A stretch of 64,000 nucleotides of DNA, taken from Verrucomicrobiaceae bacterium (GTDB taxonomy: Bacteria > Verrucomicrobiota > Verrucomicrobiia > Verrucomicrobiales > Akkermansiaceae). The position numbers and the translations under genes are program-made. The notes below the pieces were generated by a model, which had not been told where the DNA came from, made no database searches, and saw only the letters and a list, made by a program, of their open reading frames with translations. The stretch lies in assembly GCA_027484055.1 (NCBI GenBank), contig JAIXQH010000014.1, forward strand, positions 186,001 through 250,000. Direction: 5' to 3'. The stretch's first letter is position 1, and every line of letters starts with the position of its first letter. Positions 1-64,000 of this stretch are shown here, one piece after another.

Positions 1-780
1 CTCTATCGCCGCCAAGAAGTCCGCTCGTCCATTTTAGAAGCCTCCAGCGACGGCACCCTCACCCCAGAACTGCTGGACGACTTGATCCTCCGCAACTGGC
101 CGCGTGGTGAAAAAGTCGCCCACAAGGACATCAAAATGCGGACCTTCATTTCTCAGGAAAAAGGCCGTAACGAGATGGTCTCCCATGTTTACGACATCAC
201 CTACGGCATCGTCCGCCCCGGGGACATGCTCGTCGCGCTGGATGACTCCATCGTCCGTGGCACCACCTTGAAGCAGTCGATTCTAAAAATCCTCGCCCGC
301 ACCAAGCCGTCCAAGATCGTCGTCTGCTCGACTGCGCCGCAGATCCGCTATCCCGATTGCTACGGCATCGACATGTCAGAACTCGGGAAATTCATCGCCT
401 TCCAAGCCGCCATCGCCCTGCACCGTCGTGCGGGTCGCCAGACTCTGCTCGACCGGATTTACGACGACTGCCTCGCCGAGCTTCAGCTTCCCAGCGAGCA
501 ACGCCGCAACCGCGTGCAAGCCGTTTATGCGCCCTTCACCCACGAGGAAATCTCCGAGGAAATCAGCCGCATGGTTTACCCAGAAGGCATCGAGTGGGAC
601 GGCGAGGTGCAAGTGATTTTCCAAACCATCGACAACCTCCACGCCTCCATCAAAGGCGAATGCGGCGACTGGTATTTCACCGGAAACTACCCAACCGCAG
701 GCGGCTACTCCATGGTGAACCTCGCCTACCTCCGCTGGTACGAAGGCGTCGGTGGCCGGAGTTATGACTTGGCACTGTGA
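1..780 (+). CDS. purF: Amidophosphoribosyltransferase, C-terminal part (5' end outside window)
   Basis: Catalyses the first committed step of de novo purine synthesis, making phosphoribosylamine from PRPP and glutamine. The reading frame is open from base 1, so 259 residues of the C-terminal phosphoribosyltransferase half are visible. The PRPP-binding loop (LDDSIVRGTT, about residues 80-89 of the fragment) is intact and is followed by the APQIRYPDCYGIDM segment. The wording of this segment and the long tail (YAPFTHEEISEEI, then WYFTGNYPTAGG) match the longer Bacteroidetes/Verrucomicrobia-type PurF rather than the E. coli type. The last 19 bases overlap the end of the convergent RDD gene. The glutaminase half lies outside the window. 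Confidence 0.95.
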   Translation, partial: LYRRQEVRSSILEASSDGTLTPELLDDLILRNWPRGEKVAHKDIKMRTFISQEKGRNEMVSHVYDITYGIVRPGDMLVALDDSIVRGTTLKQSILKILARTKPSKIVVCSTAPQIRYPDCYGIDMSELGKFIAFQAAIALHRRAGRQTLLDRIYDDCLAELQLPSEQRRNRVQAVYAPFTHEEISEEISRMVYPEGIEWDGEVQVIFQTIDNLHASIKGECGDWYFTGNYPTAGGYSMVNLAYLRWYEGVGGRSYDLAL

Positions 781-1454
781 GGCGGGTGCAGCGGTCGGAC
801 GGCGGATGGATCGCAGTCAACCAAGGTCCTGTCTCCGAAGTTGGGATGTTGTGTGGGTGTCGAAACCAGATGGGTTCGCACCACGACCGTGCCTGCGATA
901 AGGTCGTGCAGCGCACGATTTTTCCGGCTGGAAAGAAGGGTGATCAAATCCGCGAAACCCCAGAGTGCTGGGATCATAGCGATTAACCAACGGTTATCAA
1001 ATATCCCAGATTCAAACGCAGCAGCGCTGTCGCCCGCGTAAACCAAGCAGGCGATGCCGATGCCGATTGGTATCCCCTGACGCAAGCACGCCTGACGAAA
1101 CGAGATAGGTCCCTCGGTGCGGAAGTCCACCACCTTCAGCTTGCAAACCTTCATGCCATAAGTCTGTCCGTATTTGAGGAACAGGATGACGGTATAAAAG
1201 AGTAGTGCTAGATCCTCTGGATAAGCCAGCCCGCCACGGATGCTTGGAGGGAGCTGGAGAGTTAATAGAAGCGCAACGGCCAATCCAACCGGTGCTAGTA
1301 TGCAGGCGTCAATCTGCAGCCGCCAAAATCTCGGGTTAAAGGTCGAATACTTTTCGCCAGGTAAAAATGTCCTATCACGGTAGTAGCGCCACACGAAGTA
1401 GGTCACCAATAAGCTGATCGCGAAATAGATGAGGTGATGTAGGGTGATGTCCAT
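762..1454 (-). CDS. RDD family integral membrane protein
   Basis: About 230 residues. The first helix (residues 5-20) precedes a stretch of RDD-type sequence: two hydrophobic helices (ILAPVGLAVALLL and LALLFYTVILFL), then YGQTYGMKVCKLKVVD, GPISFRQACLRQ and a final helix ending in KNRALHDLIAGTVVV, the usual C-terminal signature of the family. RDD proteins are inner-membrane proteins of mostly unknown role; some are linked to ion transport. The ATG at 1454 was chosen because it sits just ahead of the first helix; a GTG at 1505 would add 17 residues. The 3' end overlaps purF in convergent orientation, so the two transcripts must run into each other. Confidence 0.8.
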   Translation of the reverse strand: MDITLHHLIYFAISLLVTYFVWRYYRDRTFLPGEKYSTFNPRFWRLQIDACILAPVGLAVALLLTLQLPPSIRGGLAYPEDLALLFYTVILFLKYGQTYGMKVCKLKVVDFRTEGPISFRQACLRQGIPIGIGIACLVYAGDSAAAFESGIFDNRWLIAMIPALWGFADLITLLSSRKNRALHDLIAGTVVVRTHLVSTPTQHPNFGDRTLVDCDPSAVRPLHPPHSAKS

Positions 1455-1831
1455 CGTGTTGAGGGTGGGGTATTTGGCTAGATCAGGATCATGGGTTGCT
1501 TTCACCGATCCGAGTCATGACCTCTGCCTTTCATGAAGGGGAAAAGAGGATTCGTCGAGATTGTTTGAGATGCCCATGTGCTAAAGCGATCTATTCTCGC
1601 CATGGACTGCGTGCAGCCGGCTGCCGCTTTCCGTAGCCAGCCTGCTGGCACGGGGCTGGTCAGTTCAAGAATCATCAGTTCCCGTGAAAGACTATGGTGG
1701 CATTTTTCACCAATTGTCATGCGCAGTAGTCGATATCGTCCTTTTTTTGGCGATGAGCTGAAGCTACTTAGAGGGAGAGGGGGGATTCACTTCATCCCTT
1801 GACCACGGTGCATCGTGCCTGACTGTCGGGC
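1455..1831. other. Intergenic stretch without a convincing gene
   Basis: About 377 bases between the RDD gene and the SDR gene. Short open frames occur on both strands (72 and 74 codons), but they have no recognisable domain, start signal or partner. It probably carries the divergent promoters of the two flanking genes; no clear -35/-10 pair was identified by eye. Confidence 0.5.
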
Positions 1832-2527
1832 ATGTCAGGAACGGTATTACTCATCGGCGGGAATTCAGGAATAGGTCTCGCCACGGCGCGGTTGTTATTG
1901 GCTCAGGGCTACACGGTGCTAGCGGCGGCTAGAAGTGCTGGGCCGCTTGAAGAACTCGGGATCTCGGTGCAGCCGTTTGATGCGTTGAATCCGACTCCGT
2001 TGGTGTTGCCGCCGGTGCTGGATGGCTTGATTTATTTCCCGGGTAGCATCTCCCTCAAGCCGTTTGCACGCCTCAGCCGCGAGGATTTCCTTCAGGACTA
2101 CCAGATTAACTGCCTCGGTGCCGTGGCGGCGCTCCAAGCGGCGCTGCCAGCACTGAAAGCCGCGCCTGCCGCGTCGGTGGTGCTGTTTTCGACCGTCGCT
2201 GTGGCGCAGGGACTGGCTTTCCATGCGTCGATCGCTGCGGCGAAGGGTGCGGTGGAGGGCTTGACCCGCTCGCTGGCGGCGGAGCTTGCGCCAAAGATCC
2301 GGGTGAATGCGATCGCCCCCTCGCTGACGGATACGCCGCTGGCAAATAATCTTCTGAATTCAGACGCGAAACGAGAGGCATCTGCCAAGCGCCACCCGCT
2401 CCAGCAAGTGGGTGACCCGGCGGACATCGCCCAGCTTGCGGTCTTTTTACTTTCGCCAGCGGGCAAGTTTTTTACCGGTCAGATTCTCCACCCGGACGGT
2501 GGCTTGTCTTCGGTGCGGACCTTCTAA
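1832..2527 (+). CDS. Short-chain dehydrogenase/reductase-like protein of the photolyase cluster
   Basis: 231 residues with a Rossmann nucleotide-binding loop (GGNSGIG, residues 9-15), the structural Asn (N93) and the catalytic Ser position (S120). The Lys of the YxxxK motif is kept (K138) but the catalytic Tyr position is Ile (I134, in IAAAK), so ordinary SDR hydride-transfer chemistry is doubtful. The C-terminal HPDGGLSS segment is typical of the family. It is the first gene of a tight three-gene cluster with a flavin reductase (15-bp gap) and a photolyase. This suggests a role in flavin or pterin cofactor supply, or in binding a nucleotide cofactor without catalysis. That role is inference; the SDR fold assignment is firm. 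Confidence 0.85.
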   Translation: MSGTVLLIGGNSGIGLATARLLLAQGYTVLAAARSAGPLEELGISVQPFDALNPTPLVLPPVLDGLIYFPGSISLKPFARLSREDFLQDYQINCLGAVAALQAALPALKAAPAASVVLFSTVAVAQGLAFHASIAAAKGAVEGLTRSLAAELAPKIRVNAIAPSLTDTPLANNLLNSDAKREASAKRHPLQQVGDPADIAQLAVFLLSPAGKFFTGQILHPDGGLSSVRTF

Positions 2528-2542
2528 TTTGAAGATTTTCCA

Positions 2543-3166
2543 ATGCAGACCTTCACGACCGCCGACCTAGACGGCATGGAAAAATTATCCCGCGTGCAGC
2601 TGGCCACCTCGCTGCCGGGGGTGAAGCCGATCGCGCTGATCGGCACCAAAGACCGTGCTGGGCGGTCGAATCTCGCGCCATTTTCTAGCATCATCCACCT
2701 TGGCTCGGTGCCGGCCCTGCTAGGGATGGTGAGCCGCCCGGATTCGGTGGATCGGCACACTTTATCCAATCTGGTGGAGACGGGCGAATGGACGATCAAC
2801 CACCTCCATTCAGAGATTCTAGCCGCCGCGCACCAGTGCTCGGCGCGCTACCCGCGTGAGGTTTCCGAGTTCGTGGCGACGGGCTTGACGGAGCACTACG
2901 AAGCGGATTTTACGGCACCTTTTGTGGCGGAGTCTCGATTTAGAATCGGGATGAAATTGGAGGAAATTATCCCGATCCCATCGAACGGGACGCGGCTCAT
3001 CGTGGGGCGGGTGGTGATGGTGCAAGTCGCCGAGCAAGCCTTGCTAGAGCATGGCGGCATCGACTTGGTCGGTTTGGATTGTTTGGCCTCCACGGCGCTG
3101 GATACCTATTTCCGAGTGCTGCCATTGGCGCGCTTGGCGCATGCGAAACCCGATATTTCTGCATGA
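2543..3166 (+). CDS. Flavin reductase-like (FMN-binding split-barrel) protein
   Basis: 207 residues of the flavin reductase-like domain family. Visible signatures are PIALIGTKDRAGRSNLAPFSS near residues 32-52, a GMVSRPDSVDRHTLSNL segment, and GEWTINHL. Such proteins bind FMN or FAD and often reduce it with NAD(P)H. The gene lies between the SDR and the photolyase, and its stop overlaps the photolyase start as ATGA, so translation is probably coupled. A plausible job is supplying or reducing flavin for the FAD-dependent photolyase, but no substrate can be read from the sequence. Confidence 0.85.
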   Translation: MQTFTTADLDGMEKLSRVQLATSLPGVKPIALIGTKDRAGRSNLAPFSSIIHLGSVPALLGMVSRPDSVDRHTLSNLVETGEWTINHLHSEILAAAHQCSARYPREVSEFVATGLTEHYEADFTAPFVAESRFRIGMKLEEIIPIPSNGTRLIVGRVVMVQVAEQALLEHGGIDLVGLDCLASTALDTYFRVLPLARLAHAKPDISA

Positions 3167-4656
3167 CCGAGGCCACGCTGATTTACCCGCACCAGTTGTT
3201 CAAGAGTCACCCGGCGGTGAAGCTGGGGCGGGACATTTGGCTGGTGGAGGATCCGCTGTTTTTTGGCAATGACCCGCACTGGCCAACGGTGATGCATGGT
3301 CAAAAGCTCATGCTCCACCGCGCGTCGATGAGAGCGTATGCGGAGGAATTGGTCGCTGCTGGACACCGAGTCCATCTGGTGGAGGCAGTGGTGGGTGCGA
3401 CGGTGGATAGCGCGGAATTACTGGCGCGTCATCTCCCCAGCTCGGTGAAGTCCCTGCACTTGGCGGACCCGGCGGATACCATCTTGCTGAGACGTATCCG
3501 GCGCTTTGCCGCTGCGAAATCGCTGGAGGTGGTAGTCAGTCAATCGCCGAATTTTCTCAGTCCACCGGAATTTCTAGAGGCTCATCTCGCGACGAAGAAA
3601 AAGCCGTTCATGGCGAAGTTCTATGAGAATCAGCGCAAGCGGATGCAGATTTTAGTGGAAGACGGGGGGAAACCCATCGGTGGCAAGTGGTCATTCGATG
3701 CAGAAAATCGCGCGAAATTGCCCAAAGCCCACGTTCCACCCGCCGAGCCGCGCACTCGGGCTGGCGCTTACACTCAAGAGGCCGCCAGCTACGTCAGGGC
3801 TAAGTTCCCAGGTCACCTTGGGCGCTTGGAATCCTTTCGCTGGCCAGTCACTCGGCTGGAGGCGGAGCGCTGGTTGGAGGTATTCATCGACCAACGACTC
3901 GCCCTTTTCGGACTGTATGAGGACGCGATTTCTGCTGAGTATGTGACGATCTATCATGCGGCGATCACCCCGATGCTGAACATCGGCCTGCTAGATCCGC
4001 AAGACGTCATCGAACGGATCTTGGCCAAAGCGGCTGGCTCGGAGATTCCGATGAATTCCTTGGAAGGCTTCATCCGCCAAGTCATCGGCTGGCGTGAGTT
4101 CATGCATGGGCTCTACCGCCACCGTGGCAGTGAAATCCGGAGGGGGAATTTCTGGCAATTTGAGCGACCGCTGCCTCAAGCGTTCTATGATGCCAGCACG
4201 GGAATCCCACCGATCGACCGGGTGATTCGGCAACTTTTGGACGATGGCTATTGCCATCACATCGAGCGCTTGATGCTGCTAGGAAATTTCATGCTGCTCT
4301 GCCGCATCAAGCCGGATGACGTTTACCGTTGGTTCATGGAGTTATTCATTGATTCCTATGACTGGGTGATGGTTCCGAATGTCTATGGAATGTCACAATT
4401 TGCGGATGGTGGGACGTTCACGACGAAGCCCTATTTTTCGGGGTCAAACTATGTGTTGAAAATGTCAGATGAGCCGAAGGGCCCGTGGTGTGCGGTTTGG
4501 GACGGCTTGTTTTGGAGTTTCATCGGCGATTACACGCCATTTTTCCTGAAGAATCCACGGCTCTCGATGATGGCCCGGAGCTGGGAGAAACAAGCGCCGG
4601 AGAAGCAGGAGGCGCACCGCGCGGCAGCGGAGGATTTTCTCGCTGCTTTTAGGTGA
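3163..4656 (+). CDS. Cryptochrome/photolyase of the prokaryotic FeS-BCP group, apparently without the Fe-S cluster
   Basis: 497 residues from the ATG at 3163, which overlaps the previous stop. The N-terminal half is the alpha/beta antenna domain (LIYPHQLF). The C-terminal half has the FAD-binding signatures: FIRQVIGWREFMHGLYR, YCHHIERLMLLGNFMLL, VPNVYGMSQFADGG, TKPYFSGSNYVLKMSD. This is the bacterial (6-4) photolyase/PhrB-like family that repairs UV lesions with blue light. In PhrB four Cys bind a [4Fe-4S] cluster. Here the CxxC after the MSD motif is absent, the TGM-C position reads TGIPP, and only Cys443 remains nearby. The cluster is therefore probably lost. Repair activity rather than pure sensing is likely but not proven. 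Confidence 0.9.
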   Translation: MTEATLIYPHQLFKSHPAVKLGRDIWLVEDPLFFGNDPHWPTVMHGQKLMLHRASMRAYAEELVAAGHRVHLVEAVVGATVDSAELLARHLPSSVKSLHLADPADTILLRRIRRFAAAKSLEVVVSQSPNFLSPPEFLEAHLATKKKPFMAKFYENQRKRMQILVEDGGKPIGGKWSFDAENRAKLPKAHVPPAEPRTRAGAYTQEAASYVRAKFPGHLGRLESFRWPVTRLEAERWLEVFIDQRLALFGLYEDAISAEYVTIYHAAITPMLNIGLLDPQDVIERILAKAAGSEIPMNSLEGFIRQVIGWREFMHGLYRHRGSEIRRGNFWQFERPLPQAFYDASTGIPPIDRVIRQLLDDGYCHHIERLMLLGNFMLLCRIKPDDVYRWFMELFIDSYDWVMVPNVYGMSQFADGGTFTTKPYFSGSNYVLKMSDEPKGPWCAVWDGLFWSFIGDYTPFFLKNPRLSMMARSWEKQAPEKQEAHRAAAEDFLAAFR

Positions 4657-4717
4657 CGTTTCTGTGACAATCCGCGAGTTTTCACCATGGGGTCGGCTTG
4701 CTCAGGGTGTCTACCTT

Positions 4718-5068
4718 ATGTCTGCCCAGCGCCATTCCAATGCTCCTAGCGTCACATTGATCGATGAGCCACCGCTTGCCAGTGCGTCAGCGCCGGCGAA
4801 GACGTATCAACTGAATGCCCGGAAAATCACCCACGCCATCTGCAGCAGTCCGCGAGAAGCGCAAGTCATGGCGAATGCCATGGAAAGCGCAGGAGCGGAT
4901 GTCTTTTCGGTGACAGAAACGGGTGGGCAGTGGCTGGTCTGGTGCAAGTATCGGAAAGACTCCACGCCACGGCATTTCCGGGCGATTTACGATGAGGAGC
5001 AAGAAATCCTCGAACGCGGACAACGCTCACAGCGGCGCAATGGCAAGCTCCAAGCCATTTGGCCGTGA
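4718..5068 (+). CDS. Conserved-looking hypothetical protein
   Basis: 116 residues from the ATG at 4718; a GTG at 4664 would extend it by 18 residues. After a low-complexity N-terminus the body reads as a small mixed alpha/beta domain (KITHAICSSPREAQVMANAMESAG...VSVTETGGQWLVWCKY-like) with a basic tail. No signal peptide or membrane helix is present. It follows the photolyase by about 60 bases on the same strand and could be its last co-transcribed gene. I do not recognise a family and assign no function. Confidence 0.6.
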   Translation: MSAQRHSNAPSVTLIDEPPLASASAPAKTYQLNARKITHAICSSPREAQVMANAMESAGADVFSVTETGGQWLVWCKYRKDSTPRHFRAIYDEEQEILERGQRSQRRNGKLQAIWP

Positions 5069-5087
5069 GGTGATGATCGGAGCCACT

Positions 5088-5498
5088 TCACTCTAAGTTC
5101 AGTGCCGCACTTGCGGCGCTGCGGATTTCTTCGACTTGTTCGGCGCTGTAGGAGGCTTTCCCGTCGAAGGCCCAAGCGGTGCCGGGCCATGCTGGGTCAG
5201 CCGTTGAGCGCCCGACGATGTGGACATGCATCTGCCGGACTTGATTGCCGATGCTGGCGACGTTGAGTTTTTCCGGTTTGAAATAGTCGGCGACGAAGAG
5301 GCTGACTTCCCGAATGGCACTCATGACAGCTTGGTAATCGGCTAGTGCAAGCTCGTGAAGATCTTCCACCTCCTCGACCTCTGGGACGAGTAGAACCCAA
5401 GGAAACAGGCTCTGGTTTTTCAACAATACGCGGCAAATCCCCAAGTGCCCGAGCTCGAAGGTTCCAGCGGCGAGACGGGGGTGAAGGGTGAAATCCAT
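5088..5498 (-). CDS. HIT-domain (histidine triad) nucleotide-binding protein
   Basis: 136 residues from the ATG at 5498, where the family's usual start (MDFTLHPRLAAGTFELG) falls; an in-frame start at 5579 would add 27 residues. The HIT motif is seen as MHVHIVGR, followed by the DPAWPGTAW segment common in the bacterial HIT-like subgroup. Members hydrolyse or bind nucleotide-phosphate conjugates in the cytoplasm, but this subgroup lacks a defined substrate. The gene is convergent with the preceding hypothetical gene (19-bp gap). Confidence 0.85.
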   Translation of the reverse strand: MDFTLHPRLAAGTFELGHLGICRVLLKNQSLFPWVLLVPEVEEVEDLHELALADYQAVMSAIREVSLFVADYFKPEKLNVASIGNQVRQMHVHIVGRSTADPAWPGTAWAFDGKASYSAEQVEEIRSAASAALNLE

Positions 5499-5620
5499 GC
5501 GTCGGCATAGGCGGGCTTGATGCGGTTGCAAAGTCCCTTTGAAAGTTTTTTCATCACACCCTAAGAAATGATGGGACAATGGGGTCTTTTTGTAGGATGG
5601 TTTAGTTAACCCATTAACCT

Positions 5621-6925
5621 ATGAATTCAGAAACTCAGGACATTACTACGTCTCCGCTCGTCACACGTCGCCCGATCTGGCAATGGATCGGCGGCGAATC
5701 ACTCGCCATTTCTATTTTGATCCACCTCGCCCTGCTGGTGCTAGCCGTCTTCTGGGTGCTGCAAGTGATTCCTCACAAACCTGAAAAAGACATCGATTTC
5801 ACGCAGAACTCGGGAGGTGGTGGCCCGACCAGCCAGCAAGTCCAGCAGAAGGTGAGACAGGCGCAAATCAGCCGCCCGAATCTCGCCCGAGTCGCGGCCA
5901 ACGGGGCCTTCGGTAAAATCGTGCTGCCCGAGCCTGAAGAACTCAGTGTGATGGCCTCCGTGGGTGGACTGAGCAGCTCTTCCCTAGCGGGCGGGCTGGG
6001 CGGCAGCGGCAGTGGCGGCGGGAAAGGTTCATCGATCGGCTCAGGCATCGGGAATGGATTATTTCCCGGCATGGGCACAGGAACGGGAACAAAAAACCCA
6101 TTCGGCATGCTGCAAATGAACAAAAATGCGCTTGTCGGCACCTTCTACGACCTCAAGCAAACGCGAGACCGCAAGCCCACCAATCTGACCGACACGCAGG
6201 TGCGTGAGGAGATCCATGAAATCGTCAAAAAGGGTCTCAGAGAACAAGATCTCAAAAAATACTACCAAGCCTCACGCACGCTTTACCAAACGAAATTCTT
6301 GATCCCGACCATGAGGGCCGACATCGCCCCTGCGGCGTTTGAGTGCCAAAATGAAGTCGAGCCAAAGCGCTGGGTGATCGTTTATCGCGGGGCGGTGCAA
6401 GCGCCGAAGTCGGGGAAATTTCGCTTCGTCGGTGCGGGGGATGATGTGCTCGTCGTTCGCTTCGACAACCGCCCAGTCTTCGATTTCGGCTACACCGTGG
6501 CCGGCATCATGGGCCATCCCCGCGGCGCGGCTGGTGGGCTCAAAGGCTCGGATTTAGAGAAAGCGGTTCGGAAAAATACACCCATGGGCTTCCCTTTCGA
6601 GACCTATAAATATGAGAAGACCCCGAGCTATAACGGGGCACTGGGCGGACTCGCCATCGGCCCCACCTTCGAGGTGAAAGCGGGTGCCAGCTACCCGATT
6701 GAGATCCTCATCGCCGAGATCCCAGGCGGCTATTTCTCCTCGGCCCTGCTGATCGAAGAAGTCGGCGAGCGTTATCCAAAACTCGAAAACGGCTCCCCGC
6801 TGCTGCCCCTTTTCCAGCTCGACGGGATGACACCGGAAGTGAAATCGCAAGATGAAGCGCCACCGTTTGCCACCGACGGGCCAATTTGGAATTTCTCACG
6901 CAGCGGAGTCAGAATCGGCATCTGA
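5621..6925 (+). CDS. Membrane-anchored protein with glycine-rich linker and PA14-like domain
   Basis: 434 residues. One membrane helix lies near residues 28-50 (SLAISILIHLALLVLAVFW), in the style of TonB-family N-termini (ILIHLALL). A Gly/Ser-rich linker spans roughly 65-160. The C-terminal half (about 215-400) has the pattern of a PA14-like beta-barrel: a WVIVYRG strand, SGKFRFVGAGDDVLVVRFDNRPVFD, and later YPIEILIAEIPGGYFSSALLIEE. PA14-type domains usually bind carbohydrate or act in export. A periplasmic ligand-binding role is inference. I see no operon partner. Confidence 0.7.
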   Translation: MNSETQDITTSPLVTRRPIWQWIGGESLAISILIHLALLVLAVFWVLQVIPHKPEKDIDFTQNSGGGGPTSQQVQQKVRQAQISRPNLARVAANGAFGKIVLPEPEELSVMASVGGLSSSSLAGGLGGSGSGGGKGSSIGSGIGNGLFPGMGTGTGTKNPFGMLQMNKNALVGTFYDLKQTRDRKPTNLTDTQVREEIHEIVKKGLREQDLKKYYQASRTLYQTKFLIPTMRADIAPAAFECQNEVEPKRWVIVYRGAVQAPKSGKFRFVGAGDDVLVVRFDNRPVFDFGYTVAGIMGHPRGAAGGLKGSDLEKAVRKNTPMGFPFETYKYEKTPSYNGALGGLAIGPTFEVKAGASYPIEILIAEIPGGYFSSALLIEEVGERYPKLENGSPLLPLFQLDGMTPEVKSQDEAPPFATDGPIWNFSRSGVRIGI

Positions 6926-7110
6926 GGCCCCCGGTCACGGCCAAGTCACCACCAGCCTCATGAAGCTCGGTTCTTCCCCGGGGGAGACCGCTCGCCGCCT
7001 CTAGTGAGATTCAAATAAGGACATGGGGATTGCATCCCTTGGTTCTGGCAAAGCGCGTCCCTGATTCTCCGCTAGGGGGATGGATGAGATCCCCTTCTCC
7101 TCGTTGGGCT

Positions 7111-8796
7111 TCAGCGCCCGCCTTTTTTTCCCCAAGAATCTTTGAGGGCGACGGTGCGGTTGTAGACAGGAGTCAAGCCGGGTTGGTGGTCGAGGGCGTC
7201 GGCGATGAAGTAGCCGATGCGGTCGAACTGGCAGGAAAACCCGGCGGCGGCATTGCGGAGGGCTGGCTCGATTTTCGCGGTGAGGGTCTTGAGTGAATCT
7301 GGGTTGAGGACTTGGAGGAAGCCACCTTCGGCGGCGTCTGGGTCTTCGACGCGGAAGAGGCGGTCGTAGATGCGGACCTCGGCGTCTGAGCCGGTGGCGG
7401 CATCGACCCAATGGATGGCGGCGCGGCATTCGACGCCTTCGGGTGAGTCTGCGCCGACAGTGCCGGGGAGGATTTCGGCACGGATGAGGGTGATGAGGCC
7501 GGCGGCATTTTTCTCATATCCGGTGCAGCGGATGATGTGACCGCCCTTGAGCCGGACATGGCGATCCGGGCCGAGGCGGTAGAATTTTTTCTCGGGAACT
7601 TCCATGAAGTCCTCACGCTCGATCCAGATTTCTGAGGAAATCGGCACCTCACGAATGCCCATTTCCGGCTGCTGCGGGTGATTGGGGACTTCAACGTGGG
7701 CGAGCGGCTCGGCGGACCAGTTGTCTAAGACGACTTTGACGGGGTCGAGCACGGCCATGCGGCGTGGAGCGGAGTGGTTGAGGAAATCGCGGACGTCAAA
7801 CTCCAGCAAGGCGACGTCGGTGGTGCCGCTGAACTTGGTGATGCCGATGCGTTTGCAGAAATGCACGACGGCTTCCGGCGGGTAGCCACGGCGGCGGATG
7901 CCGGAGAGGGTGGGGAGGCGGGGGTCGTCCCAGCCGCTGACGTGGCCGCCTTGCACGAGTTCGAGCAGCTTGCGCTTACTCATGATGGTGTAGGTGAGGC
8001 TCAGCCGGGCGAACTCGATCTGCCGGGGCTGTGAGGGCACGGGGCAGTTCTCGATGAACCAGTCGTAAAGTGGGCGGTGATTTTCAAACTCCAGGGTGCA
8101 GAGTGAGTGGGTGATGTGCTCTAGGGCATCTTCCAGCGGGTGGGCGAAGTCGTAGAGCGGGTAGATGCACCAAGCGTTCCCGGTGTTGTGGTGGTGGGCG
8201 TGCATGATCCGGTAGATGACGGGGTCACGCAGGTTCATGTTGGAGGAGGCGAGGTCGATTTTCGCCCGGAGCACGCATTCTCCTTCTTTGAAAATCCCGG
8301 CTTTCATGCTGGCGAAAAGGGCGAGATTCTCGGCGATGGGGCGCTCACGACAGGGGGATGGGGTGCCGGGAGTGGTGAGATTTCCCCGGTTCGCCCGCAT
8401 TTCCTCGGCGGTCTGGTCGTCGATGTAGGCCTTGCCGGACTGGATGAGGTGGACGGCGCAGTCGTAGAAAAACTGGAAGTAGTCGCTGGCGAAGTAGAGG
8501 TCGGAGCCCCAGTCGAAGCCGAGCCATTTCACGTCGGTTTTGATGCTCTCGACGTATTCGAGTTCCTCTTTTTCCGGGTTGGTGTCGTCGAAGCGGAGGT
8601 GGCACTTGGCGTGGAGCGTGGAGTGCTCTTGGGCGATGCCGAAGTTCAAGCAGATCGACTTGGCGTGGCCGAGATGGAGGTAGCCATTTGGCTCGGGCGG
8701 AAAGCGGGTGATGGGGGTGGCGTGTTTGCCAGCGGCGAGGTCCGTGGCGATGATTTCGCGGATGAAGTCGGACTTGGGAGAGGTGGGATCAGACAT
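7111..8796 (-). CDS. glnS: Glutaminyl-tRNA synthetase
   Basis: 561 residues, close to the usual bacterial length. It charges tRNA-Gln with glutamine in the cytoplasm. Class I signatures are clear: HLGH at 41-44 within PPEPNGYLHLGHAKS, and MSKRKL for the second motif. RFDDTNPEKE and the GlnRS-specific SSNMNLRDPVIYRI are also present, followed by the two C-terminal anticodon-binding beta-barrels. Its presence suggests direct Gln-tRNA charging. The leader before the ATG is pyrimidine-rich (CTGCCTTTCCC) with no Shine-Dalgarno. The gene is 29 bases downstream of the M20 peptidase on the same strand. Confidence 0.96.
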   Translation of the reverse strand: MSDPTSPKSDFIREIIATDLAAGKHATPITRFPPEPNGYLHLGHAKSICLNFGIAQEHSTLHAKCHLRFDDTNPEKEELEYVESIKTDVKWLGFDWGSDLYFASDYFQFFYDCAVHLIQSGKAYIDDQTAEEMRANRGNLTTPGTPSPCRERPIAENLALFASMKAGIFKEGECVLRAKIDLASSNMNLRDPVIYRIMHAHHHNTGNAWCIYPLYDFAHPLEDALEHITHSLCTLEFENHRPLYDWFIENCPVPSQPRQIEFARLSLTYTIMSKRKLLELVQGGHVSGWDDPRLPTLSGIRRRGYPPEAVVHFCKRIGITKFSGTTDVALLEFDVRDFLNHSAPRRMAVLDPVKVVLDNWSAEPLAHVEVPNHPQQPEMGIREVPISSEIWIEREDFMEVPEKKFYRLGPDRHVRLKGGHIIRCTGYEKNAAGLITLIRAEILPGTVGADSPEGVECRAAIHWVDAATGSDAEVRIYDRLFRVEDPDAAEGGFLQVLNPDSLKTLTAKIEPALRNAAAGFSCQFDRIGYFIADALDHQPGLTPVYNRTVALKDSWGKKGGR

Positions 8797-8825
8797 GGGA
8801 AAGGCAGAAAAGAGGGCAGGGGGGC

Positions 8826-10157
8826 TTATTTGGCCAGTTCGAGGAGGAGGGCTTGGTTGAGGCGGATGCCTGCTTCGAAGTTGGCGATTGGGAAATTCTC
8901 ATTGGGCGCGTGGATTTGGGCATCTGTGAGGGCTAGGCCGAGCAGCAAGGTGTCCACCCCGAGCACGTCGCGGAAGGTCTGGACGATCGGAATGCTGCCG
9001 CCCTCTCGGATGAGCACTGGCTCGGCGCGGAAGGAGCTGCGGAGTGCGGCTTGCGCGGCGAGGCCGAACTTGGAGTGGGGGTCGGTGACGTAGGGTTTCC
9101 CGTCGTGACCGATTTCCACGTCGATTTCTAGGCCGGGTGGGCAGTGGCGTTCGAGGTGACTTTTCACCAGCGTCATGAGCTCGGCGGGGCTTTGGTCTGG
9201 GACGAGGCGGAAGGAGAGTTTCACGAAGGCTTCTGCGGGGAGCACGGTCTTGGAGCCCTCGCCTTGGTAGCCGCCGCCGATGCCGTTGACCTCAGCGGTG
9301 GGGCGTGCCCAGGTGCGCTCGGCGGAGGTGTAGCCAGCTTCGCCGAAAAGACCGGGTGAGCCGGTGATGCGGAGGAAATCTGAATCGCTCACGCCGGGGA
9401 CTTTCGCCCACATTTCGCGTTCCCAGGCTTCGAGCGGGCGGACGGAGTCGTAGAAGCCCTCGATATTGACCCGTCCGTCCGGGCTGTGGAGGCTGCTGAC
9501 GAGGCGGGCGATGCCTGCCGCTGGATTGGCCACGGCACCGCCGAAGAGGCCGGAGTGGAGATCGCCTTTCGGCCCACGGAGGGTCGCTTCACAGCAGGCG
9601 ATGCCGCGCAGGCCGTAGCCGAGAGTGGGCACGCCGGGAGCGACCATGCCGGTGTCCGAGATGGCGATGACGTCGCACTTGAGTTCGGCCAAATGACGGG
9701 CGAGGAAGGGGGCGAGATTCGGGCTGCCGATTTCCTCTTCCCCTTCGAAGAGGAAGATTAAATTGACGGGAAGCTCATGGTTTTCGCGGAGCGTTTTTTC
9801 CACACCGAGCACGTGTGCCATCATTTGGCCTTTGTTATCGGTCGCGCCGCGTGCCCAGATTTTGCCGTCGCGGAGTTCAGGCTCGAAGGGCTTGCTCGAC
9901 CATAGGGCCAGCGGATCGACCGGCTGCACGTCGTAGTGGCCGTAGATTAAAACGGTGCGGCGTCCGGCGTGGTGTTGATTCCTGGCAATGACGACTGGGT
10001 GGCGCGCGGTTTCGTGGAGCTGAGTGGCGAGGCCCATGCCAGCTAGCTTGGAAATCAACCATTCGGCGCAAGCGCGGACGTCGCCCGTGTTCGCGGAGTC
10101 TGTCGAAATACTGGGAAATCGCAGGAACGAAAAGAGAGTTTCAAGTTCAGGAGTCAC
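8826..10157 (-). CDS. M20 family metallopeptidase (dipeptidase/carboxypeptidase-like)
   Basis: 443 residues from the GTG at 10157, which places the family's N-terminus (ELETLFSFLRFPSIST) right after the start; a TTG at 10193 would add 12 residues. Di-zinc site motifs are visible: GHYDVQP, then GATDNKGQ with the bridging Asp, and the EGEEEIGS glutamate cluster. A dimerisation insert is present (GPKGDLHSGLFGG), as is a terminal His near AQIHAPNE. Members hydrolyse dipeptides or acylated amino acids in the cytoplasm. Substrate cannot be read from the sequence. It lies between the 5-FCL gene and glnS, all on the minus strand. Confidence 0.9.
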   Translation of the reverse strand: MTPELETLFSFLRFPSISTDSANTGDVRACAEWLISKLAGMGLATQLHETARHPVVIARNQHHAGRRTVLIYGHYDVQPVDPLALWSSKPFEPELRDGKIWARGATDNKGQMMAHVLGVEKTLRENHELPVNLIFLFEGEEEIGSPNLAPFLARHLAELKCDVIAISDTGMVAPGVPTLGYGLRGIACCEATLRGPKGDLHSGLFGGAVANPAAGIARLVSSLHSPDGRVNIEGFYDSVRPLEAWEREMWAKVPGVSDSDFLRITGSPGLFGEAGYTSAERTWARPTAEVNGIGGGYQGEGSKTVLPAEAFVKLSFRLVPDQSPAELMTLVKSHLERHCPPGLEIDVEIGHDGKPYVTDPHSKFGLAAQAALRSSFRAEPVLIREGGSIPIVQTFRDVLGVDTLLLGLALTDAQIHAPNENFPIANFEAGIRLNQALLLELAK

Positions 10158-10221
10158 GCGGCGATGCTCGCCGCTGAGGGACCTCTCCCGCAAGGCGAAT
10201 TCGCACGCGGGGGTGGGCGAT

Positions 10222-10746
10222 CTAGGAAATCACGTAGTCCATGGGAATGTCGTGCGGCTCGGGAAAGGTGTCTGCGACTCGTTGCTCGGGGAAGCAGATG
10301 CCGATTTTCAAGGCGTCTGGGCGGATTTTGGCGAGCAGTCGGTCGTAAAAGCCACGCCCGCGACCGAGGCGACTGCCATCCGGGGAAAAGGCGAGTCCGG
10401 GGCAGAGGAAGGCGTCGATTTCTGAGGTGGGGATCACAGGGCTATCCGCGCTGGGTTCCAGAATCCCAAAACTTCCAGCACTGAGGTGCTCCCCGCCATG
10501 GAATTGGAGTTCATCCCCGCAGACCCTGGGAAATGCCCAGCGGATGTGAGGGTGGCGCAGCAGGCTTGCGCGAAGATCGACCTCATCAGGAAGCGCTGAA
10601 TACGTGGCGATGGTGCGCAAGCTGGGGTGGGCGTGCAGCCACTCATCCAACGCGGCGCAGACCGGGGCGGAATCCCGTGGTGCTGCCGACTGCCGCATGA
10701 ATTTGCGGAGCTGGGACTTTAGATGCACGGGATAGGGAATTGTCAC
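10222..10746 (-). CDS. 5-formyltetrahydrofolate cyclo-ligase
   Basis: 174 residues with a GTG start. It converts 5-formyl-THF to 5,10-methenyl-THF using ATP, returning folate to the one-carbon pool. The family signature is near the C-terminus: DAFLCPGLAFSPDGSRLGRGRG followed by FYDRLL. The N-terminal LKSQLRKFMR helix with its ATP-contacting basic residues is also typical. It starts 36 bases from the divergent secreted-protein gene, so promoters must be very compact. purU, elsewhere in the window, handles 10-formyl-THF. Confidence 0.93.
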   Translation of the reverse strand: MTIPYPVHLKSQLRKFMRQSAAPRDSAPVCAALDEWLHAHPSLRTIATYSALPDEVDLRASLLRHPHIRWAFPRVCGDELQFHGGEHLSAGSFGILEPSADSPVIPTSEIDAFLCPGLAFSPDGSRLGRGRGFYDRLLAKIRPDALKIGICFPEQRVADTFPEPHDIPMDYVIS

Positions 10747-10782
10747 TTGCCAAGGATCAGAGGATTCCCATCCTTAGCCCCG

Positions 10783-11343
10783 ATGAGGCGTAGCTGGCAA
10801 GTCGCGGGTGTGTGGATGGTTTTGAATTCCGCTCTCGTAGCGGATGAAGGGGGAAAAGCGTTCGCATGGGAGCCACCGAAAGCGGCGAAGAATTTGTTCT
10901 CCCCCGAGCTGGGCCTGCTTGATACGGAGCGCGACGAGTATGCCACCAATCTGGCAATTTTATCCTCCAACTCCATTGCGCAAGCCAAGGCCTCCGTCAT
11001 TTCCATCGAGAGCGCGAGACGCATGCTTGGACTCGCCTTGCAGCTATCGCCGCGGAACAAGCGGGCGGTCATCGTCAATTTCCAACTCTCTAAGGGCTTG
11101 CTTCCGACGGTGAGCGACTGCCTCTACGAGCCGAAGGTTTTTGCCAGATTATTGCTCACGCGCGGGCAGTTGCTTGAGGGGACCACGAGTGATGAAAATA
11201 AACGCTTGGCCCGGTATTTTGTGCCATTGGCAGCAGAGTTGGATCCCAAAAACGAAGACGCTGTCTATGCAAGCGAAATGCAACGGCTCGACCACGGCGC
11301 ACCCGATTGGTCTGCGCTCACGGATGGGAGGGCCGAGCCTTAG
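10783..11343 (+). CDS. Secreted protein of unknown function with TPR-like helices
   Basis: 186 residues from the ATG at 10783. The N-terminus (RRSWQVAGVWMVLNSALVA) resembles a signal peptide with cleavage near residue 20. The rest is helical, with short repeats such as ARRMLGLALQLSPRNKRAVI and YFVPLAAELDPKNEDAVYASEM that have TPR-like spacing. I recognise no named family. The stop is 4 bases before the CYTH gene, so the two are probably co-transcribed. Confidence 0.6.
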   Translation: MRRSWQVAGVWMVLNSALVADEGGKAFAWEPPKAAKNLFSPELGLLDTERDEYATNLAILSSNSIAQAKASVISIESARRMLGLALQLSPRNKRAVIVNFQLSKGLLPTVSDCLYEPKVFARLLLTRGQLLEGTTSDENKRLARYFVPLAAELDPKNEDAVYASEMQRLDHGAPDWSALTDGRAEP

Positions 11344-11347
11344 TCCG

Positions 11348-11827
11348 ATGCCTGTCGAAATCGAAAGAAAGTTTCTTGTGGTAGGCGAGCAGTGGCGTGA
11401 GGGGGCACAAGGCGTGAGAATCGCACAGGGGTATCTCTCACAAGACCCCGGGCGCACGGTGCGAATCCGGCTGGCGGGCGATGCTGGGTTTCTGACGATC
11501 AAGGGTCGCTCCGAAGGCATCCGGCGTGCGGAATTTGAATACGCCATCCCATTTCAAGAGGCGCAGGATTTGCTGGGCCTCTGCTTGCCCTCGGTGATCG
11601 ACAAGACACGCTATCGCATTCCCCACGCTGGGCACATTTGGGAGGTGGATGAATTTCATGGCGAGAACGCAGGCCTGATCATCGCCGAGGTTGAGCTTGA
11701 GGATGACTCCATTTGTCCTGATTTACCTCCTTGGGTCGGCGCGGAAGTGTCGTCAGAAACACGCTATTTCAACTCCTGTCTGGCGGTGCTTCCTTTCGGA
11801 AAATGGGCGTCAGAGGCCGGGATTTGA
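11348..11827 (+). CDS. CYTH domain protein (triphosphate tunnel metalloenzyme)
   Basis: 159 residues. The N-terminal ExExK signature is exact (EIERKFLV at residues 4-11). Further tunnel residues follow as alternating charged strands (TVRIRL, FLTIKGR, RAEFEYAIP, KTRYRIP, WEVDEFHGENAGLIIAEVELE). The family hydrolyses inorganic triphosphate or related substrates in the cytoplasm; some members are class IV adenylate cyclases. This single-domain form is most often a tripolyphosphatase-type enzyme, but activity is inferred. It follows the secreted protein by 4 bases. Confidence 0.92.
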   Translation: MPVEIERKFLVVGEQWREGAQGVRIAQGYLSQDPGRTVRIRLAGDAGFLTIKGRSEGIRRAEFEYAIPFQEAQDLLGLCLPSVIDKTRYRIPHAGHIWEVDEFHGENAGLIIAEVELEDDSICPDLPPWVGAEVSSETRYFNSCLAVLPFGKWASEAGI

Positions 11828-11889
11828 TAATCTTTCATCTCCCGCTTGCCAGAGTCGCTCTGCCACTTACCCTCTGGGAAGAATCTCAC

Positions 11890-12762
11890 ATGAAAATCTG
11901 GCTAGACGGTAAATTGGTGGACGAATCTGAAGCGAAGGTGTCGGTCTTTGACCACGGACTTCTCTACGGAGACGGTGTTTTTGAAGGAATTCGTTTCTAC
12001 AATGGGCGTATTTTTCGCTTGGAGGAGCACATCGACCGTTTGCTCGATTCGGCGAAGGCGATCCTCCTGAATCTTCCCTGGACTCATGAGGAAATTTGTA
12101 AATACACCTGCGAAACCGTCGCTGCAAATGGCCTGACTGATGGCTACATCCGCCTCGTCATCACCCGTGGAGCTGGTGAACTCGGCCTCAATCCTTACTT
12201 ATGCCCGGTCCCGTCGATGTTCATCATCGCCTCGACCATCAAGCTCTACCCAGACGAGACCTACAAAAACGGCCTCGCCATCATCACCTGCGCCACCCGC
12301 CGCCCGGCTCCTGCCGCCCTCATGCCTCAGGTGAAATCCCTGAATTACTTGAATAACATCATGGCCAAGGTGGAGGCGATCCAAGCGAATGCCCTCGAAG
12401 CCGTCATGCTTAACGAACAAGGCTACGTCGCGGAATGCACTGGGGATAATCTTTTCCTCATCAAAAAAGGCGTGCTTCTCACCCCACTCATCAGTGACGG
12501 CGCACTCGACGGCATCACCCGCGCAGTCATCGTCGAACTCGCGGAAAAACTTGGAGTCCCGTTCAAGGAATGCTCCCTGACCCGCTACGACATCTACACC
12601 GCAGACGAGTGTTTCCTCACGGGCACCGCAGCAGAAGTGATCCCCGTAGTGGCGCTCGACCGCAGAGTCATCGGCACAGGCAAGCCCGGACCACTGACTG
12701 CCCGGTTCCTCGAAGCGTTTCACGAACTTGCCATGAACACTGGCACACCGTTTGCCTGCTAA
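11890..12762 (+). CDS. ilvE: Branched-chain amino acid aminotransferase (class IV PLP enzyme)
   Basis: 290 residues from the ATG at 11890, which has a weak GGAAGA upstream. It transfers the amino group between branched-chain amino acids and 2-oxoglutarate using pyridoxal phosphate. Signatures are FDHGLLYGDGVFEGIR near residues 20-35, the PLP lysine in QVKSLNYLNNIMAK, EAVMLNEQGYVAECTGDNLFLI, and a C-terminal FLTGTAAEVIPV. A D-amino-acid aminotransferase or aminodeoxychorismate lyase is less likely given the last motif. It lies 8 bases upstream of mcsA, making it the first gene of the mcsA-mcsB-clpC run. Confidence 0.9.
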   Translation: MKIWLDGKLVDESEAKVSVFDHGLLYGDGVFEGIRFYNGRIFRLEEHIDRLLDSAKAILLNLPWTHEEICKYTCETVAANGLTDGYIRLVITRGAGELGLNPYLCPVPSMFIIASTIKLYPDETYKNGLAIITCATRRPAPAALMPQVKSLNYLNNIMAKVEAIQANALEAVMLNEQGYVAECTGDNLFLIKKGVLLTPLISDGALDGITRAVIVELAEKLGVPFKECSLTRYDIYTADECFLTGTAAEVIPVVALDRRVIGTGKPGPLTARFLEAFHELAMNTGTPFAC

Positions 12763-12770
12763 AGACTGCC

Positions 12771-13280
12771 ATGAAATGTGATTTCTGCGAAAAAAAAGCC
12801 ACCGTCTTCCTGACTCAACTCGTTGAGGGACAGATGAAAAAGGTCTGCCTTTGCGACTCGTGTGCAAAGGAGCGCGGAGTCACCGATCCCACCGGCTTTT
12901 CCCTTGCAGACCTCTTGCTCGGTGGACTTCCCGGCGGACCGGGCACGGCAGCTGCTGGCAAGTCTCCAGCCAAGCCTGGAAACGGAAGGAAATGTGTGAC
13001 TTGTGACTTCACCCTAGACGACTTGAAACGCGTGCGCCGCTTCGGCTGCAGCGATTGCTACGCGACCTTCGCCGAGGAAGTCTCGCAAATGGTCAGAGGC
13101 ATGCACAAAGGCACCACCCATATCGGGAAAGTACCGGAAGGCCTCATGGCGCAGCAATTTCGCGCCCAACGCATCGAGGAGCTCCGCTCGCGTCTCGACC
13201 AAGCAATTATTTCCGAGAGCTACGAAGAAGCTGCCGGCATCCGCGACGAAATCCGTAACCTCGACGAGTTGAAAATTTAA
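12771..13280 (+). CDS. mcsA: Zinc-binding UVR-domain protein McsA
   Basis: 169 residues. Four CxxC pairs (CDFC and CDSC near the N-terminus, CVTC and CSDC in the middle) form two zinc sites. A C-terminal UVR motif follows (EELRSRLDQAIISESYEEAAGIRDEIRNLDEL). In Firmicutes McsA activates the arginine kinase McsB and links it to ClpC. The same order is kept here, with 6 bases to mcsB. A low-complexity Gly/Pro/Ala linker separates the two zinc pairs. Confidence 0.93.
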   Translation: MKCDFCEKKATVFLTQLVEGQMKKVCLCDSCAKERGVTDPTGFSLADLLLGGLPGGPGTAAAGKSPAKPGNGRKCVTCDFTLDDLKRVRRFGCSDCYATFAEEVSQMVRGMHKGTTHIGKVPEGLMAQQFRAQRIEELRSRLDQAIISESYEEAAGIRDEIRNLDELKI

Positions 13281-13286
13281 ATCCCC

Positions 13287-14414
13287 ATGATGCGCTTCTC
13301 CACTCTCATTAAGCACCCAGCCGACTGGATGACCGGCGGCCAAGGAGAGCACGGCGCGGTTCTCACCTCGCGCATCCGTCTCGCACGGAACCTCCGCAGC
13401 CACCCATTTCCCGGTTGGGCAAAACGCGACCAACGCGCCGCCGCGCTCGATCTCATGCGCCCGGCCGTGGAGGCGCTCGCTCCCATGAAGGGCGCCTTCT
13501 CGCATGAACTCGGGGATTTAACCTCCGTTCAAAAACAGGTCCTCGTCGAGCGGCACCTCATTTCCCGTGAGCACGCCGCCCGTGGCGATGGCTCAGCCGC
13601 AGTCATCGAGCGTCGTCAGAGCTTCAGCCTCATGCTCAACGAGGAAGATCACCTTCGGATGCAGGCCATCCGCCCCGGCCTCCAATTGACGGCTGCTTAC
13701 AATGCCCTGTCCGAGCTTGATACCGAGCTCGAAAGTTCGCTCGAATTTGCCTTCGATCCCACACTCGGCTACCTCACGACCTGCCCCACCAACCTCGGCA
13801 CCGGCCTGCGCGCCTCCGCCATGCTCCATTTACCCGGCCTCGTCCTCAGCGACCAAATCGGCCAAGTCCTCCAAGCGGTCAATAAAATCGGCCTCGCGGT
13901 CCGTGGACTCTACGGGGAAGGAACCGAATCTCTCGGGAACCTCTACCAGATTTCCAACCAATCTACCCTCGGTGAAAGCGAGGAAACCATCATCCGCCGC
14001 CTCGAACGCGTCATCTCCCAGGTGTCTAACCACGAGCAAAATGCCCGTGAAAAACTCCTCGAAGACGATCCAGAAATGGTCGCCGATAAAATCGGCCGCG
14101 CCTACGGAACGCTGCGCCACGCCCACATCATCGATTCCAAAGAGGCGCTCAATCACCTCTCGCTGCTCCGCCTCGGTGGCACGCTCGGGTTTTTCTCCCC
14201 GGAAACCGTCATGCTTTGCGACACGCTCTTGATGGACATTCAGCCCGCACACCTCCAGATGCACTCTTCCCGCAAGCTCACCGCAGAAGAGCGCGACTCG
14301 ATTCGTGCAGAAATCGTGCGCTCCCGTTTGCTTTCTCTCGAATCCCCGGATAATCGTGTTTTAGCAAAACACGAAACCATCACCCCAGACCCTTCTAACC
14401 TCAGCGACGCATGA
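13287..14414 (+). CDS. mcsB: Protein arginine kinase McsB
   Basis: 375 residues of the ATP:guanido phosphotransferase family. McsB phosphorylates arginines on proteins to mark them for the ClpC protease. Visible are TSRIRLARNLRSHPFP, NEEDHLRMQ and the catalytic-Cys loop TTCPTNLGTG, plus the second nucleotide-binding stretch. The C-terminal ADKIGRAYGTLRHAHIIDSKEALNHLS helices are also McsB-like. The stop overlaps the clpC start by 4 bases (ATGA). Its leader is AAATCCCC with no Shine-Dalgarno. Presence in a Gram-negative lineage is uncommon but known outside Firmicutes. Confidence 0.95.
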   Translation: MMRFSTLIKHPADWMTGGQGEHGAVLTSRIRLARNLRSHPFPGWAKRDQRAAALDLMRPAVEALAPMKGAFSHELGDLTSVQKQVLVERHLISREHAARGDGSAAVIERRQSFSLMLNEEDHLRMQAIRPGLQLTAAYNALSELDTELESSLEFAFDPTLGYLTTCPTNLGTGLRASAMLHLPGLVLSDQIGQVLQAVNKIGLAVRGLYGEGTESLGNLYQISNQSTLGESEETIIRRLERVISQVSNHEQNAREKLLEDDPEMVADKIGRAYGTLRHAHIIDSKEALNHLSLLRLGGTLGFFSPETVMLCDTLLMDIQPAHLQMHSSRKLTAEERDSIRAEIVRSRLLSLESPDNRVLAKHETITPDPSNLSDA

Positions 14415-16960
14415 ACAACTTCACCCCACGTGCTCAACAAGTCCTCGCTCTCGCTCGTAAAGAAGCAGATCGATTCAATCACTCCTACGTCGGAACCGAA
14501 CACCTTCTCCTCGGCCTCATCAAGTTAGGCCAAGGCGTCGCCGTCAACGTCCTCGAACGCATGGGCCTCGAACTCGAAGCCGTCCGCATGGAAGTCGAAA
14601 AAGAAGTCGGCTCCGGCCCACCTCAGAAATCGGCAGGTAACATCCCCTACACCCCACGCGTCAAAAAAGTCCTCGCCCTCGCCAATAAAGAGGCCAAGGC
14701 GCTCAATCACTCCTACGTCGGCACCGAGCACCTCCTACTCGGCCTCCTCCGCGAGGGAGAAGGGGTCGCCGCCCGTGTCCTCAAGCGCCTCGACGTGGAC
14801 ATCCAACGCACTCGGAACGAAATCCTCGCCGAAATCGACCCAAACTTCTCGCCCGATAATCAGGACGACGATGATGACGACGACGATGACGAAGAGGAAG
14901 ACGACGCCGACGTGCAAGACGAGCCACAAGCGCAATCTTCCGCTGCGGAAAGTGAAGGCAAAGTCAAAACTCCGGCCCTCAAAGCCTTCGGTCGCGATCT
15001 CACCAAGGTCGCTCGCGATGGTGGTCTAGACCCCGTCATCGGCCGTGAAAGCGAGATTGAGCGCGTCATCCAGATCCTCTGCCGCCGCACCAAGAATAAC
15101 CCGGTCCTCATCGGTGAAGCCGGCGTCGGCAAGACCGCAATCGTCGAAGGGCTTGCCCAAGAAATTGCCACCGGAAATGTCCCAGAAATCCTCCGGGACA
15201 AGAAAGTCATCACCCTCGACCTCGCCCTCATGGTCGCTGGCACGAAGTACCGCGGCCAGTTTGAAGAACGCATCAAGGCGGTCATGGACGAGATTCGGAA
15301 AGTGAAAAACGTCATCCTTTTCATCGACGAGCTTCACACCATCGTCGGCGCAGGCTCTGCGGAAGGAGCGATGGATGCCTCGAACATCATCAAGCCCGCT
15401 CTCAGCCGCGCCGAGCTGCAATGCGTGGGGGCCACCACCCTTAACGAATACCGCAAGTACATCGAAAAGGACTCCGCCCTCGAGCGCCGTTTCCAACAGG
15501 TGAAAGTGGACGAGCCATCCGTGGACGATGCCATCAAGATCCTCCAAGGTCTTCAGGAGAAATACGAGACCCATCACAAAGCCAAGTTCACCCCAGAGGC
15601 GATCGAAGCCGCCGTGAAGCTCACCTCCCGCTACCTCACAGCCCGTTTCTTACCGGATAAGGCCATCGACGTGCTCGACGAAGCGGGTGCCCGCGCCCGC
15701 ATCGGCACCATGACCCGCCCGCCCTCCATCAAGGAGCTGGAAGCTGGCATCACTCAGATCAACCGTGACAAGGTGGCCGCCATCGCCGAGCAGAATTTTG
15801 AAAAAGCCGCCTCCCTGCGCGATGACGAAAAGCACGCCAAGCGCACGCTCGACGAGACTTTGAAAAACTGGCGCGCCTCCTCGGAGGAGACCATCGTCAG
15901 CGTCACCGACGACGATATCATGGCCGTCGTTTCCAAATGGACCGGAGTGCCACTCCGCCGCATGGAAGAGAAGGAAACCGAGAAGCTCTTGAAAATGGAA
16001 GAAGAACTCAAGGGGCGCGTGATCGGTCAGGACGAGGCTGTCATCGCCATTTCCAAAGCACTTCGCCGCTCACGCGCCGACTTGAAAGACCCGCGCCGCC
16101 CGATTGGTTCATTCCTTTTCCTCGGCCCCACGGGCGTTGGAAAAACCTACCTCGCGCGGAACTTGGCGGAGTTCATGTTCGGTGATCCGGATTCGCTCAT
16201 TCAGATCGACATGTCAGAATACATGGAGAAATTTACCGCCAGCCGCCTGATCGGTTCGCCTCCAGGCTACGTCGGCTATGAAGAAGGGGGGCAGCTTTCC
16301 GAAGCCGTCCGCCGCCGACCCTACTCCGTCGTGCTCTTCGACGAAGTGGAAAAAGCGCATCCAGATGTGATGAATCTGCTGCTTCAAATCCTCGAAGAAG
16401 GCACCGTTACGGATTCACTCGGTCGTAAAATCGACTTCAGAAACACGATCATCATCATGACCTCCAACGTCGGAGCCTCCACCATCAAGCGCCAGACGAC
16501 GCTCGGCTTCGGGGCGATGACGGCGGATGATGCGGACCATTCCGGGATGAAGGAAAAAATCGTCGAGGAGTCGAAACGCTACTTCAAGCCGGAGTTCCTC
16601 AACCGTCTCGACAGCCTGGTGGTCTTCCACATGCTCGAAAAGGCAGACCTCAATCAAATCGTCGATCTCGAAGTCTCCAAGCTCGTCAAGCGCCTCAAGG
16701 ACAAGTTCATCCACCTCACCCTCACCGACGAGGCGAGAGACCTGCTCGCCGTGAAGGGCTTCGATCCAGCCTACGGTGCCCGCCCGATGCGCCGCGCCGT
16801 GGAGCAGTTCTTGGAAGATCCACTCGCCGAGTCGCTACTCCGTGGCGACGTGAAAGCAGGGGACACCGTGAACGTGGTCAAAAAGCCAGACACTGAAGAA
16901 CTGGACTTTCAATCCACGCGACCGGAGCCGGAACAGGATCTGAGCGAAGCAACGGTCTAA
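14411..16960 (+). CDS. clpC: AAA+ protease ATPase ClpC
   Basis: 849 residues. Residues 1-145 hold two Clp N-repeats (each with [12 protein letters not shown]). A strongly acidic Asp/Glu run lies at about 153-170. D1 has Walker A GEAGVGKT (about 235-242) and Walker B FIDELH. A middle domain with a UVR motif ([13 protein letters not shown]) follows. D2 has GPTGVGKT (about 571-579), LFDEVEK and the C-terminal [12 protein letters not shown] segment. A TTLGFG loop fits the ClpP-contact loop. It unfolds substrates, including arginine-phosphorylated ones, for ClpP. It is the last gene of the ilvE-mcsA-mcsB run, followed by a strong terminator. The acidic insert is unusual. Confidence 0.96.
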
Positions 16961-16971
16961 CTCACGAAACG

Positions 16972-17011
16972 GCCCACGAGTCCCAGGACTCGTGGGCTTG
17001 TTGCTTTTTAA
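16972..17011 (+). terminator. Rho-independent terminator of the ilvE-mcsA-mcsB-clpC operon
   Basis: A perfect 12-bp stem (GCCCACGAGTCC at 16972-16983 with its complement at 16986-16997) and a 2-base loop, followed by a T-rich tract ending in TTTTT. It lies 11 bases after the clpC stop and just before the next gene's ATG at 17015. Confidence 0.9.
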
Positions 17012-17014
17012 GCG

Positions 17015-18316
17015 ATGCGCCATCCCACACCTTTCCAACAAAGAACTCTCTGGAATGCAGCGACAGGCGTCGCCATGCTGATCCTTGGAGCACTCGTTGT
17101 GGGCCTGATCTGGCTGCTGGGACAAGTCTTCGGATTTTTACAACCCGTCCTCATCCCGCTAATCGTCGCGGGGATCGTCGCTTACGTTTTTGATCCGGTC
17201 GTCCGCCTTTTTGAAGCGCGTGGAATGAGTCGCTTGTGGGCGGTGATCACGATCTTTTTCCTGATTCTAGTGGCCGTGGTTCTGCTGGTAGCCGCCGTTT
17301 TACCGGGGGTTCAGCGCAGCCAGACCGCCATTCGCGGCCTGTTCAGTCCTAAGCCCGCTACCGAGCAGGTCGCAGGCACGGAGGCGGCCCAAGATCCTGC
17401 TGAGCGTCTCGCCCCGGCGCTGGCCAGATCACTGCATGCACTCAGGCTCAATCACCAAGGCGACCCCATCGGCTGGCTACTCACGGAAGTGGATGATGCA
17501 GGAGCCGCCCGCCCCAGCACTGCGGAATCCGACTCGCCAAAGCCGCTCGATAGCTATTCCAAGAGTCGGGTAGGGCGGATGCTGATGGAAAATTTGGACG
17601 TGATTTTCAACACCGGGCGCTCATGGCTTACGGCTGGATCGAGTAAAGTGCTAGGATTTTTCGGGCTGTTACTCGGTATGATCATGGTACCTGTTTATTT
17701 GTTTTTTTTCCTCAAGGAATCAGCCTCTATCACCAAGCATTGGCATGACTATGTGCCGCTGAAAGCTTCTCGATTTAAGACTTCCTTGGTCGAGACCTTG
17801 GTGGAAATCAATGGCTACTTGGTCTCGTTCTTCAGAGGCCAAGTGCTGGTGGCGGTGATTGACGGGATTTTAGTCGGCCTAGCGCTCACCATTTTCGGCC
17901 TGCCTTATGGCCTGCTCATCGGAGTCTTCATGGCGATCCTCGGGGTGATTCCCTACATTGGAAATATCCTATGTCTCATCCCAGCCTGCATCATCGCTTA
18001 CCTCCATGCACAGATCCCTGATTTCGGCATGTCGCCATGGACCTACGTAGGATGCGTCGTGGCGATCTTCATCGTCGTTCAGCAAATTAACTCACTGGTC
18101 ACGGCTCCTAAAATCGTTGGCGACTCGGTGGGTTTGCACCCTCTAACCGTGATTTTCTCGATGCTGTTTTGGTCGCTCGTGCTCGGCGGGTTTGTCGGTG
18201 CGCTTCTGGCCGTGCCTCTGACGGCGGCGGTGAAAGTGCTATTCCGGCGCTTCATCTGGGAACGCCAGCTTCGTGAAAATCCGACGCTCTTGGAAGAGCC
18301 AACCCCATCAGAGTAG
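17015..18316 (+). CDS. AI-2E family transporter (UPF0118-type permease)
   Basis: 433 residues with about eight membrane helices: two near residues 22-65, one at about 75-98, a cluster from about 210 onward, and the family's GLPYGLLIGVFMAILGVIPYIGNI and PLTAVIFSMLFWSLVLGGFVGALLAVPLTAAVKVL regions. A soluble, charge-rich segment (about 105-195) sits between helices 3 and 4 and is longer than in many homologues. The family includes quorum-signal exporters and Na+/H+ antiporters; the transported solute here is unknown. Start is 3 bases after the clpC terminator. It is convergent with the next gene (10-bp gap). Confidence 0.88.
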   Translation: MRHPTPFQQRTLWNAATGVAMLILGALVVGLIWLLGQVFGFLQPVLIPLIVAGIVAYVFDPVVRLFEARGMSRLWAVITIFFLILVAVVLLVAAVLPGVQRSQTAIRGLFSPKPATEQVAGTEAAQDPAERLAPALARSLHALRLNHQGDPIGWLLTEVDDAGAARPSTAESDSPKPLDSYSKSRVGRMLMENLDVIFNTGRSWLTAGSSKVLGFFGLLLGMIMVPVYLFFFLKESASITKHWHDYVPLKASRFKTSLVETLVEINGYLVSFFRGQVLVAVIDGILVGLALTIFGLPYGLLIGVFMAILGVIPYIGNILCLIPACIIAYLHAQIPDFGMSPWTYVGCVVAIFIVVQQINSLVTAPKIVGDSVGLHPLTVIFSMLFWSLVLGGFVGALLAVPLTAAVKVLFRRFIWERQLRENPTLLEEPTPSE

Positions 18317-18326
18317 GGGCTAAACT

Positions 18327-19946
18327 CTATTTTCCAAGCCGCTCGGTGATGGCTTTTTGAGCTTGGTTGATCAGGATGGTTTGCTCCCGGTCTGATTTTG
18401 CCAGCTCGGAGGACAAAACGGGCAAACTCGCTGCAGTTCCGACTCTGCCCAGCAAGCGGATCGAAGAACTTCTGAAGGTGCCCAGTGTCGCCTTAAAGCC
18501 TTCCAGTAAATTTGGCTCGATGGCGGATCCAAGATCCCCGTAGAGCGACTCCCATGGCAGCGGGTTTTGATTCCAGAGCCGACTCAGTGTCGGGATGACT
18601 CCGAGGTTTTTTTCTTTGACGATGAGGACGATGATTTCGCGCTCTACGGGCAACTCTTTTTCAAGGAGCCTATTGGCAAGTTCCAGCGCGGCTTGACTGG
18701 CTGGACCTGGTTTTTCAGCCCAGACGCCCAAGGCGCTACAGATGTCTCCTTTGAAGTCGATCCCTTCTTCTTTAAGCAGCGAGATGAGCTTGCGGGTGAT
18801 GTCGGCGCGGTAGATTTTTGGCTCAGCGTCGGCCAGTCGTTGGACGGCGCGTTTGACACGTTCGAGCTCGATGCTTTCCAGCTCACGCTTGTTCAATTCG
18901 TAGAAGGCTGGGTCGGTTTTCTTGGTTAGCTTCTCGATGGATCCCGATTCAAAAATTGTCGTGTTAACGTTCACTTCGATGATGTCGATTTCTCCGTAGG
19001 ATGCATTGACATCGCCTAACACAAGTAGGATCTCCGTCAGTTGGGCGATGGGGATGGAGAGACCAGTCATGACGAAGAGGAACTCGTTGTTGTCACGCGG
19101 ATAGTAGTGTGAGGCTCCATCGGCACCCGTCACCCGCAAGAGGTAGTCTTTGATTAAATAACGCTGACTGCTGGTCGTGTTTTTTAACCAGAGGCCATAG
19201 GCGTATTTATCACTCCCTTTTTTCGCGAGCTGTGCAATTTCATCCTCAAGCGGCTTGGTGCCGATGCGCTTCCGAAGAATCGTGGCTTCCGAATCATGAT
19301 TCACCTCTTCGGCGATGCCGATGGGCACGGTGGCGGCAAAGGTTTCGTTGCTGTCTTTTCTCTCGGAGCCTTGATTGAAAATAAAGGGCAGTGAAATGAG
19401 GCAAGCACTCATCAATAGACCCACCCAGACGGCCTTCATTCTCGCCTTGGGATTCGCGTATATCAGTAAAATCGTCCCCATGAAGCCTGCAAAGCTAACG
19501 ATGATCACTCGGTTTGCCGTGACCATGCCGTCGAGAAGATCCCCTGGATTCGTGCTAAACATCATCAGGAGGGCGATGAATACCATGCCGAGCACCCCAA
19601 TCCCACCCGCCAGAGTCCGCAGCGGGCCAGTCGGCTCGAAGGCTGAGGGCGGCGGCACGTCTGCATACCGCATGGGTTGAACCCCGATGCCTGTGCCCGC
19701 ACCCGAGAGCGGTACTCGATTGAAACGGTGAAGGGACTGGCTGTTACGCTCTCCAGGGTAAAACTTACGACTTTCCATGATCACATCGTCACCAATTCGG
19801 AAACGATGCTCACAGGTCCCGCACTCGACGGTGCGCTCCCTGAAGTCGTCATCCACTTTGAAGCGTTGACCACAAGCTGGGCAGCGAATCGAGAGAAGTG
19901 CGTCGTCGGAACTCGGTGCGGGCATAGTGTTGCTACGATCTTTCAT
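18327..19946 (-). CDS. Zinc-ribbon membrane protein with C-terminal HEAT-like helices
   Basis: 539 residues. The N-terminus has an MJ0042-type zinc ribbon (CPACGQRFKVDDDFRERTVECGTCEHRF, near residues 21-48). Three hydrophobic helices follow at about 110-135, 148-170 and 177-195. The rest is cytoplasmic or periplasmic. The last ~200 residues form helical repeats (VKRAVQRLADAEPKIYRADITRKLISLL and later LLGRVGTAASLPVLSSEL) resembling HEAT repeats. An internal ATG 7 codons in is an alternative start. No function is recognised. A second zinc-ribbon protein of similar style lies at 35.2 kb. Confidence 0.7.
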   Translation of the reverse strand: MKDRSNTMPAPSSDDALLSIRCPACGQRFKVDDDFRERTVECGTCEHRFRIGDDVIMESRKFYPGERNSQSLHRFNRVPLSGAGTGIGVQPMRYADVPPPSAFEPTGPLRTLAGGIGVLGMVFIALLMMFSTNPGDLLDGMVTANRVIIVSFAGFMGTILLIYANPKARMKAVWVGLLMSACLISLPFIFNQGSERKDSNETFAATVPIGIAEEVNHDSEATILRKRIGTKPLEDEIAQLAKKGSDKYAYGLWLKNTTSSQRYLIKDYLLRVTGADGASHYYPRDNNEFLFVMTGLSIPIAQLTEILLVLGDVNASYGEIDIIEVNVNTTIFESGSIEKLTKKTDPAFYELNKRELESIELERVKRAVQRLADAEPKIYRADITRKLISLLKEEGIDFKGDICSALGVWAEKPGPASQAALELANRLLEKELPVEREIIVLIVKEKNLGVIPTLSRLWNQNPLPWESLYGDLGSAIEPNLLEGFKATLGTFRSSSIRLLGRVGTAASLPVLSSELAKSDREQTILINQAQKAITERLGK

Positions 19947-20098
19947 CTGATTGTTGGGGATTGCAACCTCAAGAATCCACCAACCCGAGTGGCCGACGCT
20001 AGAGTGTAGATAAATTGATAGTCAATAAAACTTAATTATTGACCTTACATGACTTTCAAAATAATTAGAGTTCATTCATCACTTTACATCTTATTCCC

Positions 20099-20614
20099 AT
20101 GCAACCACTCAAAGTTAGCCCGCTCCAAGTTAGCCAATTGCCATTTGTTCGGTCAGAAGGAAATACCCATTCCGTGATGATGGAGCAGGACAGTTTTGTC
20201 GATGAAGCGGTGGTGAATGCGATGGTGTCCAAGCCGATGGGTCGCCGTTCCATGGCGAAGCCAAGTGACATGGTGCTATCCGCCGAGGAGCTGGACTTCG
20301 CAGGGTGGGATTTCCCGGTCGCCGCCGTTGAACGAGTCCCGAAGCCAATTGCAGGACCAACCGCAATGGTCGCAAGACCCGTTGAAGCAGACAAAGTCGC
20401 TCCATTGAAGCTTTCGCGGGCACGTGAGTTGCAACCTGAGAACACAGGCCGCTGGTGGCTCGCGGGACTCTTGGGCGTGATCGCGACCATCGTCTTTTCG
20501 CTGATTTTGCTCAAAATAATCGCCCCCGCCGCATTCAAGGTAACTCCTCCTGCAGTCGAGGAAGTCGCACCTCCTCAAAACGCGGAGATTACCTTCCCAC
20601 AGCGGCCCAAGTAA
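20099..20614 (+). CDS. Hypothetical protein with a single C-terminal membrane helix
   Basis: 171 residues. The first ~115 residues are polar with no clear domain. One membrane helix lies near residues 119-143 (RWWLAGLLGVIATIVFSLILLKII), followed by a short Pro-rich tail. The start lies in a TTATTCCC-ATG context without Shine-Dalgarno. It is separate from purU by about 48 bases on the same strand. Family not recognised. Confidence 0.6.
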   Translation: MQPLKVSPLQVSQLPFVRSEGNTHSVMMEQDSFVDEAVVNAMVSKPMGRRSMAKPSDMVLSAEELDFAGWDFPVAAVERVPKPIAGPTAMVARPVEADKVAPLKLSRARELQPENTGRWWLAGLLGVIATIVFSLILLKIIAPAAFKVTPPAVEEVAPPQNAEITFPQRPK

Positions 20615-20662
20615 GCGGGACAGAAGGTTGACGCAGCATTGCGGTCAATTTAAGCCAAGCAC

Positions 20663-21523
20663 GTGGTTCTTCCTAGTTTAATCCTAAAACTCACGTGTCA
20701 CGACCAGCCCGGCATCGTGGCAAAGGTTGCGAACTACGTGGCGATGCATCATGGGAACCTCGTCGAGTTCGCCCAATTCTCTGACAAATTAGGCGGCAAG
20801 TTTTTCGCGAGACTGGAAATCGAAACGACGGAATTAACGATCGACGTCCAAGATTTTATGGACGGTTTCGGGAGCTTAGGCCGCTCGCTTCAGGCGGTCT
20901 GGCACTTCAGGCGTCTGCCTTACCTCATGAAAACGGCAGTCCTCGTGACCAAGACGGATCACTGTCTTCAGGAAATTCTCTGGAGATCCAAGCTCGATGA
21001 GCTCCCCATCGAAATCACCTCGATCATCGGAAACAGAGACGACTGCCGGAGCATCGCCGAACAAGCAGGTATCCCTTTTCATTGGATCGAAATGGATGGT
21101 GCACAGCGCCAGGCAGGGTTTGTGAAAATCCAAGAATTACTGGCGGAACAAGATGTGGAACTCGTTGTGCTTGCTAGATTTATGCAAATCCTCCCCGAAG
21201 ATTTTTGTGCGGCATATTCGGGTCAAATTATCAACATTCATCACAGTTTCCTCCCCGCCTTTATCGGCGCAAATCCTTACACCCAAGCGTATGAACGCGG
21301 CGTGAAATTGATAGGCGCGACCAGTCACTATGTCACGGCAGACCTCGATGCCGGCCCCATCATCGAGCAAGAAGTGGATCGCGTGCATCATTTTCACACC
21401 CCAAGTGACTTGGTCCGCTTGGGCAGGCACTGCGAGCGAATCGCCCTCGCCAAAGGCATCCGTTACCATGTGCACGACCGGACGATCATCGACGGCCACC
21501 GGGCCATTGTTTTTCCCGACTAG
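20663..21523 (+). CDS. purU: Formyltetrahydrofolate deformylase
   Basis: 286 residues, GTG start. It hydrolyses 10-formyl-THF to formate and THF, balancing one-carbon units for purine synthesis. An N-terminal ACT domain (LILKLTCHDQPGIVAKVANYVAMHHGNL, residues 6-33) precedes the formyltransferase-like catalytic domain. That domain has LARFMQILPEDF, INIHHSFLPAFIGANPY and the catalytic ATSHYVTADLDAGPIIEQ segment. This order and length are those of PurU rather than PurN. A tRNA-Ser follows 55 bases later. Confidence 0.95.
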   Translation: MVLPSLILKLTCHDQPGIVAKVANYVAMHHGNLVEFAQFSDKLGGKFFARLEIETTELTIDVQDFMDGFGSLGRSLQAVWHFRRLPYLMKTAVLVTKTDHCLQEILWRSKLDELPIEITSIIGNRDDCRSIAEQAGIPFHWIEMDGAQRQAGFVKIQELLAEQDVELVVLARFMQILPEDFCAAYSGQIINIHHSFLPAFIGANPYTQAYERGVKLIGATSHYVTADLDAGPIIEQEVDRVHHFHTPSDLVRLGRHCERIALAKGIRYHVHDRTIIDGHRAIVFPD

Positions 21524-21578
21524 TCGAATTGGGAGCTTTACAAACTCTGAGCCCCCCCTCACGTTTCCGCCTCCATCT

Positions 21579-21668
21579 GGAGAGGTGGTCGAGTGGTCTA
21601 TGGCACCTGATTCGAAATCAGACGTAGTGTAACAGCTACCGTGGGTTCAAATCCCACCCTCTCCGCCA
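21579..21668 (+). tRNA. tRNA-Ser (anticodon CGA)
   Basis: The acceptor stem GGAGAGG pairs with CCTCTCC (21658-21664), with discriminator G and an encoded CCA (21666-21668). The anticodon loop TTCGAAA gives CGA, reading UCG codons. A long variable arm (around 21621-21640), typical of serine tRNAs, and a GTGGG-TTCAAAT-CCCAC T-arm are present. Confidence 0.96.
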
Positions 21669-21689
21669 TGATTTTCAGATGGCCGCTGT

Positions 21690-21790
21690 AGGTGGCATTT
21701 GAGAGAAAAAGTTCTTAAAGCGGGAGTCGGAAAAACTCGAACACCAGTTCTGCCCCGCAGCACCAAAAAATTCTTCTAAAGAATCACGGA
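21690..21790 (+). ncRNA. Possible structured leader RNA upstream of the TonB receptor gene
   Basis: Nested helices can be drawn by eye. The outer pair is GGTG (near 21691) with CACC (near 21761). Inside it GCGGG (about 21720) pairs with CCCGC (about 21753). Within that are two small hairpins, GAGT with ACTC and GAAC with GTTC. The CTGCCCCGCA segment loosely recalls the cobalamin-element core, but the B12 box is not seen. It may equally be a tRNA trailer or an unrelated element. No riboswitch class is assigned. Confidence 0.3.
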
Positions 21791-21812
21791 CTGGGCCGTT
21801 CTTTCTTCCTCT

Positions 21813-23915
21813 ATGACGATTTCACCTTGCCTTATTTCCTTTGCATTCGTCGCGTCCGCTTCTGCGCAGACCTTCTTAGATCCCCTCTACGTCACGGCCG
21901 GGCGCTACGAGCAACCCGGAAGTAAGACACCCTACACCGTGAATTTCCTCGATGCGGATTTCCTGAAAAACAACACCCGCCGGACCCTGCCAGACGCGCT
22001 GCAATATGTGCCCGGTGTCCTGGTTCAAAAAACCGCAAATGGCCATGGCTCTCCTTACATTCGTGGCTTCACCGGGCGTCAGAATCTACTGCTTGTCGAT
22101 GGTGTCAGGGTCAATAACTCAACCTTCCGCAGCGGCCCTGTCCAGTATTGGAACACGGTAGATCCTCTCGCCATCGACCACATCGAACTCGTGAAAAGCC
22201 AGGGCTCCGTGCTCTATGGCTCGGATGCGGTAGGGGGGACGCTCACCACCTTTACCAAGTCCTCCCGTTTCCGTGCTGAAGCCGCAGATCAAGCCTACGT
22301 TGGCGGATCCTTGTTCGGAGAATACCGGACGAATGGGGAGGGGAGTCAACTCGGTCGTTTGGAGCTGGAGACGGGTGTCGGTGGGAAGTTCGGGATCATG
22401 CTGGGCTTGGCGGCAAAGGAGTTCGGCGACATCGAAGATTCATCAGTCGGGCGGATGAAAAACACCGGGTACCCCGAGCAAACAGGCGACATCCGTATGG
22501 ACTGGGCGCTCACTCCGGATTCCACGCTCACCTTGGCCCATTACTCCGTGAATCAAGACGAGATCTCCCGCTGGCATCGCACGCTAGACAATCCCGGCTG
22601 GGTCAGCGGCAACCATGTCGCTGCCCCCGGGAAATGGACCTCGGACCTCTACGACCAAGAACGCTCGATGACTTACCTTCGCTACAGCGGAACCCAGCCT
22701 GAGGCGGATGCGTTCATCAACCGTTGGAGCACGGCAATTTCCTATCAAACCTCAGACGACTCAGAATTTCAAAATCGCCTCCCAGATCCCGCAGCGGGCA
22801 GCCGGCCGATCCGGCGCATGAATATTTCGACCGAGACTACCGGCTTTGATCTGACCTTGGAGTCGAACATCGGCCCTGGCGCTTTAGTCTATGGGTTCGA
22901 TTACTACCACGATGCGGTCGACTCCACTGGCTCCAGAAACAACCTAGCGGGAACCAGTTACCAAGAAAGCTTACCCATCGCAGACGATTCCACCTATGAT
23001 CTCATCGGCGGCTTCTCGCAATACGTCTGGAAGCCCATTGAGCGTTTGGAAATTACCGGCGGAGCACGCTACACCCTCGCCCACGCCAATCTTGGGAGAT
23101 TTGCTGGCGGGAGTGATGAATCCCGCGATTGGGACTCCACTGTCGGTTCTCTTCGCGGGATCTACTCGCTCGACTCCCAATGGAGCCTCTACGGCGGTCT
23201 CTCCCAGGCCTTTCGCGCCCCGAATCTAGATGACCTCAGCGGAAATCTCACCTCCAAGTCCGGCCAACCCGCCTTGGGAAATATCAACCTCGATCCTGAG
23301 CGCTTCCTGACCTATGAAATCGGCACCCGTCACCACACCGAGACCACCTCGCTCAATTTCGCCACGTTTTACACCGCCGTTGATGACCAGATCGTAGCCA
23401 CCCCCATCTCCAGTGCCCCAAATGCCGCCGCGATTGCGAACAATGCGGCAAACGGCTACGTCTACGGCGTCGAAGTCGAGGGAGCGTGGAAAATCATGCC
23501 GCAGTGGACCCTCTCGGGTTTCGCCGCCTGGCAAGACGCCCGCACCAAGTCACCCGACGTCATCGGTGGATCGGAAAGCTACCGTCCTAATACCAAGAAT
23601 CTCCCACTTTCCGGCTCCGTCGCACTTCGCTGGGATGATTCCTCCCAGAAATTCTGGGCAGAAACACGCGTACTCGCCGCCGCCACCGAAGATCGCATCT
23701 CCGCTGCTGATCAACTCGCTGACAACCAACGCATTCCCACCAATGGCACCCCCAGCTACATCATCACCTCGATCCGCGCCGGGTGGAAAGTCAGTGCCAA
23801 TCTCGATTTAATCTGCGCCGTGGAAAATCTCGCAGATCAAGATTACCGGAACCACGGCTCGGGTCAAAATGAGCCGGGCCTCAACGGCATTTTCAGTGCG
23901 ACCCTGCACTGGTGA
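21813..23915 (+). CDS. TonB-dependent outer-membrane receptor
   Basis: 700 residues: signal peptide to about residue 19 (ASASAQ), then a plug domain (about 28-150; TLPDALQYVPGVLVQKTANGHGSPYIRGFTGRQNLLLVDGVRVNN and GSVLYGSDAVGG) and a 22-strand-type barrel. The barrel ends in the terminal aromatic ATLHW required for outer-membrane insertion. These proteins import iron complexes, cobalamin or other scarce ligands using TonB energy. The ligand cannot be told from the sequence. No TonB-ExbB-ExbD or ABC partner is adjacent; accA follows on the same strand. The leader before the ATG is TTCTTTCTTCCTCT, without Shine-Dalgarno. Confidence 0.93.
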   Translation: MTISPCLISFAFVASASAQTFLDPLYVTAGRYEQPGSKTPYTVNFLDADFLKNNTRRTLPDALQYVPGVLVQKTANGHGSPYIRGFTGRQNLLLVDGVRVNNSTFRSGPVQYWNTVDPLAIDHIELVKSQGSVLYGSDAVGGTLTTFTKSSRFRAEAADQAYVGGSLFGEYRTNGEGSQLGRLELETGVGGKFGIMLGLAAKEFGDIEDSSVGRMKNTGYPEQTGDIRMDWALTPDSTLTLAHYSVNQDEISRWHRTLDNPGWVSGNHVAAPGKWTSDLYDQERSMTYLRYSGTQPEADAFINRWSTAISYQTSDDSEFQNRLPDPAAGSRPIRRMNISTETTGFDLTLESNIGPGALVYGFDYYHDAVDSTGSRNNLAGTSYQESLPIADDSTYDLIGGFSQYVWKPIERLEITGGARYTLAHANLGRFAGGSDESRDWDSTVGSLRGIYSLDSQWSLYGGLSQAFRAPNLDDLSGNLTSKSGQPALGNINLDPERFLTYEIGTRHHTETTSLNFATFYTAVDDQIVATPISSAPNAAAIANNAANGYVYGVEVEGAWKIMPQWTLSGFAAWQDARTKSPDVIGGSESYRPNTKNLPLSGSVALRWDDSSQKFWAETRVLAAATEDRISAADQLADNQRIPTNGTPSYIITSIRAGWKVSANLDLICAVENLADQDYRNHGSGQNEPGLNGIFSATLHW

Positions 23916-23976
23916 CGAAGCCCATCTCTGGACTTGCATCTTCCCCCTCGAATCCTGATCTTCGCATCTCTTCACC

Positions 23977-24930
23977 ATGCAGCTTCTCGAATTCGAAAAA
24001 CCCGCCGCCGACCTTGAACGCGAACTCGAAAAACTCCGCAGCAAGTCCAGTTCCCAGAACTGCGATCTGTCTGCGGAAATCACCAGCATGGAGCTGAAAC
24101 TCGCCGAGACCCGCGCTGCCATTTACCGTGACCTGAGTCCATGGCAGCGCGTCCAAATCGCCCGCCACACGAACCGCCCGTTCATGCTCGACTATGTCTC
24201 ACTCGCCTTCACGGATTTTTCCGAACTCCACGGCGACCGCCACATCGGTGATGACGCATCCATGCCCGGTGGCTTCGCCCGCATCGGCGGCCGCAGGGTG
24301 GTCGTCATCGGCCATCAAAAAGGCCGGGATACCAAAGAAAATCTCAAGCGGAACTTCGGCAGCGCCCACCCCGAGGGCTACCGCAAGGCACTGCGGCTCA
24401 TGAAAATCGCGGAGAAATTCGGCCTTCCGGTCATCACCATGATCGACACCCCCGGAGCCTTCCCCGGCATCGGCGCGGAGGAGCGCAACATCGCCGAGGC
24501 CATCGCCTTCAACCTCCGGGAAATGATGCTGCTCAAGGTCCCTGTCATCGCAGTCGTGCTCGGTGAAGGCGGCTCCGGTGGCGCCCTCGGCATCGGCGTC
24601 GCAGACCGCGTCATCATGATGGAAAATGCTTACTACTCCGTCATCAGTCCCGAGGGCTGCGCCGCCATCCTCTGGAAACACCGCAAGCACGCCCCAGAGG
24701 CTGCAGAAGCCATGAAGCTCGTCGCGCCAGACCTCATGGAGCTCCGCCTCATCGACGACGTTATCCCCGAGCCCACCGGCGGAGCCCACCACGACCACCA
24801 AGCCACGGCCGACTCTTTCCGTGAGAAAATCCTCTCACACCTGGACGAACTCTCCGCCCTCAGCACCCAGCAACTGCTCGACCAGCGCTATGCCAAGTTC
24901 CGCAACTTCGGCGAGTGGCAGGGCAAATAA
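23977..24930 (+). CDS. accA: Acetyl-CoA carboxylase carboxyltransferase subunit alpha
   Basis: 317 residues, the normal length. With AccD it transfers CO2 from biotin to acetyl-CoA, making malonyl-CoA for fatty-acid synthesis. The N-terminal helix (LLEFEKPAADLERELEKL) is typical, and the body has PWQRVQIARHTNRPFMLDY, FGSAHPEGYRKALRLMKIAEKF, DTPGAFPGIGAEERN and GEGGSGGALGIGVADRV. The leader is CATCTCTTCACC with no Shine-Dalgarno. accD is not in the window. fabD, the next step, lies at 33 kb. Confidence 0.96.
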   Translation: MQLLEFEKPAADLERELEKLRSKSSSQNCDLSAEITSMELKLAETRAAIYRDLSPWQRVQIARHTNRPFMLDYVSLAFTDFSELHGDRHIGDDASMPGGFARIGGRRVVVIGHQKGRDTKENLKRNFGSAHPEGYRKALRLMKIAEKFGLPVITMIDTPGAFPGIGAEERNIAEAIAFNLREMMLLKVPVIAVVLGEGGSGGALGIGVADRVIMMENAYYSVISPEGCAAILWKHRKHAPEAAEAMKLVAPDLMELRLIDDVIPEPTGGAHHDHQATADSFREKILSHLDELSALSTQQLLDQRYAKFRNFGEWQGK

Positions 24931-24971
24931 TCCTCACAAAATCCCAACTCCCAATCCCCACTTTTACCCAC

Positions 24972-26138
24972 ATGAATCGTAAACTACGCATGGGCATGGT
25001 CGGCGGTGGCCGCGGTGCCTTCATCGGCGCGGTCCACCGCATGGCCGCAAACCTCGACGGGAAAATTGAACTCGTCGCCGGCTGTTTCTCCTCAGACCCT
25101 GAGAAATCGAAACTCTCCGGGGAGGATCTCTTCCTCGATCCTGCCCGAGTCTATTCCTCCTACGCCGAGATGGCCCAGACGGAAGCTGCCTTGCCTCCCG
25201 GCGAGTGCATCGATTTTGTCTCCATTGTCACCCGGAATGATCTCCACTTCCCAGTCGCCAAGGCATTTCTTGAAGCGGGCATCCACGTGATTTGTGAGAA
25301 ACCCCTCAGCTTCTCGCTGGCCGAGGGCAAGGAATTGCAGAAAATCGTCGAGCGCTCCGGCCTCGTTTTCGCCCTCACGCACAACTACACCGGCTACCCC
25401 ATGGTCAAGGAAGCTCGCGCCATGGTGAAGGCCGGCAAGCTCGGGCGTATCCTCAAAATCGTCGCCGAGTATCCCCAAGGCTACGCCCTCGCAGGCATGA
25501 AAAACCAAGCAGAAGGTGCCATTTCCAACTGGCGTTCCAATCCCTCCGTCTCGGGCGTTTCTTGCTGCATTGGCGACATCGGCACCCACGCAGAAAATCT
25601 CGCCCGCTACATCACCGGCCTCGAGTTGGAGTCCATCGCCGCTGACCTCAATACCTTCTTGCCCCAAGGCCAGCTCGACGACGACGGCAGTATGCTCGTC
25701 CGTTACCAAGGCGGCGCTCGCGGCGTTCTCTACGCCTCACAAATCTCGGCCGGGGAGGAAAATAACCTCAACATCCGCATCTACGGCACCGAAGCCTCCA
25801 TCGAGTGGTACCAAGAGCATCCCAACGAACTCGTCGTCAAGTTCGCCGACGCTCCCCGCCAAATCTGGCGCCGTGGAAATAGCTACAACGGCCCAGAAGC
25901 GGCGAAATACACCCGCCTTCCCTTCGGTCACCCGGAAGCCTTCATCGAGGCCTTTGCCAACGTCTATCTCGCCGCCGCAGAGGCCATTTCGGACCACCTC
26001 GCCGGCAGCTACCCGCGTGCCGAGGGCTACGATTTCCCAACCGTGGCCGACGGAGTCGAAGGCATGGCCTTCATCGAAGCCGCCGTCGCCTCCTCGCAGG
26101 AAAATGCCGCTTGGAAACCGGTGCATGCCACGGCCTGA
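24972..26138 (+). CDS. Gfo/Idh/MocA family NAD(P)-dependent oxidoreductase
   Basis: 388 residues. The N-terminal Rossmann domain starts with RMGMVGGGRGAFIGAVHR (residues 5-22) and contains the family's EKPLSFSLAEG motif (EKP near residues 111-113). A C-terminal alpha/beta dimerisation domain follows. Members oxidise or reduce sugars, inositol or related cyclitols. Substrate is not evident, and the neighbours (accA, heme genes) do not suggest a sugar pathway. The start at 24972 has an ACTTTTACCCAC leader. The reading frame is open further upstream, but this ATG matches the family's N-terminus. Confidence 0.92.
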   Translation: MNRKLRMGMVGGGRGAFIGAVHRMAANLDGKIELVAGCFSSDPEKSKLSGEDLFLDPARVYSSYAEMAQTEAALPPGECIDFVSIVTRNDLHFPVAKAFLEAGIHVICEKPLSFSLAEGKELQKIVERSGLVFALTHNYTGYPMVKEARAMVKAGKLGRILKIVAEYPQGYALAGMKNQAEGAISNWRSNPSVSGVSCCIGDIGTHAENLARYITGLELESIAADLNTFLPQGQLDDDGSMLVRYQGGARGVLYASQISAGEENNLNIRIYGTEASIEWYQEHPNELVVKFADAPRQIWRRGNSYNGPEAAKYTRLPFGHPEAFIEAFANVYLAAAEAISDHLAGSYPRAEGYDFPTVADGVEGMAFIEAAVASSQENAAWKPVHATA

Positions 26139-26194
26139 GTCATCACCTCACGCTTGATGCTTGCGCGTGTCGCACCGCAAGACCATTCATAGGC

Positions 26195-26962
26195 ATGGAC
26201 CGCTGGTATCTTCTCGTCTCCACCCTACTCGCTGCCGTGGGTGGGGTGCTTGGGATGATTTCCGTGCACCGTGGCAGGCGCAGCCACTGGACGGTGGTTT
26301 GGATCGCTGCGGCCTTCCTCTGCCAACTCGGCTACCTTTGGGTCCGCGGCCAAATGCGGGGCGCTTGCCCGCTCATCGACACTGGGGAAATCCTGTCCTT
26401 TCTCGCCTGGTCGCTCACCCTATTCTACCTCATCATCGGCCCGGCCTACCGGATATCACTCCTCGGCGTCTTCACGGCACCCCTCGTCGTGATTTTCCAG
26501 GCACTGGCACTCCTTCCCGGCGTCATGACCCGCGCGCCCCAGCAAGTCGCCAATGGCAATCCTTGGCATGAGACCCATTCCGCCATGTCCGTGCTCGCCT
26601 ACGGAGCCCTCGCCCTCGCCGCCGTCGCCGGAGTCATGTTCCTTGTGCTCGACCGCCAACTGAAAGAACACCATCTGAAAAGTGGCCTCTTTCGCAACCT
26701 CCCACCGGTCCGGGAATTGCTCATTTCCCTCGTCCGTTTGCTTTGGCTCGGTAGCGCCCTGCTCACCATTGGCGTCGCCGCTGGATTCCTCATGCCTCAC
26801 ACCGCCTCCGCATGGGCACACCTCACCGCCGCTCTCGCCATCTGGGCGAGCTACCTTGTTTTACTCCTTATCAAGCAAGTCCGCGGTCTCACCGGACGGC
26901 GGCTTTCACTCGCCGCCGTGATCTTATTCGTCACGTCTCTCGCGGTCTTCGCTTTCGTCTGA
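26195..26962 (+). CDS. CcsA/HemX-like cytochrome c assembly membrane protein
   Basis: 255 residues with about eight membrane helices. The central WHETHSAMSVLAYGALALAAVAG segment has the conserved His-containing pattern of the CcsA/HemX (cytochrome c assembly) family. Its stop overlaps the hemA start (TGATG), the same order as hemX-hemA in other bacteria, where HemX is reported to affect glutamyl-tRNA reductase levels. A cytochrome c maturation role is the alternative. The WGC-type tryptophan-rich motif of haem-handling CcsA proteins is not obvious, favouring the HemX reading. Confidence 0.85.
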   Translation: MDRWYLLVSTLLAAVGGVLGMISVHRGRRSHWTVVWIAAAFLCQLGYLWVRGQMRGACPLIDTGEILSFLAWSLTLFYLIIGPAYRISLLGVFTAPLVVIFQALALLPGVMTRAPQQVANGNPWHETHSAMSVLAYGALALAAVAGVMFLVLDRQLKEHHLKSGLFRNLPPVRELLISLVRLLWLGSALLTIGVAAGFLMPHTASAWAHLTAALAIWASYLVLLLIKQVRGLTGRRLSLAAVILFVTSLAVFAFV

Positions 26963-27972
26963 TGGAACTCCTCTGCCTGGGTCTCAACCACCGCACCGCC
27001 CCCGTGGAAGTGCGAGAGCGCTTCGCTGTGGGCGCGACCAAGCTTGGCGAAGCCTGCACCGACCTCATCACCCTCGCAGATGCCACGGAAGCCCTCGTCA
27101 TCTCCACCTGCAACCGCACCGAGTTCTATCTCGTCGCAGAAAATGCCCGTGACGCCTTCACCCGCATCGAAGCCCGCCTCGCGGAGAAAATCCAACTCGA
27201 CTCCAGCGTCGCTGCCCATTTTTACCGCAAGGAAAAACTCGAAGCCGCCCGCCACCTCTGCCGTGTCGTCTCTGGCCTCGACTCGATGATGCTCGGCGAG
27301 ACCGAGATCTTCGGCCAAGTCAAGCAAGCCTACGCCACCGCCCACCAAGCCGGTGCCACTCGCACCGTCCTGAACAAAGCCTTCCAACGCGCCTTCAGCA
27401 TCGGGAAAAAAGTCCGCACCGAGACCTCCATCCAAGAAGGCTCCACCTCCGTCGGTAACGTCGCCGTGGACCTCGCGGAAAAAATCTTCGGCCACCTCAA
27501 GAACAGCGAGGTCATGATCCTCGGCGCCGGAGAAATGAGCCGTATCACCGCCCAAAGCCTCGTCTCCCGGGGTGCGAAATCCATCTTCGTCGCCAACCGC
27601 TCCTTCGACCGCGCCCAAGAACTCGCTACCGAAATGGGCGGCAGCGCCGTCCGCTTCGACGACTGGCAGCGCGTGCTCGAACGCGTCGATGTCGTCATCT
27701 CCTCCACCGGTGCCCCTCACGCCATCGTCCACCGCGCCGATGTCGAAAAAGCCCGCCGCGCGCGGAAATACCGCCCGCTTTTCTTCATCGACATCGCCGT
27801 CCCCCGCGACATCGACCCCGCCGTCGGCGAAATCGAAGAGGTCTATCTCTACGACATCGACACCCTCGAACAACTCGCCGAAGAAGCCCGCGGCCGCCGG
27901 CAGCTTCAGATCGACCAGTGCGAGATCATCATCACCAACGAGCTTGGTAAAAGCCAGCTCCCCGGCACCTGA
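26962..27972 (+). CDS. hemA: Glutamyl-tRNA reductase, short form
   Basis: 336 residues. It reduces Glu-tRNA to glutamate-1-semialdehyde, the first committed step of C5 tetrapyrrole synthesis. The catalytic Cys is in STCNRTEF (near residue 50), followed by the GLDSMMLGETEIFGQVKQAY signature and an NADPH-binding domain with LGAGEMSR. The C-terminal dimerisation domain of the usual ~420-residue enzyme is missing: the chain stops soon after DIDTLEQLAEEARGRRQLQIDQ. Translation is probably coupled to the upstream gene through TGATG. Catalytic parts are complete. Confidence 0.93.
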   Translation: MELLCLGLNHRTAPVEVRERFAVGATKLGEACTDLITLADATEALVISTCNRTEFYLVAENARDAFTRIEARLAEKIQLDSSVAAHFYRKEKLEAARHLCRVVSGLDSMMLGETEIFGQVKQAYATAHQAGATRTVLNKAFQRAFSIGKKVRTETSIQEGSTSVGNVAVDLAEKIFGHLKNSEVMILGAGEMSRITAQSLVSRGAKSIFVANRSFDRAQELATEMGGSAVRFDDWQRVLERVDVVISSTGAPHAIVHRADVEKARRARKYRPLFFIDIAVPRDIDPAVGEIEEVYLYDIDTLEQLAEEARGRRQLQIDQCEIIITNELGKSQLPGT

Positions 27973-27987
27973 TCGAGCACCGTGGGA

Positions 27988-28479
27988 TCATCCATTGGTT
28001 TTCCAAAAACTATGGATCGCAGCGACTTCTTGGCCCTCTGCCAGCTTCGTGATGAGGCCGCGGATTCGTTTGCAGGAAATCTTCAGAAGTCCCTTGGTAA
28101 AAGCCAGCCCTGCTACGGGATCGGCCTCGTAAAAAGAGTCTAACTCCTCAGAACTGAGGCACCAAATCAAGCACTCACTGCGAGCGATAACCGTCGCACT
28201 GGCGGTGGCGGGATCGAAGATATTGATTTCTCCTAATGAATCTCCCGCACCCAACTGCGCGACTAAGATTGGCCGTTCCGTGGCAGAAGTCACCACGTGA
28301 AGCATGCCTGAGAGAATGAGATAAATCGAGTTTTGAGGTTTTCCCTCTTCAATCAGCAACTCACCCGTCACCGGGCGGACGAAGCGGCCGTAAGACGCGA
28401 GAAACGCACGGTGTGACGACTCTACATCGGCTAGAAATCCGATGGCTGGCAATTCAGGAAGCGGTGATGACGAACTCAT
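27988..28479 (-). CDS. Cyclic-nucleotide-binding domain protein without HTH
   Basis: 163 residues. A single cNMP-binding beta-roll covers about residues 25-140 (GELLIEEGKPQNSIYLILSGMLHVV, then LGAGDSLGEINIFDPATASATVIARSECLIWCLS). The phosphate-binding cassette region GEINIFDPATASAT is present in altered form, so nucleotide binding is uncertain. The DNA-binding domain of Crp/Fnr regulators is missing, so it is a stand-alone sensor rather than a transcription factor. It is convergent with hemA (15-bp gap). Confidence 0.88.
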   Translation of the reverse strand: MSSSSPLPELPAIGFLADVESSHRAFLASYGRFVRPVTGELLIEEGKPQNSIYLILSGMLHVVTSATERPILVAQLGAGDSLGEINIFDPATASATVIARSECLIWCLSSEELDSFYEADPVAGLAFTKGLLKISCKRIRGLITKLAEGQEVAAIHSFWKTNG

Positions 28480-28546
28480 AATGGGTATGGCTTGGAGGCT
28501 GAACGACTCAGTTCAAATCCACCAGCCTCAATTTTCATGGGGCACT

Positions 28547-28723
28547 CTGTAGCGTCGGTCTGCGACCGTCGCTGATTGAAAAGGGATGCCGGATGGGGGT
28601 TGCCCTAAAGAAAGATCCATCCTCAAGGAAGATGATCGCTGACGCTGTCTTCGCATCGTGGGTGGATGAGCGTATGTCCTGCTACCTTTTTCAGTTAGCG
28701 ACGGTCGCAGACCGACGCTACAG
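28547..28723. repeat. REP/BIME-like element, copy 1
   Basis: 177 bp bounded by perfect 27-bp inverted ends (28547-28573 and 28697-28723, beginning CTGTAGCGTCGGTCTGCGAC). Each end also contains a small internal palindrome (GGTC-tgc-GACC). It is nearly identical to the copy at 29224-29402 and ends 4 bases from the stop of the RAYT gene. Confidence 0.93.
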
Positions 28724-28727
28724 GCGA

Positions 28728-29189
28728 TTAGAAGCCCGCGTCCTCCAGAATCTGGCCTGCGTATGGCCAATCCTCCGCCCGCTCCACCAAGCCCGCTCTC
28801 ACCGGATTCTCTCGCACATACTTCCACTTCTCCTGATGAGACTCGTTGTTGCGGATCAGGTGATCGAAAAATCCCTTCTGCCAATGCGGGGCCTCGATTC
28901 CACCGCCGCGCCAATGCTTCGAGAGGCTGTTCTTCAGCGACTTCATCCATGCGGAAAGCCCCATCTCGCCCGGCGGGATGCAGACGAAGAGATGCAGATG
29001 ATCCGGCATCAGCACATATCTCCCCACCAGCGCCCCTCTCTCCCGTGCTCGCTCGCAGAAATCCCGAAACGCCTCATGCGCCCCCTCGTTATCCAGGAGC
29101 CGACGCCGCCTATCCGTGCACGTCGTGATGAAATACACCGGTGCCTCGTATAGAGCGATTCCAAACGAGTCAGCCGATGCATGCCACAC
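28728..29189 (-). mobile_element. REP-associated tyrosine transposase (RAYT, IS200-like Y1 family)
   Basis: 153 residues, GTG start. The HUH metal motif is PDHLHLF (HLH, near residue 65). Conserved helices SLKNSLSKHW and WQKGFFDHLIRNNES follow, then the Tyr-bearing KWKYVRENPVRAGLV segment. The N-terminal VYFITTCTDRRRRLLD is typical. RAYTs cut single strands at REP hairpins and are thought to spread REP/BIME elements. It is flanked on both sides by the matching ~178-bp repeats. The frame is intact, so it may be active. Confidence 0.92.
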
Positions 29190-29223
29190 CTTCTAGCGTC
29201 CGCCCGTGACCGCCGCAAGTCCC

Positions 29224-29402
29224 CTGTAGCGTCGGTCTGCGACCGTCGCTGATTGAAAAGGGATGCCGGATGGAGAGATGCCTTAAAGAAAGATCCATCC
29301 TCAAGAAAGATGATCGCTAGTGTAGCTTTCGCATCTAGGGTGGATGAACTTATGTCCTGCAACCTTTTTCAGTTAGCGACGGTCGCAGACCGCGCGCTAC
29401 AG
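29224..29402. repeat. REP/BIME-like element, copy 2
   Basis: 179 bp, same orientation as copy 1. Ends are at 29224-29250 and 29375-29402; the right end differs from the left copy only near its tip (GCGCGC for GACGC). The middle shares long identical blocks with copy 1 (for example AAAGAAAGATCCATCCTCAA) with scattered substitutions. It flanks the upstream end of the RAYT gene. Confidence 0.93.
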
Positions 29403-29408
29403 GCCACG

Positions 29409-29801
29409 TTAAGAAAGTTGGAATTCTCCGTCGTCGTCCACGCCGTGCCAGCCGAGGCGGGCGAAGGCGCGGTAGATGGAGGTGGTGGGCTCTCCTTCTT
29501 CTTCACTTTCACCATGCTCGATGGTGGCGCTGGTGCTGAGGCCGTTGTTGCTCTCGATGCTGATGACCGTGGTGTAGCTTTGCAGGTAGATCCAGTCGCC
29601 CCAAGCTTTTGCCTCATGGCGGGGCTCGAAGTGCTCTTTACGGAGTGAGGCGAGGACTTCTGAGATGGTCGACGGGGTGGCGTCGCTGGGAAGTTTGAGG
29701 AGTGTTTCCATGAGGATGAAGAGGGTGGCGGGGAGGATTGATAGAGCGATAAAGGAAATTAATCGGAAGGTCGAGAATCGTTTGAAAAAGTCGCGTGACA
29801 T
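29409..29801 (-). CDS. Small protein with one N-terminal membrane helix, downstream of the ABC exporter
   Basis: 130 residues from the ATG at 29801, overlapping the 3' end of the ABC gene by 43 bases; a longer start at 29882 would overlap it more deeply. Residues about 12-34 are hydrophobic (FRLISFIALSILPATLFILMETLL), and the rest is polar and acidic (EHGESEEEGE). Family not recognised. The overlap suggests coupling with the exporter. Confidence 0.55.
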   Translation of the reverse strand: MSRDFFKRFSTFRLISFIALSILPATLFILMETLLKLPSDATPSTISEVLASLRKEHFEPRHEAKAWGDWIYLQSYTTVISIESNNGLSTSATIEHGESEEEGEPTTSIYRAFARLGWHGVDDDGEFQLS

Positions 29802-31495
29802 AGACGGGCGTAAGCACCGTCTTGCGAAATAAGCTCTTCGTGAGTGCCTTGTTCTAAGAGCTTGCCGTGGTGAAGCACGCAAATGCGGTCTGCCTTCTGG
29901 ACGGTGGAAAGACGGTGGGCAATGACAAAACAGGTGCGGTCTGAACGAAGATTTTCCAAGGCCCCTTGGACAAGGCGCTCGGTCGAATTATCAAGTGCGG
30001 AGGTGGCTTCATCGAGCAGCAGCAGCAGCGGATTTTTTAACAAGGCACGGGCGATGGAGAGGCGTTGTTTTTCCCCACCGGAGAAGCGGCTGCCGCGTTC
30101 ACCGGCGACGGTGCCGAGGCCTGCAGGACTGGCGCGGACGAAGTCGGCGGCGTTGGCGGCTTCGAGGGCGGCCCAGAGTTCGGCATCGGTGGCGTCGTGC
30201 TTGGCGAGCAGCAGATTTTCCCGGAGCGAGGAGTTGAAGAGAAAACTTTCCTGACTGACGTAACCGAGCTGGTCGCGCAGCCATTCCTTGGACACCGAGG
30301 CAAGCGGGATGCCATCGAGCAAGATGCGGCCGGCGGTGGGTTCGTAAAAACGGGTGAGTAAATTCAGCACCGTGGATTTCCCAGCACCGGTCGCGCCGAC
30401 GAGGGCAATGGTCTGGCCGGGTAGGGCCTCGATGGTGAGGCCGTTGATGGTGGGGGATTGGTTAGCGTAGGAGAAGGAGACATTTTCAAACTGCACATGC
30501 CCACGCAGCTCGGTGGGGCGGAGTCCTTCAGTGAGGTTGCACTCGTCGGGTGTGTCGGTGATTTTAAAAATCCGCTGGGCCGAGACGATGCCGGTGGTGA
30601 AAGTCTGGGCGAGGGTGTTGATGCGGGAAATGGGATCGAACAGGAAACCCCAAGCGACCAGAAACGAGAGCACCACGCCGGGTTCGAGCCTGCCTTGTAG
30701 CACCAACCACGAGCCGAAGGCGACCATGAGAATGATGCCAGACTCGGCGATGAACGAGACGCTCGGCCAGACGAGTGACTGGCCGCGCATGACGGTCATG
30801 TGCTTTTCCCCGACCTTGCGCGAGGCTTGGTCGAAGGTTTCGAGGGCTTGGGGCTCGACGGTGTAAGCTTTGATTTGGCGGATGCCGGCGAGGTTGTCGT
30901 GGAGGATGGCATTGAGCGCCGAGCTGGCTTCCGAAGATGCACGCCACAGCGGCTCTGAGCGGCGACTCCACCAAGTGGTGATGAGGGCGATGAAGGGCAG
31001 GGGAATCAAGGTGACGAGCGTGAGCTGCCACGAGAAATAGAACATGTAAGCGACGACGATGAGGAACTGGAGAATCGCCGCAATGGCCTGGTCCACACCC
31101 TCGATGATGACGCGGTTGGTGGTGGGCACGTCGTTGGCGACGCGGGACATGATTTCACCGGAGGAGTTCGCGTCGAACCAATTGACCGGGAGGCGCTGGA
31201 GTTTGTCGTAGAGCTCGACGCGGATCAGGTGGGTGAGCTTGAGTTCGAGCGCGTTGTTAAAATAGGTGCGGAGGGTGAAAAGCGCCTGCCGCGCAAGGAT
31301 CGCGCCAATGCCGATGGCGGCGGTGGGAATGATGAGGTCAGGCCGCTTTTTCGCGATGATGACGTCGATGAACTGCATCGTGATCCCCGGCAGCACCAGC
31401 ACTAGCGTGGTGCATAGGATCGCCATCAGCAACGAAAGCCCACTCTGTAACGGGAAGCGAAACGTGTGGCGAAGAATGCGCAGCAGGGTAGCCAT
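29759..31495 (-). CDS. ABC transporter, MsbA-like exporter (fused membrane and ATPase domains)
   Basis: 578 residues. Six membrane helices (about 1-310) precede an ATP-binding domain with Walker A GATGAGKST (about residue 370), the LLSGGEK-type signature (FSGGEKQRLSIARALL), Walker B LLLLDEATSALD and the switch His (VIAHRL). Half-transporters of this type dimerise and flip lipids, lipopolysaccharide precursors or drugs outward. Substrate unknown. It overlaps the small protein downstream. Confidence 0.93.
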   Translation of the reverse strand: MATLLRILRHTFRFPLQSGLSLLMAILCTTLVLVLPGITMQFIDVIIAKKRPDLIIPTAAIGIGAILARQALFTLRTYFNNALELKLTHLIRVELYDKLQRLPVNWFDANSSGEIMSRVANDVPTTNRVIIEGVDQAIAAILQFLIVVAYMFYFSWQLTLVTLIPLPFIALITTWWSRRSEPLWRASSEASSALNAILHDNLAGIRQIKAYTVEPQALETFDQASRKVGEKHMTVMRGQSLVWPSVSFIAESGIILMVAFGSWLVLQGRLEPGVVLSFLVAWGFLFDPISRINTLAQTFTTGIVSAQRIFKITDTPDECNLTEGLRPTELRGHVQFENVSFSYANQSPTINGLTIEALPGQTIALVGATGAGKSTVLNLLTRFYEPTAGRILLDGIPLASVSKEWLRDQLGYVSQESFLFNSSLRENLLLAKHDATDAELWAALEAANAADFVRASPAGLGTVAGERGSRFSGGEKQRLSIARALLKNPLLLLLDEATSALDNSTERLVQGALENLRSDRTCFVIAHRLSTVQKADRICVLHHGKLLEQGTHEELISQDGAYARLCHATFSNDSRPSD

Positions 31496-31541
31496 GCAGA
31501 AGCATGCACTGGTCTTGCGGCGCTTGGAAAGACGAAGCGTG

Positions 31542-32822
31542 CTATTTTAAAAACGCGCTGATGAGTTCCTCGATGACCTCTTCCCCCATCGGCTGGACCT
31601 CGCCGATGGAGCTGGCGAGAATGACGGCCTCGGCGGTGGATTCTAGCACTTCGAGGCGGTCGAACGCGTCGAGGATGGTGGTTCCGAGCACCAGCGCGCA
31701 GTCGTTCTCGATGAGGGCGATGGGGAATTCCGGCGTCATGGCATCGGCGATTTTCTCCGGGGCTTCATAGACCCATTCAAAGGGCAGCACGGCGACGTCG
31801 CGCAGGAAAATGTAGCTTTCCGGGATCGTGCGAGTGTCGAGCCGCGCGGCGGAGGCCGAAAAGGCCGTGGCGTTGACCGGGGTTGCGTTGACGATGGCGT
31901 GGATCTCCGGGTGGCGTTGGTAAATCAAGCGATGGAGTAGGCAGGCGCGGCTGGGACGAGTGCCGCGTGCGCGTTTCCCGTGCTGGATGAGCGCGAGTTC
32001 ATCCGGGGAAATCGTCGCGCGGTCCACTAGGCTGGTGCTGATAAGGAAAGAGTCGTCATCCACCCGGACGGAGAAACTCCCCGCATTGCTGGTGAGTAGG
32101 CGCTGGTGATAGCCTCGGCGGATGAACTCGCACAACTCGCGGCGGAGGGCACGCTCGTGACTGCTCGCCGGGCCGGGATCGAACTCCTCCAGCTCGGGCG
32201 TGGGCATTTCACTATTGGCAAGTTGCTCGGTGCTAAGGTAGCGCACGGGACCGAGCGCACGGGCTTTAATCACCGTTTTCGCCACGAATTCCAGCGTTTC
32301 AAAGCGACGAAAGGCATCCGGGAAATCGAGACCAGCCACGACGACCCCGTGATTTTCCAGCATCACACAATCGTGACCCGCAGCGAAGACCGTGGCGATG
32401 CGTTCGCCAAGCAAATTGCTGCCTGGGAGCGCATACGGGGCGAACCCGACATCGCCGCAGACGCTGTGCGCCTTGGTGAAAAGCTGCGTGTCTGGCGCTT
32501 GTCCACAAATGCTGAAGGCGACTAAAGCGACCGGATGGGCATGGACGATGGCTCCTAATTCCGGACGCGCTTGGTAAATTTTCTGGTGAAAAGGAAACTC
32601 GGAGGAAGGCCGGTGCCGTCCCTCGGTGCTGCCGTCCGGCAGGACGCGGACGATGTCTTCCACGCGGAGATTTCCCTTATCCACGCGGGCTGGGGTGATC
32701 CAGATCGAGCCATCGGTATCGCGGATGGATAAATTTCCACCGGAAGTGGTGGTCATCCGGTATTGATAAATTCTCGCCATGGCTTTGACGAGGCGTTCGG
32801 CAGGGTGGGTGATGTCTCGCAT
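31542..32822 (-). CDS. Tandem class II aldolase/adducin protein with a degenerate second domain
   Basis: 426 residues from the ATG at 32822, which is one of few starts here with a clear GGAG 8-11 bases upstream. Two class II aldolase/adducin domains lie head to tail. The first (about 1-210) keeps the zinc site: HAHP plus ENHG, and SEFPFHQ with the acidic residue. In the second (about 230-420) the same places read NATP, ENDC and RACLLH, so metal binding and catalysis are lost. The first half should be catalytic toward a phosphorylated or aldehyde-yielding substrate; the second may be structural or regulatory. The substrate is not apparent. Confidence 0.88.
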   Translation of the reverse strand: MRDITHPAERLVKAMARIYQYRMTTTSGGNLSIRDTDGSIWITPARVDKGNLRVEDIVRVLPDGSTEGRHRPSSEFPFHQKIYQARPELGAIVHAHPVALVAFSICGQAPDTQLFTKAHSVCGDVGFAPYALPGSNLLGERIATVFAAGHDCVMLENHGVVVAGLDFPDAFRRFETLEFVAKTVIKARALGPVRYLSTEQLANSEMPTPELEEFDPGPASSHERALRRELCEFIRRGYHQRLLTSNAGSFSVRVDDDSFLISTSLVDRATISPDELALIQHGKRARGTRPSRACLLHRLIYQRHPEIHAIVNATPVNATAFSASAARLDTRTIPESYIFLRDVAVLPFEWVYEAPEKIADAMTPEFPIALIENDCALVLGTTILDAFDRLEVLESTAEAVILASSIGEVQPMGEEVIEELISAFLK

Positions 32823-32879
32823 AAGTGAGCTCCAAGGTGCCGTGCATTTCGGTGGGGTCAAGCCTGCCTCCGGCGGCAC

Positions 32880-32906
32880 AAAAAACCCCGCCTTATGCAG
32901 GCGGGG
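32880..32906 (-). terminator. Terminator downstream of tRNA-Asp
   Basis: A GC-rich stem of 7 bp (CCCCGCC at 32886-32892 with GGCGGGG at 32900-32906) and a 7-base loop, with a run of six T on the minus strand. It lies between tRNA-Asp and the aldolase gene and suits transcripts ending after the tRNA. Confidence 0.75.
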
Positions 32907-32926
32907 CTAATTTACCGAAACAGGAA

Positions 32927-33003
32927 TGGCGGAGCGGACGGGACTCGAACCCGCGACCTCCAACGTGACAGGCTGGCGCTCTAACCAACTGAGCTACCGC
33001 TCC
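32927..33003 (-). tRNA. tRNA-Asp (anticodon GTC)
   Basis: On the minus strand the acceptor GGAGCGG pairs with CCGCTCC. The anticodon stem CCAGC/GTTGG encloses loop CTGTCAC, giving anticodon GTC. A GCGGG-TTCGAGT-CCCGT T-arm follows, and the CCA end is encoded. 77 bases including CCA. Confidence 0.97.
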
Positions 33004-33100
33004 ATGTCCCGTTCGGGTGCGGGAAGCTATTTAGCTCCCCCGGACTCCGCAATCTCTTTTTTGACGTTTCCTGATTTTTTTCTCAGCCGTGATTTCACGG

Positions 33101-34027
33101 TTAGGAAAGCGCTTCGACGGCGGCTTCGAGCGAGGCGAGATCCTCGATCGAATGGACGTTTACCTCCTTGTCGATCTTGCCGACGAGGCCCGCGATCACC
33201 TTGCCGGGCCCGAGTTCGATGAAGTTCCGGTGGCCCATGGCGATCAAGGTTTGGATCGATTCCGTCCAGCGGACCGACCCGGTGACTTGCTTTTCGAGCA
33301 TCTGGCGGATCTCTGCGGGGTCGGAAACCGAGCAGGCCCCGAAATTGCAAATGACCGGCATCGTAGGCGCGGAAATCGAAACGCCCGCCAGCTCCAGCGC
33401 CAATTGATCTTGGGCGCTCTGCATCAGCCGCGAGTGGTAAGCACCGGCGACGTTGAGTTTAATCGCGCGCCGAATGCCGAAGTCCTTGGCTTGGGCGATC
33501 GCTGAGTCGATCCCTGCGACGGTGCCGGAAAGCACGATTTGGCCGGGGGCATTTAAGTTCGCCACATCCACGTCTGCTGCTGCGGCGAGCGCCCGGACTT
33601 GGGCCTCCTCTCCGCCGATGAGTGCTGCCATGGCACCTTCGGTCGCGAGGCAGGCCGCTTCCATGAAGGCACCGCGCCTAGCGACGAGGCGCAGGCCGTC
33701 TTCAAATGAAAAACTTCCGGCGGCGGCATGAGCGGTGAATTCCCCGAGCGAAAGCCCAGCAGCGGCGACTGGGACCAGATTCGGCAAGCGCTCACGGAGC
33801 AGGGCGAGTCCCATCAGCCCATGGAGGTAGAGGGCGGGTTGGCAGTTCGAAGTCTTGGTCAATTCCTCTTCCGGTCCTTCGAACATGATGTCGGAGAGCG
33901 AGAAGCCGAGAGCCTTATCTGCGGCGACAGCCATGCTGCGAGCGGTCGCGGAGTGCTCGACCCAGTCTTGACCCATGCCCACTTTCTGGGCGCCCTGTCC
34001 TGAAAATAAAATGACGATTTCACTCAT
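33101..34027 (-). CDS. fabD: Malonyl CoA-ACP transacylase
   Basis: 308 residues from the ATG at 34027. It loads malonyl from CoA onto acyl carrier protein in fatty-acid synthesis. Signatures: FSGQGAQKVGMG at the N-terminus, catalytic Ser in GLSLGEFTA, GRxG-type ARRGAFME, the catalytic His in NVAGAYHSRLM, and a C-terminal ELGPGKV. Other fab genes are not in the window; accA is at 24 kb. Confidence 0.95.
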   Translation of the reverse strand: MSEIVILFSGQGAQKVGMGQDWVEHSATARSMAVAADKALGFSLSDIMFEGPEEELTKTSNCQPALYLHGLMGLALLRERLPNLVPVAAAGLSLGEFTAHAAAGSFSFEDGLRLVARRGAFMEAACLATEGAMAALIGGEEAQVRALAAAADVDVANLNAPGQIVLSGTVAGIDSAIAQAKDFGIRRAIKLNVAGAYHSRLMQSAQDQLALELAGVSISAPTMPVICNFGACSVSDPAEIRQMLEKQVTGSVRWTESIQTLIAMGHRNFIELGPGKVIAGLVGKIDKEVNVHSIEDLASLEAAVEALS

Positions 34028-34119
34028 GTCCGGCCAGCTTAACGGTGACCCCGGTGCTGAGGAAAGAGTAAATAAAGTCACCCATGCCGCGCATTTTACC
34101 CTACTCTCACTCACAGACC

Positions 34120-35124
34120 ATGCTTCGACTTCGACTCATTTTAGTGGCGGCCATTTCCGTCCTCAGTTCGTGCCAGACGCTGCGGTTCTATGGGCAGGCG
34201 GTGTCGGGACAAATGGAGATTTTTCAGAAAAGTCGCCCGATTTCTAAGTTGCTTGCGGATTCCACCACCACGCCGAGCCTGCAGCAGCAGCTCCGAGCGG
34301 TGCAGGGGCTTCGTCAATTTGCCAGTGACCACTTGTCCCTGCCGGGAGATCAGAGTTACGGCACCTACGCAGATCTCGGTCGCCCACACGTTGTCTGGGT
34401 GCTCTATGCCGCGCCGGAATTTTCGCTCACGGCGAAGACTTGGCATTACCCAGCCATCGGGGAAATGGATTACCGGGGCTACTTCCATGAGCAGGACACC
34501 AAGGCCTTCGCCGCAGAGTTGAAATCTCAGGGCTACGACGTCTTCATCGGCGGAGTGGACGCCTACTCCACGCTTGGCTGGTTTCACGATCCGGTTCTCA
34601 ACACCTTCATCCACTACCCCGACGTGGATCTGGCGGAGACCCTATTCCACGAGCTCACTCACCGGAAAGTCTTCCGCCGTGGTGATACCGTGTTCAACGA
34701 ATCCCTCGCCAACACCGTCGCGGAAGAGGGCGTGAAGCGCTGGCTGCGGCACCAAGGACGGCTGGCGGATTTAAAAAACTACGAGCAACGCCTCATCCGC
34801 CGAAGGCAGTTTTACCAAGAAATCGATCGCACCCGCGCGGCGTTGGAGGCGGTTTACGCGTCTACCACCTCTGAAACGTCCAAACGGGAAGAAAAAAAAC
34901 GCCTGCTCGCCAAGCTGCGGGATGACTTCCGCGAGCTGCGCCGCCGCTGGGGTGGGCACGGGCTGGAGGGCTGGCTGCGTGAAGATCTCAACAATGGCCA
35001 CCTCATTTCCCTGAAACTCTATGCGGAGAAGATGCCCATTTTCCAAAAACTCCTCTCTGACTGCGGCGGTGATCTCGATGACTTTTTTCGCAAGGTGGCT
35101 CAACTCAAACTGCCAGAGTCCTAG
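34120..35124 (+). CDS. Putative zinc aminopeptidase lipoprotein
   Basis: 334 residues from the ATG at 34120, which directly begins a lipoprotein signal (LRLRLILVAAISVLSSC, Cys near residue 18); an ATG at 34084 would add 12 residues. The metallopeptidase motif HELTH is near residue 184 in LAETLFHELTHRKVF, followed by FNESLANTVAEEG with the third zinc ligand. This matches the putative-aminopeptidase family found in Gram-negative bacteria. It is probably anchored in the outer membrane or periplasm. It is divergent from fabD with a 92-bp gap. Confidence 0.85.
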   Translation: MLRLRLILVAAISVLSSCQTLRFYGQAVSGQMEIFQKSRPISKLLADSTTTPSLQQQLRAVQGLRQFASDHLSLPGDQSYGTYADLGRPHVVWVLYAAPEFSLTAKTWHYPAIGEMDYRGYFHEQDTKAFAAELKSQGYDVFIGGVDAYSTLGWFHDPVLNTFIHYPDVDLAETLFHELTHRKVFRRGDTVFNESLANTVAEEGVKRWLRHQGRLADLKNYEQRLIRRRQFYQEIDRTRAALEAVYASTTSETSKREEKKRLLAKLRDDFRELRRRWGGHGLEGWLREDLNNGHLISLKLYAEKMPIFQKLLSDCGGDLDDFFRKVAQLKLPES

Positions 35125-35204
35125 GCCGTCACCGCTGATGATTTTTCACAGAGCAAAGCTTGCAGGAAGGGGCGGTGACGGGGCAAGTTCGCGACGTGTC
35201 TGAA

Positions 35205-36236
35205 ATGATGGAAATCACTCGCCGGTGGTGCGGTTACGTTTGCCCGGATTGTCGGTTTATTTTTCGGGTGCCGAGTGATCATGACGGCCGGGGCATCGTC
35301 TGCCCGAGTTGCCGACGAATGTTGAAAATTCCATCTGCCGCAGACGTCACACCGCCCTTGATGGCGCCGCTGCGGACGGTGGAGGAAGAGCAGTATTCCG
35401 ACGAGGAATTGGAGGCGATGTCGCAGACCAAAGCCGTGTCAGAGCGGACGTCGCCATGGTTGCTCGCGGGGGGAGCGTTGCTCGTGCTCGGCTTGTTTGG
35501 GGTCGGGGCGCAGGTGTTTCTCGCGGGTAAAACTCCGGTGGCCCTTCCGCCGAGCTTACCACCGAGCGTGCCAGTCGCACTGCCAGCGACGACGCTTGAA
35601 GAGCGTGGTGATCTTTCATTAATCGCTGAGCTTACGCCACTTGCAGAAAAATTTCTCACGGCAACCACGGTGGATCAATGCCTGCCACTCATTCGAAATC
35701 CCGAGACCGTCGCCGCACGGATGCGGGCCTACTACCCAAGCGGGGTGATCCCAGCGCTGGGGATGAGTGAATTTAACACCCATGGCGGACTGGCGATGCT
35801 CGAAGGAATGGTGTCGGCCGGCGTGCGGACTCGCGATCAAAACGAAAAGACGATGGCCTTCGTCGCTACGGGTGCTGGATTTAAAATCGACTGGGAGAGC
35901 TGGGTCGGTTGGTCAGAGTTGTCATGGGAGAAGTTCCGCGAGACCAAGCCGGTCCAAGCGAGCCGCTTCCGGGTGAACGTTTATCCGACAGAATATTACA
36001 ATTTCGCCTTCGCCGACGATTTGAAATGGCAGTCCTACCGGCTAGACTCGCCAGACGGCACGCACACGATTTATGGCTACGTGGAAAAGGGCAGCGACCT
36101 AGCGCGGTCGCTTCACCTAGACCAAGACACGAAAATGTCATCCATGATTCTCGCCCTGAAATTCCCGACCGACTCCGACTCGCGGGACCAGGTGGAAATC
36201 GTCCAAGTCGTCGCAGATGGCTGGGTGGAAAAGTAA
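35205..36236 (+). CDS. Zinc-ribbon protein with one membrane helix, function unknown
   Basis: 343 residues from the first of two adjacent ATGs (35205/35208); an earlier in-frame start at 35160 is possible. A short N-terminal zinc ribbon (CPDCRFIFRVPSDHDGRGIVCPSC) is followed by a membrane helix (PWLLAGGALLVLGLFGVGAQVFL) and a Pro-rich linker. The C-terminal ~220 residues form a soluble domain (TTVDQCLPLIRNPETVAARMRAYYP and later LKWQSYRLDSPDGTHTIYGYVE). The layout recalls the zinc-ribbon protein at 18.3 kb. Family not recognised. It ends 3 bases before the next gene. Confidence 0.65.
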   Translation: MMEITRRWCGYVCPDCRFIFRVPSDHDGRGIVCPSCRRMLKIPSAADVTPPLMAPLRTVEEEQYSDEELEAMSQTKAVSERTSPWLLAGGALLVLGLFGVGAQVFLAGKTPVALPPSLPPSVPVALPATTLEERGDLSLIAELTPLAEKFLTATTVDQCLPLIRNPETVAARMRAYYPSGVIPALGMSEFNTHGGLAMLEGMVSAGVRTRDQNEKTMAFVATGAGFKIDWESWVGWSELSWEKFRETKPVQASRFRVNVYPTEYYNFAFADDLKWQSYRLDSPDGTHTIYGYVEKGSDLARSLHLDQDTKMSSMILALKFPTDSDSRDQVEIVQVVADGWVEK

Positions 36237-36239
36237 GCC

Positions 36240-37634
36240 ATGATCGCGACGACCTTAGAAAAAGCCTTCGAGCTGAACATCGATCCTTCAGTTTACGGCA
36301 CCTTCGCCGAGATCGGCGCAGGGCAGGAGACGGCGAACTACTTCTTCCGCGCCACCGGTGCGGCAGGTTTGGTGGCCAAGACCATTTCCGCGTATGATAT
36401 GACGATGAGCGACGCCATTTATGGCCGCGCGGAGCGCTACGTATCGGCGGCCAGGCTCCAGGCGATGCTGCACCATGAGTATGAGATTTTACTCGAACGT
36501 CTCGGCCCGAAGCGGGGGGGCGAGACGACGTTTTTCTCGTTTTGTAACACCGTGCGCGCCCGCGGCTGGAAGGATCATGGCGAGTGTCACGGTTGGCTCG
36601 GGGTGAGATTCCAGATGAAACCCGGTGACCCACCGTCCGACATCATCCTGCATGTGAGACTGCTGGACGTGCGGGCGATCGATCAGATGGAAGCGCTGGG
36701 CACCATCGGCGTGAACTTGATCCATGCCGCCTACCGCCACCGTGGGCATTTGAAAAAATTCGTGGAGTCACTGCTCGACAACTTGGTGCTGGGGCGAGTG
36801 GAGGTGGATTTATTGAAATTTTCCGGTCACGGCTACAGCTTTTTCGACAACCGCCTGTGTGCACTCCAATTGGTGGAAAGCGGCCTGACGGAGGCGACGA
36901 TGTTTCTACCAAGCGGTGAGGTGGTGCAGCCGGCAGAGGCGCTCTATCGGCACCCGGTCTTGTTGCTTCGGGGGAGCTTCGATCCGGTGATGAATGTCCA
37001 CCTCAAGATGCTGGAGCAAGCGCGCCCAGGATTTGTGAAGTCCCTGAGCGAGGAAGATCGGATCTCCGCCATCGAGCTATGTGAAATTTCCGTGGACAAT
37101 CTCCTGCGCGATCGCACGGCGGACCCTGTCGATTTCTTGGACCGCGCAGATGCCCTGCAATCCCTCGGGAAAACGGTGCTGCTTTCTCGTTGTGCTGAGT
37201 TCCACCGCATCGCCGCATTCCTGCATCGCTACACAAGCAAACCGGTCGGTATCATACTCAGTATCGGCTTGCTGAATGAATTGTTTAAGCCGAAGTGGTC
37301 GGAAAATTTAGCGGGTGGCTTGCTGGAATCGTTCGGTCGTTTGTTCAAGAGTGGCGTCACGCTGCATGTGTTCCCATGGAAAAACCGCAAGAGCGGAGAG
37401 TTCGTCACGGCGGAAAACTTCAACGCCCCAGAAGACAGCGTTCACTTGCTGCGGCATTTCCTCGCGACAGGGCGGATCCAAGCCATCCCCTGTGAGGATG
37501 ATCCCTTGCTATCCTTCACCGGCCGGGATCTCTGCCGGATGATTTTAAAAACGACAGACGCGCAAGACTGGCATCGACTGGTGCCGGAAGTCGCATGGAC
37601 CATGGCAGAGCGCCATGCCCGGCTCAGACTCTAA
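36240..37634 (+). CDS. Conserved protein of unknown function (AEIGAGQE family)
   Basis: 464 residues. The N-terminus carries a highly ordered segment, YGTFAEIGAGQETANYFF at about 19-36, then TISAYDMTMSDAIYG, as in a widespread uncharacterised Bacteroidetes/Verrucomicrobia family. Sometimes it is annotated as a nucleotide adenylyltransferase; I cannot support that from motifs. There is no signal peptide or membrane helix, so it is probably cytoplasmic. It follows the zinc-ribbon gene by 3 bases and is probably co-transcribed. The function cannot be assigned. Confidence 0.8.
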   Translation: MIATTLEKAFELNIDPSVYGTFAEIGAGQETANYFFRATGAAGLVAKTISAYDMTMSDAIYGRAERYVSAARLQAMLHHEYEILLERLGPKRGGETTFFSFCNTVRARGWKDHGECHGWLGVRFQMKPGDPPSDIILHVRLLDVRAIDQMEALGTIGVNLIHAAYRHRGHLKKFVESLLDNLVLGRVEVDLLKFSGHGYSFFDNRLCALQLVESGLTEATMFLPSGEVVQPAEALYRHPVLLLRGSFDPVMNVHLKMLEQARPGFVKSLSEEDRISAIELCEISVDNLLRDRTADPVDFLDRADALQSLGKTVLLSRCAEFHRIAAFLHRYTSKPVGIILSIGLLNELFKPKWSENLAGGLLESFGRLFKSGVTLHVFPWKNRKSGEFVTAENFNAPEDSVHLLRHFLATGRIQAIPCEDDPLLSFTGRDLCRMILKTTDAQDWHRLVPEVAWTMAERHARLRL

Positions 37635-37655
37635 GCCCACCAGCCCTCTCACCCG

Positions 37656-38078
37656 TCAGCGGCCTGGGTGATGCGGGATTTTCAACAAATCGAAATCCGC
37701 GCCGCAGTACATGCAGCGGAATTTCTGGGTGGTAATGATCGAAAGCACTGCCGTGACGCCGTGATTCAAAGGGAATAGCCGCTTGGCTGATAAATGGGGG
37801 TGAGCTCCCGAATTCAACAATGGAGTGCCCTTGCAAAGCGGGCAGTAAGCGGACTTCCGCTGAAGGTAGGCGACCACCCAGGTGAAGATGCTGAGTCCCA
37901 AGCCACCGAGTGTGAACATGAGGCCCAGTTCATTCGGTCTAGCCAGCAGGATGACCAGAGCCGTCACGGTCGAGACGAGTGCGAAGTAATGAATGATCGA
38001 GCAGAAAACGGCGATGTTGAAGCGCCGAGTGGTGGGAAGGGCGCGGGCCCGTCTATCCTTAGAAATCTGCTCTGGCAT
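37656..38078 (-). CDS. Small two-helix membrane protein with zinc-ribbon cysteines
   Basis: 140 residues. Two membrane helices near 20-45 and 53-70 are followed by CPLC and CMYC pairs (about 79-82 and 122-125) that could bind zinc. Start is ATG at 38078. It is convergent with the AEIGAGQE-family gene (21-bp gap). Family not recognised. Confidence 0.6.
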   Translation of the reverse strand: MPEQISKDRRARALPTTRRFNIAVFCSIIHYFALVSTVTALVILLARPNELGLMFTLGGLGLSIFTWVVAYLQRKSAYCPLCKGTPLLNSGAHPHLSAKRLFPLNHGVTAVLSIITTQKFRCMYCGADFDLLKIPHHPGR

Positions 38079-38221
38079 ACAATTACGGATACTGAGGACC
38101 GAGCATCAGAAATCAAGCCGCGAATTTCCTGCTGCCAGAAAATGATGGGAAATGACACTCATTTCAGTCTGAGCACTCCGCACTCTTGACCGTGAGGAAC
38201 TGGGGGTTTTACCTCTTACGG

Positions 38222-38932
38222 ATGACACCGCTTTACGAAGGAAAAGCCAAGCGCCTCTGGGCCACTGAGAATCCAGACACCCTGCGCATGGAATTTAAAA
38301 ATGACGCCACCGCCTTCAATGGTGAGAAAAAGGCGAGTTTCGAGAGCAAGGGTCGCCTGAATAACGAGATCAGCACCCTCATTTACGGCTTTCTCGAAAC
38401 AGCAGGCATCCCCACGCATTTCATCCGCCAGATCGACGAGACGAACGTCGAGGTGAAGAAGGTCACCATCCTCATGGTCGAAGTCATCGTCCGGAATTTC
38501 TCCGCAGGCAGCTATTGCAAGCGCACCGGCGTGGAAGAAGGGTTGGCATTTTCCCAACCCATCATTGAGTTCTCCTACAAAAGCGACGAACTCGGCGACC
38601 CACTCATCAATGACGACTACATCCGTGAAATGGGTCTCGCCACCCCGGCAGACCTCGCCCACTTGCGGAAAGCGGCGCTCCAAGTGAATGCCATCCTCAT
38701 CGACTTCTTCGCCAAGTGCGGCCTGAAACTCGTGGATTTCAAACTCGAGTTCGGCCGCCTCGTTTCCGATCCGTCGGTCATCGTCTTAGCCGACGAAATC
38801 AGCCCAGACGGTTGCCGTCTCTGGGATTTGAAAACCGGGGAAAAGATGGATAAAGACCGCTTCCGCCGCGACCTCGGTGGGGTGATGGAAGCTTACGAAG
38901 AAGTGCTCGGGCGCTTGAAATCGAAGGTCTAA
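38222..38932 (+). CDS. purC: Phosphoribosylaminoimidazole-succinocarboxamide synthase
   Basis: 236 residues. It joins aspartate to CAIR in purine biosynthesis, using ATP. The SAICAR synthetase signatures are visible: LYEGKAKRLW at the N-terminus, KNDATAFNGEKK, GIPTHFIRQ, EVIVRNFSAGSYCKR and LADEISPDGCRLWD. It is on the + strand between two minus-strand genes, with no pur gene beside it; purF and purU lie elsewhere in the window. The ATG at 38222 is preferred over an in-frame start at 38186 because YEGKAKRLW normally begins within ten residues of the start. Confidence 0.95.
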   Translation: MTPLYEGKAKRLWATENPDTLRMEFKNDATAFNGEKKASFESKGRLNNEISTLIYGFLETAGIPTHFIRQIDETNVEVKKVTILMVEVIVRNFSAGSYCKRTGVEEGLAFSQPIIEFSYKSDELGDPLINDDYIREMGLATPADLAHLRKAALQVNAILIDFFAKCGLKLVDFKLEFGRLVSDPSVIVLADEISPDGCRLWDLKTGEKMDKDRFRRDLGGVMEAYEEVLGRLKSKV

Positions 38933-38941
38933 GCGCTCAGC

Positions 38942-39838
38942 TCACTTATCCGTCGATTTCGACGGCTTGACCGCCGTCCGCTCGATAAACTCAATGATCA
39001 TACCCGCTACGTCCTTTTTGGACGATTGCTCGATGCCTTCGAGGCCCGGTGAGGAATTCACTTCCATCACCACCGCGCCGTGATTGGAGCGGAGTAAATC
39101 CACACCCGCTACGTTCAGGCCCATCGCCTTGGCCGCACCGATCGCCACGGCGCGCTCTTCTGCGGAAATTTTCACTTTTTCCGAAGATCCGCCGCGGTGT
39201 AAATTCGAGCGGAATTCGCCGGGCGCGCCTTGGCGTTTCATGGCCGCCACGACTTTTCCACCCACCACGATGCAGCGGATGTCGGCACCAGCGGCTTCTT
39301 TGATGAATTCTTGGACGAGGATGTTCGCATTGAGTCCCTTGAACGCCTCAATGACGGATTCCGCCGCATTCGCCGTCTCTGCCAGCACCACACCTACGCC
39401 CTGTGTGCCTTCCAGCAGCTTGATGACGAGTGGCGCACCGCCGCACATTTTGATCAGCTCACCGGTGGCATCGGTGTGGTGGGCGAAGCCGGTCACCGGC
39501 AGGCCGATGCCGCGCTTGGCGAGGATTTGTAGCGAGCGCAGCTTATCCCGCGACCGGGCGATGGCCACGGAGTCGTTCAGCGTGAAGACGTTCATCATTT
39601 CAAACTGCCGGACCACCGCATTTCCATAGAACGTATGGCGCGCGGCGATGCGGGGGATGACGGCATCTGCCAGCAGCTCCTCCCCGTCGACGAAGATCTT
39701 CGGCTTGCGCGAGGTGATGTTCATGTAGCAGCGGAGGTAGTCCACCACTCGCACCTCATGCCCGCGCGCGGCGGCGGCGTTGACGAGCGCGTTCGTGCTG
39801 TAAAGCTTGGGATTCCTAGAAAGGATGAGAATTTTCAT
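38942..39838 (-). CDS. RimK-family ATP-grasp glutamate ligase
   Basis: 298 residues from the ATG at 39838; the leader is CTTTCCCCTTTTCCCCAC with no Shine-Dalgarno. N-terminal [15 protein letters not shown] and the later [57 protein letters not shown] and [13 protein letters not shown] are the ATP-grasp and metal-binding parts of RimK/LysX-like ligases. E. coli RimK adds glutamates to ribosomal protein S6; here the acceptor is unknown. It is convergent with purC (9-bp gap). Confidence 0.9.
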
Positions 39839-40017
39839 GTGGGGAAAAGGGGAAAGCATCGGACGTGCCGAAATGCTCCTGCGTCCAATAGCGATGCTGT
39901 GCACCGGTCAACCTCAAAAAAGTTACCGAGCGTGCAAGAAAACCTACCGCTCAGAAATGCCTCGTCTCGTAGCCTGCCCGCCCATTATGCTCCGCCGACG
40001 CTGCTACACCGAATTGA

Positions 40018-41022
40018 ATGACGCCACTCCTTGATACTGAGTTTGTTTTCGCCCTGACCAACCCCGGCTCGGAGAAGGCCCTGAAGTTAGAAATCGACCA
40101 TCAATGGCTTGATTGGCGGCTCAGCTACCAGCGGCGTGGCTTTGTGACATTTAAGACAGACGGGAAATTTTCACTGTCCTCTCTGGATCAACCACTTGCC
40201 TGCGCACGCCGCCTCTGCCTGTCACTGGGAAAGGCTGCCACTCGCGAGCAGGCGGTGGCGCTCATCGGGCCAGGGCTGCCGATCCATTTCGCACGCTTTC
40301 ATGAGCGGAAAATGGTCGGTTTGCCTCAGGCAGACCCATCTGCGCGGCCTGCGCTGGGCCAAGTCATCGGCACCGTCGTCGAGTTAAGTCCCACCGAATT
40401 CTGGGCCGGGCTGCACCGGCATGCGCCATTTCTGAGTCCCGATCCCGCAGGTGATTCGGGCACGGAAATGCCGCCGCATTCGCCCTCGCGGGCCTGGCTC
40501 AAGTTGGAGGAAGCGCGGCGATTTTTCGATCTCAAGTTCACCCCGCACGACTGTGTGGTCGAGCTGGGATGCGCGCCGGGTGGGGTGGTGCTCGCTTTGC
40601 TCGACCGGGGCGTGCCGGTCATCGGCGTGGATCCCGCGAAGATGGCGGCGGTGGTGATGGATTCGGCCATCGCTGAGCGCGAAGATGGCAAGCCGGGCCA
40701 GCCTTGGTTTTTCCACAGTCGCAAGCCCGCCGCCCTGACGAGTAAGCGCGACCTCGGCACTGGCGTGACTTGGTTCATGTCTGACATGAACCAGTCCCCA
40801 GAAGTGGTGCTGAAGGAGTGCAGCCGCTTTTGTAAAATGGCCCCCAGCATCCGTGGCGTGCTCATCACCCTGAAGCTCACGGATTTACTCCAAGTCTCGG
40901 AAAAATCCCAGTGGCTCGCTGCACTTTCAGAAATGGGTTTTCATACCGTGCGCCTTCAGCAGCTCAGCGTGCATCATAAGGAGTTCGCGCTGCTCGGCCT
41001 GAAGCCCAGAGGGAAAGACTAA
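40018..41022 (+). CDS. RlmM-like SAM-dependent rRNA 2'-O-methyltransferase (FtsJ fold)
   Basis: 334 residues. An N-terminal RNA-binding (THUMP-like) part precedes the Rossmann methyltransferase domain from about residue 160. SAM motif is VVELGCAPGGVVLALLDRG; the catalytic KDKE set can be placed as K in SRAWLKLEEA, D in WFMSDMN, K in ITLKLTD and a late Glu in KEFALLG. RlmM methylates C2498 of 23S rRNA in E. coli. The final codons read KPRGKD, whereas a duplicate C-terminal piece (KPGLR) sits 10.6 kb downstream next to xseA, so this 3' end was probably replaced by an insertion event. Confidence 0.85.
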   Translation: MTPLLDTEFVFALTNPGSEKALKLEIDHQWLDWRLSYQRRGFVTFKTDGKFSLSSLDQPLACARRLCLSLGKAATREQAVALIGPGLPIHFARFHERKMVGLPQADPSARPALGQVIGTVVELSPTEFWAGLHRHAPFLSPDPAGDSGTEMPPHSPSRAWLKLEEARRFFDLKFTPHDCVVELGCAPGGVVLALLDRGVPVIGVDPAKMAAVVMDSAIAEREDGKPGQPWFFHSRKPAALTSKRDLGTGVTWFMSDMNQSPEVVLKECSRFCKMAPSIRGVLITLKLTDLLQVSEKSQWLAALSEMGFHTVRLQQLSVHHKEFALLGLKPRGKD

Positions 41023-41049
41023 GGGCCTGTCTGACTTAGAAGAATTTCT

Positions 41050-41186
41050 AACCACAGATTAACAGGATGGACGCAGATGAAGAGGATGCGACCTGCTCTG
41101 CGGATGTGGCTTGTCGGCAAGAAATCCGGTTTTGAATTTGGATCTCTTCCTATCCCTATCTGCGTAAATCCTGTTCATCTGTGGTT
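41050..41186. repeat. Imperfect inverted repeat (29-bp arms)
   Basis: Arms at 41050-41078 (starting AACCACAGATTAACAGGA) and 41158-41186 pair with 26 of 29 positions matching. The 79-base spacer has no gene. It sits between the RlmM-like gene and the left boundary repeat of the island, and resembles a MITE or a long transcription hairpin. This sequence type (ACCACAGAT...CAGAT) occurs in intergenic regions of several related phyla, by my recollection. Confidence 0.8.
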
Positions 41187-41212
41187 GCTTCTTCTCTCGC
41201 TTGATCCGCATG

Positions 41213-41262
41213 CGGGCCTGCGCTGATTTTCCCGCTCGAATTCTCACCGCTGCTTGCCACAG
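41213..41262 (+). repeat. Left boundary direct repeat of the RHS island
   Basis: 50 bases starting CGGGCCTGCGCTGATTTTCC, matching 51621-51671 except for an ACC/CCCC difference in the middle. Together the two copies bracket about 10.4 kb. Confidence 0.9.
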
Positions 41263-41535
41263 CCTCATGGGATTTCGCTGCTTCCTCACGGGGACGATCC
41301 CGCAGCTCAAGGGATTCATCTCGCGTCCCATGGGATGGCTTCCCCATAGGAAATGGGGAAATCCCATGACTCCCACCAGCGTCCCCATGCAGTGCGTGCA
41401 CAATCCCATGCCCCGGATGGGTAATCTCGCGTCTCGGGGGGGAAATCCCGCGTCACAGAATGTGATCCCCATGCGGTGCAAGAATTTCCCCATGTGACGA
41501 AAAATGCATCCCATGGCGTAGGAGAATTTCCCCAT
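41263..41535. repeat. 21-bp periodic degenerate tandem array (about 13 units)
   Basis: A hexamer-like core (CCCATG, often preceded by T or C) recurs every 21 bases exactly on the + strand, with 15 variable bases between. Clear consecutive cores begin near 41365, then 41386 and 41407, two decayed units, and near 41470, 41491, 41512 and 41533. In translation this gives a heptad (MGxxxxx) on the minus strand, including units MGKFSYA, MGCIFRH, MGKFLHR and MGITFCD. Some units have lost the core. The array begins where the left boundary repeat ends. It is unlikely to be a real gene: no start signal, odd composition, and it reads open on both strands. Confidence 0.8.
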
Positions 41536-41668
41536 GCGACTCCTCGGCATTCAATTCTGGCAAATTTGTCACCATTTCTAGCAATCCACCGCGCCCATCT
41601 CACCGTGTAGTCGATAAGTCGGATGCTTTTTAACCCGGCATAACCCCATACACAGCAAGGAAACTATC

Positions 41669-42376
41669 ATGAAACGCCAAGCCTACTACCCAAGTCGCAC
41701 AGCCGATCAACTCGTCTGGCTCGAAAACTTCCACAACAAGCTAACTCCCTACCAAGCCACCCTCAGCCTGAGTCCGGCACAAGTCAGTGCTGGCATCGCG
41801 GATGCCCGCTTTCTCATCTATGTCATCGGAACATGGCTGGCCACCGCCCGTCCGTGGTCGCTTTCTTGCACCAAGGCCGCCACAGAAGCCATGACGGGCG
41901 ATGGCTCAACTCTCTGTGTCCTGCCCGTTTTCACGCCACCTGCCCTGCCCGCCGGAGTCGTCCCCGTGAAGACCGGCGCGCTGGACCGCATTTTCACCCT
42001 CGTCGCCACCATCAAGAATTCCGGTGGCTACATCGACACCATCGGGTCCGATCTTGGCATTCTCGGCACCTCTGAATCCACGCCTGACCTCGCCACCGTC
42101 CAGCCAGTCCTCACCGCCACCGTGAATGGCGGCCGGGTGGACATCGGCTGGAGCTGGGAGGGAAATGCCAAATTCCTCGACATGTGCGAACTTCAAGTGG
42201 ATCGCGGCGACGGGAAAGGCTGGGTTATCCTCGCCTTCGACACCACCCCGAACTACACCGACAACGCCGCCCACCCCACCGCACTCACCCGTTGGAAATA
42301 CCGTGCCATCTACCACGTAAACGACAGCCAAACCGGCCTCTGGAGTGCCGAAGCAAGCGTCACAATCGGCGGCTAA
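41669..42376 (+). CDS. Hypothetical protein with C-terminal fibronectin-III-like region
   Basis: 235 residues, no signal peptide. The N-terminal half (YYPSRTADQLVWLENFHNKLTPYQATLSLSPAQV) is helical. The C-terminal ~90 residues look like a beta-sandwich of the fibronectin III kind (VLTATVNGGRVDIGWSWEGNAKFLDMCELQVDRGDGKGW and a late WKYRAIYHVNDSQTGLWSAEASVTI). I recall similar proteins in Verrucomicrobiota, without a defined role. It is followed by a clear terminator at 42405. Confidence 0.75.
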   Translation: MKRQAYYPSRTADQLVWLENFHNKLTPYQATLSLSPAQVSAGIADARFLIYVIGTWLATARPWSLSCTKAATEAMTGDGSTLCVLPVFTPPALPAGVVPVKTGALDRIFTLVATIKNSGGYIDTIGSDLGILGTSESTPDLATVQPVLTATVNGGRVDIGWSWEGNAKFLDMCELQVDRGDGKGWVILAFDTTPNYTDNAAHPTALTRWKYRAIYHVNDSQTGLWSAEASVTIGG

Positions 42377-42404
42377 GCGGTTATAAAACAACTCATGATC
42401 TAAA

Positions 42405-42441
42405 AAATACCCGCACGGTAGTCACCGTGCGGGTATTTTTA
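42405..42441 (+). terminator. Rho-independent terminator after the 235-residue gene
   Basis: A 15-bp stem (AAATACCCGCACGGT at 42405-42419 with its complement at 42424-42438), a 4-base loop and a TTTTT run. Because its stem carries A-rich and T-rich sides it may also end transcripts from the opposite strand, where the XRE gene ends at 42524. Confidence 0.9.
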
Positions 42442-42523
42442 TAAAGATGAAATAGGAACTAGAAACAGCCATCCATAAAATAAGAGAAATCCAAAAGTTA
42501 CAAAACTTTTTGTTGTTTTGTCA

Positions 42524-42799
42524 TCAAACAGCCGTGGGTGGTCTTGAATCCCTTTTCCACTTGGGGAGTTCGTGTGGAACCAACTTTGAAATATCAACTC
42601 GGAGAGCATTGGCTAAAATAACCATTTCAAGATCGGAAACACCTCTCAATCCGGTTTCTATGTGTGAAACAGTTGATCGTCCGATTTCAAAACCAAGAAT
42701 GAAACAACGAGCCGCTAAATCATCCTGAGTAAGTCGCAATTTTACACGAAGCTGCCGTATTTGTGGTCCGATAATATTACGCGCATTCCCTTCAAGCAT
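42524..42799 (-). CDS. XRE-family helix-turn-helix transcriptional regulator
   Basis: 91 residues. The HTH lies at about 14-72: IRQLRVKLRLTQDDLAARCFILGFEIGRSTVSHIETGLRGVSDLEMVILANALRV. This is the Cro/C1-type fold used by phage repressors and many accessory elements. It is divergent from the first secreted protein of the RHS cluster with a 164-base gap, so it may control that cluster or itself. Local DNA is AT-richer than in the housekeeping genes. Confidence 0.9.
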   Translation of the reverse strand: MLEGNARNIIGPQIRQLRVKLRLTQDDLAARCFILGFEIGRSTVSHIETGLRGVSDLEMVILANALRVDISKLVPHELPKWKRDSRPPTAV

Positions 42800-42963
42800 C
42801 TTGTAAGGGATGAAAATAATAAATTCTTCAAATGCGTGGTGGTACGCTAGCCTACTATTTCGCTTGCATTTGAATTGTCTGGATTGGATTCTCTTTGAAA
42901 GAAGCCTTCACAACCTTGAGATGCTCGGCCAAACCTCAGATGACACGTTAACCACCACTTAGT

Positions 42964-43860
42964 ATGAGTAATTCGCAACGTAGCTTACTTTTGACACTGA
43001 TTATTTCCCCGTTTTTTACTCAGTGGTCTGCCTCAGCCGAGCCAATCACCCGCATCCCCGGTGAGATTTCAAATGGCAAGCCGAACGCACCTGCGCCGCG
43101 TCCTGAGCCGTTGGTGTTTAAGGTGAAAAATACCGTCACCCGTCAAATGCAGGTGGAAGAGGCACCGGAAATGGCGGGACTGCCACCAATCAAGGGGAAA
43201 ATCCAGGTGACGGTGCAGCTTGTGGCAGATCCGGGTTTGGTGGATCCTGCGCCACCCTTGCCCGCGATGCCGGTTACTGATCCGGCCGTAATGGCTCGGC
43301 TGGCTGAGTACCGCGCAAAATACCGACTCACAAAAATCGCTTTTGTATCCGCATCAGTTTACGAGCACAAGCGGACATTGATCAGCTGCCATCCGAATGG
43401 GGAGCCATCACATGTCATCACCGCTTGGTCAAATTTGGATTTCAATCACTTATCCGGCTTCAGCCGATTTGAAATCAAAGGGCGTGAAGGAGTCATGCAG
43501 ACGTATGACTTGATGATGGGCATCAGCGACATGCCCGGACCCGCGCGGGTGAAGCGTCTAGTGAAGGCAGGACAAATCGATAAAGCTCCCACGCCGCCGA
43601 ATTTACCGGACTTGGCAGTCGCTGGACCTGCCTTCGTGGTGGTGGAGGGTAATGCCAGCGATCCAGAAGCGATGAATTTGCTACAAGGAATGCACGATCT
43701 CTACCGAAATGAAGGCCCGCGCATGGAAGCAGCCTATCAGGCGAGAATGAAGGCACAGGCGGAACGCAGAGCTTATTTGTTGGCAAACCCACCGAAACCG
43801 GAGGACGTGACGATTCAGTTTTGGAAACGAGATAAACCTACTACGACTCCGAATCCATGA
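42964..43860 (+). CDS. Secreted protein of unknown function, first gene of the RHS cluster
   Basis: 298 residues. Signal peptide to about residue 26 (LLLTLIISPFFTQWSASA). The rest has a Pro-rich stretch (PNAPAPRPEP) and a soluble domain with no recognised family, ending in a Lys/Pro/Thr tail. Its stop overlaps the start of the next secreted gene by 4 bases (ATGA), and the RHS gene follows 8 bases after that. A cluster of three secreted products with this spacing suggests an accessory or chaperone-like role, which is inference. Confidence 0.7.
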   Translation: MSNSQRSLLLTLIISPFFTQWSASAEPITRIPGEISNGKPNAPAPRPEPLVFKVKNTVTRQMQVEEAPEMAGLPPIKGKIQVTVQLVADPGLVDPAPPLPAMPVTDPAVMARLAEYRAKYRLTKIAFVSASVYEHKRTLISCHPNGEPSHVITAWSNLDFNHLSGFSRFEIKGREGVMQTYDLMMGISDMPGPARVKRLVKAGQIDKAPTPPNLPDLAVAGPAFVVVEGNASDPEAMNLLQGMHDLYRNEGPRMEAAYQARMKAQAERRAYLLANPPKPEDVTIQFWKRDKPTTTPNP

Positions 43861-44513
43861 TCGCCCAATTCAATTATCGAACGACTTTATTGGTACTAGT
43901 TCTAGCGGGTGACTCTCTGGCGGACCCACCGCTACAACCACAGGTTTCGCTAACCGCAGGAGCGAGCGATACGTGGAATGCCGATTGGCAGGGTGTTTCA
44001 CAATGTACGTATTTCTCGCTAGGCAGCGTGAATCTTACCTCTTGGGTGTATGCTCCTGTGATTGAATTCGCCGATGGGATCAAAAGTATCGGTTTCGATA
44101 CCAATCATGCACCTAAGTTTTTTTTCCGTTTGAAATCGACGGACATGCCCACGATTGAGCCGGAAATCGAGGATTTCGACTCGGATCAGATTGGTAATCT
44201 CGCGGAGATTATGATAGGACATGACCCATTTGTGGCTGAGCCGTTTGTGGATACAGATGGCGATGGGATTTCGGATGCTATCGAGACACATTGGTATCAA
44301 AACCTGACGACGATGAATGCAACAAGCGACTCGGACGGCGATGGGATTCCCGATTTGATTGAGGCGCAGGCCGGTGCAGACCCGACGGCTGATCAATCCG
44401 CCGAAACCGCGAAGCGTACGGACTACCAATACGATGCCATGGGTCGGCTGACCGATGCCGATGATGACTCCTATGCTTTCGACATCGAGGGCAACCTTGA
44501 ATCCGCCAACTGA
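43857..44513 (+). CDS. Secreted protein with calcium-binding-type repeats and a lone YD-repeat unit
   Basis: 218 residues. Signal peptide to about residue 22. Residues near 130-180 contain two DxDGDG motifs in thrombospondin-type-3 style (DTDGDGISDAIE and DSDGDGIPDLIE), which commonly bind Ca2+. The C-terminus has one RHS/YD-like unit (DYQYDAMGRLTDADDDSYAFDIEGNLESAN), then stop. It may be a truncated former YD protein or a docking partner of the large RHS protein that starts 8 bases later. Function unproven. Confidence 0.75.
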   Translation: MIAQFNYRTTLLVLVLAGDSLADPPLQPQVSLTAGASDTWNADWQGVSQCTYFSLGSVNLTSWVYAPVIEFADGIKSIGFDTNHAPKFFFRLKSTDMPTIEPEIEDFDSDQIGNLAEIMIGHDPFVAEPFVDTDGDGISDAIETHWYQNLTTMNATSDSDGDGIPDLIEAQAGADPTADQSAETAKRTDYQYDAMGRLTDADDDSYAFDIEGNLESAN

Positions 44514-44521
44514 TAAACACG

Positions 44522-47500
44522 ATGCTTTCCCAATTCCTTCGACCGTCCTTAATTGTGGCACTTGGCGTCGCTGCCTCATTGCCCGCCTTGGCTCAAGAGC
44601 CGGAGCAATTTCACCCATTGTGGGAGAACGTAACCTCTGGCGAGGGACAGCCATTCCAAGTCTATCCGGTGATTGGCGAAAACAATCCAGCGCCCACCGC
44701 ACCGCCGGATAATCCAGCTCCAGCAGGGATGAGTTTGAGATCCGTGCCTACGGCGATTACCGAAGAAATCACCCAGCTTGCGGCGGCATTGGGTAACGAT
44801 CCGGTGAGGATTTTCAACCATGTCCGCAACACGATCGATTACGATCACTATTACGGCCTGCGCAAGGGACCCGAGCTGACCTTGCTGGAAGGAAGCGGCA
44901 ACGATCTGGATACCTGTTCGCTGCTCGCCGAATTATTAAAGGCGGCCGGTCACACCGAATACGAATTCTGCCTACAGGTACGTGAGGCACCTATTGTAGG
45001 AAATGATGGCAAGAATCTGAGCGATTGGATCGGTCTTGCGGAAGATCCCTATCCGGGACAAACCTTCGCTCAGGTTTTCGGGGGTGCCAATCCATATCCC
45101 GTTACCGACGTGGAAGCAAAGCGGCTCCAGCACGCCGTGCGATTCTGTAAAAGCCGCAACACCGCGTTTGTCGCTCCTTGGTTGGATTATACTTCTATTG
45201 GACTCACTCGATTCTGGCTCAAATTGACCTATCAGGGAGCGACCTATCAGCTAGATCCCTCGTTCAAGCGCTATGAAACGATCACGGGGATCAACCTCAA
45301 GTCTTACGCCGGTTATCAGCTCACGAGCCAGGACCGTGCTGCATTGCTTACGACAGCCGGTGGAACCACCGGCAGCGGTTATGTTGCTGGTTTGAACAAT
45401 GCCAACATCGCTAGTTTCCTCAGTGCGCGGACTGGCAATCTTCTCGCCAACCTCATCGCACTGAATCCCGGTGCGACCGTGGATGAAATCGTCAGAGGCC
45501 GCAGAATCATCAAGGAAAACATCACCAATCTGACGCAGGCCTTTCCGCTGCCTAACGTTGCGACTAGCGGCTACGGCGGGCTTAGCACATGGTCGAGCAT
45601 CGCCGCCATTCCTGCTGGTTATAAATCAACGATCAATTTCAACACTGGGGGTTTGAATTACCCCATGCCAACGGCGGATCTCAAAGGCCGCAAGGTTGCG
45701 CTTGCCGCCTCGGGGAACGAAGTCCAACTATGGCTCGATGACCAGAAGGTCGCGTTCACCACGGTCACAGCCGCAACCTATTCTTTTAGCATGACGGTGA
45801 CCCATCCTGGGGTGGGGAGCAAGTTTGAAACCAAGACCTACAAGAAAAACAACCAGTACGTTTACGCGCTGATTTATGCTTTCAACGCATCGGGAAGGCT
45901 GGTTCAGAAAAGATACGAGGAATTAGACAAGCACCTCCTGACCGACTCCGCTGGCACAGGGCGCGAGGCCCGATCCGAGCTGCTAAACATCATGGGTCTT
46001 ACTTGGATGTATCAGACCGAATTGGCCAATAAGCTACTTGCCGCCCAGAACGGTATTTCCCACCTTGCCACTCATCGTTTCGGCAGGATGGCGCAGGAGG
46101 AGGGCTTTTATGTGGACGTAGGGCTGCAATTTTCCGCCGACCTACCCAGAGATGGAATTTATGATGATCGCTCTGACAATGTCTTCCACCTTGGTTCCCT
46201 GTTCTCGAGTGCCATGGAACACGGCATCATCGAACAGTTGCAGCCGGGAAACTCAGCGATTTCAACCGTCAATGTCATCCGCCATGCCAACCAGGTCGGT
46301 GACAAACGGGTTTATTTGATCAACCAGGCTCTTGTCACATCCGGTTCAGCCTGGACTACGGTGAAAACGGCTCTCGCCGCCTACAATAACGTCAATACCA
46401 AGAATGGTAGGTATGATCAGGACATGGAGCCTTACACCGATGCACCTCCCACCAATGGAAAATGGGATCCTGGCGAATCTTACATCGATTCCACCGATCT
46501 GGGACAATTTGAATTCATGGCTCTCAACGGAGGTTCGGTGATGCTTCCTAAGGATAGGACCGTCACGAAAACTGGCTGGCAGTGGAGCGGTAGCGGTTGG
46601 ATCATCCGCACAGCTACCTCTGCAGGAATGGTTATTAGCGGTGGCTACAGCGGTGGCTATAATACCAATTACGGAAATGTGACACCCGCGCCTGTCACCA
46701 ATTTCGGCAGCTACAATCCGAGCTACAGTTCCAGCCCGCCAAGTTATTCGGGGTCTTACTTCACGCCTCCCAGCTATTCTTCTCCTTCCTTCTTCGGCAG
46801 CGATCCGGTGGACATGGCCACCGGAGCGTTCACCATTGGCAACGACGACATGGCTTCTGGTGTCGAAGGGGCTCCGCGCTGCCTGGCTTTCTCCCGCTAT
46901 TACACCAGCAATTCGCGCGATCAGGACAAACAGCGGATCGGTTACGGCTGGACTCACTCCCTCAACATTCGGGCGGTGGAACGCACCGCTTCGGAAGAAG
47001 CTCTGGGTTTGAGCAGCCCTCGGCAAGCCGCAGCATTCCTAACGGCGATGACCATTGCGAGTGATCTTTACCGCAGGGATGGAACGGCAAAGGAATGGGC
47101 TACGGCCGCATTGACCGTTGGCTGGTATCTCGATGAACTCACCAACAATGCCGTAACCATTGAGATCGGTCACCAACAAATCCAATTCATCCAGAAGCCG
47201 GACGGCTCTTTCGAACCGCCCGCTGGTTCGACGATGACCCTCCAGAAGGTAGGAACGTCACCGAACCACACCTACCGCCTGACCCAGCGCAATAGCAACA
47301 CCTTCGTCTTCGAGAAAGCGGCCGGAGTCACCGATGGCAGCGAGCAACGGATCAAGCAAATCATCGATCAGGACGGAAGGACGATGACCTTTGAATATCT
47401 AGGCGGCACTCCGGCCAATAAGCTAAACTACGTCCAAGATGCGGCCGCACGTCGCTATACGTTCCGTTATGATGCCAATCACAGGATTGACCGAGTAACA

Positions 47501-50500
47501 GATTCCTCGGACGCGCGTTTCATCGGCTTTGCTTATGATACCAGCGGGAACCTTGTTACCTACACTGACGCGGAAGGAAAGAACTCCTATTATGACTACG
47601 CCATTCCGGCCGGCCAAACTCCCCCCGATCCCTCCGGCACGGTCGCAGCGGACCATCGGATCGTCCGGCAGCGCACCCACGACAGCAATGTCACGACGGG
47701 CCAGGGGGTCATTACCCAAAACGTCTATGATTCGTTGGGCAGGGTCAGTGAACAATACTTGCATGGCAAGACGGCAAAAACCTATAAACTGCGCTACACT
47801 GGTTTCGCCAATACGGAAGAAAATCCCGCAGGCGGAATCACCACCTATTTTTATGACGATCGCGGGCGGGCCACCGGCAGCCGCGATCCCGACGGCCATG
47901 AACAAAAGTGGATTTATGACGGCCAGGATCACATCGTCGAAAAAACCACCGGCTCGGGAGAAACCACGATCTATCATTACGACGGGAAGCAGAACGTCAC
48001 CCAAATCGATCACCCGCGCGGAGGCGGTTCGACCCACATGGTTTATGATTCACTCGGTCGGCTTGATCTTATCACCGACCCGGACTCTAATCAGACAGAT
48101 TATATTTATAATCCTGGCAACACTAAGGATCGACCCGACCAAGTCATTGATCCGGCGGGAACGACGACCTACCAGTATATCACCAACGGACCCGCCATCG
48201 GTCGGATCTGGAAAAGCACCGATCAGGACAACCTAGTTACCGAATTTGCTTACGAGAATGCCGCGAACGCCAACGGACATCCCGATTGGGTGAAAGCCCC
48301 CGGTGGTTTTAAAACCGACTACACCTACTCCAGCCGGGGCGACTTGCTCGATATCACCGACCCAAACTTGGTCAAAACGGTTCACACCTACAACAAGCGT
48401 AGGCAGGTGACCAAAACCATCGTCGATCAAGGCGGCTCCACCGAGGCGACTAGTGATTTCGCCTACGACGATCAAGGCAATCCAGAAAGCACCACCGTTC
48501 CTGCCGACAACAACAGCCAGCGGTTCAAAACCCGTCAGGAATATTCGCCGACCAACAAGGTTCTTTTCACCCGCACGAGCGATGAAGATGGTGAAGGCGC
48601 GAACGATCCCTACACGGAAGTGGTCTATGACAATCGCGATTGGCAGAAGGAAATTTATGATCCTCTTCGACGGCTGACTTCCCTCACACCTCACCCGAAC
48701 GGTAACCTGTTCGAGACAACCCAGCCGCTCGCCCGCACCTCCTCAAAGCTCTACGATGGTGACGGAAGGCCCCTCTCCACGACCTTTCCGGGTAGCACCA
48801 GCAACCGAACCAGCTCCATCGTTTATGAAACTGCTACTGATGGATTTCCCCAGATGAAGGTCACCTCGTCGGACAATCTTGCTATTTACGAAAAGCAGAG
48901 CCGTGCCGGGCGAACTCGATATTACACCAACCGCAAATCCAACGTATGGGAATTCTGTTACGACGGGCTTGGACGAAAGACGAAAATTATTACTCCATTG
49001 GATGCCGCCGCTGGCCGATCATTCACGACAGAGTATCTGCATCGCGGGGCGGTGAAAAAGGTCACCGAACCATCCGGCCAAGTTACAGATTTCAGCTACA
49101 CCCCGGTCACTGGCCGGCTTGCCATGGTGACTGATCCTACCGGAACGATCAGCCAAACGCTATACGACGATAACGGGAACTCACTCAATACTTCCGAGAC
49201 TCGTACCGGCGTCAGCGGTACCAAAACCACAGGCCGCACCTACGACCGCCAGAACAGGCTGCTTTCCCGCACCGACGAAAACGGCCAGACGATTGGATAC
49301 CGATATTATGCCAGCGGCAAGCTGTGGAAGATCATTTATCCCGGCGGCAGCGAGTTCGGCATTGGCCATGTCGAATACACTTGGTGGAAAAGCGGTCAGC
49401 TCAAAAATGTCTTGGATCGGCTCGACTCGCTAACCGCCCGCACCACCACTTACGAATGGAATGCTGACGGCCGCTTGAAAAAAGTCACCCGTCCGAACCA
49501 GACCGTGCGACTGATTAAATACGATGGCGCTGGCCGCCCCGATGTGATCGAAGAATACGGACCGGGCATGAAGCTCATTTTCGTTACCAAACAAGGTTAC
49601 TATCCGAGCGATGAAGTAGCATGGCGCTATCAGCTTCCCAGCAAGCGAACCAGCGGCAACGACCCGCCCGCTATGTTGGCGATGAAGTATAACGCCGACA
49701 ACCAACTCGACACTTGGGATGGACAACCCATCACGCATGATGCTGATGGAAATATGACCTACGGTCCCGCGCCTACCGGAAACTCACGGGTCAATTACAC
49801 GTATGATTCGAGAAACCGTCTCATCAATGCGCTAGGAGCTAACTACACATACGATGCGGATGGCCAACGCATCGGCCAACTCGCGGCTGGAGTCACTAGC
49901 AGCTACGTCGTGGACCTTAGTTCTGGCCTTTCCAAGGTTCTCGTGCGGACTAAGAACGGTGTCCCAACGCGATACGTCTGGGGGCTTGGACTGCTTTACG
50001 AAGTGACAGGTAGCGGAACAAGTGCCAAGACCGTTAGCTATCACCATGATGCCACGGGTAGCACGCTCGCCCTCACGGATGACTCCGCAAGATGCATCGA
50101 GCGCATCGGCTACACACCATGGGGCCAGATCAACCACCGGGTCAACATCACTGGCATGCCCTACGACACGCCGTTTCTATTCACCGGATTTTTCGGGAAT
50201 CAAACGGATGCCAACGGCCTGCTGCACATGCGTGCCCGCTACTACCACCCACGCCTAGGCCGTTTCTTGAACGCTGACCCAGCGCAGGAAGGAATGAACT
50301 GGTACGGCTATGCAGCAGGAAACCCAACAAGTTTCGTCGATCCAATGGGCCTTGGTATTGATGGCGTTCTCAATGCGGTGCAGAACACCCTCAGCTTTCT
50401 AGGAATGGTGCCAGTGTACGGCGCTCTGTTCGATATCGTCAATACCGCCATCAGCATTGGTCGCGGCAACTACGTCGATGCGTCGATCAACTTTGCGAGC

Positions 50501-50944
50501 GCGCTGCCGGGCTTGGGAGATTTTGTGGGGGGGGCTAAAATCGCAGCGGGAGGAACCTATGCTGCCACGGCTATTTTTGGTAGTGCACGAATAGTCGATA
50601 ACTTCACCCCAGCAGTCAGGGCATATGACGTCGGTAGCTTCGGCGGCTTAAAAGGGGCCTCGACTGCTTTCGATGGCTTGGATATTCATCATGTAGCGCA
50701 GTCACACCCTCTGCAGCAGATTGTTTCGGGATATAACCGGAACTCGGCACCGGCCATTGCTCTGCCTCGAGCAGAACATATGGCCATACCTACATTACGT
50801 GGTGATTATGGAGGTACAGCTCGTCAGTTGCTCGCTCAAGATATAATCAATCTAAGGAATTATACAAACTCGCCGAATAGTTCGCTGCAATCTTTGATAG
50901 ATCTTAACAAGAAGATGTTTCCTTCTGCCTTCACAAAACCTTAG
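44522..50944 (+). CDS. Secreted RHS/YD-repeat polymorphic toxin with transglutaminase-like N-domain
   Basis: 2140 residues. Signal peptide to about residue 24 (LPALAQ). A transglutaminase-like region follows (about 85-260; Cys132 in GNDLDTCSLL, Asp245 in LDPSFKRYE), but the His normally seen in HVWVE is replaced by TRFWLK, so activity is doubtful. A Gly/Tyr/Ser/Pro-rich segment is near 700-770. YD repeats run from about 780 to 1900. The RHS core ends with NADPAQEG (D1919) and VDPMGL (D1940-L1944), the usual cleavage box. The last ~195 residues form a variable tip with LDIHH (H2056, H2057) and AEH (H2086), a nuclease-like pattern. The tip is AT-richer than the rest. Toxin activity is inferred. 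Confidence 0.88.
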   Translation: MLSQFLRPSLIVALGVAASLPALAQEPEQFHPLWENVTSGEGQPFQVYPVIGENNPAPTAPPDNPAPAGMSLRSVPTAITEEITQLAAALGNDPVRIFNHVRNTIDYDHYYGLRKGPELTLLEGSGNDLDTCSLLAELLKAAGHTEYEFCLQVREAPIVGNDGKNLSDWIGLAEDPYPGQTFAQVFGGANPYPVTDVEAKRLQHAVRFCKSRNTAFVAPWLDYTSIGLTRFWLKLTYQGATYQLDPSFKRYETITGINLKSYAGYQLTSQDRAALLTTAGGTTGSGYVAGLNNANIASFLSARTGNLLANLIALNPGATVDEIVRGRRIIKENITNLTQAFPLPNVATSGYGGLSTWSSIAAIPAGYKSTINFNTGGLNYPMPTADLKGRKVALAASGNEVQLWLDDQKVAFTTVTAATYSFSMTVTHPGVGSKFETKTYKKNNQYVYALIYAFNASGRLVQKRYEELDKHLLTDSAGTGREARSELLNIMGLTWMYQTELANKLLAAQNGISHLATHRFGRMAQEEGFYVDVGLQFSADLPRDGIYDDRSDNVFHLGSLFSSAMEHGIIEQLQPGNSAISTVNVIRHANQVGDKRVYLINQALVTSGSAWTTVKTALAAYNNVNTKNGRYDQDMEPYTDAPPTNGKWDPGESYIDSTDLGQFEFMALNGGSVMLPKDRTVTKTGWQWSGSGWIIRTATSAGMVISGGYSGGYNTNYGNVTPAPVTNFGSYNPSYSSSPPSYSGSYFTPPSYSSPSFFGSDPVDMATGAFTIGNDDMASGVEGAPRCLAFSRYYTSNSRDQDKQRIGYGWTHSLNIRAVERTASEEALGLSSPRQAAAFLTAMTIASDLYRRDGTAKEWATAALTVGWYLDELTNNAVTIEIGHQQIQFIQKPDGSFEPPAGSTMTLQKVGTSPNHTYRLTQRNSNTFVFEKAAGVTDGSEQRIKQIIDQDGRTMTFEYLGGTPANKLNYVQDAAARRYTFRYDANHRIDRVTDSSDARFIGFAYDTSGNLVTYTDAEGKNSYYDYAIPAGQTPPDPSGTVAADHRIVRQRTHDSNVTTGQGVITQNVYDSLGRVSEQYLHGKTAKTYKLRYTGFANTEENPAGGITTYFYDDRGRATGSRDPDGHEQKWIYDGQDHIVEKTTGSGETTIYHYDGKQNVTQIDHPRGGGSTHMVYDSLGRLDLITDPDSNQTDYIYNPGNTKDRPDQVIDPAGTTTYQYITNGPAIGRIWKSTDQDNLVTEFAYENAANANGHPDWVKAPGGFKTDYTYSSRGDLLDITDPNLVKTVHTYNKRRQVTKTIVDQGGSTEATSDFAYDDQGNPESTTVPADNNSQRFKTRQEYSPTNKVLFTRTSDEDGEGANDPYTEVVYDNRDWQKEIYDPLRRLTSLTPHPNGNLFETTQPLARTSSKLYDGDGRPLSTTFPGSTSNRTSSIVYETATDGFPQMKVTSSDNLAIYEKQSRAGRTRYYTNRKSNVWEFCYDGLGRKTKIITPLDAAAGRSFTTEYLHRGAVKKVTEPSGQVTDFSYTPVTGRLAMVTDPTGTISQTLYDDNGNSLNTSETRTGVSGTKTTGRTYDRQNRLLSRTDENGQTIGYRYYASGKLWKIIYPGGSEFGIGHVEYTWWKSGQLKNVLDRLDSLTARTTTYEWNADGRLKKVTRPNQTVRLIKYDGAGRPDVIEEYGPGMKLIFVTKQGYYPSDEVAWRYQLPSKRTSGNDPPAMLAMKYNADNQLDTWDGQPITHDADGNMTYGPAPTGNSRVNYTYDSRNRLINALGANYTYDADGQRIGQLAAGVTSSYVVDLSSGLSKVLVRTKNGVPTRYVWGLGLLYEVTGSGTSAKTVSYHHDATGSTLALTDDSARCIERIGYTPWGQINHRVNITGMPYDTPFLFTGFFGNQTDANGLLHMRARYYHPRLGRFLNADPAQEGMNWYGYAAGNPTSFVDPMGLGIDGVLNAVQNTLSFLGMVPVYGALFDIVNTAISIGRGNYVDASINFASALPGLGDFVGGAKIAAGGTYAATAIFGSARIVDNFTPAVRAYDVGSFGGLKGASTAFDGLDIHHVAQSHPLQQIVSGYNRNSAPAIALPRAEHMAIPTLRGDYGGTARQLLAQDIINLRNYTNSPNSSLQSLIDLNKKMFPSAFTKP

Positions 50945-50952
50945 TAACTAAA

Positions 50953-51297
50953 ATGAATTCAAAAAAATTTGTAAAAGCAATCCACAAAGAGGTAGCTAAT
51001 GCTGCCACAGATGGCGTGATGGAACTCTTGGAGCAACCTCCGGGCCGACGCCCAGAGGCTGCGCTTGTCGATCTTTCAAATTGGTTCAAAAGCCTAGCAA
51101 TAGACGACCAAAATAAAGTAAGACAAGCTGTAGCAATGGCAAGCAACCAAGCCGTTTTTGGTTTTTTTTGCGTGTTGGATGGAGCCCGTGTAATCGAAAA
51201 TCCAGAGGATCGTGGAGTTTTGGAGCTTCGGTACATAAAAAAGGAGAACACGGTTCTATTGAATGATCCAGACGACACGCCATTGCACGATCTTTGA
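50953..51297 (+). CDS. Probable immunity protein for the RHS toxin
   Basis: 114 residues starting 8 bases after the RHS stop. No signal peptide, consistent with a cytoplasmic protector of the producing cell. The recurring pattern (LEQPPGRRPEAALVDLSNWFKSLA, then FFCVLDGARVIE, ending LLNDPDDTPLHDL) looks like those small proteins that follow RHS tips, though I cannot name the family. Position is the main evidence. Local DNA is AT-rich like the toxin tip. Confidence 0.7.
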   Translation: MNSKKFVKAIHKEVANAATDGVMELLEQPPGRRPEAALVDLSNWFKSLAIDDQNKVRQAVAMASNQAVFGFFCVLDGARVIENPEDRGVLELRYIKKENTVLLNDPDDTPLHDL

Positions 51298-51328
51298 CTC
51301 AGATAATTAAGCTGCTGCTCATTTTAAA

Positions 51329-51499
51329 GATGCAATTACTAGATGATGTCATCGGCGGATTCAAAATGCTATATTTTATAAAGGCATTGTGTTAAATCAC
51401 TCAAATAGAGACACGCCTAAAACGCTCGTTTTTTGGACCTTTCAAAGCGGTGAGATTCTATCTGAACTCGATAAGTTCATGCAATCTCGAAACAGTTAA
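51329..51499 (+). CDS. Short open frame after the immunity gene, possible remnant
   Basis: 56 codons from ATG: begins MQLLDDVIGGFQNAIFYKG and ends LDKFMQSRNS. No domain can be named. The strand, spacing and composition match an accessory cassette, so it could be the C-terminal end of a displaced immunity or toxin-tip gene, as commonly accumulates behind RHS genes. A chance frame is possible. Confidence 0.35.
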
Positions 51500-51589
51500 G
51501 CAACAGACCGACTTGATGCGCGAAATCCGCCCCCCCTCTGGCCCGCGCTAACAAATCCCTCCAAGATCGTCGCTCCGCAAAGTGAACCC

Positions 51590-51634
51590 CACAAGGAGTT
51601 TGCCCTGCTCGGGCTGAAGCCGGGCCTGCGCTGA
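51590..51634 (+). pseudogene. Remnant of the RlmM-like gene C-terminus
   Basis: The 15 codons read HKEFALLGLKPGLR-stop, matching the C-terminus of the RlmM-like gene (HKEFALLGLKPRGKD, coded at 40975-41022). The frame stays open further upstream but without similarity I can recognise. It overlaps the right boundary repeat and precedes xseA. Confidence 0.75.
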
Positions 51635-51671
51635 TTTTCCCGCTCGAATTCTCCCCCGCTGCTTGCCACAG
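51621..51671 (+). repeat. Right boundary direct repeat of the RHS island
   Basis: 51 bases, the partner of 41213-41262. It overlaps the RlmM remnant stop on its left side and the upstream edge of xseA on its right. Confidence 0.9.
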
Positions 51672-51677
51672 TCCGGC

Positions 51678-53042
51678 GTGGATTTATTTTCAAAGCCAAA
51701 AAGCGCTGCCGACAAGGCCCTCTCGGTGACGCAACTGCTGCGGCGGATGAAGAACTTGCTGGAAGTTCAGATCGGCGAGGTGTGGGTGGAAGGGGAGGTT
51801 TCCAATCTGAGAAAGCAGGGCAGTGGGCATTGGTATTTCTCGCTCAAGGACGCGGGAGCCCAGATTTCCTGCGCCATGTTTGGGGCGAGAAAGCGGGAAG
51901 GTGCCGAGGCTCTCGAAGACGGCGCGCAGGTGCGAGTCTTCGCGGAAACAAGCGTCTATGAAGCGCGTGGCCAGCTCCAGATCATCGTCCAAAAAGTGGA
52001 ACGCGCCGGGCAGGGTGACTTGCAGGCGAAGTTCGAGGCGCTGAAGCGGAAACTTCACGCGGAAGGGCTTTTCGACGCAGACCGCAAGCAGCAGATCCCC
52101 GCTTTTCCGCAGACCATCGGCCTCATCACTTCCGCCACCGGTGCGGCACTGCAAGACATGCTCAATGTATTGGGACGTCGTGCGCCGTGGGTCCAGCCGG
52201 TGCTTTTCCCGGTGCGCGTGCAGGGCAGGGGCGCGGAGCTGGAAATCGCCCGCGCCATCCGCAGGGTGGGGAACGCCGCCGCTTATGGCGACCCGGTTTG
52301 CGATGTGATCATCATCGGCCGGGGTGGCGGCTCGATCGAAGATTTATGGAACTTTAACGAAGAAGTCGTCGCCCGCGCCATCGCGGCCTGTCCGGTGCCG
52401 CTCATCTCTGCCGTGGGCCATGAAATCGATTTCACCATCGCTGACTTCGTCGCTGACCTCCGCGCCCCCACGCCCAGTGCCGCCGCCGAGCTCGCCGTCG
52501 CCAGTGCGGCAGACTTGCTCGTCCGCGTGGCTCAGCTACGGCGGCAGCTCGTGCGGCTGACTCAAGAAAAGCTGCTCAAATCCCAGTGGATGCTCGACGC
52601 CCTACAGCGCGGAGTGATGAAACGCGACGGGGAGAAACTCCTGCGCGAGTCGGTGCTCCAGCTGGATTCCGCTCGCTCTCAGTTCACCCAGGCCAGCCGT
52701 GCGGCGCTGGCCGAGCGGACGCAGCGGCTGCGCGAGGCCACGGCGCGACACCAGTCCAATCACCCACTGCGCGTCGTCGAGCGGCGCATGGATGCGGTCG
52801 CCGTGCTGCGCCAGCGATTCACACGGGCGCAAGAAGAGTTGCTCGCCCAACGCGTTGAGCGACTGGGACGGCTGCGTGCGTTACTCCGCGCACTCGGCCC
52901 AGAATCGGCCTTCCAGCGTGGGTTTTCCATCACCCTAGATGAGCATGGAGCCTTGGTGAAATCCGCAAAAACTCTCAAGCCAGGCGCGGTCATGCGCACG
53001 AAATTCGCAGACGGGGAGGCCGTCAGCATCGTCCAAGGCTGA
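51678..53042 (+). CDS. xseA: Exodeoxyribonuclease VII large subunit
   Basis: 454 residues from the GTG at 51678; a TTG at 51663 would add 5 residues but lies inside the boundary repeat. It forms ExoVII with XseB and degrades single-stranded DNA from both ends. N-terminal OB fold: LSVTQLLRRMKNLLEVQIGEVWVEGEVSNLRKQGSGHWYFSLKD. Catalytic domain: IGLITSATGAALQDML, IIGRGGGSIEDLWNFNEE, and VGHEIDFTIADFVADLRAPTPSAAAE. A coiled coil follows to the C-terminus. xseB is not next to it; the metal ABC genes follow on the opposite strand. Confidence 0.94.
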   Translation: MDLFSKPKSAADKALSVTQLLRRMKNLLEVQIGEVWVEGEVSNLRKQGSGHWYFSLKDAGAQISCAMFGARKREGAEALEDGAQVRVFAETSVYEARGQLQIIVQKVERAGQGDLQAKFEALKRKLHAEGLFDADRKQQIPAFPQTIGLITSATGAALQDMLNVLGRRAPWVQPVLFPVRVQGRGAELEIARAIRRVGNAAAYGDPVCDVIIIGRGGGSIEDLWNFNEEVVARAIAACPVPLISAVGHEIDFTIADFVADLRAPTPSAAAELAVASAADLLVRVAQLRRQLVRLTQEKLLKSQWMLDALQRGVMKRDGEKLLRESVLQLDSARSQFTQASRAALAERTQRLREATARHQSNHPLRVVERRMDAVAVLRQRFTRAQEELLAQRVERLGRLRALLRALGPESAFQRGFSITLDEHGALVKSAKTLKPGAVMRTKFADGEAVSIVQG

Positions 53043-53045
53043 GCC

Positions 53046-53885
53046 TCAGCGCCGCCGTGGGGCCAGTAGGCCATACTTGGGACTGAATAAATACGCGGCG
53101 ATAAACAGCAGGCCGAGCACGATCACGATGGCTGGCCCCGGGGCGATCCCGAAGATCCCGGACAGCAACACCGCGGCCACCGAGCCGACCCCACCGATCA
53201 GGCCGCCGCCCCAAAACAGCGCGGAGGTCCGGTCGGTCAGCAGGGAGACCGTCGCCGCAGGCGTCACCAGCAGCCCAACCGAGAGCACGCAGCCCACGGC
53301 TTGTAGCGAAGAGACCAGCGCCAGCACCAGCAGGGCGAAGATGAGATACTGGATGAAGCGCACCGGCACGCCCTGCGCTGCGGCGACATTCGACTCAAAC
53401 AGGGTGAGTAAAATCGGCCGCATCAGCAGATTGGTGATGAGGAGGGTGAATGCCCCGATGCCGAAGGCGATCCAGATGTCCGCATTTCCTACGGCGATGA
53501 TGTCGCCAAACAGCCAGTGCTCCAACTCCTGACGCGTGTCCAATTTCGGCAACAGCGCGATCCCCGCAGCAAACGCCGCCGTGTAAAGCACCGCCAGCGC
53601 GGTCCCTTGCTCCACCCGATTTCCCCGGGCCACCGCCACCGAGCCGAGGCCGACGAGCAGTGCGGCAAACATCGCCCCGAGGAAGGCATTCCACTGGCTC
53701 AGCGCACCGGTCAGGAAAATCCCCAGCGCGATGCCTGGCAGCATGGTGTGCGAAAGCGCGGACACCGAGAGCGCATTCCGCCGCAGCACCACGAAGCCGC
53801 TGAAGAAGCCGTTGGCAAAGCCGATGAAGCCCGCCGTGGCCAAGGCGCGTTGGTAAAAGGGATTGCTGAGGAGTTCGGAAATCAT
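53046..53885 (-). CDS. Metal ABC transporter permease (ZnuB/TroC/MntB type)
   Basis: 279 residues with about eight helices. The family pattern FANGFFSGFVVLRRNALSVSALSHTMLPGIALG lies near residues 24-56, with later GLLVTPAATVSLLTDR. These permeases import Zn2+, Mn2+ or Fe2+ with an ATPase and a periplasmic binding protein. The ATPase gene ends 3 bases upstream. No solute-binding protein is found in the cluster. Which metal is transported cannot be told. Confidence 0.9.
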   Translation of the reverse strand: MISELLSNPFYQRALATAGFIGFANGFFSGFVVLRRNALSVSALSHTMLPGIALGIFLTGALSQWNAFLGAMFAALLVGLGSVAVARGNRVEQGTALAVLYTAAFAAGIALLPKLDTRQELEHWLFGDIIAVGNADIWIAFGIGAFTLLITNLLMRPILLTLFESNVAAAQGVPVRFIQYLIFALLVLALVSSLQAVGCVLSVGLLVTPAATVSLLTDRTSALFWGGGLIGGVGSVAAVLLSGIFGIAPGPAIVIVLGLLFIAAYLFSPKYGLLAPRRR

Positions 53886-53888
53886 GGT

Positions 53889-54650
53889 CTAAGCGCGGAT
53901 GGCTGGCTCGAAAAACGTGTGCGCGATCCGCTCAGGCGTCAGCACTTCCGCCACCGGACCGAAGGCGACGGCTCGCGTGGCAAGGACAAGCGCCTCATCA
54001 AATAATCTCGGCACCGAGTCGAGATCGTGATGCGAGGCGATGACCAAGCGCCCCTCGCTCGCCAATTTTGCCAACAGATCCCCCAGCAACTGCGCGGCAT
54101 TTCGGTCGAGTCCGGTGAAGGGCTCATCGAGCAAAAGCACATGCGCCTCCTGCGCCAGAGCACGGGCGAGGAAGGCGCGCTGCTGCTGCCCCCCGGAGAG
54201 CTCGCGGATTTGGCGGTTTTGTAAATCGAGCAGTGCCAGCGCCTCCAACGCCCGGTCCACGGCGGCAGTGTCCTCGGGTGAAAATTTCCGCCACCAGCCG
54301 GTTTGCGGGTAGCGTCCCATCTCGACCAAGCCGCGCACGGTGATGGGAAATGACCAGTCCACCTCCTCGCGCTGGGGGAGGTAGGCGAATTCGCGCGACC
54401 ATTTTTTCACAGCCGTGCCCCGCCAAAGGATCGAGCCGCTATCCCGTGGCACCAGCCCGGCGATGGCCTTGAGCAGGGTGCTTTTCCCCGCACCATTCGG
54501 GCCGATGAGTGCCACCCGGTTGCCACAAGACGTCGCCAGCGAAAGATTTTCCAAGGCCAAGACCCGGCGGTAGCTAACGGATAGATTCTCGATCACCAGC
54601 TCGTGGTGTTGCCCATGGTGGGCGCAGCAATCGTGGTGGGCTTCCGTCAT
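53889..54650 (-). CDS. Metal ABC transporter ATP-binding protein (ZnuC type)
   Basis: 253 residues. A His-rich N-terminus (HHDCCAHHGQHH, residues 4-15) could bind metal. Walker A is GPNGAGKST, signature is LSGGQQQRAFLARALA, Walker B is LLLDEPFTGLD, and a switch His follows in ASHHD. The permease lies 3 bases downstream; the small membrane protein upstream overlaps its start by 4 bases, so all three form one transcription unit. Confidence 0.92.
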   Translation of the reverse strand: MTEAHHDCCAHHGQHHELVIENLSVSYRRVLALENLSLATSCGNRVALIGPNGAGKSTLLKAIAGLVPRDSGSILWRGTAVKKWSREFAYLPQREEVDWSFPITVRGLVEMGRYPQTGWWRKFSPEDTAAVDRALEALALLDLQNRQIRELSGGQQQRAFLARALAQEAHVLLLDEPFTGLDRNAAQLLGDLLAKLASEGRLVIASHHDLDSVPRLFDEALVLATRAVAFGPVAEVLTPERIAHTFFEPAIRA

Positions 54651-55069
54651 TTGGCTTCAGAAATTGGGAGTTCCACGTAGTCGTCGATGTCGCCACTGGC
54701 ATCGAATACGTGGGTAAAAGTGGCAAGGCCCGGGGCTTCTACAGTCAATTTCGCAAACCGACTCTCGCCCGCAATCGGCGGCTGGACCCAGCGCACCCGC
54801 AGCGCGACGCTGGGATTTTTGGCGTCCAGCACCAAGCTGCCGTGCAGGGCCGCGGCTTGATAATCCTTGCCCGTATCGATCTCGACGGTCTGCGCCGGAG
54901 CTGATAGGCGTAGCTGATACGGAACCGCCACTTCCAAGGATGGTAGCGCCTTCAAAGCGGGCCGAAGAGTCATTTTCCCCCGCGCTGCTGTGACCCGCAT
55001 CAAGCCAAAGCCCGTTGCCATAAGGCAAAGGGCCAGAAGGATGAATCGAACAAGTGGAGAACCGCGCAC
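54647..55069 (-). CDS. Membrane-anchored accessory protein of the metal ABC transporter
   Basis: 140 residues, ATG at 55069. One N-terminal helix (PLVRFILLALCLMATGFGLM) is followed by a periplasmic beta-rich domain (AVPYQLRLSAPAQTVEID, then VLDAKNPSVALRVRWVQPP). The stop overlaps the ATPase start, so coupling is strong. It is too short and lacks the metal ligands of a normal binding protein. A metal-relay or sensor role is inference; family not recognised. Confidence 0.65.
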   Translation of the reverse strand: MRGSPLVRFILLALCLMATGFGLMRVTAARGKMTLRPALKALPSLEVAVPYQLRLSAPAQTVEIDTGKDYQAAALHGSLVLDAKNPSVALRVRWVQPPIAGESRFAKLTVEAPGLATFTHVFDASGDIDDYVELPISEAK

Positions 55070-55279
55070 GCGGGCAACCTGCCCCCGCCGGAACCAAGGT
55101 GCAAGAAACTTGCGCTGCGGGGCGTGGGACGGAAATCATCGACGCGTATCAAATCACAAGGGTATGGTGACGTCGTCGCCTATCTGCACCTCAAACAGAT
55201 TGAAGCGAAGCGGGTCTTCCTTCTGATTGTTGACTACTTAATAGACTCCATCCCTCTCATCATTCACTCCGTTTCCGCC

Positions 55280-57559
55280 ATGCTTGATTTGTTCCCCCTC
55301 AAGAAATTGTGTTTCTTCTCCTGTGTTCTGGTGCTCGCCCCAGCGCTCGTCTTCGCCGAGGTCCCCGACGCGCCGGAGGATGAGGAAGGAGTGATCCTGC
55401 CGATGGTTCGCAAGCTGCTCGCCCCCCGCGAAAACAAGGTGGTTCCCATCGCCTTGCCCAAAGATGATTCACGCTTGGAGAAGAGTTTTCAAACCCGCCA
55501 AACTCAGTGGGTCAAGGCGCTCCTGCTTGCCGATTTCCCGCGTCGCAATGCCGATGCACCTTGGCTCAAGGAGGCCGTTGCGATCTTGCAGGAGGCGGCT
55601 CCCTATCTCAGCGGTGAACTCTTTACAGATCCCATCAGCGACAAGAGTATTCTCCCGCCTCCCGAACTCATCGCGCGGGGTAAGGCGCTTCATGCCACAG
55701 GCTGTGACGATCCTCTTTTCAATCTCATCGTTGCCTTTCTCGAAAGCTCGCAGTCTAGGCGCACGCCCGAGCAGATGGCCCTCGCAGAGAAGAGGCTACC
55801 CGATCTCTTGAAGGGCAATGATTCGCCACATCTCAAGTTGTTTGCCTGCTGCTGGGTCTGGGGCGGGCGCTATGATCATCCGGCGACCAAGGATCTAGCG
55901 AAACGCGACGCCATGGCGAAAATGATTCCCCGCTATTTCAAGGAAGCGCTCGATGCTTCGGCATCACCCGAGGACAGCCTCGGTTTCTATAAGTTCATTC
56001 AATACAATCAAAGTTATGTCCTTTTCTACATGAAGTGGAAGGAGGCGGAAACCGACGCCATGATCGAAAAATCGAAAATGGCCTCTTGGCTGAAGGACTT
56101 TTATAAAGGGGAAAAAGCGCTTGATCTCGCTTGGAAACTTCGGGGAAGCGGCTTTGCCAACACGGTCACGGAAGAAGGTTGGCAGGGATTCTTTTTAAAT
56201 CTCAATAAGGCCAAGACGTATTTCAATAACTCATGGAAAGCAAATCCCCAGGTTCCTTTTGCCGCCAGCAAAATGATCACCGTAACCATGGCCGATGCTG
56301 GAGTGGATGGTTTAACTTTGCGTGATTGGTTCGACCGTGCCACTGAGGCCTGCTTTGACCACATGGAATCCTATTACGCCATGCTCCATGCCTACAAGCC
56401 GCGCTGGTGCGGCAGTCATGAATTGATGCTCGCCTTTGGCAAGGCCTGCGCGGATACCCGCCGCTATGACACGCAGGTTCCTGGTGTCCTTAATCATGCC
56501 ATTTACAGGATCGGTTCGGAATTGCCATGCCGGACGGTGCTCTACGAAGATCCAGAAACCTGCCGCAGGGTCATCGACTACGGTAAAGCCATGGTTGCTC
56601 GGGCGAAAACAGAGCCGGAAAAACATTACGCACTTTCCTTCGCCCTCGTCCGTGCCTTCCTCGCCCGTGACTACGCAGGTGCGGCTTCTTATGATCAAGC
56701 ACTCAAGGAGCCGATCCGCTCCGGTGCGGCAAACACATTCTCTCTCTATGGAATACTGCCTCACGAGTGGAAAGGTTGGCTCGATCTACAACCTCATCCC
56801 ACGCCCTTCGGTCAACTCCAACGCGCGGAAAGCGCCTATCAGAAAGGCGAACTCGCCTCAGCTCTCCCGATCTATCAACAACTCTCAAAACTCCCCCTTG
56901 TCACCTCGAAAGACGCTGCAACCGCGCTCGTTAAGCAGCGCCTCGCCGCCATCGCCGTCGAACAGCGCTTCTCCACCGGCAATTGGGTCAAACTCAGTGA
57001 GGACGAGCAAAAAATCCTTTGGCGGACCAGTTCGGGCACCGCATGGGACACCTCGAAGGCGGGTGTCCTGAGCGTCTTGAATGAAAAAAGCTGGCTCACC
57101 TCACGTGTCAGCCTCGACGCCCGCGTCGGCCTCGATTTCGAAGTGAAAGCCCGCCTCGACAACCCGGCCGATCTACCCGGTACCCAGTTTGGCTGCATTA
57201 TTGGTTACCGCCCCGGCTACGAGGGTTACGCCACCGCCGTTTGTGGCATCACTCAGGCGCAACCCCTTAAAAAAGGCGCGGGCCTCGTTTCATTTTTTAG
57301 GGCCACCTCCAACGCCAACCCACCTGTTCCCCTCGATTTGAAACGCGACTCCTCATTCCGGCTGCGCTCTCACCAGGGAAATGTCACGCTCTGGGTGGAC
57401 GATGTGGAAATTTTCACCCGCCCGCTCGACGACCTGTTTGATCGGCGAAATCCCAGCCAAGATCCCGGAAAGGAAAACCACCTCCTCGGCTTCGGCAGTC
57501 GCCAATTTCCGAAAGGCCTAACCCGCATCAAGGATATCGAGTTCCGGAAGCTCAAGTGA
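55280..57559 (+). CDS. Large secreted protein with TPR-like region and C-terminal concanavalin-like domain
   Basis: 759 residues from the ATG at 55280, whose next residues form a signal peptide (KKLCFFSCVLVLAPALVFA). The middle is helical with DUF4034-like character (DDPLFNLIVAFLE, YAMLHAYKPRWCGSHELMLAFGKACADTRRYDTQVPG). The last ~170 residues look like a laminin-G/concanavalin sandwich (VGLDFEVKARLDNPADLPGTQFGCIIGYRPGYEGYA and later RLRSHQGNVTLWVDDVEIFTR). Upstream in-frame starts exist, but only this one gives a signal peptide. Role unknown. The next secreted gene follows on the same strand about 47 bases later. Confidence 0.7.
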   Translation: MLDLFPLKKLCFFSCVLVLAPALVFAEVPDAPEDEEGVILPMVRKLLAPRENKVVPIALPKDDSRLEKSFQTRQTQWVKALLLADFPRRNADAPWLKEAVAILQEAAPYLSGELFTDPISDKSILPPPELIARGKALHATGCDDPLFNLIVAFLESSQSRRTPEQMALAEKRLPDLLKGNDSPHLKLFACCWVWGGRYDHPATKDLAKRDAMAKMIPRYFKEALDASASPEDSLGFYKFIQYNQSYVLFYMKWKEAETDAMIEKSKMASWLKDFYKGEKALDLAWKLRGSGFANTVTEEGWQGFFLNLNKAKTYFNNSWKANPQVPFAASKMITVTMADAGVDGLTLRDWFDRATEACFDHMESYYAMLHAYKPRWCGSHELMLAFGKACADTRRYDTQVPGVLNHAIYRIGSELPCRTVLYEDPETCRRVIDYGKAMVARAKTEPEKHYALSFALVRAFLARDYAGAASYDQALKEPIRSGAANTFSLYGILPHEWKGWLDLQPHPTPFGQLQRAESAYQKGELASALPIYQQLSKLPLVTSKDAATALVKQRLAAIAVEQRFSTGNWVKLSEDEQKILWRTSSGTAWDTSKAGVLSVLNEKSWLTSRVSLDARVGLDFEVKARLDNPADLPGTQFGCIIGYRPGYEGYATAVCGITQAQPLKKGAGLVSFFRATSNANPPVPLDLKRDSSFRLRSHQGNVTLWVDDVEIFTRPLDDLFDRRNPSQDPGKENHLLGFGSRQFPKGLTRIKDIEFRKLK

Positions 57560-57606
57560 GGGAATTGAGAAGTGGATTTCAAATGGATCGGTGGTTCTTT
57601 GACGGA

Positions 57607-58002
57607 ATGAAACTGTGTTTTTTCCTCCTGATCTGCCTCATCCCACCTGCCAGCGCGGAAACTCTGTCAGAGTATCAATGGAAGCGGCGCTTGCTGGTGG
57701 TCACCCAGAGCAACAACGATCTCGCCGCGAAGTTGGAAGCTGCCCGGTCGGAACTCTCGGAGCGCGATCTTGAGGTCTTCATCCTCAGCGGCCCCGTGGG
57801 ACTTGGGAAATCGCCCGCTCCGAAATTGGCCGAAGAACTCCGTGAGCGTCTGCGGGTGAAGCGGGACTTGGCCGAAGTCATTCTGCTGGGCAAGGATGGT
57901 CGCACCGTCCTGCGTTGGAGCGCTGGTGAATTCACTGTGACCGCCCTGTTTGACCGCATTGACAGGATGCCGATGCGACGTCGTGAAATGGAGGGGAAGT
58001 GA
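57607..58002 (+). CDS. Secreted DUF4174-type protein
   Basis: 131 residues from the ATG at 57607; the next 15 residues are a signal peptide (LCFFLLICLIPPASA). The body matches the DUF4174 pattern, with YQWKRRLLVVTQSNN, ERDLEVFIL and the terminal VILLGKDGRTVLRW ... DRIDRMPMRRREM. Such proteins have a thioredoxin-like outline without the active Cys pair. It is on the same strand as the large secreted protein and may be co-transcribed. A longer in-frame start at 57556 overlaps that gene's stop. Confidence 0.8.
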   Translation: MKLCFFLLICLIPPASAETLSEYQWKRRLLVVTQSNNDLAAKLEAARSELSERDLEVFILSGPVGLGKSPAPKLAEELRERLRVKRDLAEVILLGKDGRTVLRWSAGEFTVTALFDRIDRMPMRRREMEGK

Positions 58003-58121
58003 TTCAATACTTGGTAGGTTCATTACGCCGCCGGATGGATGCAGTTGGTCTGGCCGTGGGGAGGGTGGTTTGAGAAATCTACTTACTAGAATGAAATTTG
58101 GGATTTGCTTGGTTTTAAAGT

Positions 58122-58137
58122 TGTGTATCGTTACACA
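58122..58137. promoter_or_regulatory. Palindromic operator in front of hicA
   Basis: A perfect 6-bp inverted repeat with 4-bp centre, TGTGTA-TCGT-TACACA, ends 2 bases before the hicA ATG. It lies where the HicB antitoxin would be expected to bind and repress its own operon. Confidence 0.7.
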
Positions 58138-58139
58138 CG

Positions 58140-58328
58140 ATGAGCAGCCGCGAAATCATTAGGCTCTTGAAGGACGACGGATGGGAAGAGACCCGCACGA
58201 AGGGAAGCCACCACCAATTCAAGCACCCGATGAAATCCGGCGTCGTCACCGTGCCGCACCCGAAAAAAGACCTGCCGCTCGGGACGGCCCGTGCCATCCT
58301 CAAATCAGCCGGAATCAACCCGTCATGA
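58140..58328 (+). CDS. hicA: HicA mRNA interferase toxin
   Basis: 62 residues, the usual length. The double-stranded-RNA-binding fold is seen in SSREIIRLLKDDGWEETRTKGSHHQFKHP, with the catalytic His in GSHHQF and the terminal VTVPHPKKDLPLGTARAILKSAGI. HicA cleaves mRNA when freed from HicB. Its stop overlaps the hicB start by 4 bases (ATGA), the normal gene order. Confidence 0.95.
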   Translation: MSSREIIRLLKDDGWEETRTKGSHHQFKHPMKSGVVTVPHPKKDLPLGTARAILKSAGINPS

Positions 58329-58714
58329 ACTACCCTATCGCCATTGAACACGCACCTGGACAAGCCTATGGCGTCCAAGTTCCAGACCTCCCCGGCTGTT
58401 TCAGCGCGGGAGACACCTTGGACGAGGCCATTGCCAACGCTGCGGAAGCACTTGCTTTTCACATCGAAGGCCTGCTCGACGCAGGGGAAAGAATTCCGTC
58501 GCCCCAAGCCCTCGAAACCCACTCCACCAATCCCGATTACTCCGGCATGATCTGGGCTATCACTTCCGTGGATCTCGCCGCTCTCTCAGGGAAATCCAAG
58601 CGTCTGAACATCTCTCTCCCCGAGCGCGTCCTCCGCCGCATCGATGCCGCAGCTGGAAAAAACGGTGAATCGCGCTCCGGGTTCATCGCGAGGGTGGCGC
58701 TTGAAGCGGTCTGA
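58325..58714 (+). CDS. hicB: HicB antitoxin
   Basis: 129 residues. The N-terminal partial RNase H-like HicB fold (YPIAIEHAPGQAYGVQVPDLPGCFSAGDTLDEAIANAAEAL) binds the toxin. The C-terminal segment (RLNISLPERVLRRIDAAAGKNGESRSGFIARVALEA) is a ribbon-helix-helix, which binds the operator. Together with hicA this makes a complete type II toxin-antitoxin pair. Confidence 0.95.
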   Translation: MNYPIAIEHAPGQAYGVQVPDLPGCFSAGDTLDEAIANAAEALAFHIEGLLDAGERIPSPQALETHSTNPDYSGMIWAITSVDLAALSGKSKRLNISLPERVLRRIDAAAGKNGESRSGFIARVALEAV

Positions 58715-58820
58715 GAAGGTGGCAGTCACTCAACGCCGAGATACTGATTGCTCGTCCCACAACTCCAACTTTCAGTAGCAAAAAGCTCGACGCTATTCCA
58801 TCTGATCCTAGATTTTGTGA

Positions 58821-59240
58821 ATGCAAGTGCCGGAATTCATAAGCTCCATGTTGATGGCCATCGCTCGTCCTATTTCAAAGAAGACATGGATTGACCAATA
58901 TATGGAATGTGCAGCTGTTGGTCCGTATCTTGGACTATCCGCAATGTTGTTTATCTGGCTCGTTTACGTCTGCGTCTTTAAGGTTTTAAGAAAACAATCG
59001 TCGTTTCATTTCCAGCTGCTTCTGCCCTGCGCGTTTCTCCCGGTAGTGATAGGGTTGTTCGGCTCGTCACTTGGAACGTATCAAATATTGGATTACAGAC
59101 CTTCAGCTATTGCCTGTGACGTCATTTTTAGGCCTGCCGAAGTTTTGGCTCCGCTGATTGTGGGTTCCTTTGTGTCGATGTGTTCCCTCTTTGTGAGCCT
59201 GATTCTCTTGTTCATCCAGGGAAGAAATCTTTCAAAATAA
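58821..59240 (+). CDS. Small integral membrane protein, possibly ExbB/MotA-like in layout
   Basis: 139 residues with three hydrophobic segments: about 36-54 (PYLGLSAMLFIWLVYVCVF), 64-88 and 110-133 (LIVGSFVSMCSLFVSLILLFI). The three-helix topology recalls ExbB/TolQ-type proteins, but no conserved motif confirms it. The DNA is AT-richer than its neighbours. Family not recognised. Confidence 0.5.
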   Translation: MQVPEFISSMLMAIARPISKKTWIDQYMECAAVGPYLGLSAMLFIWLVYVCVFKVLRKQSSFHFQLLLPCAFLPVVIGLFGSSLGTYQILDYRPSAIACDVIFRPAEVLAPLIVGSFVSMCSLFVSLILLFIQGRNLSK

Positions 59241-59409
59241 CAATCATCGACGACTGCCGCCTCCTGCAATTCCGCTAAGAACAAACTAAACCATAGAACC
59301 AACCAGACTGAACGAAGCCTTCTCTAGATATTCGCTTTTAAAGTGTCAGTCCTGACTAACAAGCATTTGCGTCTGTGATTGATTGACTCGAACCGGAAAC
59401 TGTCTCCAG

Positions 59410-59793
59410 TCACTCGCCCGCCATGCGCAGTTCCAACTGTTCGTCGTTGTTCATGCAAAGCACGCGGATGGTGGTGCGTCCGATAGCCGTTTGACCGATG
59501 AGATGGATTCCTTCCCAGCGGAAATGATCGTCCCATCGTTGTTGGCGCGGGTGGAAGAGTGGGGTTAGTGCATCGGTTTCAGGATCGATTCCGGTGAGAT
59601 TGGGACCTTTGTGAAGGTTACAGTCGATGCAAGCGAGACAGAGATTGGATTCGTCGTCGCTGCCGCCGTGTTTGAGCGGACGGATGTGCTCGATGTGGAG
59701 GGCTGCTAGAGGCGAGTCCTCTTGATGGGTGTGGCAATACTCACATCGCTCAGCCGCACGCTGCCGAACGAGGGCTCGCGTGGCGGCGGTCAT
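59410..59793 (-). CDS. HNH endonuclease
   Basis: 127 residues. A classic HNH motif with zinc Cys: CEYC (near 17-20), HIEHIRPLKHGGSDDESNLCLACIDCNLHKG (about 33-64). The nuclease cuts DNA; whether it belongs to a defence, restriction or mobile-element system is not clear. It is coupled to the small gene upstream by a 4-base overlap, an arrangement seen in several phyla. Confidence 0.9.
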   Translation of the reverse strand: MTAATRALVRQRAAERCEYCHTHQEDSPLAALHIEHIRPLKHGGSDDESNLCLACIDCNLHKGPNLTGIDPETDALTPLFHPRQQRWDDHFRWEGIHLIGQTAIGRTTIRVLCMNNDEQLELRMAGE

Positions 59794-60047
59794 GCAGCGC
59801 TGCCGGATTTGAACTTTTTAGCCTCGCGGCGGAGGACGGCGACGAATTTGTTCGCCCGGACGTATCCGGCATATTCGTCACGTTCCTCCGGTGTGAGTGT
59901 GTCTTCGGTATTCTTCGAGGCAAGTTCCTCAATACGCGTTTGGAGCGACTGATCTGTCTGAGCGGACAGGACCGCGTCCTCCCTGCCGGGAAGGAGAAGT
60001 TCAAGCAGCGGACCGACTCCACGCTGAAAGGCAGTTTGAGCGCTCAT
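59790..60047 (-). CDS. Small protein upstream of and coupled to the HNH nuclease
   Basis: 85 residues. The middle is helical and charged (LQTRIEELASKNTEDTLTPEERDEYAGYVRANKFVAVLRREAKKF), with no known domain. Its stop overlaps the HNH start as ATGA, so the two are translated together. It could be a partner or regulator of the nuclease; that is inference. Confidence 0.7.
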   Translation of the reverse strand: MSAQTAFQRGVGPLLELLLPGREDAVLSAQTDQSLQTRIEELASKNTEDTLTPEERDEYAGYVRANKFVAVLRREAKKFKSGSAA

Positions 60048-60129
60048 CGCTGAGAAGATAGCAACTGAGGTTGGATTGGCAAGAGCCGGAATTTAGACGC
60101 TTACACTACGGAATTGAGGTTTGTTTACC

Positions 60130-61311
60130 TCAAACAACCCTCACTGCGTGCTTCTTCGAGAGCTTCAGCACGTCGCCAACGTTCGGCGTAATGGCTACAT
60201 TGGGATCCGTTAACTTTTCACCGTTGAGCTGGACGGAGCCGGTGGTGATGAACTGTTTTTTCAGCTCACCGTTGGATTTTTCCAAACCGTAGGCGGCTTG
60301 GAAGGCGTGGGCGGTGAGTGAAAGAACGGTGAGATCGGCGGGAAGATCGCTGATGGAAATCTCCGGCAATTCGGCTGCGGCGAGGTCTTTTTTGGAGAAA
60401 CGCGTGTCCCAATCGGCGCGGGCGGCGGGACCGGCTTGGGGGCCGTGGTAGCGGCTGGTGAGTTTCTCGGCGAGGGACTTCTTGGCATCCATCGGGTGGC
60501 CGTTAGGATCGCGGGCTTCGCCTAACAGGAGGAGGTAGTAGCGGTCCATCAGTTCGTCGGAGACGCTCATGAGCTTGCCGAACATTTCCTGCGGTGCATC
60601 GCTGACGCCGATGTAGTTGCCGTAGGATTTTGACATTTTCCGCACGCCATCGAGCCCTTCGAGCAGGGGCATGACCATGACGACTTGCTGGGGCTGGCCT
60701 TCTTCTTTCTGGAGATCCCGGCCGACGAGGATGTTGAAGAGCTGGTCGGTGCCGCCGAGTTCGACGTCGGCGCGGATTTCGACGGAGTCCCAGCCTTGCA
60801 TGATGGGGTATTGCAGCTCGTGGAGGCGGATTTCCTGACCGGCATCAAGGCGGGTGCGGAAGTCCTCGCGCTGGAGCATTTGTTGGAGCGTGACGCGGGC
60901 GTTGAGCTTGAGGATCTCGTCGTAGGTCATTTTCCGAAACCAGTCGCCGTTGTAAACGATCTCGGTTTTTTCGCGGTCGAGGATTTTGAAGGCTTGTTCG
61001 GTGTAGGTCTCGGCGTTGACGAGGACTTCCTCGCGGGTGAGGGGAGGGCGGGTGGAGGAGCGGCCCGTGGGATCGCCGACGGTGGCGGTGAAGTCGCCGA
61101 TGAGAAGGACGGCTTGGTGGCCGAGGAGCTGAAATTGGCGGAGTTTTTCGAGAGCGACGGTGTGGCCGAAGTGGATGTCCGGCGCGGTGGGATCGACGCC
61201 GAGCTTGATGCGGAGCGGGCGGCCGAGGCGGAGTTTTTCGAGCAATTCCTTTTCGGAAAGGACCTTGGCAGTTCCGGCGGTGAGCTGGGCGAGTTGTTGT
61301 TCGGGAGACAT
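60130..61311 (-). CDS. tyrS: Tyrosyl-tRNA synthetase
   Basis: 393 residues. It charges tRNA-Tyr. Class I signatures are HFGH in PTAPDIHFGHTVALEKL (about 42-58) and KMSKSYGNYIG near residue 220. The Tyr-specific IMQGWDSVEIRADVELGGTDQLFNILVGRDLQ lies between. The last ~60 residues are an S4 RNA-binding domain (KSNGELKKQFITTGSVQLNGEKLTDPNVAI). The length and wording fit the TyrZ-like bacterial branch. The leader CCTGATTCCCTCG has no Shine-Dalgarno. Confidence 0.96.
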   Translation of the reverse strand: MSPEQQLAQLTAGTAKVLSEKELLEKLRLGRPLRIKLGVDPTAPDIHFGHTVALEKLRQFQLLGHQAVLLIGDFTATVGDPTGRSSTRPPLTREEVLVNAETYTEQAFKILDREKTEIVYNGDWFRKMTYDEILKLNARVTLQQMLQREDFRTRLDAGQEIRLHELQYPIMQGWDSVEIRADVELGGTDQLFNILVGRDLQKEEGQPQQVVMVMPLLEGLDGVRKMSKSYGNYIGVSDAPQEMFGKLMSVSDELMDRYYLLLLGEARDPNGHPMDAKKSLAEKLTSRYHGPQAGPAARADWDTRFSKKDLAAAELPEISISDLPADLTVLSLTAHAFQAAYGLEKSNGELKKQFITTGSVQLNGEKLTDPNVAITPNVGDVLKLSKKHAVRVV

Positions 61312-61457
61312 CGAGGGAATCAGGTAAAAGGAGTGGAGTGGTGAAAATGAATCAACCTTGCTGACGGTTCCGCAGTGGGGCGGGAAATCCGATGCAAGGT
61401 CGTCTGGGGCATTTCATGATGCAGCTTGGAGCTGCTCTGTGTAGCCGGAAAAGCGGC

Positions 61458-61676
61458 TTACTTTTTGCCAAACAGGCCACCAAGGCCGCTGAGTCCACCG
61501 AGATTTCCGAGGATGCCACCCAGATCTGGGGTGTTTCCTGCTAGCACGTCGTCGAGCATGCCGTGGTAGGACTCTGGGACTTTGGATTTCACGAACTCTG
61601 CAACGGTGGCGATGGCCTGTTCGGTCATTTCTTCGCTGAGGCCTAGAGCCATGAGCTTTGCTTTAAGTTCAGTCAT
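61458..61676 (-). CDS. Small hypothetical protein with Gly/Leu repeat tail
   Basis: 72 residues. Helical N-terminal half (ELKAKLMALGLSEEMTEQAIATVAEFVKSKVPE), then a low-complexity tail of Gly-Leu repeats (GGILGNLGGLSGLGGLFGKK). Start is ATG at 61676, ~20 bases from tRNA-Leu on the same strand. Composition is unusual but the frame is intact. Family not recognised. Confidence 0.6.
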   Translation of the reverse strand: MTELKAKLMALGLSEEMTEQAIATVAEFVKSKVPESYHGMLDDVLAGNTPDLGGILGNLGGLSGLGGLFGKK

Positions 61677-61696
61677 GATCTTGTGGGGTTAAAAAG

Positions 61697-61778
61697 TGCC
61701 GGGAACAGGACTCGAACCTGCACACCTTTTGATACTAGAACCTAAATCTAGCGCGTCTACCAATTCCGCCATCCCGGC
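61697..61778 (-). tRNA. tRNA-Leu (anticodon TAG)
   Basis: On the minus strand the acceptor GCCGGGA pairs with TCCCGGC, discriminator A, CCA not encoded. The anticodon loop contains TAG, reading CUA codons. A long variable arm and a GCAGG-TTCGAGT-CCTGT T-arm complete the class II shape. It lies 14 bases from the end of the methyltransferase gene on the same strand. Confidence 0.95.
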
Positions 61779-61792
61779 TTGCGGGGGCGACT

Positions 61793-63019
61793 CTAGTGAG
61801 ACTCGGACGCGGGGCAAGCCCTCAATGCAAGTCGATGCAAATCATCCGCGCTTAATTGGATTTCCGGGCGATTCCACGCAATTTCAAGGACATGGAAGCT
61901 CCCGCCAAGGTGGGCGGGGTGGGTGAGTGTCTGAAATTGGCGCAGTCCGGCCAAGTCTGGACGGCCTTCTTGGGCGAGGAGCCACTCGCGGGCTTGGCCA
62001 GTGAGCCAGCTTCCTTGGGAGCTGAAATGACGCGGTTGGCCGCCTAGCAGGATCGCCATTTCCGCGACAGCGGTGAAATCGACATGGGCGGTGATGTCAA
62101 TTTCTCCGGGGCGATCGAATGGGTCTTCACCCGCACGATGGGCTGAAAACGTGCGAATTGTGCCAGAGCTTCGGGCTGGGTGGTAGTATTCCGGGCGGGC
62201 AAATCCGTAGTCCAGCCAGAGCAGCAGTCCCGAGCTCAGGCAGCGGGTAAGCGGAGCGAAGAAATCTTGGTAATTCGTGCGGATTTCGGTGCGGTAGCCA
62301 TCAGGGAAATCGTCACCGAGCTGGCTGAGGGCTTGCTTCAACAGCACGTCGCTGACGGGATAATTTTCCCAAATAAATCCGCCGCTGGGCGAAATGCTGA
62401 CGCGGCATTCCCACCAAGCATGGTCCCGCCACTCCACGACGTGAAAGGGCAGCGCGTCGAGCAACTCATTGCCGAAGGCGATCCCAGGAAGTGCTTCTGC
62501 ACTCAGTTCGCTGCAGTCGCCGACGAAGCGTAGCGATGCAGAGAAATCGGCAAGTGTCTGGCGTTGTGAGGCTTGGAGCAGAGGAAGTGGCTCGGGAATG
62601 CAGTATTCGAGCGCGGCGAAGGCCACCGGAGCGAGTCTCTGCAGCGCACGGAGCACGTCTGCGGCGAGGGTGCCGTCATGGGCTCCACATTCGATGATTC
62701 TCCAAGCAGCCGGGGAACCCAAGTTTTCCCACTCCGCCAAAAATCGCCTGGCCAAGAGCTCTCCAAACAAGGGGCCCACGCTGACGCTGGTAAAAAAATC
62801 ACCGCCACGGCCTACCTGGCGAGTGCCGCGAGCGTAGTAGCCGAGAGTCGGCTCATAGAGCGCGGTGGCCATGAAATCGCTGAAGCGCAGCGAGCCTTGC
62901 TGGCTGATCCGCGCTGCGAGAAGAGCGGATAACGAAGGAGTTGCGGGCGGCGCGCCGATCGGATAGCGTCCCACGGGCGCGTCGGCTGGTAGAGGCGATG
63001 TGGTATCCAGATCAAGCAT
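61793..63019 (-). CDS. SAM-dependent methyltransferase of the MidA/NDUFAF7 family
   Basis: 408 residues. The conserved start FSDFMATALYEPTLGYYARG and GRGGDFFTSVSVGPLFGELLARRF appear near residues 46-90, the SAM loop is IIECGAHDGTLAADVL, and GNELLDALPFHVVEW follows. In eukaryotes NDUFAF7 methylates an Arg of a complex I subunit; the bacterial target is not established. Its ATG (63017-63019 on the minus strand) overlaps the divergent PBP start codon in CATG. A later in-frame start would be needed to separate them, but none gives a full N-terminus. Confidence 0.9.
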   Translation of the reverse strand: MLDLDTTSPLPADAPVGRYPIGAPPATPSLSALLAARISQQGSLRFSDFMATALYEPTLGYYARGTRQVGRGGDFFTSVSVGPLFGELLARRFLAEWENLGSPAAWRIIECGAHDGTLAADVLRALQRLAPVAFAALEYCIPEPLPLLQASQRQTLADFSASLRFVGDCSELSAEALPGIAFGNELLDALPFHVVEWRDHAWWECRVSISPSGGFIWENYPVSDVLLKQALSQLGDDFPDGYRTEIRTNYQDFFAPLTRCLSSGLLLWLDYGFARPEYYHPARSSGTIRTFSAHRAGEDPFDRPGEIDITAHVDFTAVAEMAILLGGQPRHFSSQGSWLTGQAREWLLAQEGRPDLAGLRQFQTLTHPAHLGGSFHVLEIAWNRPEIQLSADDLHRLALRACPASESH

Positions 63020-64000
63020 GGCAAAGAATCAGAGAGTAAATTCGAGAAAACGCAAGAGCCGCTGGTTTTTCATGCGCACGGGCTTTTGGCTCAGCCTTTT
63101 CCTCCTCGCGACGGTCGCCGCAGTGGCGGGCTGGATTTTTGTCACCAACTACACGGCAGAATACCGCAAACGAGCGGAAACCTATGACATGGCCCGCATC
63201 AATGATCTCGAAGAACCGAGCATCATCCTCGACCGAAATAGCAAAGAAATCGGCCGGATCTTCGTGCAGAACCGCAGTGTGCTCCCCATCGATCAAGTGC
63301 CGGAAATCTTCATCCAAGCCTTACGAGCAGGTGAGGATTCGCGATTTCTCACGCATGATGGGGTGGATTACATCGGCGTGATCCGGGCGATGATTCTTAA
63401 CGCAAAAGGCGGAAATCAAGGCGCGAGCACCATTACCCAGCAGCTCGCAAGAAATGCCTATAACCTCAAGGAAGAAGCCGTCATGAGAAAGGAAACGACG
63501 ATCCAGCGAAAGCTGGTAGAGGCCTTCCTCGCTTGGCGAATCGAGAAGCGTTACACCAAGCGAAACATCCTCGATTTCTACCTCAATCGCATTTATTTCG
63601 GCAGTGGCTTCTATGGGATTCGTTCAGCATCATTGGGTTATTTTGGTAAAGAGCCGCTGCAACTCACGGTGGATGAATGCGCGTCTCTGGTGACTTTGAT
63701 TAAAAATCCCAATGGTCGTTCGCCCTTAAATAACCCAGAAGTGAACCGAAACGGTCGCAACTACGTATTGGGAAGAATGCACGAGGAGGGCATGATTTCT
63801 TCCTCCGACCTTGAGACGCTTAAGGCACTGCCTCTCAGCCTCAGTCCCAAGCCTCTGCGCCGTGGCACTTCCCATCTGTATGAACGAGTGGCGGAAGCGG
63901 TGGGCAAAGCACTCGGCGAAGATGCACTCGCTTCCGGGAATTTTAAAATACACACCACGATTCTTGCGGAAGCGCAGAATGCCGCTCAAAAGGCCTTACA
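63018..64000 (+). CDS. Class A penicillin-binding protein (peptidoglycan glycosyltransferase), 5' part
   Basis: 327 complete codons are visible and the frame runs off the right edge. A cytoplasmic basic tip is followed by a membrane helix (about residues 23-43). The glycosyltransferase family 51 domain then starts, with the catalytic Glu in RAGEDSRFLTHDGVDYIGV and the QGASTITQQLARN signature. Later motifs include RKLVEAFLAWRIEKRYTKRNILDFYLNRIYFGSGFYGI. These enzymes polymerise lipid II; the transpeptidase half lies outside the window. Start choice ATG 63018 overlaps the divergent gene's start. Confidence 0.95.
   Translation, partial: MAKNQRVNSRKRKSRWFFMRTGFWLSLFLLATVAAVAGWIFVTNYTAEYRKRAETYDMARINDLEEPSIILDRNSKEIGRIFVQNRSVLPIDQVPEIFIQALRAGEDSRFLTHDGVDYIGVIRAMILNAKGGNQGASTITQQLARNAYNLKEEAVMRKETTIQRKLVEAFLAWRIEKRYTKRNILDFYLNRIYFGSGFYGIRSASLGYFGKEPLQLTVDECASLVTLIKNPNGRSPLNNPEVNRNGRNYVLGRMHEEGMISSSDLETLKALPLSLSPKPLRRGTSHLYERVAEAVGKALGEDALASGNFKIHTTILAEAQNAAQKAL

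Follow-up and report, generated by a model that had tools for sequence, protein, structure and literature searches.

A probable REPtron, with a RAYT gene between two REP dimers, in a Verrucomicrobiaceae bacterium

The stretch of DNA analysed here (64,000 nucleotides of a Verrucomicrobiaceae bacterium, hereafter the window) very probably contains a REPtron, in which a RAYT (TnpA_REP) gene is flanked on each side by a dimer of the GTAG-tagged REP cognate to it. The encoded protein belongs to the RAYT family and keeps the conserved HUH and Tyr residues as well as those that contact GTAG; the stem of the REP hairpin covaries, REPs and RAYTs are inherited together, and further copies of the REP are found in the genome.

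The left dimer (BIME/REPIN-like; 28547-28723, plus strand) spans 177 bp. Its left REP (28547-28573, plus strand) consists of CT, GTAG and an imperfect 8-bp hairpin, and its right REP (28697-28723, minus strand) is an exact inverted copy of the left one. The right dimer (29224-29402, plus strand) spans 179 bp and combines an intact left REP (29224-29250, plus strand) with a right REP (29374-29402, minus strand) that is disturbed by two extra bases in the hairpin region. Between the dimers lies the RAYT open frame (28728-29189, minus strand), which runs for 153 codons from a GTG and whose stop codon is 4 bases away from the left dimer. As predicted beforehand, the two elements of about 178 bp share one orientation and match closely (~90% identity overall, with the 50 bases at the left end exactly shared). 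Inverted ends of 27-28 bp had also been proposed, which holds for the perfect 27 bases of the left dimer and fails for the right one, where only 8 bases are exact owing to a disturbance close to its 3' end. Complementarity extends beyond the exact ends, in 47-nt arms that pair at 87%. Folded as single-stranded DNA, the left dimer formed a stem of ~39 pairs at -54.3 kcal/mol versus a shuffled mean of -24.3 kcal/mol (z = -9.8; 0 of 200 shuffles as good). With up to 3 mismatches allowed, the window contains the 20-base REP core three times, versus 0.00 expected from shuffles, and the spacer of the window dimers is ~123 bp.

The RAYT frame scored 109.7 bits against the NCBIfam model NF047646 REP_Tyr_transpos (cut-off 80) and 34 bits against Pfam Y1_Tnp (cut-off 23), and its top match among solved structures was E. 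coli TnpA_REP, 4er8 (E 2.6e-12). Comparison with known families thus upheld its identity as a RAYT, and the HUH transposase with an HLH motif that had been proposed between the two elements is indeed there. Coordinates computed from the frame place the metal-binding HLH (HUH) motif at codons 64-66 (28992-29000, minus strand) and the conserved Tyr, aligned with that of E. coli TnpA_REP, at codon 124 (28818-28820, minus strand); we take this Tyr to be the catalytic one. The GTAG-contact stretch W-Q-..-(E/D)-H-..-R is present as W103, Q104, D109, H110 and R113, with residues mapped through the alignment with 4er8. Across 17 aligned relatives (L118 and L113, which are broken or carry a stop, were left out), H64-L-H66, Y124 and the W-Q-..-D-H-..-R stretch were invariant. 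According to the available text of PMC6006769, the GTAG contacts in E. coli are W94, Q95, E100, H101 and R104, with E100 replaced by D in subclasses 2.5 and 2.7.

The REP core comprises GTAG, an 8-bp stem and a 3-base loop, one stem pair being a T-T mismatch in the window copies. A single REP hairpin folded with a z of -2.8, and 3 of 200 shuffles were at least as good. A pattern that left the tested stem positions free matched 111 sites in 34 of 80 loci (the best 80 of 146 relatives); its reversed counterpart matched none. The inner stem pair of these sites was G-C in 77, C-G in 32, A-T in 1 and unpaired in 1, and the outer stem pair was G-C in 75, G-T in 30, T-A in 2, A-T in 1, T-G in 1 and unpaired in 2. 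Since both pairing partners exchange, the data support a hairpin under constraint. The window dimers carry the GT(A/G)G tag and the hairpin in inverted pairs, as expected of REP/BIME/REPIN sequences, and their description as REP/BIME-like elements is borne out by the GTAG-tagged hairpin and its covarying stem.

The RAYT loci were compared among the same best 80 of 146 relatives, 72 of which had full flanks. In a blind search, GT(A/G)G hairpins lay within 300 bp on both sides of the gene at 42 of the 72 loci, versus 2 of 63 control stretches at 900-1200 bases and 0 of 53 at 1800-2100 bases. With GTAG alone the two-sided counts were 40/72 near the gene and 0/63 and 0/53 in the distal stretches, while control tags flanked the gene on both sides at 1 (GATG) and 2 (CAAC) of 72 loci. 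One-sided counts gave a less clean contrast: 47/78 upstream and 47/74 downstream near the gene versus 8/71 and 12/72 at 900-1200 bases, with GATG at 4/78 and 10/74 near the gene. The remaining 30 of 72 loci had no hairpin pair, and at L104, a relative at 67% identity, no hairpin was found in either 300-bp flank. The nearest RAYTs, L101 (= G011) and L102, are flanked by REPs on both sides.

The REP class of the window also follows the RAYT tree, on which it required 3 changes, whereas 500 shuffles averaged 22.2 and none was as low; the tree is a quick one, of 71 rows (10 of 81 were dropped) and 137 columns, and many of its forks are unresolved. All 28 rows with the window class fall on one 38-row branch, the other ten rows of which carry a different GTRG class (9) or none (1). 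With REPs on both sides of the gene and a REP class that tracks the RAYT lineage, the original prediction of a REPtron-like unit is confirmed. More distant RAYT-like genes of the genus (L236-L250, L043-L048) have flanking GTAG or GTGG hairpins that differ in sequence, or none that we found, and several REP-RAYT pairings therefore seem to be present in the family.

Further copies of the element ends were expected in the genome and were found: the 24-base pattern matched 13 sites at up to 1 mismatch in the window's own genome (G000), and the reversed pattern matched 0. The full 177-bp form is restricted to two copies, both beside the RAYT. Gene context was read from frame maps rather than annotation; by this reading, 6 of the 10 sites outside the unit are intergenic, 3 fall within two restriction-modification frames (MmeI_N; Type ISP) and 1 is undecided, so that the clustering between genes that was to be checked holds for the first six and not for the three within frames. 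The intergenic sites often follow a stop codon by 13-15 bases or sit where two frames converge. The Type ISP frame, of 1648 codons, holds a single REP in its C-terminal specificity domain (L070:4389-4413; G000:C46 ~11,388).

The other dimers of this genome are of a different type and comprise an array on C16, 1.9 copies on C51 and single dimers elsewhere. The C16 array (L068:4704-5303) repeats a 133-bp unit 4.6 times in tandem; each unit joins a 117-bp REP dimer type to a short link. This 117-bp type, to which the C51 copies and the single dimers belong as well, has different REPs at its two ends and also flanks the RAYT of G011. Used as a query, the 117-bp element matched 35 of 73 genomes at E <=0.001, many of them through the REP alone; nearly full-length matches were seen in at least 10 genomes, with up to 12 candidates per genome scored in most. 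Unrelated tandem repeats of 12, 6 and 42 bp lie near the array (L068:925-1005, 1566-1693 and 3784-4053), and elsewhere on the same contig (L263:2624-3259; G000:C16 ~72.1-72.8 kb) a minus-strand frame contains a long, microsatellite-like run of alternating Val-Gly codons.

Across the genus, REPs were detected in 40 of 73 genomes (24-base pattern, <=1 mismatch; the reversed pattern gave 4 matches in all), and a RAYT of the window clade in four of the 73 (G000, G011, G060 and G062, at >=146 bits with a 17-row profile). This grouping followed the gap in scores, the next full-length RAYT scoring ~80 bits. The four genomes hold 13, 12, 81 and 301 REPs, respectively, whereas the median of the remaining 69 is 1 (Mann-Whitney test, one-sided, p 0.003, a value that ignores kinship and includes many fragmented assemblies). 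Among those 69, 36 hold at least one REP and 15 hold at least ten. Copies had been expected to depend on the RAYT. This stands insofar as relatives hold copies and the REP class follows the lineage; however, with REPs in 36 of 69 genomes without a close RAYT match, and with the 177-bp form found only beside the gene, repeat presence is only loosely tied to gene presence. Judging from 40 genomes with REPs versus 4 with a close RAYT, the repeats seem to outlast or outrange the RAYT.

The gene had also been described as intact. Its reading frame is open, yet a conserved N-terminal motif sits in another frame, which makes an intact frame doubtful and leaves that part of the description not established. 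In the window, an ATG followed by an RLxRL-type motif (MHRLTRLE; 29159-29182, minus strand), conserved in close relatives, is read in a different frame from the RAYT body. The first base of this ATG is 29182; compared with L101, the stretch from motif to body is short by one base. In L101 and L102, the nearest relatives, the ATG is followed by M(N/S)RLSRLD in frame with the body. An RL-type motif, searched for with a pattern looser than RLxRL, was in frame at 29 of the 38 loci that share at least 50% identity and at 4 of the 41 with less; the misses include the broken L118, the partial L170 and loci with other motifs. As judged from this sequence, the start of the RAYT gene may already have suffered damage, and the difference in frame could possibly reflect either real damage or an assembly error.

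These features raise the question of whether the locus is a decaying REPtron, whose RAYT lacks a proper start and whose dimers are relics that no longer move, a reading to which we give slightly less than an even chance. The motif that is one base out of frame relative to L101 and L102, its in-frame position in most loci of at least 50% identity, the modest size of the REP family (13 sites in this genome) and the disturbed right dimer all point toward decay. So does the close RAYT of G062, the genome with the largest REP count (301), since this gene also matches in two frames and is thus broken. On the other hand, the body of the protein is open and conserved from YFIT to the C-terminus, and an in-frame GTG start is available; moreover, the genome sequence consists of 70 contigs and could contain an error of one base here. 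The exact 50-base stretch common to both dimers further argues that they are not old relics.

A broken close RAYT, with matches in two frames, was seen in G062, the most REP-rich genome of the genus set (L234, G062:C46, and L118). Since close RAYTs occur in few genomes and are damaged in some of them, possibly including the window's, one may go further and regard the REP dimers with a conserved spacer as a persistent mobile population of ~117-bp units that is shared between species of this Akkermansiaceae-type genus and outlives the transposase, with the window capturing a RAYT at the moment of its loss, beside a longer 177-bp dimer type of its own. We offer this wider picture tentatively and consider it rather unlikely.

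Two further explanations compete with the REPtron as such. The unit might be an insertion sequence of the IS200/IS605 type that moves as a whole and uses the flanking palindromes as its ends. The shared catalytic superfamily and the palindromes on both sides, in dimers that are ~90% identical, fit this explanation, but the frame reached just 31.4 bits with the IS200 model NF033573, under the cut-off of 55, and was far over the cut-off of the RAYT model. The gene is also present as a single copy (one of 20 model matches in the genome passed the RAYT cut-off), and the flanking dimers are direct repeats of one unit rather than distinct left and right ends. We regard an insertion sequence as highly improbable, and an IS200-type unit was rejected on the model scores and the copy number. 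Equally remote is the idea that the dimers serve as terminators of transcription or as RNA hairpins and have nothing to do with the transposase. Several copies do lie just behind stop codons and the hairpins could act in RNA; the result from Rfam, with no match up to E 0.1 within 27900-29900, was counted in favour of this idea as well. The GTAG tag, the association with RAYTs relative to controls and the co-inheritance with the RAYT lineage speak against it, and a role in termination would not exclude mobilisation. A TIRtron (a TIRYT with terminal inverted repeats unrelated to GTAG REPs) was discarded, as the flanks here are GTAG REPs.

Searches for empty sites turned up no clean one. A REP dimer lies inside the MmeI_N frame (L069:4503-4632; G000:C16 ~94,502-94,631), where it keeps the frame open and adds ~43 codons. 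It is absent from 16 homologous places, obtained from the 17 of 19 loci that aligned on both sides, as L182 and L200 are an identical place. The homologous places are 66-102 bases shorter between the aligned parts. However, the dimer is not a simple addition there, since it takes the place of ~40 bases of a variable linker, and 5 of the 9 displayed loci show, by eye, a GTGG-tagged palindrome-like stretch in that linker; for these reasons the site is not a clean empty one. Beyond L069:4983 the MmeI_N frame diverges from its homologues, and the gene may therefore be broken. The neighbourhood of the RAYT unit itself was not syntenic: at 25 genus loci with the cNMP-binding gene (L202-L226), the flanks examined lacked hemA, the RAYT, the small downstream gene and the ABC transporter.

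For the REPtron that we favor, a mode of action can be proposed by analogy with studied relatives. Single-stranded DNA would expose the GTAG hairpins, and the HUH/Tyr enzyme would recognise the tag together with the hairpin. It would then cleave near the hairpins, at a CT dinucleotide if it behaves like the enzymes described in the available text of PMC8266576, and rejoin the ends. In this way REP dimers would be copied or moved in trans, mostly to sites just behind genes, while the RAYT gene would stay in place.

The closest characterised parallel is the E. coli TnpA_REP/REPtron (group 2; PDB 4er8), which shares the HUH-Tyr enzyme and the GTAG-contact stretch and, as far as the available description goes, a gene with inverted pairs of GTAG REPs on its flanks. 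In contrast, the E. coli REPs are described there as longer and with a required two-base bulge, whereas the window class has an 8-bp stem, a 3-base loop and at most 1 mismatch; the E. coli protein has E100 where the window protein has D. In Stenotrophomonas maltophilia, the accessible part of PMC8266576 describes the Sm REP as 23 nt long, with GTAG directly followed by an 8-bp palindrome with a 3-nt loop. This layout of REPtron Sm (group 3) is that of the commonest REPs in the RAYT clade of the window, although the stem sequence differs and the window copies have the T-T mismatch and a dimer spacer of ~123 bp.

Within Verrucomicrobia, precedents are given in the available text of PMC3733652, which reports GTAG REPs from Proteobacteria, Cyanobacteria, Chloroflexi and the PVC superphylum and a high enrichment in Opitutus terrae. 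The same text describes REP dimers with their tags outside and with often conserved spacers of mostly 20-100 bp, REPs inside genes, and REPtrons. The O. terrae families GTAG-17, -19 and -20 resemble the window class in being verrucomicrobial GTAG REPs that form dimers and also occur inside genes; unlike it, GTAG-17 and -19 have dimer spacers of 1-2 bp, the comparison being by description rather than by sequence. Hence, of the original claim that a verrucomicrobial example is of interest, the clear REP-RAYT pairing stands, but verrucomicrobial REPs and dimers with conserved spacers are, by that text, already in print. Among the matches listed from the literature on REPtrons and on RAYTs of Verrucomicrobia, Akkermansia or Opitutus, no title dealt with this REP-RAYT family in this genus.

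Other bacteria offer well-known examples of such an arrangement, and the general picture of RAYTs is unchanged by this locus; what the window adds is a dimer type that is long and symmetric, beside a RAYT that is possibly damaged. A clear REP-RAYT pairing is hereby documented in a branch of Verrucomicrobiota that has received little study, with a REP class that tracks the RAYT lineage across loci of Verrucomicrobiota, Acidobacteriota and Lentisphaerota. Its uneven spread through the genus, with REPs in ten times as many genomes as the close RAYT, makes the persistence or spread of REPs after the loss of their RAYT testable within one lineage.
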